Source: an uncultured Oscillospiraceae bacterium
GTDB lineage: Bacteria > Bacillota > Clostridia > Oscillospirales > Oscillospiraceae
Direction of reading: 5' to 3'
Length of the DNA stretch: 34,678 bases
Assembly: GCA_944385125.1 (NCBI GenBank)
Contig: CALWVZ010000016.1
Coordinates: 1 to 34,678, forward strand
Shown here: piece by piece, positions 1 to 34,678 of the stretch
How the letters are laid out: every line of letters begins with the position of its first letter
Numbering within the stretch: the stretch's first letter is position 1
Notes under the pieces: model-generated
Seen by the model: the letters and a program-made list of their open reading frames with translations, nothing else
The model's database searches: none
What the model was told of the DNA's origin: nothing
Translations under genes and position numbers: made by a program

Positions 1-1238
1 TCCGTGGGCAGGCCCAGCATGTAGTAGAGCTTCACGCTGTTCCAGCCTCCGGCAAAGGCAATGGCGCAGGTGTTCAGCAGGTCCTCTTCCGTGACGTTCT
101 TGTTTATGGCGTCCCTCAGACGCTGGCTGCCCCCTTCCACGGCAAAGGTCAGGCCGCTCTTTCTCACCTTTTGCAGCTTCTCCATCAGCTCCATGGAGAA
201 ATTGTCCGCCCGAAGGGAGGGCAGGGACAGACCGATGCTCCGGCTCTCGCAGTATTCCAGCAGCCCGTCGCAGAGCTGCTCCAAGGGGCGGTAGTCGCTG
301 GTGCTGAGGGACAGGAGAGTCACGTCCTGGTGCCCTGTGTTTTTCAAAGTCTCTATCCCTTGCTTTATCAGGGTCTCCGGCTTTTTGGCCCGAATTGGTC
401 TGTAGATGTGTCCTGCCTGACAGAAGCGGCAGCCCCGGACGCAGCCCCGGAACAGCTCCAGGTTCACCCGGTCGTGGACCACCTCCGTGGAGGGGACGAT
501 GGGATTGGTGGGGAAAGGCGAGCTGTCCAGGTCGATGACTATGCGCTTGGTCACCTTCTCCGGCGCCCCGGCCTTGGGAGTGATGCTCTCCACGGTGCCG
601 TCGGCCTTGTAAGCTATTTCGTAGAGGGCGGGCACGTATACCCCCTGTATCCCGGCGGCTTTCAGGAGGAAATCCTCCTTGCTCCAGCCCTCCAGCTTGG
701 CCCGGCGCAGCAGGGTGAGCAGCTCATTGTTCATCTCCTCCCCTTCGCCTATGACGAAGAGGTCCATAAAATCGGCAATAGGCTCGGCGTTCACCGCCGC
801 AGAGCCGCCTGCAAAGACCAAGGGCAGAAGCTCCTTCCTGTCCTCCCGGCGCAGGGGCAGCCCCGCCATGTCCAGCATATCCAGCACCGTGGTGTAGGCC
901 ATCTCGTAGCCTATGGAGAAGGCCAGGACGTCAAAGTCCTTCAGGCTGTCCCCGCTCTCCAGGGCGTAGAGAGGGATGCCCGCTTTTTTCATCTCCTCAT
1001 ACATGTCCCCCCAGGGGGCAAAGGCCCGCTCACACCATACAAAGTCCAGGCTGTTCATGGTGTGGTAGAGTATGCTCATGCCCAGGTTGGACATGCCTAT
1101 CTCATAGGTGTCGGGAAAGCAGAAGGCCAGACGGAGGTCCACCTTGTCCTTGTCCTTGATTATCTGGTTGAACTCCCCGCCGGTGTACCTGGCCGGCTTC
1201 TGCACCCGGGGCAAAATTCTCTCAAGTCTCTTGTCCAT
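1..1238 (-). CDS. B12-binding radical SAM protein (TIGR03960-like), 3' end outside window
   Basis: Reading the minus strand from ATG at 1238 gives an open frame to the window edge, so the C-terminus is missing. It starts MDKRLERILPRVQKPARYTG. The cluster motif CVRGCRFCQAG (CxxxCxxC, about residues 260-270) would hold the [4Fe-4S] cluster that cleaves S-adenosylmethionine. The region before it (GMSNLGMSILYH, then FSIGYEMAYT and FAGGSAAVNAEP) matches the cobalamin-binding-like N-terminal part of the large radical SAM proteins that in Clostridia often sit near rng and rpmA-type genes. A GGAG ribosome site precedes the ATG. The substrate is unknown to me; the family assignment is by recognition of overall sequence and order of motifs. 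Confidence 0.85.
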   Translation of the reverse strand, partial: MDKRLERILPRVQKPARYTGGEFNQIIKDKDKVDLRLAFCFPDTYEIGMSNLGMSILYHTMNSLDFVWCERAFAPWGDMYEEMKKAGIPLYALESGDSLKDFDVLAFSIGYEMAYTTVLDMLDMAGLPLRREDRKELLPLVFAGGSAAVNAEPIADFMDLFVIGEGEEMNNELLTLLRRAKLEGWSKEDFLLKAAGIQGVYVPALYEIAYKADGTVESITPKAGAPEKVTKRIVIDLDSSPFPTNPIVPSTEVVHDRVNLELFRGCVRGCRFCQAGHIYRPIRAKKPETLIKQGIETLKNTGHQDVTLLSLSTSDYRPLEQLCDGLLEYCESRSIGLSLPSLRADNFSMELMEKLQKVRKSGLTFAVEGGSQRLRDAINKNVTEEDLLNTCAIAFAGGWNSVKLYYMLGLPT

Positions 1239-1416
1239 AAATATCTCCAGAAAATATATTCCGCAGTTTATCAATCGCTGGTATTTTATAATATTTCCCC
1301 GGGTTTTACAAGACCCCCGAGTGTCACAATGGTCATAGGCTGGCGGCCCTTTTCCTCTTTATCTCTTGACGGGCGGATGTTCTTTGTTCGTGTAGTTTAC
1401 ATAACACATTTATCTC

Positions 1417-1445
1417 TGTACAAGTCTGCCTGAACGCAGTATAAT
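1417..1445 (+). promoter_or_regulatory. Sigma-A-type promoter for the PhzF-like gene
   Basis: TGTACA (1417-1422), a 17-base spacer, and a perfect TATAAT (1440-1445). The ribosome site GGAGG at 1461-1465 and ATG at 1474 follow. Confidence 0.7.
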
Positions 1446-1473
1446 TATAAAAACTTATCAGGAGGTACAGGAG

Positions 1474-2289
1474 ATGCAGGAGCTTACGCTGAAACAATAT
1501 GTGGTGGATGCCTTTACCGACCGGGTGTTCGCCGGAAATCCCGCAGCCGTCTGTGTTCTGGAGCAGTGGCTGCCGGATGAGCTGATGCTGGCCATTGCAA
1601 AGGAAAACAATCTGTCCGAGACGGCTTTTACCGTAAAAAACGGCAGCGGCTATGAGCTGCGCTGGTTTACTCCCGGCGGGGAGATAGACCTGTGCGGCCA
1701 TGCAACCTTGGCAACTGCCTATGTGCTGCTGAACTTTTACGAAAAGACTTGGGACAGCGTAAGCTTTTCCACTCAAAGCGGCGCTCTCGGTGTTGATAAG
1801 AAGGGCGAGCTGTATGAAATGGATTTCCCTGTATACGGTCTCAAACAGGTCCCGGTCACCCAGGAGATGGTTCTTGCCCTTGGGGCCAGGCCCAGCGGGG
1901 CCTATATGGGGCGGGACCTGCTGTGCGTATTTGACGACGCTTCTGTGGTGAAGGAGCTTAAACCGAATATGGAAGCGCTGAAGGCGCTGGACGGCTTGCT
2001 GCTCCATGCCACCTCAGCCTCTGACTCCGAAGAGTTCGACTGCATATCCCGCTCCTTTGCTCCAAAACTCAATGTGGTGGAAGACCCTGTCTGCGGCTCC
2101 GGCCACTGTCACATCATACCCTATTGGAGCGAGAAACTGGGCAAAGAGCAGCTGACTGCCTACCAGGCTTCCGCCCGGGGCGGCACCCTGTATTGCCGGA
2201 AAGACGGAGACAGGATCATAATGGCGGGGAAAGCCGCCCTGTATTCCCAGGCTGAGATCCACATTCCGGCAGACGGACTGGATGCCTGA
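1474..2289 (+). CDS. PhzF family isomerase/epimerase
   Basis: 271 residues, close to the usual family length of 260-300. PhzF proteins have two pseudo-symmetric diaminopimelate-epimerase-like halves and catalyse proton shifts on small acids; most bacterial members have no known substrate. Visible family signatures are AFTDRVFAGNPAAVC near residue 12, the catalytic-glutamate motif NNLSETAF near 46-53, DLCGHATLATA near 71-81, and the second-half motif DPVCGSGHCHIIPYW near 215-229. The start is set by a GGAGG 8 bases upstream. The gene is alone between a good promoter and a terminator, with no phenazine genes nearby, so a role in phenazine synthesis is not suggested. Confidence 0.92.
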   Translation: MQELTLKQYVVDAFTDRVFAGNPAAVCVLEQWLPDELMLAIAKENNLSETAFTVKNGSGYELRWFTPGGEIDLCGHATLATAYVLLNFYEKTWDSVSFSTQSGALGVDKKGELYEMDFPVYGLKQVPVTQEMVLALGARPSGAYMGRDLLCVFDDASVVKELKPNMEALKALDGLLLHATSASDSEEFDCISRSFAPKLNVVEDPVCGSGHCHIIPYWSEKLGKEQLTAYQASARGGTLYCRKDGDRIIMAGKAALYSQAEIHIPADGLDA

Positions 2290-2314
2290 CAGGCTTATGT
2301 AATATTCATCTGTA

Positions 2315-2359
2315 AATAAAAGCTGTCCGACTGTGCATTACACTCGGACAGCTTTTATT
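2315..2359 (+). terminator. Terminator after the PhzF-like gene
   Basis: Perfect 16-base arms (2315-2330 and 2344-2359, AATAAAAGCTGTCCGA and its complement) around a 13-base loop. A- and T-rich ends on both sides mean it could act in both directions. Confidence 0.85.
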
Positions 2360-2438
2360 GTATAAGAGAAAACGTAGCAGCGAACGATATGTCGTCCGCA
2401 GCCACTATAGTCTGAATATATTCATAGGGCTTCATGCT

Positions 2439-2488
2439 ACAGAAAAAGAAAAACCAAATCGAAGCCCAGCGAAGCGGCTTCGATTTGG
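2439..2488 (-). terminator. Terminator of the tRNA-Pro transcript
   Basis: On the minus strand, CCAAATCGAAGCC (2488-2476) pairs with GGCTTCGATTTGG (2466-2454) and is followed directly by TTTTTCTTTTTC, a classical intrinsic terminator. It lies about 90 bases past the tRNA 3' end. Two further hairpins lie between (2521-2546 and 2551-2572). Confidence 0.82.
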
Positions 2489-2577
2489 AAAGGAGGAGCA
2501 AGGGAGCGGAGCGGATGGTGCTTTCTATTCCCCGTGAAATAGAAAGCGCCGGAGCAAAGCGGACTTTGCTCCGACGC

Positions 2578-2654
2578 TGGTCGGAGTGGGGAGATTCGAA
2601 CTCCCGGCCTCATGGACCCGAACCATGCGCGCTACCAACTGCGCTACACCCCGA
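2578..2654 (-). tRNA. tRNA-Pro (anticodon CGG)
   Basis: Minus-strand cloverleaf. The acceptor arm TCGGGGT pairs with ACTCCGA (one G-U). The D-arm is GCGCAGTTGGTAGCGC. The anticodon stem CATGG/CCATG encloses the loop TTCGGGT, with anticodon CGG at 2620-2618 and G at position 37 as usual for proline. The T-arm is GGGAGTTCGAATCTCCC. CCA is encoded at 2580-2578. It decodes CCG. Confidence 0.96.
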
Positions 2655-2732
2655 AATCAGATATCAGATCATGCTGGCAGCATAAGTCAGAGCACACATG
2701 TGCCGCCGTAAAACTCTCTGCACAGCCATTAC

Positions 2733-2761
2733 ATTATAATTATCAATGCCGCCCTTGTCAA
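2733..2761 (-). promoter_or_regulatory. Consensus promoter for tRNA-Pro
   Basis: On the minus strand TTGACA (2761-2756), a 17-base spacer, and TATAAT (2738-2733): both hexamers match the housekeeping consensus exactly. Transcription would start near 2726 and run about 70 bases before the mature tRNA 5' end, so a 5' leader must be removed by RNase P. Confidence 0.88.
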
Positions 2762-2773
2762 GAAGAAACTGTC

Positions 2774-2803
2774 TCATATATTTCCCGCACAGGGAATATA
2801 TAT
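2774..2803 (+). promoter_or_regulatory. Possible sporulation sigma-E-like promoter for the M23-M50 pair
   Basis: TCATATA (2774-2780) is followed about 15 bases later by an AT-rich ATATATATA stretch. The first box resembles sigma-E -35 elements; the second is only a weak match to CATACAAT. The spoIVF operon of Bacillus subtilis is sigma-E dependent, and that is the main reason to consider this. An inverted repeat (TTCCC...GGGAA) lies between the boxes. Confidence 0.3.
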
Positions 2804-2822
2804 ATTTTCAGGGGGTGGCGCA

Positions 2823-3581
2823 ATGCGGGAATACAAAATATATCTGGCTTCTGCCCTATTCATATGTCTCACTGCCGTGAAGCTGTGCTTTCCCTCTGTG
2901 CCTGACCGGCTGCGCCGGCAGGGAGCAGAGCTGCTGTGCAGCGGCACGGACTACGGCAAGGCCATACAGGCTATAGGCCGTTCTCTGGCCCAGGGCCAGC
3001 TGGAAGAACAGCTGGTCCAGGTTCTGGAATACATTAACCCGCCGGAAGACAAAACCGTCCCTGCCGGCGAAACTTGCTGGCTGCCCTTCCTCTCCGGGGA
3101 CGGTGCTGCGAGCCTTACGGCAGCAGACATACCTGCCTCTCTACTGGCGGGGGAAGATGCTCTGAGCGGCAGGGTCTCCCTGGATGCCCCTCAGCTGCCC
3201 TTTGATCACTGCTCCCCCGTCGAGGGCACTGTAAGTTCCCGCTTTGGCTCCAGGGAAGACCCCCTGGACAGCGAGCCCGGCTTTCATTATGGCACCGACA
3301 TCGCCGCAGACAGCGGGACCCAGGTCCTGGCTTTTGCCTCAGGCCAGGTGAGCCATGCCGGAACGGACGACGGTTACGGCAATTACTGCATCGTCCAGCA
3401 CTCCGATGGCTATGCTACCCTGTATGCCCACCTGAGCAAATGCATCGTCAGTTCAGGGCAGGAAGTGGAAGAGGGGCAAGTCATAGGCTGCGTAGGGCAG
3501 ACAGGCAGAGCCACCGGCCCCCACCTGCATTTTGAGCTGAGCTGCCAAGGCTTATATCTAGACCCGGAGAACTATCTATGA
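2823..3581 (+). CDS. M23 (LytM) domain membrane protein, SpoIVFA-like
   Basis: 252 residues: a short N-terminal membrane segment (about residues 4-22), an extracytoplasmic linker, then a LytM/M23 domain from about residue 130. The domain keeps HYGTD (HxxxD), the glycine-rich GQTGRATGP and HLHFEL (HxH), which are the zinc ligands and catalytic site of active M23 endopeptidases. It overlaps the next gene, an M50 protease, by four bases (ATGA). In Bacillus the same order spoIVFA-spoIVFB encodes the membrane complex that processes pro-sigma-K in the mother cell, with SpoIVFA restraining and locating the protease. I infer that role here. B. subtilis SpoIVFA has a degenerate LytM domain, so an intact site is notable. 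Start: GGGGGTGG shortly upstream of ATG. Confidence 0.82.
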   Translation: MREYKIYLASALFICLTAVKLCFPSVPDRLRRQGAELLCSGTDYGKAIQAIGRSLAQGQLEEQLVQVLEYINPPEDKTVPAGETCWLPFLSGDGAASLTAADIPASLLAGEDALSGRVSLDAPQLPFDHCSPVEGTVSSRFGSREDPLDSEPGFHYGTDIAADSGTQVLAFASGQVSHAGTDDGYGNYCIVQHSDGYATLYAHLSKCIVSSGQEVEEGQVIGCVGQTGRATGPHLHFELSCQGLYLDPENYL

Positions 3582-4183
3582 ACAGAGAGCGTTTTGGAAT
3601 GAGCGCCGCCGCAATATTGCTGGCCGCCCTGATATATTTCGTCGCCGATGTGGACAAGATATTGGCCCTGCTGGTGCCGGCGCTGGTCCACGAACTGGGT
3701 CATATGTTCACTCTCAGACTGCTGGGGCTGCGCATAAACAGCTTCAGGGCTGAACTGAAAGGGCTCTGTATAGCTTACAGCGGCTACACCGGCGCTTTGG
3801 GCCATGCTGTGGCAGCCGCCGCCGGGCCCCTCTGGGGGCTTATATACGCCATGGCAGCCTCCTTTTTGTCGCAGCGTCTGGGAAGCCCATGGCTGGAACT
3901 CAGTGCCGGGGTCAGTCTGCTTTTGTCCCTGTTCAATCTTTTGCCTGCCCTTCCTCTGGACGGGGGTAGGATCATGTATTCTCTGTCCTCAGCCTTTTTA
4001 AGCCATAGCTCCGCCAGAAAACTTACGGATCTCTCCAGCCTTGCGGTGGGGCTTATCCTTCTTGCCCTGGGAGCCTATCTGATGTTCAAAGGCTATGGAC
4101 TGGCTATGGAGCTGGCCGCAGTATGGCTGTTGATCTATACCGGCACGGAGCACCGAGCCTTTCATCCCCGGGAAATGATTTGA
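3578..4183 (+). CDS. M50 site-2 protease, SpoIVFB-like
   Basis: 201 residues, mostly hydrophobic, with about five or six membrane segments. HELGH at residues 39-43 is the zinc-binding, catalytic motif within a membrane helix, and LPALPLDGGR near 126-135 supplies the second conserved motif with the aspartate ligand. These are the hallmarks of intramembrane metalloproteases. Size and the preceding SpoIVFA-like partner point to the SpoIVFB group, which cleaves pro-sigma-K late in sporulation. No C-terminal CBS domain, present in Bacillus SpoIVFB, is visible, so this is a short form. The start overlaps the stop of the upstream gene, indicating translational coupling. Confidence 0.85.
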   Translation: MNRERFGMSAAAILLAALIYFVADVDKILALLVPALVHELGHMFTLRLLGLRINSFRAELKGLCIAYSGYTGALGHAVAAAAGPLWGLIYAMAASFLSQRLGSPWLELSAGVSLLLSLFNLLPALPLDGGRIMYSLSSAFLSHSSARKLTDLSSLAVGLILLALGAYLMFKGYGLAMELAAVWLLIYTGTEHRAFHPREMI

Positions 4184-4228
4184 CCTGAGAAGCGCCGGCT
4201 CAGCGCTCCTCAGGTCGAACTCTTTTTG
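4182..4228 (+). terminator. Terminator after the M50 gene
   Basis: GACCTGAG...CTCAGGTC arms (4182-4189 and 4209-4216) with inner AGCGC/GCGCT pairing, then GAACTCTTTTT. It separates this operon from the convergent lipoprotein gene. Confidence 0.82.
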
Positions 4229-4229
4229 C

Positions 4230-4958
4230 TTACTTGTCCTGGATATTGGACAGGGCTGTTTCGTTGCTGCCCAGCAGCACCACCTTCAGGGGCGTAATCT
4301 GGGCGGGGATGCTCTTGGTGGACACATCGTAAAACACCAGCAGGTCCATGTTCTCCAGCTCGGCCTCGCAGGTCTGGCCCTCCCGGTCCACTACCTCCAC
4401 ATCCTCGCCCATGTTCAGGGCCAGGGTATTGCCCAGACCCACAAGCATGCCATCTTCGTCGGCTACGAAGGTATCGGCGCAGGTGAACACGGGGCTCTCA
4501 GCCTCAGGATCCTCAATGATTATTATCTCCGCCTGATACTGGGGAGGCATTATCATGGGTGCGGGGGTATAGGCTCCGGTATAGACGGTGAGCAGGTCGC
4601 CGGCCTTTACATCGCTGAGGGAGAGCTGATTGCCCTGGGCGTCAAACACCAGGGTGTCCTCCCCGGGCACATAGTTGATGGTGTTCTCATAGTTGTCCGC
4701 ATCGTTCACATCGGTGGTGGTCTGGATAAATTCCTCCAGCACCTCGGTGACCGTCACCTGATATGAGATGTAGCTTGCCATGGGCTCCAGCACCATGGAA
4801 TCCTCGCTCTCGTCAGCGGGGGTCTGGGTCTGTTCGGGAGTCTCGGTTGCAGGGGTCTCGGTCTGGGCAGGGGTCTCGGTGGGCTGGGCGGCGGTGCTGC
4901 CGCAGCCTGCGCAAAGCAGGGCCATTATTAAAAGAATAGCAATAACAGTTTTTTTCAT
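4230..4958 (-). CDS. Predicted lipoprotein with Thr/Pro-rich linker, unknown function
   Basis: 242 residues. It has a Lys-Lys-Lys N-terminus, a hydrophobic stretch, and a lipobox-like LLCAGC ending at Cys19, which would be lipidated after signal cleavage. Residues 23-50 are a low-complexity linker of repeated TETPA/TQTPA units, as in surface proteins tethered away from the membrane. The rest is a predicted beta-rich extracellular domain with short repeats of the LSDVKAGDLLTVY kind. I do not recognise a named family or catalytic residues. It is a single gene preceded by an AAGGAAAAGGAA ribosome site. Confidence 0.75.
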   Translation of the reverse strand: MKKTVIAILLIMALLCAGCGSTAAQPTETPAQTETPATETPEQTQTPADESEDSMVLEPMASYISYQVTVTEVLEEFIQTTTDVNDADNYENTINYVPGEDTLVFDAQGNQLSLSDVKAGDLLTVYTGAYTPAPMIMPPQYQAEIIIIEDPEAESPVFTCADTFVADEDGMLVGLGNTLALNMGEDVEVVDREGQTCEAELENMDLLVFYDVSTKSIPAQITPLKVVLLGSNETALSNIQDK

Positions 4959-5089
4959 TTTGATTTCCTTTTCCTTAAAATAAGCTTGTTTGTCAGTATT
5001 GATCTGCAGCGGGAGGCGAGCTCGTTTTCCTCACCGGCTACGCATAATTAGACTGCTAATCTGCGGGAAAGTTTCTGTACAAATTGTAA

Positions 5090-5123
5090 AAAAACTGTGC
5101 ATCAATTATGAAGCACAGTTTTT
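5090..5123 (-). terminator. Terminator of the nitrogen operon after nadE
   Basis: Perfect 11-base arms AAAAACTGTGC (5090-5100) and GCACAGTTTTT (5113-5123) with a 12-base loop; on the minus strand the stem ends in seven T residues. It closes the seven-gene glnA-nadE run. Confidence 0.85.
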
Positions 5124-5145
5124 CTATATTTTTCAAATTTGAAGC

Positions 5146-5877
5146 TCAGCCCTTGTCAAAGGTCCTGATGGGTCTGCGCTTGTGCTCGCTGCCCCGGTGC
5201 ATGCGCTCTATTATTGCCGCAGCTTTTTCGTTGGTGCTGCCGGTGAGCAGCAGCTCGTCCAGGTCGGCGTACTTAAAGCCCATCTCGTCCTCGTCGGTCT
5301 GCCCGTCGAAAAGCCCGGCGGAAGGGGCTTTGTCAAGGATGCAGGCCGGGGCGTCCAGATAGCGGAGGAATTCAAAGATCTCCTTCACCGTCAGGTCGCT
5401 GATGGGGTTAAAGTCATGGGCCCCGTCGCCCCATTTGGTGAAGTAGCCCACATAGGCCTCGCTGCGGTTGCCGGTGCCGGCCACCAAGCGGCCCTCACTG
5501 GCGGCTATTGCATAGAGGGTGGTCATGCGCAGGCGGGGAGCAATGTTCACATCCGCCATCTTGTTCACTTCGGTGGCGCTGGCCAGCTGGGAGAGCATGG
5601 CCTCCTTCACCGGGCTCAGGTCCACCACCCGGGTCTCGATATTAAACTGCTTTGCAAGGGTCTCGCCGTCCCTGGCGTCCAGCTCATAATTGCGCTTGGA
5701 GGAACAGGGCATGATGATGCCCAGGGTATTGTCGCAGGCGGCTTTGCAGATAATGCCCACCAGGGCGGAGTCCTTGCCGCCGCTGTTGCCGAAGACTATG
5801 CCTTTGGCTCCGCTCTCGGCCAGAAGCCGCTTCACAAAAGCAACTCTGTTTTCAAATTCTTTTTTATAGTCTCTCAT
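5146..5877 (-). CDS. nadE: NAD+ synthetase, ammonia-dependent
   Basis: 243 residues; the final step of NAD synthesis, amidation of deamido-NAD+ with ATP. The PP-loop SGGKDS is at residues 32-37. The substrate-binding stretch GTGNRSEAYVGYFTKWGDG is near 131-149, followed by DFNPISDLTVKEIF, which is typical of the family. There is no glutaminase (nitrilase) domain, so it uses free ammonia or ammonia delivered from elsewhere. It is the last gene of the minus-strand run, 54 bases after purA, and has its own AAAGGA ribosome site. Its place behind glutamine synthetase fits a nitrogen-use operon. Confidence 0.94.
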   Translation of the reverse strand: MRDYKKEFENRVAFVKRLLAESGAKGIVFGNSGGKDSALVGIICKAACDNTLGIIMPCSSKRNYELDARDGETLAKQFNIETRVVDLSPVKEAMLSQLASATEVNKMADVNIAPRLRMTTLYAIAASEGRLVAGTGNRSEAYVGYFTKWGDGAHDFNPISDLTVKEIFEFLRYLDAPACILDKAPSAGLFDGQTDEDEMGFKYADLDELLLTGSTNEKAAAIIERMHRGSEHKRRPIRTFDKG

Positions 5878-5931
5878 TGCAATGTCCTTTCCGCCGGGCA
5901 GAGCCCGGCCCAGGGATAGGGCTCAGAACAC

Positions 5932-7200
5932 TCAGAACATCTTGATGTACTCATCCCGGCCTGCACCCACAGACACATACTTGATGGGGCAGCCCACGGC
6001 CTTCTCCAAATATCTGATATAGTCCAGGGCGGCCTTGGGCAGGTCCTCCACCTTGCGGCAGCCGGACACCTGGCCGAAACCCTCCACGTACTCTATCACA
6101 GGCTTTGCCCGCTCCAGCCGGTCCCCGGAGGGGAAGCTCTCGGTACGCACTCCGTCCACCTCATAGGCCACGCACACGGGTATCTTGTCCATGTAGGACA
6201 GTACGTCCATCTTGGTCAGGGCGATAGCGTCGGCTCCCTGTACCTGGACGCCGTAGCGGGAGGCGGGCACGTCGAAAGGGCCTACCCTCCTGGGCCTGCC
6301 TGTGGCGGCGCCGTACTCTCCTCCGGCAGCTCTCAGCTTCTCCGCCTCTTCGCCGAACATTTCGGCGGTAAAGGGGCCCTCGCCCACACAGGTGGAGTAG
6401 GCCTTCATGATGCCAACGGTCTCGTCCAGCTTCTTGCCGGGAATACCTGCGCCGGTGGTGGCAAAGGAGGCCAGAGTCTGGGAAGAGGAGGTGTAGGGGT
6501 ATATACCGAAGTCTATGTCCCTCAGGGCGCCCAGCTGGGCCTCGAACATGATGTTCTTGCCCTGAGCTACGGCCTGGTTCAGGTAGCCCACCACGTCGGT
6601 GACGTAGGTCAGGACCTGGGCGCCGTAGGTCCTCAGCCAATCCATTATCTCATCGGCCTTTATTGGCTCATGGCCGTAGCCGGTGACAGTGATGTTCTTC
6701 CACTCCACGATATCCTTCACCTTGGTCTCCAGGCTGTCCATATCGTAGAGGTCTTCCATGCGGATGCCCTTCTTGCTGTACTTGTCGGAATATACGGGAG
6801 CAATGCCCCGGCGTGTTGAGCCGAACTTCTTGTCCGCCAGACGCTCCTCCTCCATCACATCCTGGAGGCGGTGATAGGGCAGGCAGATTATGGCCTTCTC
6901 GCTTATCTTCAGGTTGTCGGGAGTAATGGATATGCCCTTCTCGGTGAGACGGCCTATCTCCCCCACCAGGTGCTCTATGTCTATCACCATGCCGTTGCCC
7001 ATGACATTTACGGTGGTCTCCCTCAGTATGCCGGAGGGCAGCAGGTTCAGGATAAAGGTCCCCCTGTCGTTTACCACGGTATGGCCGGCATTATTTCCGC
7101 CCTGGTAGCGGCATATCACGTCAAAGTCGGAGCTGAGCAGGTCCACCATGCGGCCCTTGCCCTCGTCTCCCCAGTTGATTCCAACAATTGCGCTCAGCAT
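5932..7200 (-). CDS. purA: Adenylosuccinate synthetase
   Basis: 422 residues, the normal length. It joins IMP and aspartate with GTP in the first committed step to AMP. The GTP-binding loop GINWGDEGKG (residues 7-16) is present (most homologues have GxQWGDEGKGK), as are GGNNAGHTV near 35-43 and the later GRPRRVGPFD signature. It lies 19 bases after purB, whose product carries out the next step, and shares its transcript. Confidence 0.97.
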   Translation of the reverse strand: MLSAIVGINWGDEGKGRMVDLLSSDFDVICRYQGGNNAGHTVVNDRGTFILNLLPSGILRETTVNVMGNGMVIDIEHLVGEIGRLTEKGISITPDNLKISEKAIICLPYHRLQDVMEEERLADKKFGSTRRGIAPVYSDKYSKKGIRMEDLYDMDSLETKVKDIVEWKNITVTGYGHEPIKADEIMDWLRTYGAQVLTYVTDVVGYLNQAVAQGKNIMFEAQLGALRDIDFGIYPYTSSSQTLASFATTGAGIPGKKLDETVGIMKAYSTCVGEGPFTAEMFGEEAEKLRAAGGEYGAATGRPRRVGPFDVPASRYGVQVQGADAIALTKMDVLSYMDKIPVCVAYEVDGVRTESFPSGDRLERAKPVIEYVEGFGQVSGCRKVEDLPKAALDYIRYLEKAVGCPIKYVSVGAGRDEYIKMF

Positions 7201-7219
7201 TTAGATTATCCCCTTTTGT

Positions 7220-8653
7220 TTATACATTTATATTTGCATTGAACTTTTCTTCAAGAAATGCCTTATTGTCCTCCAGCAGCTGCCGGACCTCTTTCACATA
7301 GCTCTCAGTCTGCTCCACGGCCATGCCGGTAAAGCAGCTTTCGGCGATCACCCGGTCCAGTTCTTCCCGGCTGAGTTTGAAAAGCGGGTCGGCGGCTATA
7401 CGGTCCAGCAGGTCGTTGGAGGCTCCCTCCTGCTTGATGGCCTTGCCCGCCGCCACGGAGTGCTCCCGGATGGCCTCGTGGAGGGTCTGCCGGTCGCCGC
7501 CTTTCTTCACGCAGTACATGAGAATGTTCTCCGTTGCAAAGAAGGGAAGCTCCTCGTTCCAGTGCCTTTCTATGACCTTGGGATAGACCTTGACTCCGCT
7601 GATGACGTTTATATACAAAGTCAGTATGCCGTCCACTGCCAGGAAGGCCTCGGGAATGCTTATGCGCCGGTTGGCGGAGTCGTCCAGGGTGCGCTCCAGC
7701 CACTGGGTCCCGGCAGTCATGGCCGGGTTCATGGCGTCGGCAATGACGAACTTGGAGAGGGAGGCAATACGCTCGCTGCGCATGGGGTTGCGCTTATAGG
7801 CCATGGCTGAGGAACCCACCTGTCCTTCCTCGAAGGGCTCGTCGAATTCCTTAAGATGGGACAGGAGCCTGATGTCACTGGAAAACTTCTGGGCGCTCTG
7901 GGCTATGCCGGAGAGCACGGACAAGGTGAAGTAGTCCACCTTCCTGGTGTAGGTCTGGCCGCTGACGGCGTAGGCGCCGCTGAAGCCCGCCTTCTCCACC
8001 ACCTTTTTCTCCAGAGCCTTCACCTTCTCCCCGTCGCCCCCGAAGAGCTCCAGGAAGCTGGCCCCGGTGCCGGTGGTGCCCCGGCAGCCCAGGAGCTTGA
8101 GATTGCTCAGGCAAAAGTCCAGCTGCTCCAGGTCCAGCGCCAGATCCTGCATCCACAAGGTGGCACGCTTGCCCACGGTGGTGGGCTGGGCGGCCTGGAA
8201 GTGGGTATAGGCCAGGGTGGGCAGATCCTTATATTTTTCCGCAAAGTCCGCAAGGGCGGAGATGGCGTTTAAAAGCAAAGTGCGTATGCGCCTCAGGGCG
8301 TCTCTTTGAAGAATTATATCGGTATTGTCACCCACATAGCAGCTGGTAGCCCCCAGGTGGATGATGGGCTTTGCCTTGGGGCAGGCAAGTCCGTAGGTAT
8401 AGATATGAGCCATGACGTCGTGGCGCACCTCGGCCTCCCGTTTGCGGGCGGTCTCATAGTCTATATCATACAGGTGGGAGCGCATCTCGTCAAGCTGTTC
8501 CTGGCTAATGTCCAGGCCCAGTTCCTTTTCGCTCTCCGCCAATATGAGCCAGAGCTTGCGCCAGGTGGAAAACTTCCTGTCATCGGAGAATATCTCCTGC
8601 ATCTCCCGGCCGGCATAGCGCTTGCACAGGGGATTGTCATATCTGTCCTTCAA
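7220..8653 (-). CDS. purB: Adenylosuccinate lyase
   Basis: 477 residues. It releases fumarate from SAICAR and from adenylosuccinate in purine synthesis. The fumarase/aspartase-superfamily signature GSSAMAYKRNPMRSE is near residues 281-295, and the histidine motif TYTHFQAAQPTT near 154. Length and sequence resemble the longer eukaryote-like PurB group rather than the 430-residue Bacillus type. The start is TTG at 8653, supported by AGGAGG nine bases upstream; there is no in-frame ATG nearby. It lies between glmS and purA with 19-base gaps on both sides. Confidence 0.96.
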   Translation of the reverse strand: MKDRYDNPLCKRYAGREMQEIFSDDRKFSTWRKLWLILAESEKELGLDISQEQLDEMRSHLYDIDYETARKREAEVRHDVMAHIYTYGLACPKAKPIIHLGATSCYVGDNTDIILQRDALRRIRTLLLNAISALADFAEKYKDLPTLAYTHFQAAQPTTVGKRATLWMQDLALDLEQLDFCLSNLKLLGCRGTTGTGASFLELFGGDGEKVKALEKKVVEKAGFSGAYAVSGQTYTRKVDYFTLSVLSGIAQSAQKFSSDIRLLSHLKEFDEPFEEGQVGSSAMAYKRNPMRSERIASLSKFVIADAMNPAMTAGTQWLERTLDDSANRRISIPEAFLAVDGILTLYINVISGVKVYPKVIERHWNEELPFFATENILMYCVKKGGDRQTLHEAIREHSVAAGKAIKQEGASNDLLDRIAADPLFKLSREELDRVIAESCFTGMAVEQTESYVKEVRQLLEDNKAFLEEKFNANINV

Positions 8654-8672
8654 TACCTTTGTCCTCCTTAAG

Positions 8673-10499
8673 CTATTCTACGGTGACGGATTTTGCCAGG
8701 TTCTTAGGTTTATCTATATCGCAGCCCTTGGCCTTCGCCACGTAATAGGCAAAAAGCTGAAGGGGGACGATCTCGGGAATGGGCATGAGCAGCTCGTCGG
8801 TCTCCGGCACCAGCAGCACCTGGTCGGCCTCGGCAAAAATGCGCCGCTGGCTCTCCCTGGCCAGGGCCAGGACCTGGGCGCCCCGGGCCTTCACTTCCTT
8901 CACATTGCTCATAAGCTTATCAAAGAGGGCCTTGTGGCAAGCCAGGGCGACCACAAGCTGCTCCTCGTCTATGAGGGCAATGGTTCCGTGCTTCAGCTCT
9001 CCGGCGGCGTAGGCCTCGGAGTGGACATAGCTTATCTCCTTGAGCTTCAAAGAGGCCTCCATGGCCACAGCATAGTCCAGGTTGCGGCCTATATAGAAGA
9101 GGGAGGTCTTTCCGTAATATTTTTTTGCCAGCTTTTCCACCTGGGAGTTCAGGTCTATGGCCCGCTGGCAGCGCTCCGGCAGCGAACATATGCCTCTCAG
9201 CAGCTGTTTATATCTGGCGTCGTCCAGACGACCCAGTTTCCGGGCAATATACACTGCCAGCAGCTCCAGCACGGCTATCTGGGTGGTATAGCCCTTGGTA
9301 GTGGCCACGGCTATCTCCGGCCCGGCCCAGGTATAGAGCACGCTGTCCGCCAGCTTTGCCACGGTGCTGCCCACTACGTTCACTACAGCCAGGGTCCTGG
9401 CGCCCAGGGACCTGCACTCCTTCATAGCGGCAATGGTGTCTGCCGTCTCCCCCGACTGGGAGATGACGATGAGAAGGGTATGCCCGTCGATTATGGGGCG
9501 GCTGTAGCGCAGCTCGCTGGCCAGCTCCACCCTTGTGGGGATACGGCACAGCTCTTCCATAATGTAGCGGCCCACATATCCCGCATGATAGGCGGAGCCG
9601 CAGGCGGTTATGACTATCTGGTTTATCTCTTTCAGCTGCTTATCTCCCAGTTGAAAGTCCTCCAGATATATCTCCCCGTTTTTGACTCTTGGCTCTATGG
9701 TAGCCTTCAGGGCTCTGGGCTGCTCCATTATCTCCTTGAGCATAAAGTGCTCGTAGCCGCCCTTTTCCGCCGCCTCGGTGTTCCACATCACCCGGGACAG
9801 GGGCTTGGATATCTCCCTGCCCGCCGGATCGAAGACAGTTATCTTATCCGGCGTCAGAGAGGCGAACTCTCCGTCTTCCAGGTAAATTACCGTGCGGGTA
9901 TGGCCGATGAGGGCGGTGACGTCGGAGGCGAAAAAATTCTCTCCCGCTCCAACTCCGAGAATAAGAGGGCTGGCATTTTTTACCGCTATCAGCTCCCCTG
10001 GTCTCTCGTCGCAGAGTATGCCCAGGGCATAAGAGCCCTCAAGGCGAGCCACGGTTTTCATCACGGCCCGTCTCAAATCATCAGTATAATACATATCCAG
10101 CAAATGTACAACCACTTCCGTGTCGGTTTCACTGTAAAAAATGAAACCTTTTGCGGTGAGTTCCTCCCTGAGCTGGGCATAATTTTCTATTATGCCGTTA
10201 TGTACCACTGCAAAATGTCCGTCGTTGGAGATATGGGGATGGGCGTTGGTGACGGTGGGCGCCCCGTGGGTGGCCCAGCGGGTGTGACCTATGCCGCAGC
10301 TGCCGGGCAGGGTCTTGCCACCCTCGGTCAGCTTCACCAGATTTTCCAGGTAACCGCTGCACTTTTCCGTGCGTATCTTTCCGCCGCTCTCCACGGCTAC
10401 GCCCGCCGAGTCATAGCCCCGGTACTCCAAGCGCTTCAGCCCTTCCAAAAGTACCGGCGCCGCCTGCTGGGGGCCGGTAAAACCTACTATGCCGCACAT
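8673..10499 (-). CDS. glmS: Glutamine-fructose-6-phosphate aminotransferase (isomerizing)
   Basis: 608 residues. It makes glucosamine-6-phosphate from fructose-6-phosphate and glutamine, the entry to peptidoglycan precursors. It has the N-terminal class II glutaminase with Cys2 nucleophile (MCGIVGF) and GHTRWATHG near 71, two SIS sugar-isomerase domains (ISQSGETADT near 345; SEAYAAGELKHG near 495), and the C-terminal KSVTVE tail. GGAGGGA precedes the ATG. In many Firmicutes glmS carries a self-cleaving ribozyme in its leader. Here only 37 bases separate it from pyrG, so no ribozyme fits and control must come from elsewhere. Confidence 0.97.
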   Translation of the reverse strand: MCGIVGFTGPQQAAPVLLEGLKRLEYRGYDSAGVAVESGGKIRTEKCSGYLENLVKLTEGGKTLPGSCGIGHTRWATHGAPTVTNAHPHISNDGHFAVVHNGIIENYAQLREELTAKGFIFYSETDTEVVVHLLDMYYTDDLRRAVMKTVARLEGSYALGILCDERPGELIAVKNASPLILGVGAGENFFASDVTALIGHTRTVIYLEDGEFASLTPDKITVFDPAGREISKPLSRVMWNTEAAEKGGYEHFMLKEIMEQPRALKATIEPRVKNGEIYLEDFQLGDKQLKEINQIVITACGSAYHAGYVGRYIMEELCRIPTRVELASELRYSRPIIDGHTLLIVISQSGETADTIAAMKECRSLGARTLAVVNVVGSTVAKLADSVLYTWAGPEIAVATTKGYTTQIAVLELLAVYIARKLGRLDDARYKQLLRGICSLPERCQRAIDLNSQVEKLAKKYYGKTSLFYIGRNLDYAVAMEASLKLKEISYVHSEAYAAGELKHGTIALIDEEQLVVALACHKALFDKLMSNVKEVKARGAQVLALARESQRRIFAEADQVLLVPETDELLMPIPEIVPLQLFAYYVAKAKGCDIDKPKNLAKSVTVE

Positions 10500-10536
10500 A
10501 TGAAATCCCTCCTGTTCTGTAATGCTCTTGGCTATC

Positions 10537-12171
<1,635 letters not shown>

Positions 12172-12756
12172 TTATTCATAGGTTTTAATTATGTTCCCGG
12201 CCATCTGCCGCTTGCTTATCCGCAGGTCCATGGCCTGCTTTTCAATGTATCTCTGGGCCTCCGCCTCCGTCATGCTCAGGCACTCTATCAGCAGCCACTT
12301 GGCGTGGTTGACCAGCCTTATCTCCTCTATTTTTTCCTCTACGGTCTGCTGCTTGCCCTCCAGCTTACGCATGCGCTCCCGGGCCGTGCAGAGTATTTTC
12401 AGGTACTGGCCCAGCAGCTGGGAGGAGGTGGGCTTGGAGAGGGTAAAGACCCCGTACTCCATGACCTCGCTGTACACGTCGTTATATATATCGCTCTTTA
12501 CCAGCAGCAGCACTGCCGCCGGCCCCTGGGCACAGATATCCACCGCCAGCCGTGAGCCCAGGTCGTCAGGCAGCGGGGCGTTTATTATCACTATGTCAAA
12601 GCTCCGTTCCAGCAGCTCCCGCCGGGCCGAGGCCACGCTGCCCACGGTGGATACCGGCCAGTACTCGCTCACCGGCAGCAGGGAAGCCATGGCGGTATTG
12701 AAATTTTGGGACGCCGATACTATAAGCACACTGTAGGTCCGCTCCTGAAATATCAC
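12172..12756 (-). CDS. ANTAR-domain RNA-binding antiterminator with degenerate receiver
   Basis: About 194 residues from the GTG at 12756, chosen because GGGAGGTGA lies just upstream; GTG codons at 12774 and 12765 are in frame but badly spaced. The N-terminal half has a response-regulator fold but lacks the acidic pocket (LIVSAS instead of LIVDDE-like), and the phosphoacceptor position reads IIN in FDIVIINAPLPDD. It is therefore probably not phosphorylated. A coiled-coil linker (ARERMRKLEGKQQTVEEKIEE) leads to the ANTAR three-helix domain with its hallmark AKWLLIECLSMTEAEAQRYI. ANTAR proteins such as EutV and NasR bind paired hairpins in nascent RNA and prevent termination. It sits directly behind glnA, with terminator hairpins in the leaders of both divergent glutamine synthetase genes. 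Confidence 0.9.
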   Translation of the reverse strand: MIFQERTYSVLIVSASQNFNTAMASLLPVSEYWPVSTVGSVASARRELLERSFDIVIINAPLPDDLGSRLAVDICAQGPAAVLLLVKSDIYNDVYSEVMEYGVFTLSKPTSSQLLGQYLKILCTARERMRKLEGKQQTVEEKIEEIRLVNHAKWLLIECLSMTEAEAQRYIEKQAMDLRISKRQMAGNIIKTYE

Positions 12757-12786
12757 CGGCTTCACCTCCCTCACTCCAGCTAAGGC

Positions 12787-13995
12787 TCAGGTGCAGTACA
12801 TCTTTATAAGCTCTTCAGGCAGCCGCTCCCTTACCAGGGCGCAGTCCAGCGCCGCCGCCTTGGCAGCCTCCAGGCTTTCCGGCAGCCTCCTGAATTTTGC
12901 CAGCACCTGGGGCGTGGCGGAGAAGAGGTTTATATCCGCACTCTCAGGCAGCTGCATCTTTTTCTCTATCCCCTCCAGACCCGCATAGATGAGCAGGGCA
13001 AAGGCCAGGTAGGGGTTGGCCGCCGGGTCCGGGGAGCGCAGCTCCGCCCGCTTGAACTCCCCTTCCGCCGCCGGGATGCGGATGAGCTGGGAGCGGTTCT
13101 GGCTGGACCAGGAGATATAGCCTGGGGCTTTGTTCCCTCCCAGGCGTTCATAGGATTCCCGGCAGGGGTTGAGGAAAGCTGTCAGGCCCTCGATCTTGTC
13201 CATTATTCCCGCTATCGCCATAGACATGCAGTCCTCTCCGTTCCGGCTGCGCACGGCAAAATTCACATGCATGCCGCTGCCCGCCTTCTCTTTCAGGGGC
13301 TTTGGGCTGAAATCTGCGGTCAGGCCGTTGCGGGCCGCCACGGTCTTCACTATGGATTTGAAGATCACTGCGTTGTCGGCAGCGGCCACAGCCCCGGCAT
13401 AGCGGAAGTCTATCTCGTTTTGTCCCGGCCCCTCCTCATGGTGGGAGCACTCCGGCAAGATGCCCATCTCTTCCATCATCAGGCAGATCTCCCTGCGTAC
13501 CGTCTCGCCCTTGTCCTCCGGGGCTATGTCCATGTAGCCCGCCTGGTCGTGAGGCAGCTTCGTGGGCTCGCCCTGGAGATCATTTTTAAATAAGTAGAAC
13601 TCCATCTCCGGCCCGAAGGTGAAGACCACTCCCCTCTTCTCCGCCTCCGCTACGGCTCTTTTCAGGATGGCCCGGGTATCGCACTCAAAGGGAGCGCCGT
13701 CAGGATAGTAGATGTCGCAGAACATTCTGACGACCTTGCCGGTCTCCGGCCTCCAGGGCAGCAGAGTCAGGGTCGCCGGCTCAGGGCGCAGCATCAGGTC
13801 CGAGCGCACCGCTCCGCCGAAGCCGGCGATGGCCGAGCCGTCGATGGCTATGCCGTAGCCGAAAGCACGCTCCAGTTCCCGGGGCATTATAACTATATTT
13901 TTTTGTCTGCCGAACACGTCGCAGAAAGCCAGGCGAATCATCTTCACATCGGCCTCTCTGGCGTATTGCATCACTTCCTGGGCGGAATAATCCAT
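12787..13995 (-). CDS. glnA: Glutamine synthetase, short type I
   Basis: 402 residues. It forms glutamine from glutamate, ammonia and ATP. The beta-grasp N-domain contains IDGSAIAGF (Asp50-loop equivalent); the catalytic domain contains FGPEMEFYLF, SHHEEGPGQNEIDF, KAGSGMHVNF and SSQNRSQLIRIP, all metal- or substrate-binding signatures. It is about 40 residues shorter than the 443-residue Bacillus enzyme. There is a deletion after GSGMH, and the C-terminal tail past ERLPEELIKMYCT is absent; that tail is where Bacillus GS is feedback-inhibited and contacts TnrA/GlnR. No adenylylation-type Tyr loop is visible. It is the first gene of the minus-strand operon, with a strong promoter and a hairpin-bearing leader. 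Confidence 0.94.
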   Translation of the reverse strand: MDYSAQEVMQYAREADVKMIRLAFCDVFGRQKNIVIMPRELERAFGYGIAIDGSAIAGFGGAVRSDLMLRPEPATLTLLPWRPETGKVVRMFCDIYYPDGAPFECDTRAILKRAVAEAEKRGVVFTFGPEMEFYLFKNDLQGEPTKLPHDQAGYMDIAPEDKGETVRREICLMMEEMGILPECSHHEEGPGQNEIDFRYAGAVAAADNAVIFKSIVKTVAARNGLTADFSPKPLKEKAGSGMHVNFAVRSRNGEDCMSMAIAGIMDKIEGLTAFLNPCRESYERLGGNKAPGYISWSSQNRSQLIRIPAAEGEFKRAELRSPDPAANPYLAFALLIYAGLEGIEKKMQLPESADINLFSATPQVLAKFRRLPESLEAAKAAALDCALVRERLPEELIKMYCT

Positions 13996-14027
13996 GGTAT
14001 CGTCCCCTTTAGTAATACTTGATGCTT

Positions 14028-14077
14028 AAAATAAAAACCGTCCATCGGAAAAAAGGTGCATGAACCCCCGATGAACG
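14028..14077 (-). terminator. Leader attenuator hairpin of glnA
   Basis: On the minus strand CGTTCATCGG (14077-14068) pairs with CCGATGGACG (14048-14039), ten pairs with one G-U, followed by GTTTTTATTTTA. It lies between the glnA promoter and its ATG, so it would stop transcription before the gene unless prevented. No gene reads into it from upstream, which argues against an ordinary 3' terminator. Confidence 0.75.
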
Positions 14078-14095
14078 TCTTTGTCCATAAAGCGA

Positions 14096-14124
14096 ATACT
14101 ATCACAAGTTATTTTCCTTGTCAA
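14096..14124 (-). promoter_or_regulatory. Promoter of the glnA-nadE operon
   Basis: On the minus strand TTGACA (14124-14119), a 17-base spacer, TAGTAT (14101-14096). The predicted start is about 14088, roughly ten bases before the attenuator stem. Confidence 0.85.
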
Positions 14125-14222
14125 TCTTTCGCTTAGCCGGCAAAAGCTTTCGTTTTTGTACACAAAATACAGATGTGTTTAAAAGCTTTTTTCTATAATG
14201 ACGGAAAAAAATTTTTCCGCCC

Positions 14223-14251
14223 TTGACAATTCCCTCCATTGAGTGTATATT
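14223..14251 (+). promoter_or_regulatory. Promoter of glnN
   Basis: TTGACA (14223-14228), 17-base spacer, TATATT (14246-14251). The start is expected near 14258, immediately before the attenuator at 14262. The leader to the ATG is about 170 bases. Confidence 0.87.
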
Positions 14252-14261
14252 ACGCCCCATG

Positions 14262-14319
14262 AAAAGGCGCTGATGCCTCAGAGGATAGCTCTGACCCATC
14301 GGCGCCTTTTCTTTTTATT
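14262..14319 (+). terminator. Leader attenuator hairpin of glnN
   Basis: AAAAGGCGCTGAT (14262-14274) pairs with ATCGGCGCCTTTT (14298-14310) across 13 positions with one G-U. Inside it TCAGAG/CTCTGA forms a second stem with a five-base loop. CTTTTTATT follows. An alternative small hairpin, AGGC-GCTGAT-GCCT with a six-base loop, would use the 5' arm and disrupt the terminator. That is the architecture of an attenuator sited between promoter and gene. Confidence 0.82.
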
Positions 14320-14430
14320 ACTCCTCAGTGATAAAAAAGTTGTGGCCCTGTCCCCCTCCGCCCCTACGGGGCGCCGGGGAATAGCGGTCAAAGCCGAAGC
14401 TATCGCTGAATAATGAAAGGAAGAAATATT

Positions 14431-16524
<2,094 letters not shown>

Positions 16525-16603
16525 CAGGTCCGGGGCGGCAAGTCGGTTTTACCGTAGCCTTCTTTATAAAAATCAGTTTTGCTTCGTTTGCAGTTTAAAA
16601 CCG

Positions 16604-16868
16604 AATAGGGAAAAAGGCGTTTGAGTCAGGAGAAGTAAACCGGGACACCGCTTTCAGAGAGCGCAGGGCAGCTGTAAACTGCGCAGCAGGCCCCGGAAGA
16701 ATAACACCTGACGAGCTTCCAGCCGAAAGACTCCGTTTAGTAGGCGAGACGCAGCCCGGCGTTAAGGGCATAAAAGAGAACAAAAATAGGTGGCACCGCG
16801 AGAAGCAGCACTTGCCCTATTGGATGCTGTATCTTTAAATCCGTGCAGGGGGACTTGTCCCCCTGCAC
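16604..16868 (+). ncRNA. T-box riboswitch, Asn-specific, in the asnB leader
   Basis: The hallmark AGGTGGCACCGCG is at 16788-16800. The antiterminator can be drawn in full: AATAGG (16785-16790) with CCTATT (16816-16821), bulge TGGCACC, and an upper stem GCGAG/CTTGC. In Stem I, GTCAGG (16625-16630) pairs with CCTGAC (16707-16712); the internal loop has AGAAGTA on one side and AATAACA on the other, giving specifier AAC (16703-16705), an asparagine codon. The base of TGGN opposite the tRNA discriminator is C, matching the G73 of tRNA-Asn. Uncharged tRNA-Asn would therefore turn on asnB. The 5' boundary is approximate. Confidence 0.93.
16843..16868 (+). terminator. GC-rich hairpin ending the T-box leader
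   Basis: Perfect 12-base arms GTGCAGGGGGAC and its complement around TT. It is followed only by CTTAAATTG, not a real U-tract, and does not overlap the antiterminator, so its role as the regulated terminator is uncertain. Confidence 0.5.
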
Positions 16869-16910
16869 CTTAAATTGCCCGCCGTCTAACGGCAGAACAG
16901 GAGAGATATT

Positions 16911-18491
16911 ATGTGTTCGATAATGGGTTACTGCGGCAGCGGCCTCAGCTATGAGGAATTCAAAAAGCACTTTGACGCCACCATTTCCCGTGGCCCTGAC
17001 GACAGCCGCATCATTGACACCGGCATGGGCCTTATGGGTTTTCACCGTCTGGCCATCATGGGCCTGAGCCCTGAGGGCATGCAGCCCTTTGAATACCACG
17101 GCAGCTATGTGGTTTGCAACGGCGAAATCTACGGCTTTGAGAAGTTCAAGGCGGAGCTTGCCGCAGAGGGCTTCCATTTTGTCAGCGGCTCCGACTGCGA
17201 GGTGCTGCTGCCCCTATACGAGAAATACGGCACGGATATGTTCCGTATGCTGGACGCCGAGTTTGCCCTGGTCCTCTTTGACAGTTCATCCGGCAGCTAC
17301 ATCGCCGCCCGGGACCCCATCGGTATCCGGCCTTTGTACTACGGCTACGACGAGGCGGGAGTGATAGTTTTTGCCAGCGAGCCCAAGAACCTGGTTGGCC
17401 TCTGCGGCCGCATACTCCCCTTCCCTCCCGGCCACTACTATAAGGACGGCGAGTTCCACTGCTACCGGGACATCTCCGCTCCCCAGGGCCTTATCTGCGA
17501 CGGGCTGGACACTGTCTGCAAGAACATCCACGACAAGCTCTGCGCCGCTGTGGAAAAGCGCCTGGTCTCCGACGCCAAGGTGGGCTTTCTCCTCTCCGGC
17601 GGGCTGGACTCCTCCCTGGTCTGCGCCATTGCCCAGCAGAAGTCCCACCTTCCCATCCGCACCTTTGCCATCGGCATGAGCGAAGACGCCATAGACCTTA
17701 AGTACGCAAAGCAGGTCGCCGACTACATCGGCAGCGACCACACCGAGGTAATCATGACCCGCTGGCAGGTGCTGGAGGCCCTGGAGGATGTGATCCATCT
17801 TCTGGGGACCTACGACATCACCACCATCCGGGCCAGCATGGGCATGTATCTGCTGTGCAAGTGGATACACGAGAACACCGACATCCGGGTGCTTCTCACC
17901 GGCGAAGTCTCCGACGAGCTCTTCGGCTACAAATACACCGACTTTGCCCCCTCCGCCAGAGAGTTCCAGAAAGAGGCGGAAAAGCGGGTTCGGGAGCTGC
18001 ACATGTACGACGTATTGAGAGCCGACCGCTGCATCTCCGTAAACTCCCTGGAGGCCCGGGTGCCCTTCGGCGATCTGGACTTTGTGGAATACGTGATGAG
18101 TCTTGACCCGGCCATGAAGATAAACCGCTACGGCAAGGGCAAGTATCTCCTTCGCCGCTCCTTTGAGGGAGATTATCTCCCCCACGACATCCTCTACCGG
18201 GAGAAGGCCGCCTTCTCCGACGCCGTGGGCCACTCCATGGTTGACCACCTGAAGGCCTATGCCGAGAGCTATTACAGCGACGCAGAGCACGAAAAGCTCC
18301 GGCGGAAATACCGCCACGCCCGGCCCTTCACCAAGGAGTCCCTGCTCTACCGGGAGATATTCGAGAAGTACTACCCCGGCCAGTCCGGCATGGTGGCGGA
18401 CTTCTGGATGCCCAACAAGAGCTGGGCAGGCTGCGACGTGAACGACCCCTCCGCCAGAGCGCTTTCCAACTACGGCGCCAGCGGCATGTGA
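16911..18491 (+). CDS. asnB: Asparagine synthase, glutamine-hydrolysing
   Basis: 526 residues. It makes asparagine from aspartate, glutamine and ATP. The N-terminal glutaminase has Cys2 (MCSIMGYC), a RGPDDSRI motif and ICNGEIY-like VVCNGEIYGF. The C-terminal synthetase PP-loop is LLSGGLDSSLV near residues 226-236, followed by TGEVSDELFGY and LEARVPFGDLDFVEYV. Length matches the AsnB type of E. coli and eukaryotes (about 555). The ribosome site AGGAGAG precedes ATG, so the start is firm and leaves Cys2 as the mature N-terminus. The Asn T-box in the leader supports the substrate assignment independently. Confidence 0.97.
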   Translation: MCSIMGYCGSGLSYEEFKKHFDATISRGPDDSRIIDTGMGLMGFHRLAIMGLSPEGMQPFEYHGSYVVCNGEIYGFEKFKAELAAEGFHFVSGSDCEVLLPLYEKYGTDMFRMLDAEFALVLFDSSSGSYIAARDPIGIRPLYYGYDEAGVIVFASEPKNLVGLCGRILPFPPGHYYKDGEFHCYRDISAPQGLICDGLDTVCKNIHDKLCAAVEKRLVSDAKVGFLLSGGLDSSLVCAIAQQKSHLPIRTFAIGMSEDAIDLKYAKQVADYIGSDHTEVIMTRWQVLEALEDVIHLLGTYDITTIRASMGMYLLCKWIHENTDIRVLLTGEVSDELFGYKYTDFAPSAREFQKEAEKRVRELHMYDVLRADRCISVNSLEARVPFGDLDFVEYVMSLDPAMKINRYGKGKYLLRRSFEGDYLPHDILYREKAAFSDAVGHSMVDHLKAYAESYYSDAEHEKLRRKYRHARPFTKESLLYREIFEKYYPGQSGMVADFWMPNKSWAGCDVNDPSARALSNYGASGM

Positions 18492-18533
18492 TGGTCTGCA
18501 GCGCATCCGCTATATGACACGGCAACACAGTAT

Positions 18534-18569
18534 CTGCCCCCGGTCACGGGAAACCGTGACCGGGGGCAG
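18534..18569. terminator. Perfect 16-bp hairpin between convergent genes
   Basis: CTGCCCCCGGTCACGG (18534-18549), a GAAA tetraloop, and the exact complement (18554-18569). There is no U-tract on either strand. Its position, 43 bases after asnB and 22 before the convergent gene end, suggests a two-sided transcript end or stabiliser. Confidence 0.6.
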
Positions 18570-18591
18570 GTCGTCTCCGGGGCGGCTCTTT

Positions 18592-19377
18592 TCAGCTCCA
18601 GGCCAGACTGATATTTGCAAAGTCCGTGGTACGCTTGACCGCTATTGCAGGCTTGTCGGTAATGTTGATCTCCAAGTCCCCGGCCACCCGCTCCAGCTCT
18701 TCCATGCCGGTGCCGGCAGCGTCATCTCCGGCGATAACAAGCAGATAGGAGTGCTCCGGGGAAAACAGCAGTAAAAAATTATTCTTCTGCGCCTCCCCCT
18801 CTGCCCCGGTCAGACTCTGCACCAGCTCCAGCCTCTGCCAGTCCAGCCAGTCATCCTGGACCAGCAGTCTGGTCTCCCCGAAAAAGAAATAATTCATATC
18901 CTTCAGCTTTTCGCCTGTGTACACAGTAACGCTGCACAGTATATCCCCCTTGTTTCCCTCCGTGCCGTAAATTATATTGCTGTAACCTTCCTCATCGGTA
19001 TATGAGGGATGCTCCTCTCCCGGCAGCCAGCCGGGCCTGAAATACACCTCTTTACACTCTCCCTGTATATCGAAGCTGAGGCAGAGGCTTGCCCCGTCTA
19101 TGCTGACGTTCTTTTCTTCCCGGCTTCCGTTCCCGGAACTGACACTCATGCTGCCCTCCAGCTTTTCTCCCTCCTCCAAAGTCCGGGTGAAAATGCCGCT
19201 TAGCCCCGCCGCCATTGCCGTCAGGACAAACAGCGGAACAAGTACCCCAGCTATGATTAGGCTGCGGTAGTTCCTTGGCATACCGCCCCCTCTTAAACGC
19301 TCCCGTACCTTCTCCAGCGCATCCGCCGGGGCCCGAACCTGAGAGAAGCAATCCATATATTTTTCCTTGTCAAACAT
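18592..19377 (-). CDS. Membrane-anchored anti-sigma-like protein
   Basis: 261 residues. A short cytoplasmic N-terminus (about 1-38) is followed by one membrane helix (about 39-62, IIAGVLVPLFVLTAMAAGL) and an extracytoplasmic domain with a YFRPGWLPGEEHPSY stretch like DUF4367-type domains found in anti-sigma factors. The ATG lies inside the end of the sigma factor gene (overlap of eight bases), preceded by GGAGG, so the two are translationally coupled. The expected job is to hold the ECF sigma factor at the membrane until a cell-surface signal releases it. No zinc-finger HxxxCxxC motif is visible, so binding mode is open. Confidence 0.75.
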   Translation of the reverse strand: MFDKEKYMDCFSQVRAPADALEKVRERLRGGGMPRNYRSLIIAGVLVPLFVLTAMAAGLSGIFTRTLEEGEKLEGSMSVSSGNGSREEKNVSIDGASLCLSFDIQGECKEVYFRPGWLPGEEHPSYTDEEGYSNIIYGTEGNKGDILCSVTVYTGEKLKDMNYFFFGETRLLVQDDWLDWQRLELVQSLTGAEGEAQKNNFLLLFSPEHSYLLVIAGDDAAGTGMEELERVAGDLEINITDKPAIAVKRTTDFANISLAWS

Positions 19378-19873
19378 TTTCAGCGCCTCCCAAACTCTCT
19401 TTCAGCTGCTCCCGTCCCCTTCTTAACCGAGTTCGCACCGTGCTTCCGGGGAGCTTCAGAAGCCCCGCCATCTCCTTGGTGGAATAGCCCTCATAGTAGT
19501 AAAGGTATAAGGGCGCCCGGTATTTTTCCGGCAGAGACATCACCGCCCGGAAAAGCTCCCGGTTCTTCTCCTCCGGCAAAGATACACTGTCCTCCAACAG
19601 CTCCAGGCTCTCCGCCCGTCTCCAGGGGGACAGCAGCATGCGTTTGCTCTCGTTTATGGTCACTCTCACCAGCCAGTAGCGCAGATGTTCCGGGCTCTCA
19701 AAGCTCTTCTTTGTTCTATACAGCCGTATCAGTACGTTTTGAGTCACATCTTCCGCCTCGGAAAAGCTGCCCATATAGTTTAACGCCAGTCGGAATATCC
19801 CGTCCATATGTCGGCGGGCTGCGGCCTCAAATTCTTCCTCCGTGAACATCTCCGTCCATCGCTCCTCTCTCAA
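19370..19873 (-). CDS. ECF-type RNA polymerase sigma factor
   Basis: 167 residues from TTG at 19873, supported by AGAGGTGA seven bases upstream; an ATG at 19849 (159 residues) is an alternative with poorer spacing. Region 2 is visible (HMDGIFRLALNYMGSFSEAEDVTQNVLIRLYR), region 2.4 as EHLRYWLVRVTIN, and region 4 as SLPEKYRAPLYLYYYEGYSTKEMAGLL with the helix-turn-helix continuing LPGSTVRTRLRRGREQL. This is the standard ECF layout with no region 1 or 3. It is directly followed by, and overlaps, the anti-sigma-like gene. A TGAAAC box upstream hints at self-activation. Confidence 0.92.
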   Translation of the reverse strand: MREERWTEMFTEEEFEAAARRHMDGIFRLALNYMGSFSEAEDVTQNVLIRLYRTKKSFESPEHLRYWLVRVTINESKRMLLSPWRRAESLELLEDSVSLPEEKNRELFRAVMSLPEKYRAPLYLYYYEGYSTKEMAGLLKLPGSTVRTRLRRGREQLKESLGGAENV

Positions 19874-19890
19874 AGGCCTTTCACCTCTAA

Positions 19891-19917
19891 TACCCGAGAA
19901 TATCTGTTTTTGTTTCA
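19891..19917 (-). promoter_or_regulatory. Possible ECF-type promoter of the sigma factor gene
   Basis: On the minus strand TGAAAC (19917-19912), then 15 bases, then CGGGTA (19896-19891). ECF promoters often read TGAAAC-N16-CGTA, so this is a near match only. Confidence 0.3.
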
Positions 19918-19924
19918 GCTCTAG

Positions 19925-19959
19925 ATAAAAAAATTTCGGCAGACCTTGTGGTCTGCCGA
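19925..19959 (-). terminator. Terminator after the MoaD-like gene
   Basis: TCGGCAGACC (19936-19945), loop TTGT, and the exact complement (19950-19959). On the minus strand AATTTTTTTATC follows. Confidence 0.88.
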
Positions 19960-19981
19960 TTTAGTTTACATAATTTCTTTA

Positions 19982-20239
19982 TCATCCGCCGGCCACCGGG
20001 GGCAGCAGGCAGACCACGTCTCCGGGGGAGAGCCTGGCCCCGGGCTTTACCCGCCGGTCGTTCACCGCCACTACGCAGGCTCTCAGGTCTTTCTCCTCCA
20101 GGCTGCACTTCGGGTCGCGGCGGCGCAGCTCTTTAAGGAGCAGAGGGTACAGCTCCCGCACAGTGGAGGCTTCCAGCTCCAGTTCTTTTATGCCGCTGTC
20201 TATCCGCAGCAGGCCAAAGAATTTTACTTTGACGCTCAT
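19982..20239 (-). CDS. MoaD/ThiS-family sulfur carrier protein
   Basis: 85 residues with a ubiquitin-like beta-grasp pattern, ending in VAGG. The C-terminal Gly-Gly is the site that is adenylated and turned into a thiocarboxylate by a MoeB/ThiF-type enzyme to deliver sulfur, for example to build the dithiolene of molybdopterin. KVKFFGLLRI at the start and GDVVCLLPPVAGG at the end are typical of MoaD. Its ATG overlaps the stop of the aldehyde oxidoreductase gene by four bases. That coupling suggests the carrier serves the tungsten- or molybdenum-pterin cofactor of that enzyme. No MoaE or E1-like gene is in the window. Confidence 0.88.
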   Translation of the reverse strand: MSVKVKFFGLLRIDSGIKELELEASTVRELYPLLLKELRRRDPKCSLEEKDLRACVVAVNDRRVKPGARLSPGDVVCLLPPVAGG

Positions 20240-22155
20240 TTTATGCCCAGCCTTTTCAGCTTGCCCTGGCCCGGCAGCCCGTCGGAGCCCCAGCCCCGGG
20301 TCCTGTAGTATATACGCTTCATCTTCTCCAGAGGCACCTTAGTGCTGGGGTCATTGGGGTCCTGGAGCACATCGGTGAGACGCTTTGGCAGCTTGTCCTT
20401 TTCTGCCGACACGCCGAAGCGGGCGTTCACCGCCCTCTCCACATTGTAGCTGCGCTCGCCTATGCGCAGGAACTTGCCTATGTTCATCTTCATCCCCACC
20501 GCATATTTCAGCTCGTAGGTATAGGGTATCAGGGGCAGGTTCATGCAGGCCATGGCGGGGAACCTGTCCAGCAGGCCCACGGCCCAGCCGCAGTGGGGTA
20601 TAATGAAGTTTACGAACCTGGAAACCGGGCTGTTGGGTCTGCTTATGAGAAAGCCCGGGAACACGGCATATGAGGTGAAAAGGCAGTGGCCGCACAGGGA
20701 GATGGACTCCATAAAGTCCTGCATGAACATGCACAGCTGGGCCTTGGCCTTTGGGGTCTGTCGGTCGATATTCAGCCCCAGTCCCTCCAGGACCACCAAA
20801 TAGCCTCCGTTGAGATGGCAGCCGCCCCGGTTGGACACCGCATAGCCCAGGCCCTGGCCCACGGCCCGCCGGGGCTCGTAGGCGGACAGCTCCATGCCCT
20901 TGGACTGAATGGCAAAGTCCCTGCCGCCATATTTATCGCTGAGCCGCTTTGAACCCTCGGCCAGCTCGTCGCCTATGCCCCGGCGGAAGGCTATATCCTC
21001 CATCACCTTGGAAATGCCCTCCACCTGGCCGAATTTTAAGCCGTTGTCCCACAGGCCCTTCTCGTTGGCTTCCATGGCCCAGGCTATGGTCCCGGCGCAG
21101 GATATGCTGTCCATACCCAGTTCGTCCAGCTCGTTGTTCCAGCGGCACACCAGCTTCAGGTCATCGTTAAGCAGGTTAGCTCCGAAGAGGCCCAGGGTCT
21201 CCAGCTCCGGGCCCTTTACCCTCTTCCCCTCCACTTCCACGGTGCGGGAACAGCGTATGGGGCAGGACAGGCAGCCGGTATTGCCTTTGTTCTCCTCCTC
21301 CGCCAGAGCTTCTCCGCTGACCCTCTCGAAATTTTCAAAGCGTCCGGCTGAGAAGTTCCTGGTGGCTAACTGACCGTTCAGCTCCATGGAGCTGACCAGG
21401 CTGGCGGTCCCCAGGCGGGGCAGCTGGGAGCCGGTTATGGGGTGGGCCTTCAGTGCGGCTGTCCACTTTTTGTGGTGCTCCAGAGCCTTTTCCTTGTTGT
21501 ATATTTTTATCTCCCGGCTGCCGGTAGCCACCAGAGCCTTTATATTTTTGCTGCCGAAGACGGCGCCTATGCCGCCCCGGCCCCCCGCTCTCTCCCCGCT
21601 TATGACTGCGGCATAGCGCACCAGGTTCTCCCCTGCCGGGCCTATGCTCACCATGCCGTAGCGGCCCTTGGGCCCGTGGAGCTCCGCCAGCTTTTTTCTC
21701 AAAACTGCCTGGGTCTCCCCGGTCCTCATGCCCCGGAGCTCCTCCGCCGGGTGGTAGCTCAGCTTCCCGTCGTCTATCTCTATCCATATGGGCTTTTCGC
21801 TTTTGCCCCGTATGATAAGGGCGTCCAGCCCGGCCTTCTTCAGGTAGAAGCCGAAGTCCCCTCCGCAGTTGGAAGAGCTGCTTATCCCCGTGAGCGGCGA
21901 TAGAGAGGAGATGTCAAAGCGGTTGGAGGAGGGGGCAAAAGTGCCTGTTACTGGGCCGGTGGATATGATTATCAGGTTCTCTTCGGAAAACGGGTCCTCC
22001 CTGCCGGTAAAATTGTCGTACATTATTTTGGATGCCACGGCCTTCCCGCCCAGGTACAGCTCCCTGTCCCGGTCCGTCCAGGGGTACTCCTTTTCGCTGC
22101 CCTCGCTCAGGTCTATCATCAGCAGCTTGCCCATATATCCCGAGTATTTTGTCAT
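20236..22155 (-). CDS. Aldehyde ferredoxin oxidoreductase family protein
   Basis: About 639 residues from ATG at 22155, chosen because GGGGAGG lies seven bases upstream; an ATG at 22179 lacks a ribosome site. AOR enzymes oxidise aldehydes to acids with ferredoxin, using a tungsto-bispterin and one [4Fe-4S] cluster. The N-terminal pterin-binding domain has GPVTGT, SSNCGGDFGFYLKKAGLDALII and GRGGIGAVFGSKNIKA. The cluster ligands are CLSCPIRC (CxxCxxxC) and a later LCGHC. It is a single-gene unit with the MoaD-like carrier overlapping its end. The actual substrate cannot be told from sequence; benzoyl-CoA reductase-type relatives are less likely because the partner subunits are absent. Confidence 0.93.
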   Translation of the reverse strand: MTKYSGYMGKLLMIDLSEGSEKEYPWTDRDRELYLGGKAVASKIMYDNFTGREDPFSEENLIIISTGPVTGTFAPSSNRFDISSLSPLTGISSSSNCGGDFGFYLKKAGLDALIIRGKSEKPIWIEIDDGKLSYHPAEELRGMRTGETQAVLRKKLAELHGPKGRYGMVSIGPAGENLVRYAAVISGERAGGRGGIGAVFGSKNIKALVATGSREIKIYNKEKALEHHKKWTAALKAHPITGSQLPRLGTASLVSSMELNGQLATRNFSAGRFENFERVSGEALAEEENKGNTGCLSCPIRCSRTVEVEGKRVKGPELETLGLFGANLLNDDLKLVCRWNNELDELGMDSISCAGTIAWAMEANEKGLWDNGLKFGQVEGISKVMEDIAFRRGIGDELAEGSKRLSDKYGGRDFAIQSKGMELSAYEPRRAVGQGLGYAVSNRGGCHLNGGYLVVLEGLGLNIDRQTPKAKAQLCMFMQDFMESISLCGHCLFTSYAVFPGFLISRPNSPVSRFVNFIIPHCGWAVGLLDRFPAMACMNLPLIPYTYELKYAVGMKMNIGKFLRIGERSYNVERAVNARFGVSAEKDKLPKRLTDVLQDPNDPSTKVPLEKMKRIYYRTRGWGSDGLPGQGKLKRLGIK

Positions 22156-22187
22156 TTCACGTCCTCCCCTGTCTGTCATTTTAAAAA

Positions 22188-22216
22188 ATTATAAAACAAA
22201 ACAAAGCCGAAGGCAA
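22188..22216 (-). promoter_or_regulatory. Promoter of the AOR-MoaD pair, inside the preceding terminator
   Basis: On the minus strand TTGCCT (22216-22211), 17 bases, TATAAT (22193-22188). The -35 lies in the loop of the upstream terminator hairpin. Confidence 0.65.
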
Positions 22217-22237
22217 TAGCCACTGCCCCCGGCTTTG
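22196..22237 (-). terminator. Terminator after the DUF554 gene
   Basis: CAAAGCCG (22202-22209) pairs with CGGCTTTG (22230-22237); on the minus strand TTTTGTTTTATAATTTT follows. Confidence 0.8.
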
Positions 22238-22286
22238 TATGTATAATCAGGTCCTGTCCTGCCCCGCGGCGGAACCGGCTGCCTTT

Positions 22287-22994
22287 TCAGCCTATGCCCA
22301 GCAGCCCGGCCAGAGGGAAATATATCACCGGGAGGATAATGGCGGGGAGCATGTCCCCCACCTTTACGCTCTCCTTCCTCAGGCCCAACAGATTCACGGA
22401 CATACCCAGGAACATGGCCCCGCCCACGGCGGACATCTCCGCCACCACTTCGGTGGTGAGGATAGGCTCCACCGCCGAGGCCAGGAGGGTTATGGAGCCC
22501 TGGACGATGAACACCGGGATGCAGGCGAAAAGCGCCCCCGGCCCCAGAGCCGAGGAAAAGGCAAGGCAGCTGACAAAGTCCATGATGCTCTTGGTGAACA
22601 GTATGGTATAGTCATGGTTCAGCCCCGCCTGTATGGAGCCCAGGATGGTCATGGTGCCCACGCTGAAAAGTATGGTGCAGGTGACAAAGGCCTCTCCAAA
22701 ACGGCCGCTGCCGAATTTGGTATTTGCCAGCTTGGACTTCATCCACTCCCCGGAGATGTTTATGGCGTCGTCCAGCTTCAGCAGCATGCCTATGAGAGTG
22801 CCCAGCACCAGGCATACCACCACTACCAGAGTGTTCTGGGAGCCCATCACGCTCTGGATGCCTATGGTAAAGGTGATGAGACCGATGACGGTCATCAGTC
22901 CTTTGGAGTATTTATCCCCTATCTTGTTGCCGAACAGCACACCTATTGTGCCCCCGGCCAGTATCGCCAGCACGTTCACTACAGTCGCTATCAT
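22287..22994 (-). CDS. DUF554 family membrane protein
   Basis: 235 residues, almost entirely hydrophobic, with about seven membrane segments. The start IATVVNVLAILAGGTIGVLFG and the internal VGTMTILGSIQAGL and GAMFLGMSVNLLGL blocks match the DUF554 (YqgA/YdfK) family, whose two halves resemble each other and whose function is unknown, possibly transport. It is a single gene bounded by its own promoter with dyad symmetries and its own terminator, so it is regulated separately from the genes around it. Confidence 0.88.
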   Translation of the reverse strand: MIATVVNVLAILAGGTIGVLFGNKIGDKYSKGLMTVIGLITFTIGIQSVMGSQNTLVVVVCLVLGTLIGMLLKLDDAINISGEWMKSKLANTKFGSGRFGEAFVTCTILFSVGTMTILGSIQAGLNHDYTILFTKSIMDFVSCLAFSSALGPGALFACIPVFIVQGSITLLASAVEPILTTEVVAEMSAVGGAMFLGMSVNLLGLRKESVKVGDMLPAIILPVIYFPLAGLLGIG

Positions 22995-23013
22995 GGATAA
23001 ATAACCTCTTTAT

Positions 23014-23067
23014 GCTGATATCAGCGGAAATTATATCATATGTTTTTCTCGTATACAAGAAAAACAT
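23014..23067. promoter_or_regulatory. Two dyads over the DUF554 promoter
   Basis: The minus-strand promoter is TTGTAT (23058-23053), 17 bases, TATAAT (23035-23030). A 28-bp inverted repeat with perfect 10-base arms (ATGTTTTTCT at 23040-23049; AGAAAAACAT at 23058-23067) covers the -35, and a perfect 12-bp palindrome GCTGATATCAGC (23014-23025) covers the expected start. These are good operator candidates. Confidence 0.6.
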
Positions 23068-23108
23068 TCCCTATCCCTCAAGGAAAAAGCTCTGGCAGAA
23101 CAGGATAT

Positions 23109-23140
23109 TTTCAAGCCCCGGCCAGAGCCGGGGCTTGAAA
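23109..23140 (-). terminator. Terminator after the first M20 gene
   Basis: Perfect 14-base arms TTTCAAGCCCCGGC and complement around CAGA. The richer T-run is on the plus strand; on the minus strand the stem ends AAATATCC. Confidence 0.7.
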
Positions 23141-23165
23141 GCATTTTTTAATAATGAATAATGTC

Positions 23166-24335
23166 TCAGCAGCCGGAGTTGAAGTCCTGGGCCACCTGGG
23201 CATAGAGCATCACGCTGTTTATCAGGACGGACTCATCCACATTGTACTTGCCGTGGTGCTGAGCCCAGCAGGCGCCGCAGCTCTCGTTGCGCACACCCAT
23301 GAAAGCGATAGCGCCGGGGGCCTTTTCCAGATAGAAGGAAAAGTCCTCGCCGCCGGTGAGGGCGGGCTGGTGGACAAGGCAATCCTCACCCATGACCTTC
23401 TTTGCAGACTCTGCTGCCATGGCGGTGAAGCCTGGCTCGTTCACTGTGGGAGCTATCAGGTGGTCGAAGATGACCTCAGCCTCGGCCCGGTAGGAAGCGG
23501 CGGTCTGGGTGGCCACACGGGTAATGGCCTCTTTGAAGTATTCGGTAAGTGCAGGGTTATAGTAGCGGGCAGTTCCTTCCAGTGTACCGTATTCGGCAAT
23601 AATGTTCCAGCGGCTGCCGGACTGCAGCTTGCCCACGGAGAGCACCGCTGCATCTGCGGGATCCAGCTCACGGCTGACTATTGTCTGGAGGTTCTGGACT
23701 ATGGCGCTGGACACAACAACAGCGTCGATGCACTGCTGGGGTGCGGAGCCGTGGCCGCCTCTGCCATGGACATTGACGGTGAACATGTCGGCGGCGGCCA
23801 TACGAGGGCCGGCTTCCACGGAAACCTTACCTGCCTCCACGTCAGACCAGACATGGATACCGAAGCAGGCATCAACGCCGTCCATGGCACCCTCTTGGAT
23901 CATGCTGGCCGCACCCTGGGCCACCTCTTCCGCAGGCTGGAAGGCCAGCTTCACGGTGCCGCAGAGCTCGTCCTTGTGGTCGTTGAGCAGCCGGGCCACT
24001 GTGAGCATGGAAGCGGTATGGCAATCGTGACCGCAGGCGTGCATCACGCCGGGGTTCTGGCTGGCATACTCCACACCTGTCTCCTCCTGTACGGAGAGGG
24101 CATCCATATCGCCTCTCAGCAATATGGTCTTGCCGGGCTTTGCACCCTGGATGGTGGCCAGCACGCCGGTCTCCAGGCCGCAGGGGCGCCACTGGATGCC
24201 GTACTTGTCCAGCTCGGCCTTGATGGTCTTGCTGGTCTCATATTCCTGGCCGCTGATTTCCGGATGGGCATGGAAATGGCGGCGCATCTCTATCAGATAA
24301 TCGTTATAGGAAGCTGCAATCTTTTTGATATCCAT
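23166..24335 (-). CDS. M20-family metallo-amidohydrolase (first copy)
   Basis: 389 residues from ATG at 24335, chosen because TAGGAG lies eight bases upstream; the frame stays open further but without a ribosome site. M20D-type enzymes remove acyl or aminoacyl groups from amino-acid conjugates using two metal ions. Visible motifs: HAHPEISGQEYET near 24, LRGDMDALSVQEETG near 75, MHACGHDCHTASM near 98-110 (Cys and His ligands), FQPAEEVAQGA (catalytic Glu), and GGEDFSFYLEKAPG near the C-terminus. It is last of a three-gene set, 120 bases behind a transporter that has a second M20 gene on its other side, which suggests uptake and hydrolysis of an N-substituted amino acid. Confidence 0.93.
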   Translation of the reverse strand: MDIKKIAASYNDYLIEMRRHFHAHPEISGQEYETSKTIKAELDKYGIQWRPCGLETGVLATIQGAKPGKTILLRGDMDALSVQEETGVEYASQNPGVMHACGHDCHTASMLTVARLLNDHKDELCGTVKLAFQPAEEVAQGAASMIQEGAMDGVDACFGIHVWSDVEAGKVSVEAGPRMAAADMFTVNVHGRGGHGSAPQQCIDAVVVSSAIVQNLQTIVSRELDPADAAVLSVGKLQSGSRWNIIAEYGTLEGTARYYNPALTEYFKEAITRVATQTAASYRAEAEVIFDHLIAPTVNEPGFTAMAAESAKKVMGEDCLVHQPALTGGEDFSFYLEKAPGAIAFMGVRNESCGACWAQHHGKYNVDESVLINSVMLYAQVAQDFNSGC

Positions 24336-24367
24336 TATCTTGTCTCCTAGCAAATGATAATACCACA

Positions 24368-24398
24368 CATCCCACACCCCCATTGGAGGCGTGGGATG
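24368..24398 (-). repeat. Intercistronic hairpin between transporter and M20 gene
   Basis: CATCCCAC (24368-24375) and GTGGGATG (24391-24398) form an 8-bp stem that continues as an interrupted CCcCC/GGaGG stem. There is no U-tract. It could adjust the relative amounts of the two products by RNA processing. Confidence 0.5.
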
Positions 24399-24455
24399 GA
24401 GGTTTATGTCGTTATTATAGTCCGATGCCGGAAATTATTCAAGCTCAAATTAGGC

Positions 24456-25652
24456 TCAGAACATCTTGGCAAAGAAACCGGCAATGATCACGGAGGTGAT
24501 GGTGACGGTGGTGAAGCCGCCGACAATCATGGACGGGAACATCTTGCTCATGAGGTAAGCCTTCTCCTCCTCGTTCTCAGCCAAGGCAGTGCAGGTGGAC
24601 TCGGTGATGATGGCATCGGGAGGGAAGCCGTAGAGAGCGGTCAGGCCGTTGGCAAAGGCCAGAGGGAAGCTCATCTTGAAGATCTTGGCGATGACAAAGG
24701 AGGCAACGCACATACCGGCAACACCGATGACTATGAGGATGATCATGGGTACGATGATGGAGACCAGCATGTCGGGGGTGCAGTCCTTCAGTCCGTCGAA
24801 GATGTACATCATCAGGGCGAACATCATGATGCCGTAGGAATTGGCCTTGTTCAAGGAACGGCGGTCCAGGAAACCGATGGTGGTGAAAATAACACCGAAG
24901 ATCAGAGCCCAGATGGCGCCGCTGATGGTGCCGATTCCGGGGAACTTCACGGTGCCCATCATGAAGGCGAGCCAAGCAACGATGGCCAGGCGCAGCAGAA
25001 CCACCACGTCGGTATCAAACTTCTTGGGCACGGGGGGGATAAGGGTCTTGCGGTTGGCATCGTCACCGGCCAGGGGATTTTCAAAACCGGCAGAGGTGTC
25101 CACAGCGCCGCTGCGGAACTCCTTGAGCAGGCGGCGTCCCTCCATCTGCAGGCAGACGGCGGTGAGGGGGTAGCCGGCAAAGCCCTGTACGCAGTACATG
25201 GTGATGGCAAATACTGCGGCGGTCTCAAGACCTGCCTCAGCTGCGGCAGTCTGCATCATGGTAGCTGCCACGATGCCGCCGGTGAGAGGAGGCAGACCTG
25301 CGATGACCAGAGTACGGTCCATAAGGGCGGGGCCAATGAGCATGGACAGTGCGCACATGCCGGCCAGACCGACCAGGCATATGACGATTGTCTTCCACTG
25401 CTCCTTAAGCTGCTTGAGGCTGATAACGGTACCCATATGGGTTATCAGCAGGTAGATACCGATCTGGCTGCCGAAGGGTATCAGCAAGCTGTCGGAGACT
25501 ACGGTCTTGGGGATGACCGTCCAGTAACCCACCAGCATGATGATGGCGGTCACAAAGACGGAGGGGATCCACGCCTTGGTCACGGTGCTGACTACTTCGC
25601 CGATAACGAAAGCAACTGCACAAATGATGAAGGCAAGCACAAAGTTGTACAT
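24456..25652 (-). CDS. Predicted multi-pass secondary transporter
   Basis: 398 residues with about 10-11 membrane segments split by a polar loop (about residues 180-215). Each half has a glycine-rich break in a helix region: GLPPLTGGIVAATMMQTAAAEAG near 119-141 in the first half, NGLTALYGFPPDAIITEST near 347-365 in the second. This is reminiscent of the inverted-repeat fold of GltS/2HCT-type carboxylate symporters, but I do not recognise a named family with certainty. It sits between two M20 amidohydrolase genes on one strand, as AbgT does with AbgA/AbgB in E. coli, so it probably imports their substrate. Confidence 0.7.
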   Translation of the reverse strand: MYNFVLAFIICAVAFVIGEVVSTVTKAWIPSVFVTAIIMLVGYWTVIPKTVVSDSLLIPFGSQIGIYLLITHMGTVISLKQLKEQWKTIVICLVGLAGMCALSMLIGPALMDRTLVIAGLPPLTGGIVAATMMQTAAAEAGLETAAVFAITMYCVQGFAGYPLTAVCLQMEGRRLLKEFRSGAVDTSAGFENPLAGDDANRKTLIPPVPKKFDTDVVVLLRLAIVAWLAFMMGTVKFPGIGTISGAIWALIFGVIFTTIGFLDRRSLNKANSYGIMMFALMMYIFDGLKDCTPDMLVSIIVPMIILIVIGVAGMCVASFVIAKIFKMSFPLAFANGLTALYGFPPDAIITESTCTALAENEEEKAYLMSKMFPSMIVGGFTTVTITSVIIAGFFAKMF

Positions 25653-25728
25653 TATTTCTTCCTCCTATAAATTTGCTTTATTCACACAACAGACTATATG
25701 CTGCCGGGGAATACAATGTAAGCGAGTC

Positions 25729-26925
25729 TCAACTCTCCAGGTAATGCAGCGCTATGCTGACCAAAGTACGTATACCATAGGGCATGGCCTCCTCCTGCAC
25801 ACAGCACTTTGGATTGTGCAGGGAGTAGGTCTCGTCTCCCACATGTCCGGCATACAGCATGAAATAGGCGCTGGGCACCCCCGCCATCTGGCGGAAGTAT
25901 GCAAAGTCCTCGCTGAAGCCCATGGGTCTTTCCAGCTCTATAACGGCGTCCTTGCCCAGCTCCTGCTCTATGGCCTCCCTGGCGCAGTCCACCAGCTCCC
26001 CGTCATTGTAAGCTGCGGGGTAGCCGTAGTAGTGGTACACGTCGAACTGGCAGCCGGAGACGCCCTCCATGCCCTTGGCAATGGCGAACATCTGCTGGCG
26101 GATTATCTCTCTGACTTCTTCGGTATAGGCTCTGGACACGCCCCCGAACTTGCACTGGCTGGGTATCACATTGGGGGCGACGCCGGCGTTTATGCTGCCT
26201 ATTGACATCACCGCGGTCTCCAGCGGGTCTACACGCCTGGCAACTATCTGCTGCATGGCCACCACCATCTGGCAGGCGGCCAGTATGGGGTCTGTGGTCT
26301 TCTGGGGCTCGGAGCCGTGGCCGCCCACGCCGTTGACCGTCACGTCATAGAGGTCCACGGAGGTGGTCATGGGTCCCTTGCGTATTCCTATCTTGCCGAC
26401 GATATTGTCGTCCGGCAGGACATGTATGGCATAAGCGGCATCCACATGGGGATTTTCCATTACGCCCTTTTCCACCAGCTCTTTGGCGCCCCCGGGCAGA
26501 GTGTCCTCGCTGTGCTGGAAGATGAGTTTCACCGTGCCGCAAAACTCCTCCCTCATGCCGCACAGCAGCTTTGCCGCGCCCAGCAGCATGGAAGCGTGCA
26601 GATCATGGCCGCAGGCGTGCATCATGTTGGGCACCTCGCTGGCAAAGGGCAGCCCGGTCTCCTCCTGGACTGGGAGAGCGTCGATATCCGCCCTGAGGGC
26701 CACACAGCGGCCCGGGCCTTTCCTGCCCTCTATGAGCGCCACCACGGCGGTGGGCACCGGGGACTCTATCCTGTCCACGCCGTATTCAGCCAGCTTCTCT
26801 CTTATGAGAGCGGAGGTGACAAACTCGTTGCGGCCGATTTCCGGGTGGCGATGTATCCTTCTGCGTATCTCCACGACCTCGTCGTAGCAGGCTTCGGCTT
26901 TCTCTTTAAGTGTTTCAATTCCCAT
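25729..26925 (-). CDS. M20-family metallo-amidohydrolase (second copy)
   Basis: 398 residues from ATG at 26925, preceded by AGAGGCG; the open frame extends 43 codons further with no ribosome site and an unlikely leader. Motifs parallel the first copy: RIHRHPEIGRNEF near 24, LRADIDALPVQEETG, MMHACGHDLHASM, FQHSEDTLPGGAKEL (here Glu-Asp rather than Glu-Glu at the catalytic position), and GFSEDFAYFRQMAGVPSAY near the C-terminus. It is the first gene of the M20-transporter-M20 cluster. Similarity to the other copy is family-level rather than a recent duplication, so the two may act on different conjugates or form a heteromer like AbgA/AbgB. Confidence 0.93.
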   Translation of the reverse strand: MGIETLKEKAEACYDEVVEIRRRIHRHPEIGRNEFVTSALIREKLAEYGVDRIESPVPTAVVALIEGRKGPGRCVALRADIDALPVQEETGLPFASEVPNMMHACGHDLHASMLLGAAKLLCGMREEFCGTVKLIFQHSEDTLPGGAKELVEKGVMENPHVDAAYAIHVLPDDNIVGKIGIRKGPMTTSVDLYDVTVNGVGGHGSEPQKTTDPILAACQMVVAMQQIVARRVDPLETAVMSIGSINAGVAPNVIPSQCKFGGVSRAYTEEVREIIRQQMFAIAKGMEGVSGCQFDVYHYYGYPAAYNDGELVDCAREAIEQELGKDAVIELERPMGFSEDFAYFRQMAGVPSAYFMLYAGHVGDETYSLHNPKCCVQEEAMPYGIRTLVSIALHYLES

Positions 26926-27042
26926 AAAAATCGCCTCTTCACACAATGTATATCCGCTGCATATTCCAGTGCATCCTCCCGGAGCTTGCGCAGCAATGAG
27001 CAGGAACATTTTGCGATGTAAATTGATAATGAGATATGTGAC

Positions 27043-27070
27043 ATGATACCACACACGAAAAAAAAGGCAA
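27043..27070 (-). promoter_or_regulatory. Promoter of the M20-transporter-M20 cluster
   Basis: On the minus strand TTGCCT (27070-27065), 16 bases, TATCAT (27048-27043). It gives a leader of about 110 bases with no clear structure. The rest of 26926-27266 holds only this and the terminator at 27201. Confidence 0.55.
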
Positions 27071-27200
27071 GAGAAAATGTTAAAAAATTCTAAACATTAG
27101 TAAATTGCATATGAAAGCTATACAATCCCTTGTGTATTTTTGTTGGTTTTTTAGGCAGTTTGAAACTATGTATAGAATTTCCTGAAAAAAGCTGAAAACA

Positions 27201-27223
27201 GGGGGCGCAGAAAATACGCCCCC
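27201..27223 (-). terminator. Terminator after the phosphopantetheinyl transferase gene
   Basis: GGGGGCG (27201-27207) and CGCCCCC (27217-27223) with a nine-base loop. T-rich tails lie on both strands (plus TTTTTTT; minus TGTTTTCAGCTTTTTTC). Confidence 0.78.
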
Positions 27224-27266
27224 TTTTTTTCCGGGTATTGCTTAAAAACTTTTAAGTTTTATTTTT

Positions 27267-27908
27267 TCAAAGCGGTCTCAGCTTCAGCTGTAAAAACGCC
27301 TCCAAATTGGAGTACGTCCCGGAGCATACGGCAAAAACATAGCCGCCTTCCAGCCGATAGCTGAGCTTTGCGCCGGAACCGCTCACTCCGGCCTGTCCTT
27401 CCTCCCCCAGTTCTATGGATATCCTTCCGGGGTGCAGCGGTCCAAGGCCTGCTCCGTCCATCTTTGCATAGCTCTCCTTCAGGCTCCACAGCAGGCTGAA
27501 CAGCTCTCTCTTGTTTCCGCTCTTTCGGTACAGCTCCCTCTCCTTTTGCGAAAGGCAGCGGTCCAGCAGCCTGGGCTCCGGCTCCTTCTCCAGCAGCTTC
27601 TGCACATCGGCGCCCACCGGCTCATCCGACAAGGCGCAAAACACCAGTTCTCCAGAGTGGGACAGGCTGAAGCAGGGACCTTGTCCCAATATGGGCTTTC
27701 CACCGGCCTGAGTATGGATGTCCAAAGGCAGACCTACCGGCCCCAGAGTATTAAGGGCCTCAATAAGCAGCAGCTCTGCGCTGAGACTGAGCTCACGCTG
27801 CCGCTCCCTGCTAATGCGGCTCAGGCGTTCACGCCTATAGGAAGACAGCTTGTCCAGGCTATCCGTCTGAGAAAGGCCTTGCGCCCTGGCAAAATAGGCC
27901 CTGAGCAT
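27267..27908 (-). CDS. 4'-phosphopantetheinyl transferase, Sfp type
   Basis: 213 residues. It transfers the phosphopantetheine arm of CoA to a serine of carrier proteins. The family core is visible: FSLSHSGELVFCALSDEPVGADVQ (the GxDVQ motif with the Mg-binding Asp) near residues 80-103, and LWSLKESYAKMDGAGL (WxxKES) near 139-154. Length fits the two-domain Sfp class rather than the short AcpS class. Its ATG shares one base with the stop of the upstream HD gene (TGATG). No polyketide or peptide synthetase is in the window, so its carrier protein is elsewhere. Confidence 0.92.
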   Translation of the reverse strand: MLRAYFARAQGLSQTDSLDKLSSYRRERLSRISRERQRELSLSAELLLIEALNTLGPVGLPLDIHTQAGGKPILGQGPCFSLSHSGELVFCALSDEPVGADVQKLLEKEPEPRLLDRCLSQKERELYRKSGNKRELFSLLWSLKESYAKMDGAGLGPLHPGRISIELGEEGQAGVSGSGAKLSYRLEGGYVFAVCSGTYSNLEAFLQLKLRPL

Positions 27909-28450
27909 CAGGCCTTCATGGCCTCCAGGGTCATGCTCACCAGCTCGCTGAGCTCAACACCCATCATCTCAGCTCCCTGGCGTATGACGTCTCTGGAGCA
28001 GCCGGCAGCGAACTTCTTGTCCTTGAATTTCTTTATAACGGATTTGGGCTCCATATCGGAAATGCCCGTGGGGCGCATAAGAGCCGCAGCCCCGATGAGC
28101 CCGGTAAGCTCGTCCACGGCAAAGAGCACCTTCTCCATGTACTTCTCCGGGGCGACGTCGGAGCAGATGCCGTAGCCGTGGCTCACCACAGCGTGGATGA
28201 CTTCCTCATCCACGTCCAGCTCATGGAGCATCTCGTTTGCTTTCACGCAGTGCTCTTCAGGATAAAGTTCAAAGTCTATATCGTGGAGCATGCCTACGCT
28301 GCGCCAGAAATCCACCTTTTCCGGGTCATATTTTTTGGCCAGCTCGCCCATGACTTTGGATACCGTCTCGGCATGCTGTATGTGGAAAGCTTCCTTATTG
28401 TAACGCTGTATCAACTCTTTTGCCTGTTCGGGGCTGGGAATATAAGCCAT
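27908..28450 (-). CDS. HD-domain protein, predicted phosphohydrolase
   Basis: 180 residues. The HD metal-binding pattern is present: FHIQHAETV near residues 22-30, GMLHDIDFEL near 53-62 (His-Asp pair) and HAVVSHG near 85-91. Small HD proteins of this length hydrolyse nucleotides or other phosphate esters; the substrate here is unknown. AAAGGAG lies seven bases before the ATG. It is the first gene of a two-gene unit with the phosphopantetheinyl transferase. Confidence 0.85.
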   Translation of the reverse strand: MAYIPSPEQAKELIQRYNKEAFHIQHAETVSKVMGELAKKYDPEKVDFWRSVGMLHDIDFELYPEEHCVKANEMLHELDVDEEVIHAVVSHGYGICSDVAPEKYMEKVLFAVDELTGLIGAAALMRPTGISDMEPKSVIKKFKDKKFAAGCSRDVIRQGAEMMGVELSELVSMTLEAMKA

Positions 28451-28486
28451 TGTCGGTCTCTCCTTTGTCTCTTTGATTTAAGAGAT

Positions 28487-28515
28487 ATCATACAACTTTC
28501 ACCGCCCCGGCGCAA
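28487..28515 (-). promoter_or_regulatory. Promoter of the HD - phosphopantetheinyl transferase pair
   Basis: On the minus strand TTGCGC (28515-28510), 17 bases, TATGAT (28492-28487). Confidence 0.6.
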
Positions 28516-28576
28516 CAAAAACTTTTTATTATTATGTAAATTTATTTATGTAAATTATATTATGTATATTTATTTC

Positions 28577-28609
28577 TCAAAAGATTTAGGGCCGGGGTTG
28601 CCCGGCCCT
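28577..28609 (-). terminator. Terminator after the small lipoprotein gene
   Basis: AGGGCCGGG (28588-28596) pairs with CCCGGCCCT (28601-28609); on the minus strand AAATCTTTTG follows. The AT-rich stretch 28530-28580 beside it contains two copies of TTATGTAAATT. Confidence 0.75.
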
Positions 28610-28617
28610 GAGCTTAA

Positions 28618-28911
28618 TTATTTGCTGCTGGTGGCTGCTCCGTCGTTCTTGACGGTGGGAGAGGGAGACACCACTATGCCCATGCCGCCGTCCTTGTCGT
28701 CGCTTCGGCCGCCGGTGTCCTTGTCTTCAATGATGCCGTCCTTGTCCTTCACTTCTCCATCGCTCATATCCGGGGAAACATAGGGGCTTGCGGAAGGCAT
28801 GGCGGTGGGCGCCGGGCTTGTCATGAGATTGTCGTCTACCCCGCTGTCGGCACAGCCTGCAAGGCTCAGTATCATGAGGGCAGCGGCAATAATTGCAATA
28901 TACTTTTTCAT
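28618..28911 (-). CDS. Small predicted lipoprotein, unknown function
   Basis: 97 residues from ATG at 28911: AAGGAGG lies six bases before it, while the in-frame ATG at 28917 abuts the ribosome site. It has a signal peptide (KKYIAIIAAALMILSLAGC) with a good lipobox LAGC. The rest is a Ser/Pro/Ala linker followed by a highly charged stretch with repeated DKD units (KDKDG, EDKDT, DDKDG). It has no recognisable fold and is probably mostly disordered on the cell surface; the acidic repeats could bind cations. Confidence 0.75.
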   Translation of the reverse strand: MKKYIAIIAAALMILSLAGCADSGVDDNLMTSPAPTAMPSASPYVSPDMSDGEVKDKDGIIEDKDTGGRSDDKDGGMGIVVSPSPTVKNDGAATSSK

Positions 28912-29014
28912 TTTCATCCTCCTTAAATATTTGCATGGATATTATCTGTTTAAAAAGCTATATTATGTTTGTCATTGATTGAATAATGTGGCAAAATGTG
29001 TTATTGTTTGAAAT

Positions 29015-30655
29015 ATGAGTACTTTAAAGAAAAACCAGATATACACCGTCTCCATTGACGGCTATGGCTCTCAGGCCCAGGGTGTCTGCCATATAGACGG
29101 CAGAGCCGTATTCGTGCCCAGAGCCCTGCCCGGCGAGAGCTGGGAAATAAAAATACTGAAGGTCACCAACACCGCAGTTTATGCCAGGGGCGAGAAGCTG
29201 CTGCTCCCTTCTCCTCATCGCCGGGAGTCTGACTGTCCCTGGTTCGGGGTCTGCGGCGGCTGCGACTGCCGGCACATGAGTTACGAAGAGGAGCTGCGTT
29301 TTAAGCTGCAGCGGGTGAACGACGCTCTGGAACATATCGGCAGACAGAGCCTGAGAGCCCGGCGCATCATCGGCAGCGAAAACATCAGCCGCTATCGGAA
29401 CAAGGGCATCTTTGCCTTTGCTCCCGGTGAAGGCGGGGCGCAGTTTGGCTTCTATAGGGAGCGGAGCCACCAGCTGATCCCCATTGACCGCTGCCTTATC
29501 CAGAACGAGCTCACCGAGCGCTGCGCCGCCGCAGTGGCCGCCTTCATGAACAGCCGGGGCATCCCTGCCTATGATGAGGAGAGCGGCCGGGGCACGGTGC
29601 GCCATGTGTTCTGCCGCCGGGCTGTGAACACTGGAGACTCCGTAGCCTGCATCGTTGCCGCCCGGGGCTTCGGCGGCTGTACCCAGGAGCTGACAGAAGA
29701 GCTGAGACGCTCCTGCCCTGAACTCACCGGCATAGTGCTGAACATCAACAAGAGCCGGGGCAACACCGTACTGGCCGGAGACTTCCACACCCTTTGGGGC
29801 CGGGCGGACATGGAGGACATCCTCTGCTCCTTCCGCTTCAGCATCTCTCCCCAGGCCTTTTTCCAGATAAACCCGCCCCAGGCCCAGCGCCTTTACGAGC
29901 TGGCCCTGGACTACGCCTGCCCGGAGAGGGTGGGCCTGGCCTTCGACCTGTACTGCGGGGCCGGTACCATCAGTCTGTGTCTGGCCCGCCGGGCAGACAA
30001 GGTCATAGGTGCGGAGATAGTGCCGGAGGCGGTGGAAAACGCCGCCGTCAACGCCGCCGCCAACGGGGTTGAAAATACGGAGTTCATTTGCGGCGACGCA
30101 GGCCAGGCGGCCCGGGAGTTGGAGAGCCGTGGGCTGAGGCCGGAGGTAGTGGTGGTAGACCCGCCCAGAAAGGGCATGGATGAAAAGGCCGTGGAGGCCG
30201 TGGCTGCAATGGGCCCGGAGCGGATAATCTATGTCTCCTGCGGCCCTGCCACCCTGGCCCGGGATATTTTGCGCTTCAATGCCCTGGGCTATGAGCTGCG
30301 CTCCGCCGCCGCCGTGGACATGTTCCCCCGTACTTGCCACGTGGAGACGGTTGTCTTGCTTTCCAAGGGAGAAATCGACTCGAAAAAGGTTCGTGTGGAG
30401 TTCTCGTTGGAGGATATGGATATGTCTGGATTCCAGAAAGGTGCGACCTATGAACAGATTAAGGCTTATGTGCTGGAGAAGTTTGAATTGAAGGTATCGT
30501 CTCTGTATATCTCCCAGATCAAGCGGAAATGCGGTCTGGATGTAGGGCAGAACTATAATTTGTCGAAGAAAGAAAACGCCAAAGTGCCAAAATGCCCGCC
30601 AGAAAAGGAAGCAGCGATTATGGATGCACTGAAATATTTCCAGATGATAATGTAG
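29015..30655 (+). CDS. rumA: 23S rRNA (uracil-5)-methyltransferase, RumA/RlmD-like, with replaced 3' end
   Basis: 546 residues, versus about 430-460 for typical members. N-terminal TRAM domain (about 1-62), iron-sulfur cysteines in CPWFGVCGGCDC (about 74-85), then the SAM-binding domain with FDLYCGAGTISLCLA near 310, VVDPPRKGMDEKAVE near 382 and the nucleophile motif VSCGPATLARD near 408. The methylase homology ends at PRTCHVETVVLLSK near 438-451. The last ~95 residues (from GEIDSKKVRVEF to YFQMIM) are extra, AT-richer, and contain YEQIKAYVLEKF and SSLYISQIKRKCGL, a tail I associate with mobile-element-borne endings in Clostridia. No clear ribosome site precedes the ATG. The gene symbol is by family. 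Confidence 0.88.
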   Translation: MSTLKKNQIYTVSIDGYGSQAQGVCHIDGRAVFVPRALPGESWEIKILKVTNTAVYARGEKLLLPSPHRRESDCPWFGVCGGCDCRHMSYEEELRFKLQRVNDALEHIGRQSLRARRIIGSENISRYRNKGIFAFAPGEGGAQFGFYRERSHQLIPIDRCLIQNELTERCAAAVAAFMNSRGIPAYDEESGRGTVRHVFCRRAVNTGDSVACIVAARGFGGCTQELTEELRRSCPELTGIVLNINKSRGNTVLAGDFHTLWGRADMEDILCSFRFSISPQAFFQINPPQAQRLYELALDYACPERVGLAFDLYCGAGTISLCLARRADKVIGAEIVPEAVENAAVNAAANGVENTEFICGDAGQAARELESRGLRPEVVVVDPPRKGMDEKAVEAVAAMGPERIIYVSCGPATLARDILRFNALGYELRSAAAVDMFPRTCHVETVVLLSKGEIDSKKVRVEFSLEDMDMSGFQKGATYEQIKAYVLEKFELKVSSLYISQIKRKCGLDVGQNYNLSKKENAKVPKCPPEKEAAIMDALKYFQMIM

Positions 30656-30660
30656 TATTT

Positions 30661-30695
30661 GAAATGGTCAGGATTATATAAGTCCTGGCCATTTC
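30661..30695 (+). terminator. Hairpin after the rumA-like gene
   Basis: GAAATGGTCAGGA (30661-30673) pairs with TCCTGGCCATTTC (30683-30695), 13 pairs with one G-U, six bases after the stop. No T-run follows. Confidence 0.55.
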
Positions 30696-30710
30696 GAGGT
30701 CAAACCTTCG

Positions 30711-30739
30711 TTGAAATCATCACGGATTCGTGATATGCT
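30711..30739 (+). promoter_or_regulatory. Promoter of the regulator gene with embedded operator-like palindrome
   Basis: TTGAAA (30711-30716), 17 bases, TATGCT (30734-30739). The spacer contains ATCACG-GATT-CGTGAT (30719-30734), a perfect 6-base dyad placed where a bound repressor would exclude RNA polymerase. Confidence 0.65.
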
Positions 30740-30781
30740 TATCTATAATTTATACGTTGTTAAAAACCGTGGAGGGCATCT

Positions 30782-30994
30782 ATGGCTGTACAATACAATA
30801 AGTTGTTTAAGATGCTGATCGACCGAAAAATGAGCAACAATCAATTGGCGAAGCAGGCAGGAATTAGCCTGAACATTATTACTCGTTTAAAGCGGGATGA
30901 ATACATTGCAATGCAAACTATTGAGAAAATCTGCATTGCTTTGGACTGTGGTGTGGATGACATTCTCGAATTTATCTCGGAGTCTCAGAAATGA
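30782..30994 (+). CDS. Small Cro/CI-type (XRE) transcriptional regulator
   Basis: 70 residues, almost only a helix-turn-helix: KLFKMLIDRKMSNNQLAKQAGISLNIITRLKRDEYIAMQTIEKICIALDCGVDDILEF. This is the compact YozG-type group common on mobile elements and at the head of restriction-modification operons, where it delays or limits nuclease expression. GGAGGGC stands just before the ATG. A palindrome inside its promoter suggests it represses itself and the two genes behind it. The gap to the next start is about 30 bases, so all three are probably one transcript. Confidence 0.88.
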   Translation: MAVQYNKLFKMLIDRKMSNNQLAKQAGISLNIITRLKRDEYIAMQTIEKICIALDCGVDDILEFISESQK

Positions 30995-31024
30995 GCTATC
31001 ATTATGGCAGAGGGGAGGTTTATC

Positions 31025-31984
31025 GTGCAGTTTGAAGAAAAGCTGGATGTGATTGAGGAAGATATTGTCCAATACAGCCAAGAATTGCTTAATATCCTCC
31101 TGAAGGATAGAACAACAAAAGAGAATATTATCTGGGCAACCAGTGACTATATCTCGCATGGGGAGCTATATGCAGCGACAGAGCAAATCTACGCAAGCCT
31201 GATCGCTGGCGTTCATTCTAAGCTGATTCAGCCTCGTGTAGCAAAGGCGCATGAGCAAAAAAACAGTCGCACCAGAGACAAGGCGGAAGTGTTTACCCCT
31301 TCCTGGATCTGCAATGCCCAAAATAACTTGGTGGACGAGCATTGGTTTGGTCGGCCTAATGTGTTTAATATCCCGCAAGACAACACCTGGACGGCAACGG
31401 AACGAATCGTATTTCCTGAGGATAAGCAGCATACCTGGAAGCATTATGTGGATGCACGGAGAATTGAGATTTCCTGCGGCGAGGCTCCTTATCTGGTAAG
31501 TCGCTATGATACAGTAACCGGTGACCCCATTGAACTTCTCTCCCGGATCGGTTTACTGGATCGCAAGCTACGGGTTGTGACCGAAAATGCCTCCGACGAA
31601 AGTGAATGGTTGAAATGGGCGTATCGAGCTTACGAAAGTATTTACGGCTTTGAGTTCCAGGGCGATAACTTATTGCTTGCACGGGAAAATTTGCTGTATA
31701 CTTTTATTGACTACATGCGGTATGCGCTAAAGCGTACTCCGACGCTCAATGAGCTAAAAAGGGTGGCCACCATCATTTCCTGGAATTTGTGGCAGATGGA
31801 TGGCCTCACATACGGGCCGCCGCTTTGCGATATTCAAGAAGAAATGAATCAGCTATCAATATTTGATTTTATTGAATCTGAGTTCCTGACTGCTCAAAAG
31901 CCTGCAAAGTCTCGGTGCAAAATCAAGGATTGGCGATCCAAAGTGATCGTGGAATACTACTCTTTGGTGAAGGGGGAACGATAA
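31025..31984 (+). CDS. Restriction-associated methyltransferase-like protein (degenerate motifs)
   Basis: 319 residues from GTG at 31025, chosen because AGGGGAGG ends six bases upstream; an in-frame ATG at 31004 has no ribosome site. It resembles proteins annotated as restriction endonuclease subunit M. AEVFTPSWICNAQNN (about 87-101) resembles the motif X region of N6-adenine methylases, and EISCGEAPYLVSRYD (about 148-162) sits where motif I (DPxCGSG) is expected. GDNLLLARENLL and IISWNLWQMDG follow where AxNLLL and NPPY/F would be, but no NPPY/F is present. It may therefore bind DNA or cofactor without methylating, or the missing motifs may come from its partner. Its stop overlaps the helicase start (TAATG). 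Confidence 0.72.
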   Translation: MQFEEKLDVIEEDIVQYSQELLNILLKDRTTKENIIWATSDYISHGELYAATEQIYASLIAGVHSKLIQPRVAKAHEQKNSRTRDKAEVFTPSWICNAQNNLVDEHWFGRPNVFNIPQDNTWTATERIVFPEDKQHTWKHYVDARRIEISCGEAPYLVSRYDTVTGDPIELLSRIGLLDRKLRVVTENASDESEWLKWAYRAYESIYGFEFQGDNLLLARENLLYTFIDYMRYALKRTPTLNELKRVATIISWNLWQMDGLTYGPPLCDIQEEMNQLSIFDFIESEFLTAQKPAKSRCKIKDWRSKVIVEYYSLVKGER

Positions 31985-34678
31985 TGGAAACCGTATTTGG
32001 AACTTCTTTTGAGTACAAATTGATTTATGTTTTTGCCATCAATGACGAGGCTCATAAAGGGCTTTTGAAAATTGGTGATACGACGATCCAGTCAGACGCT
32101 TCCATTGATGCCCTGTTCCCCAACTGTAAAGCTCTGAATCAGGCGGCGCTGAGCCGGATTAAGCAGTACACGAATACAGCGGGTATTTCTGCCCAGCTGC
32201 TACATACCGAGTTGGCCGTCCGTCTTGTTAGAGGCAAGGGTGGACAGCAGGTATTGAAAGCTTTCCGGGACCACGACGTCCACCGTGTGCTTGAAAACTC
32301 CGGCATTCCCAAGAAGAAGCTGAAAAACTCCACCAGCAGAGAATGGTTCGAGGTGGAGCTGTCCACCGTTCTGAAAGCGATCGAAGCGGTGAAAAAATGC
32401 CAGTCTAACCTGTCCGGCATGGGTGCAGGTACAGGATTTACTCCCATTGTGTTCCGCCCGGAGCAGGAAGAAGCCATCGAGAAAACGCTGAAGCAGTTCA
32501 AAACGGGAAGCCGAATGCTCTGGAACGCAAAGATGCGTTTCGGCAAAACCCTCTCTGCCCTTCAGGTGGTTAAGAAGGCTGGCTTTGCCAAGACCATTAT
32601 TGTTACTCACCGCCCTGTGGTGGACGATGGCTGGTATGAGGATTTTCAGAAGATCTTTTATGATACCGATGATTATACCTACGGCTCCAAGGGCCACGGG
32701 GCTGCCATCGAAGGTCTGCTTAATAGCGGCAAAAAGTTCGTCTATTTTGCCTCCATTCAGGATCTGCGTGGTTCTTCTACCGTTGGCGGTAAATTCGATA
32801 AGAACGATGCTGTGTTCTCTCTGGACTGGGATCTGGTCATCGTGGATGAGGCCCATGAAGGAACCACCACCGCCTTGGGTGATGATGTCATTAAAAATCT
32901 GGTAAAGGAAGGAAACGGCTACGATACCAAGTTCCTTGCCCTGTCTGGTACTCCCTTCAACATTCTCAAGGAATTCGACGATAACATCTACACCTGGGAC
33001 TATGTGATGGAGCAGCAACGCAAAGCGCAGTGGGACAAGCTGCACTTTGGCGATTCCAACCCCTACGACGAGCTGCCGGAGCTGAAAATCTATACCTACG
33101 ATCTGGGAAAAATCCTCACCGATAAAAGCTATGTGGAGTTGGAGGATAAGGCGTTCAATTTCCGGGAGTTTTTCCGTGTCTGGACTGGTGATATCAAACA
33201 CGACCACAAGGCCATGCCAGCTACTGCACAGGTGGGCGATTTTGTCCACGAAAGCGATGTTTGGAGCTTTTTGAACCTGATTGCAAAAGACGACCCGAAC
33301 AGCCACTATCCTTATGCCAACGAGGAATACCGCAACCTGTTCCGCCATGCCCTCTGGATGGTTCCCGGCGTCAAAGAGGCTAAGGCCCTGAGCAAGCTGA
33401 TGAAGAAACACCCGGTCTTTGGCTGTGGTGCATTTGATATTGTCAATGTTGCTGGTGACGGCGACGAAGAGGAACGCTCCGAAGATGCGCTCCAGAAGGT
33501 GCGACAAGCCATCAACAGTGCCGGAAACGATGGTTACACTATTACTCTTTCCTGCGGTAAGCTGACCACCGGCGTCACGGTGCCGGAGTGGACGGCTGTG
33601 TTTATGCTGGCCGGATCGTTCTCCACTTCTGCCGCCAACTATCTGCAAACCATCTTCCGGGTACAGTCGCCCTGCAACAAAGACGGTAAGATTAAACGCA
33701 ACTGTTATGTGTTTGACTTTGCCCCCGACCGTACCTTGAAAATGGTAGCGGAATCTGCGGCCCTGTCTACCAAAGCAGGCAAGGCCAATGAATCTGACCG
33801 CCGAATCATGGGTGAGTTTTTGAACTATTGCCCGGTGATTGCGGTGGATGGCACGGTGATGAAAGCCTATGACACCAATCGCCTGCTCCAGCAGCTGAAG
33901 CGGGCTTATGCGGAACGGGCCGTACAGAACGGTTTTGATGACACCAATCTATATAACGATGAGTTACTGCGCCTGGAAGAACTTGATATCGAGAAGTTCA
34001 ATAAACTAAAGAAGATTGTCGGCACATCCAAAGTGGCTCCCAAGGCCAAGGAGATCGACATCAACGCCCAAGGCTTTACCGATGAAGAATACGAAGAACT
34101 GGGGCGGATTGAGAAAAAGCCCAAGCGGGAGCGCACAGCGGATGAAGAAAAGCGCTTGCAGGAGATGAAGGAAAAGCAGAAGCTCAAAAATAATGCGATT
34201 TCCATCCTGCGGGGTATTTCCATCCGTATGCCGCTGCTAATTTACGGCGCTGATATTCCCATTGACGAGGATATTACCATGGAAAAACTGGTGGACATCG
34301 TGGATGATTCCTCCTGGGAGGAATTTATGCCCTCCGGTGTCACCAAAGAGATGTTTAAAAGTTTTATCAAATACTATGACCCGGAAATCTTTGTGGCTGC
34401 TGGTCGCCGGATTCGCACCACGGTTCTCAGTGCCGATGAGCTTTCCCCCATGGAGCGGGTCAAGAAAATCGCACAGCTGTTTGCCTGCTTCAAAAACCCG
34501 GACAAGGAAACGGTTTTGACCCCATGGCGGGTAGTGAATATGCACATGAGCGACTGTCTGGGCGGCTATGACTTCTACGATGAAGCTCACGAGCAGATAG
34601 TAGAGGAGCCCCGTTTTGTGGATCGTGGCAAAGTGACCGCAGACACCTTTGCAAATGCCGGTGCCCGCGTGCTGGAGA
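31984..34678 (+). CDS. GIY-YIG-like nuclease plus SF2 helicase, restriction-type, truncated by window end
   Basis: At least 898 residues, open to the edge. N-terminus (about 12-40): YKLIYVFAIND then GLLKIGDTT, the spacing and letters of a GIY-YIG/T5orf172-type nuclease. An SF2 helicase follows: Walker A with KMRFGKT at 183-189, DEAH at 288-291, SGTPF at 321-325, TTGVTVPEW at 528-536, and QTIFR (motif VI) at 555-559. After about residue 590 is a charged, partly coiled-coil region, then TPWRVVNMHMSDCLGGYDF near 846-864, resembling the start of an Eco57I-like methylase segment that would lie past the window. It starts on the stop codon of the methyltransferase-like gene, so the two products are probably made in fixed proportion as one complex. 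Confidence 0.85.
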   Translation, partial: METVFGTSFEYKLIYVFAINDEAHKGLLKIGDTTIQSDASIDALFPNCKALNQAALSRIKQYTNTAGISAQLLHTELAVRLVRGKGGQQVLKAFRDHDVHRVLENSGIPKKKLKNSTSREWFEVELSTVLKAIEAVKKCQSNLSGMGAGTGFTPIVFRPEQEEAIEKTLKQFKTGSRMLWNAKMRFGKTLSALQVVKKAGFAKTIIVTHRPVVDDGWYEDFQKIFYDTDDYTYGSKGHGAAIEGLLNSGKKFVYFASIQDLRGSSTVGGKFDKNDAVFSLDWDLVIVDEAHEGTTTALGDDVIKNLVKEGNGYDTKFLALSGTPFNILKEFDDNIYTWDYVMEQQRKAQWDKLHFGDSNPYDELPELKIYTYDLGKILTDKSYVELEDKAFNFREFFRVWTGDIKHDHKAMPATAQVGDFVHESDVWSFLNLIAKDDPNSHYPYANEEYRNLFRHALWMVPGVKEAKALSKLMKKHPVFGCGAFDIVNVAGDGDEEERSEDALQKVRQAINSAGNDGYTITLSCGKLTTGVTVPEWTAVFMLAGSFSTSAANYLQTIFRVQSPCNKDGKIKRNCYVFDFAPDRTLKMVAESAALSTKAGKANESDRRIMGEFLNYCPVIAVDGTVMKAYDTNRLLQQLKRAYAERAVQNGFDDTNLYNDELLRLEELDIEKFNKLKKIVGTSKVAPKAKEIDINAQGFTDEEYEELGRIEKKPKRERTADEEKRLQEMKEKQKLKNNAISILRGISIRMPLLIYGADIPIDEDITMEKLVDIVDDSSWEEFMPSGVTKEMFKSFIKYYDPEIFVAAGRRIRTTVLSADELSPMERVKKIAQLFACFKNPDKETVLTPWRVVNMHMSDCLGGYDFYDEAHEQIVEEPRFVDRGKVTADTFANAGARVLE

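Follow-up and report, generated by a model that had tools for sequence, protein, structure and literature searches.

The right-hand end of the window (the whole stretch of 34,678 nucleotides that was analysed, which is an entire contig) carries three genes for what is probably an anti-phage, ATP-dependent, type-ISP-like restriction-modification system, in which the active methylase would be formed in trans from two half enzymes. The first half, N, is the small protein, which is expected to bind S-adenosylmethionine (SAM). The second half, C, makes up the last quarter of the large protein and would bring the NPPY catalytic motif and a target-recognition domain. Neither half would be a methyltransferase singly; jointly they would make one Rossmann methyltransferase fold that methylates recognition sites in host DNA. 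In the large protein, an SF2 motor would translocate on DNA with an unmethylated site and a GIY-YIG nuclease would cut it. The large protein also carries psiN, a conserved but degenerate copy of the SAM-binding half with a lysine in its cofactor loop. We suggest that psiN pairs with C without a cofactor, and that this pairing is therefore probably the site-reading, cutting form. The features are as follows; L044 and similar handles denote related loci.

30782..30994, + strand: XRE/Cro-type HTH protein, 70 aa, probable operon regulator (accessory); Pfam HTH_26, E = 1.3e-18
31025..31984, + strand: N, SAM-binding half of a gamma-class adenine methyltransferase, ending before motif IV; PADLOC profile and alignment with fused methylases
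31286..31300, + strand: motif X of N (EVFTP), residues 95–99; E, V, T and P invariant in a 14-row alignment
31466..31492, + strand: motif I of N (EISCGEAPY), SAM-binding loop; C-G-E-A-P-Y invariant in 14/14 rows
31643..31654, + strand: motif II of N (YGFE), acid after the second strand; E or D in 14/14 rows
31781..31801, + strand: motif III region of N (WNLWQMD), from the alignment; which we take to be motif III from the motif order
31984..34678, + strand: large gene, first 898 codons, encoding GIY-YIG nuclease, SF2 helicase, coupler and the start of psiN; ORF, Pfam and L044
32020..32391, + strand: T5orf172/GIY-YIG nuclease domain (Y15, K29-x-G31, R58, E120); Pfam PF10544, E = 8e-5, residues 28–136
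32446..33957, + strand: SF2 helicase/translocase (RFGKT, DEAH, SGTP, QTIFRVQ); Pfam ResIII, E = 1e-13 (residues 156–325), extent by homology
34384..34677, + strand: first part of psiN, degenerate copy of the SAM-binding half; alignment with L023, L024, L025 and L027
34513–34536, + strand: motif X of psiN (VLTPWRVV), within the psiN start

The earlier note on this DNA had read a three-gene module here. The genes are real and in the order claimed; the same order recurs in relatives, so the arrangement is not one of chance ORFs. The stop/start overlap TAATG between the methylase-like and large genes is likewise as that note described it: the overlap lies at 31982–31986 (+), with the ATG of the large gene at 31984 and its A being the final A of N's stop codon. 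Among 59 loci compared that share the window's fusion pattern (type C, below), the start codon of the large gene lies at most 30 bases from the small-gene end in 53, with the start codon nearest that end being taken, a choice that favours small values. At least some of the six longer distances belong to loci with ORFs in pieces. Translation of N could begin at ATG 31004, giving 326 aa (ORF 31004–31984), or at GTG 31025, giving 319 aa; the GTG, which is preceded by GAGGGGAGG, is the likelier start. The XRE protein would regulate the operon. Of the same 59 loci, 19 have a homologue no more than 700 bases upstream of N, and an HTH gene is also found upstream in one E. faecium plasmid locus.

The large gene runs off the contig end. 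Since the window is the whole contig, the gene has been cut by the assembly, and its truncation does not establish it as a pseudogene. A search for the missing end across the window's own genome returned just 25 residues, already within the window. The same locus is present in Anaeromassilibacillus sp. An200 (L044) at 92% DNA identity, with a complete large gene of 1336 aa, in the order GIY-YIG nuclease, SF2 helicase, psiN and the NPPY/target-recognition half, C. A large gene that is a pseudogene beyond the window can be rejected for the family, as the gene is complete in L044, L023, L024 and L027; the window's own end lies outside the contig.

The small protein had been called a degenerate methyltransferase in the earlier note. 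This description does not hold: motifs X, I, II and III are all retained, which rules out a decayed methylase, and N lacks NPPY because it is half of a methyltransferase rather than a product of decay. It aligns to the N-terminal ~310 residues of fused methylases of 646–663 aa. The rows of the 14-row alignment were not selected by motif. A larger scan used motifs I and II as patterns, and motif counts from that scan are therefore biased. Motif X of N was taken from the alignment; a plain text pattern for it matched 0 of 102 N rows. N matches the PADLOC profile MTase_II PDLC03390 nearly over its full length (E = 8e-113). Thus, N-like proteins are already labelled type II methyltransferase, a label that treats the half enzyme as a whole methylase. 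Pfam and NCBIfam returned no family for N, and a search of PDB sequences with the N profile gave no match at E ≤ 1.

In the large protein, the proposed joining of a GIY-YIG nuclease to an SF2 helicase is borne out by the two Pfam matches listed above. The nuclease and helicase motifs are near-invariant across 86 aligned rows; of the GIY-YIG residues, Y, G and E are present in 86/86 and K and R in 85/86. The window stops inside motif I of psiN, and L044 continues VLEINSKTGLY, then MKFDAVVGNPPYQ. A lysine replaces the first motif-I glycine of psiN in 86/86 rows, the motif II position is without an acid (by eye in the alignment block), and a text pattern for motif X is present in 65 of 78 psiN rows. 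By plain text search, NPPY is present in 84 of 87 C halves. Five loci (L150, L068, L125, L087 and L096) were left out of the motif counts as copies, being on the same contig or having equal domain scores. The earlier note had placed the missing NPPY, as a possibility, in the part of the helicase C-terminus beyond the window, and this is where it is seen in L044, L023, L024 and L027. It follows that two polypeptides share methylation and cleavage in an unusual way, as had been surmised, with the N motifs on the small protein and NPPY on the large one. The gamma-class motif order X, I, II, III, IV (NPPY) is present in natural N-C fusions and in N plus C, and not in either half alone.

Relatives combine the four modules, N, psiN, C and the helicase part (H), in four fusion patterns, each with one N, one psiN and one C. 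Type A has separate N, C and H-psiN; type B has N-C and H-psiN; type C, the window's, has N and H-psiN-C; and type D has N, psiN-C and H. In type B, an N homologue is joined directly to the NPPY half in a protein of 646–663 aa. In type A, the two halves are adjacent genes, the second of which begins MKFDxxIGNPPY; in type C, where the C half forms the end of the helicase protein, it starts at the same point. The class rule is mechanical: L135, which it calls B, carries N and C as two separate ORFs and is counted as A in the tree, and L025 is classed C with its small half lying downstream. The psiN on the helicase protein and the four fusion patterns among relatives are features that were hidden from the reader who wrote the earlier note.

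The linkage between N and the large protein is conserved. The large protein led to 23 loci, excluding the window's, and the gene-neighbourhood check on the pair found, at 17/17 of those whose context was read, an N-type half whose motifs are intact, either as its own gene or as part of a fusion. Three further loci and eight plasmid records that were opened likewise carry such a half; seven of the eight plasmid records have a distant N type, and at L188 N sits two genes away. On two IMG/VR contigs, an NPPY-bearing large protein and N lie ~70 and 164 kb apart, and on a third the large protein (partly matched) and N are likewise far apart. This co-occurrence at a distance argues that the pairing is not just operon hitchhiking. 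One scan gave at least 572 confirmed N relatives, of which the 80 kept carry titles that span several bacterial phyla and two genera of archaea; relatives are also found on plasmids and in IMG/VR contigs. The family is widespread.

AlphaFold2 predicts a whole methyltransferase fold for N-C (pLDDT 89.8, pTM 0.86). The best PDB match of this model by E-value is the type ISP enzyme LlaBIII (3.7e-8, with a TM of only 0.30), and PglX, BpuSI and M.TaqI are also among its structure matches. The psiN-C of type C is predicted as a complete methyltransferase fold as well (pLDDT 85.5, pTM 0.84), with CamA as the top match (E = 1.5e-16, TM 0.54), so N would need to take the place of psiN or work differently. 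From the predicted structure and the structure matches, the target-recognition region is apparently within C. Compared directly by hhalign, N and psiN give a weak match (probability 0.5–10%), as do n and psiC1 (0.6%) and psiAB and psiC1 (7%). A chain of intermediate profiles reaches the window's psiN class, psiC1: N to n, 99.4%; n to psiC2, 81.5%; psiC2 to psiC1, 99.8%. The profile n also matches psiD (98%) and psiAB (91%). This points, indirectly, to homology of psiC1 with N.

Co-evolution was examined by mirror-tree for N, psiN, C and helicase in 30 type C1 loci, leaving out L047 and the copies excluded from the motif counts. Correlations were 0.90 for psiN and helicase, 0.40 for N and helicase and 0.37 for N and psiN. 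For C they were 0.23–0.25 with N, psiN and helicase. The low values suggest that C is exchanged often among these loci. N-C pairing gains no support from the test, in which the N-C signal was not clear (partial r 0.14 with the whole of C and 0.00 with its core).

It is tempting to propose, tentatively, that C exchanges partners, completing its fold with either N, as a SAM-binding writer, or psiN, as a cofactor-free site reader and cutter. The invariant lysine of psiN would lie in the SAM pocket, and the motor and nuclease would be attached to this reader. A single recognition domain would serve writer and cutter alike, and as both would need the same β-strand edge, each would shut out the other. 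On this view, gene fusion would fix C to N in type B and to psiN in types C and D, and leave it free in type A. In restriction-modification, cutting must never outrun self-marking; a marking enzyme divided within its fold, together with a motor-nuclease bearing a conserved, degenerate copy of the absent half, would physically couple or oppose writing and cutting.

A writer arranged as a dimer, in which one of the two cofactor halves is active and the other dead, would involve no such exchange: N-C would catalyse, and psiN would be a structural dock to the motor. METTL3-METTL14 and the dimeric type III Mod are models for such a dimer. The single N, psiN and C of every pattern fit this arrangement, as does a psiN that is strictly conserved and not decaying. 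However, types C and D join psiN directly to C, and for type C the prediction has psiN completing the fold of C; in a simple dock, N would then lack a free partner. We regard this reading as rather unlikely. More doubtful still is a psiN-C that is active alone, its lysine loop still binding SAM, with N as an accessory subunit; N might regulate this activity or double it, or use a second C to methylate the opposite strand. The two are contiguous in types C and D and are predicted to be a single folding unit. The full Eco57I profile of Pfam is covered by psiN-C (E = 2.4e-30 in L023), and most psiN rows keep the motif X pattern. Yet the glycine and the motif II acid are gone, type B fuses N to C where a methyltransferase would continue, and an intact N-type half was present at all 17 readable loci found without using N. 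A methylation-free defence set, raised in the earlier note, with N and C as relics and a GIY-YIG helicase that works by itself, is very improbable: excerpts of PMC9973331 describe a related B. subtilis cluster that did not restrict the phages tested, but the relatives read, plasmids and phage contigs among them, conserve both the cofactor half with its SAM-site motifs and the NPPY half.

The layout is not that of a textbook type I, type III, DISARM or BREX system, as the earlier note had it. The methyltransferase is cut before motif IV, and a PADLOC scan of the 898-aa part of the large protein found no family at E ≤ 1, hence no DISARM or BREX profile match. No obvious hsdS of type I is seen, by eye, among the ORFs adjoining L044. 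In type III, the domains are whole in each of the Mod and Res subunits, whereas here the methyltransferase is divided between two genes. The gamma adenine methyltransferases CamA, M.BseCI, BpuSI, PglX/BrxX and M.TaqI share the psiN-C fold and are methylase domains on a single chain, each with a SAM site of its own. The type ISP enzymes LlaGI and LlaBIII are described, in excerpts of PMC3874165, as single-chain fusions. The large protein has the type ISP order of nuclease, SF2 motor, gamma methyltransferase and target recognition (L044/L023). It differs in that its nuclease is T5orf172/GIY-YIG rather than Mrr, that the intact SAM-binding half is a separate gene, so that the activities are not on one polypeptide, and that the in-chain cofactor half is degenerate, with the lysine in its cofactor loop.

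By its parts, as likened from described domains, the nearest studied relative is DnmA-YeeB-YeeC of B. subtilis, an adenine methylase beside an SF2 helicase and a T5orf172/GIY-YIG protein. According to excerpts of PMC9973331, each of the three activities has its own protein, and the methylase, which is MmeI-like, modifies GACGAG; in the window's system, in contrast, a single chain joins nuclease and helicase, and the break in the methylase falls within its fold. The same excerpts report no effect on three phages in B. subtilis and cite Vibrio crassostreae homologues whose deletion raised sensitivity to some phages. Natural splits are known from M.AquI and M.EcoHK31I, each one methyltransferase from two polypeptides; these are cytosine-C5 enzymes split after motif VIII, and excerpts of PMC3404938 describe no helicase, nuclease or second dead half with them. 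Among the best 7–20 of up to 508 matches listed from the open PMC literature, no paper describes the present split system, judged by title and start of abstract.

These results also bear on annotation. In the records opened, plasmid proteins named "restriction endonuclease", "methylase" or "hypothetical protein" are half enzymes, and proteins with an "Eco57I methylase domain" and a lysine loop may need a partner.

The module at the right end of the window has the anatomy that the earlier note described, a small regulator gene, a methyltransferase-like ORF and a large nuclease-helicase gene, as follows.

30782–30994: XRE gene (Pfam HTH_26)
31004–31984: ORF of 326 aa, here called N; 319 aa if translation starts at GTG 31025, which lies behind a good ribosome-binding sequence
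31984 to the contig end: first 898 codons of the large gene, which starts in TAATG (Pfam T5orf172 and ResIII)

The 326-aa ORF matches no Pfam family; PADLOC MTase_II (E=8e-113) was its sole match among the libraries tried (Pfam, NCBIfam and PADLOC). The window is the entire contig G000:C16 of a 2.0 Mb draft genome in 86 contigs, and a search of that genome found no remainder of the large gene elsewhere. A scan of genome contigs provided a complete relative, locus L044 of Anaeromassilibacillus sp. An200, which is 92.2% identical to the window across 29945–34678 and whose large protein has 1336 aa. The window breaks off within the stretch corresponding to VLEINSKTGLY of L044. About 110 residues beyond this stretch, in the unseen C-terminus where the earlier note had guessed the methylase motifs to lie, L044 has GNPPY, inside MKFDAVVGNPPYQ, followed by a target-recognition-like C-terminus. 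The same architecture is found in L023 (77% identical, large protein of 1325 aa), L024 and L027, and Pfam Eco57I covers residues 941–1088 of the L023 protein (E=2.4e-30). In seven further loci (L046, L053, L064, L098, L101, L115 and L130), the large gene is in two ORFs, with the break inside the helicase or between the helicase and the methyltransferase-like part; frameshift, phase variation or assembly error may account for these.

Comparison of loci shows that N is the SAM-binding half of a gamma-class adenine methyltransferase, the NPPY/target-recognition half (C) being encoded in different places. In L015, L016 and L019, the gene after N encodes a protein of 337–357 aa starting MKFDxxIGNPPYQ. 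In L017, L018, L020, L021 and L022, the two halves form a single protein of 646–663 aa, in which NPPY lies close to residue 320. In L013, L023, L024 and L027, which are of the window type, the NPPY half ends the helicase protein and starts at the same point as elsewhere. In a 14-row alignment of N, with rows from whole-protein searches or large-protein patterns rather than N motifs, motif X is mostly VFTP, CGEAPY forms motif I and YG[YF][ED] forms motif II; there is also a block for motif III, and NPPY is absent. N occurs in 11 of the 291 genomes of the class sample, the window's own counted. Two loci, which are likely decaying, have N with no C half found nearby: L014 (N at 5843–6826) and L078 (7998–10680), where the next ORF, of 570 aa, keeps only the degenerate copy of N described next.

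The helicase proteins of patterns A (N and C separate) and B (N–C fused) end in about 170 residues resembling N. This element, psiN, largely retains motif X; its motif I has the sequence LYMKSG(L/M)Y and its motif II YG(L/M)APT. In the window type (pattern C), the same element is placed between helicase and NPPY (EINSKTGLYPLY, CKTPMAK). Among 86 aligned psiN rows (60 type C, 24 A/B and 2 D), the first glycine of motif I is lysine in all 86 and the second glycine is present in 85; by eye, the residue at the motif II position is acidic in no row. These counts are free of motif selection. The patterns of the wide scan, in contrast, were peptides from motifs I and II of N, so that the near-invariance of these motifs in the 103 N rows later aligned is partly built in. 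The strict conservation of the lysine, which we infer to occupy the cofactor pocket, speaks for psiN being a working pseudo-half rather than a decay product. Kinship with N runs through a short distant N type, n (hhalign probabilities: N–n 99.4%, n–psiD 98%, n–psiAB 91%, n–psiC2 81.5%, psiC1–psiC2 99.8%); it is indirect for psiC1, the window's class, since the direct matches are weak (N–psiN 0.5–10%, n–psiC1 0.6%, psiAB–psiC1 7%). The psiN–C proteins of pattern D (L173 4014–5561 and L175 3576–5138) have an insert ahead of NPPY, after the degenerate motif II, that resembles a CxxC zinc finger.

Searches with the large protein as query matched 17 of 341 and then 7 of 398 genomes, the window's own among them, and gave 23 loci besides the window's. 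The context of 17 of these was read (G332, with two loci, G042, G266, G206, G251, G117, G290, G275, G058, G065, G328, G518, G527, G531, G555 and G409), and all 17 have a half of the N type whose motifs are intact, either as a separate protein or within a fusion. The other six are G254, G183 and G207, which end at a contig edge, and G108, G558 and the weakly matching G240. Three viral loci also carry one. Eight plasmid records, picked among the 20 listed of 85 matching, each encode a half of 226–282 aa that has either FTP or LTP together with YG[IF]E and a glycine-rich motif I, and in which NPPY is absent; seven of these halves are of the n type. The half adjoins the large gene in seven and lies two genes off in L188, whose large gene looks broken. 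Their labels are 'N-6 DNA methylase', 'methylase', 'restriction endonuclease', 'DNA methyltransferase' and 'hypothetical protein'. Three IMG/VR contigs, which came to light through N, have large-protein relatives with GIY-YIG, helicase and NPPY, as follows.

L201 2778–8216 (G729): N about 164 kb away
L199 4034–9814 (G731): N about 70 kb away
G733:C1:141711–145964: partly matched frame of 1796 aa, N about 79 kb away

The proteins of G729 and G731 (1813–1927 aa) have NPPY and, by eye, the lysine loop. Among IMG/VR records found through N, C matched in 4 of 15 and the phage large protein in 5 of 9; neither matched in G727, G728, G730 and G732, possibly fragments. Six contigs of 23–248 kb (L137, L139, L142, L143, L145 and L147), possibly fragments too, carry a lone N half with no C half found within the record; a phage of this kind could in principle pair its N with the host's C half.

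AlphaFold2 models of a natural N–C fusion (L021; pLDDT 89.8, pTM 0.86) and of psiN–C from L044 (pLDDT 85.5, pTM 0.84) are confident and show the strands expected for a full methyltransferase sheet; NPPY ends the strand that opens C. Thus, both natural fusions look able to complete the fold in these predictions. Foldseek matched psiN–C to CamA (E=1.5e-16, TM 0.54), BrxX/PglX, BpuSI, M.BseCI and M.TaqI, and N–C to LlaBIII (E=3.7e-8), PglX, LlaGI and DrdV, with lower TM-scores of 0.30–0.42. The nuclease-translocase looks active by its residues: across an alignment of 86 rows, the GIY-YIG domain always has Y15, G31 and E120, K29 and R58 are present in 85, and helicase RFGK, DE.H, SGTP and motif VI Q..FR are near-invariant.

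We classed 127 loci, some of them copies (five were removed later): 80 kept from the wide scan (at least 572 N relatives), the viral loci and those from the class-sample and large-protein searches. They comprise 64 C, 10 B, 16 A or broken, 12 contig-cut or partial, 23 N only and 2 N+C. Pattern D, n followed by psiN–C and a GIY-YIG-helicase, is found in L173 and L175, reached via the large protein, and in L174 but with an internal stop. In a quick-method tree of 83 helicase domains, in which long branches between D and C2 were flagged, C1 (window), C2 and D each lie on one side of a branch and A and B are intermixed; well-supported branches require four or more changes for A and five or more for B. 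As read from the sequences, C is joined to N, to psiN or to neither, and each of these three parts occurs once in every pattern. On Rosetta-stone reasoning, C would be expected to contact N as well as psiN.

Type ISP enzymes (PMC3874165) have the same domain order as the window type, but each is one polypeptide and has an Mrr nuclease. DnmA-YeeB-YeeC has the same parts on three separate proteins; PMC9973331 reports that it left three phages unaffected in B. subtilis and cites Vibrio crassostreae homologues as protecting against some phages. Split C5 methylases, M.AquI and M.EcoHK31I, are described in PMC3404938. No split adenine methylase of this kind was recognisable among the best-matching open-access literature.

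We propose that, most likely, N and C would assemble into a methylase protecting host DNA, and that, in the manner of type ISP enzymes, C borne by the motor would guide ATP-driven cleavage of unmarked DNA. For reading and cutting, psiN would keep C in a cofactor-free state. Two observations count against this mechanism. In the window type, psiN is linked to C within one chain, so that N must displace psiN or bind differently. In a mirror-tree analysis of 30 type C1 loci, the partial correlation of N with C, given helicase, was 0.14, and 0.00 for the core of C. Evolutionary distances of C correlate weakly with those of psiN, helicase and N alike (r 0.23–0.25), which suggests that C is frequently swapped between lineages at the junction preceding NPPY; such exchange would be expected for a specificity cassette.

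The gene at 29015–30655, which we take to be rRNA-methyltransferase-like, adjoins the module and has a 91-residue C-terminal tail that occurs once in the window's genome. Since similarity to the window starts inside this gene, at 29945, for L044 and at 30443 for L045, these boundaries suggest a site of integration or recombination at its 3′ end.
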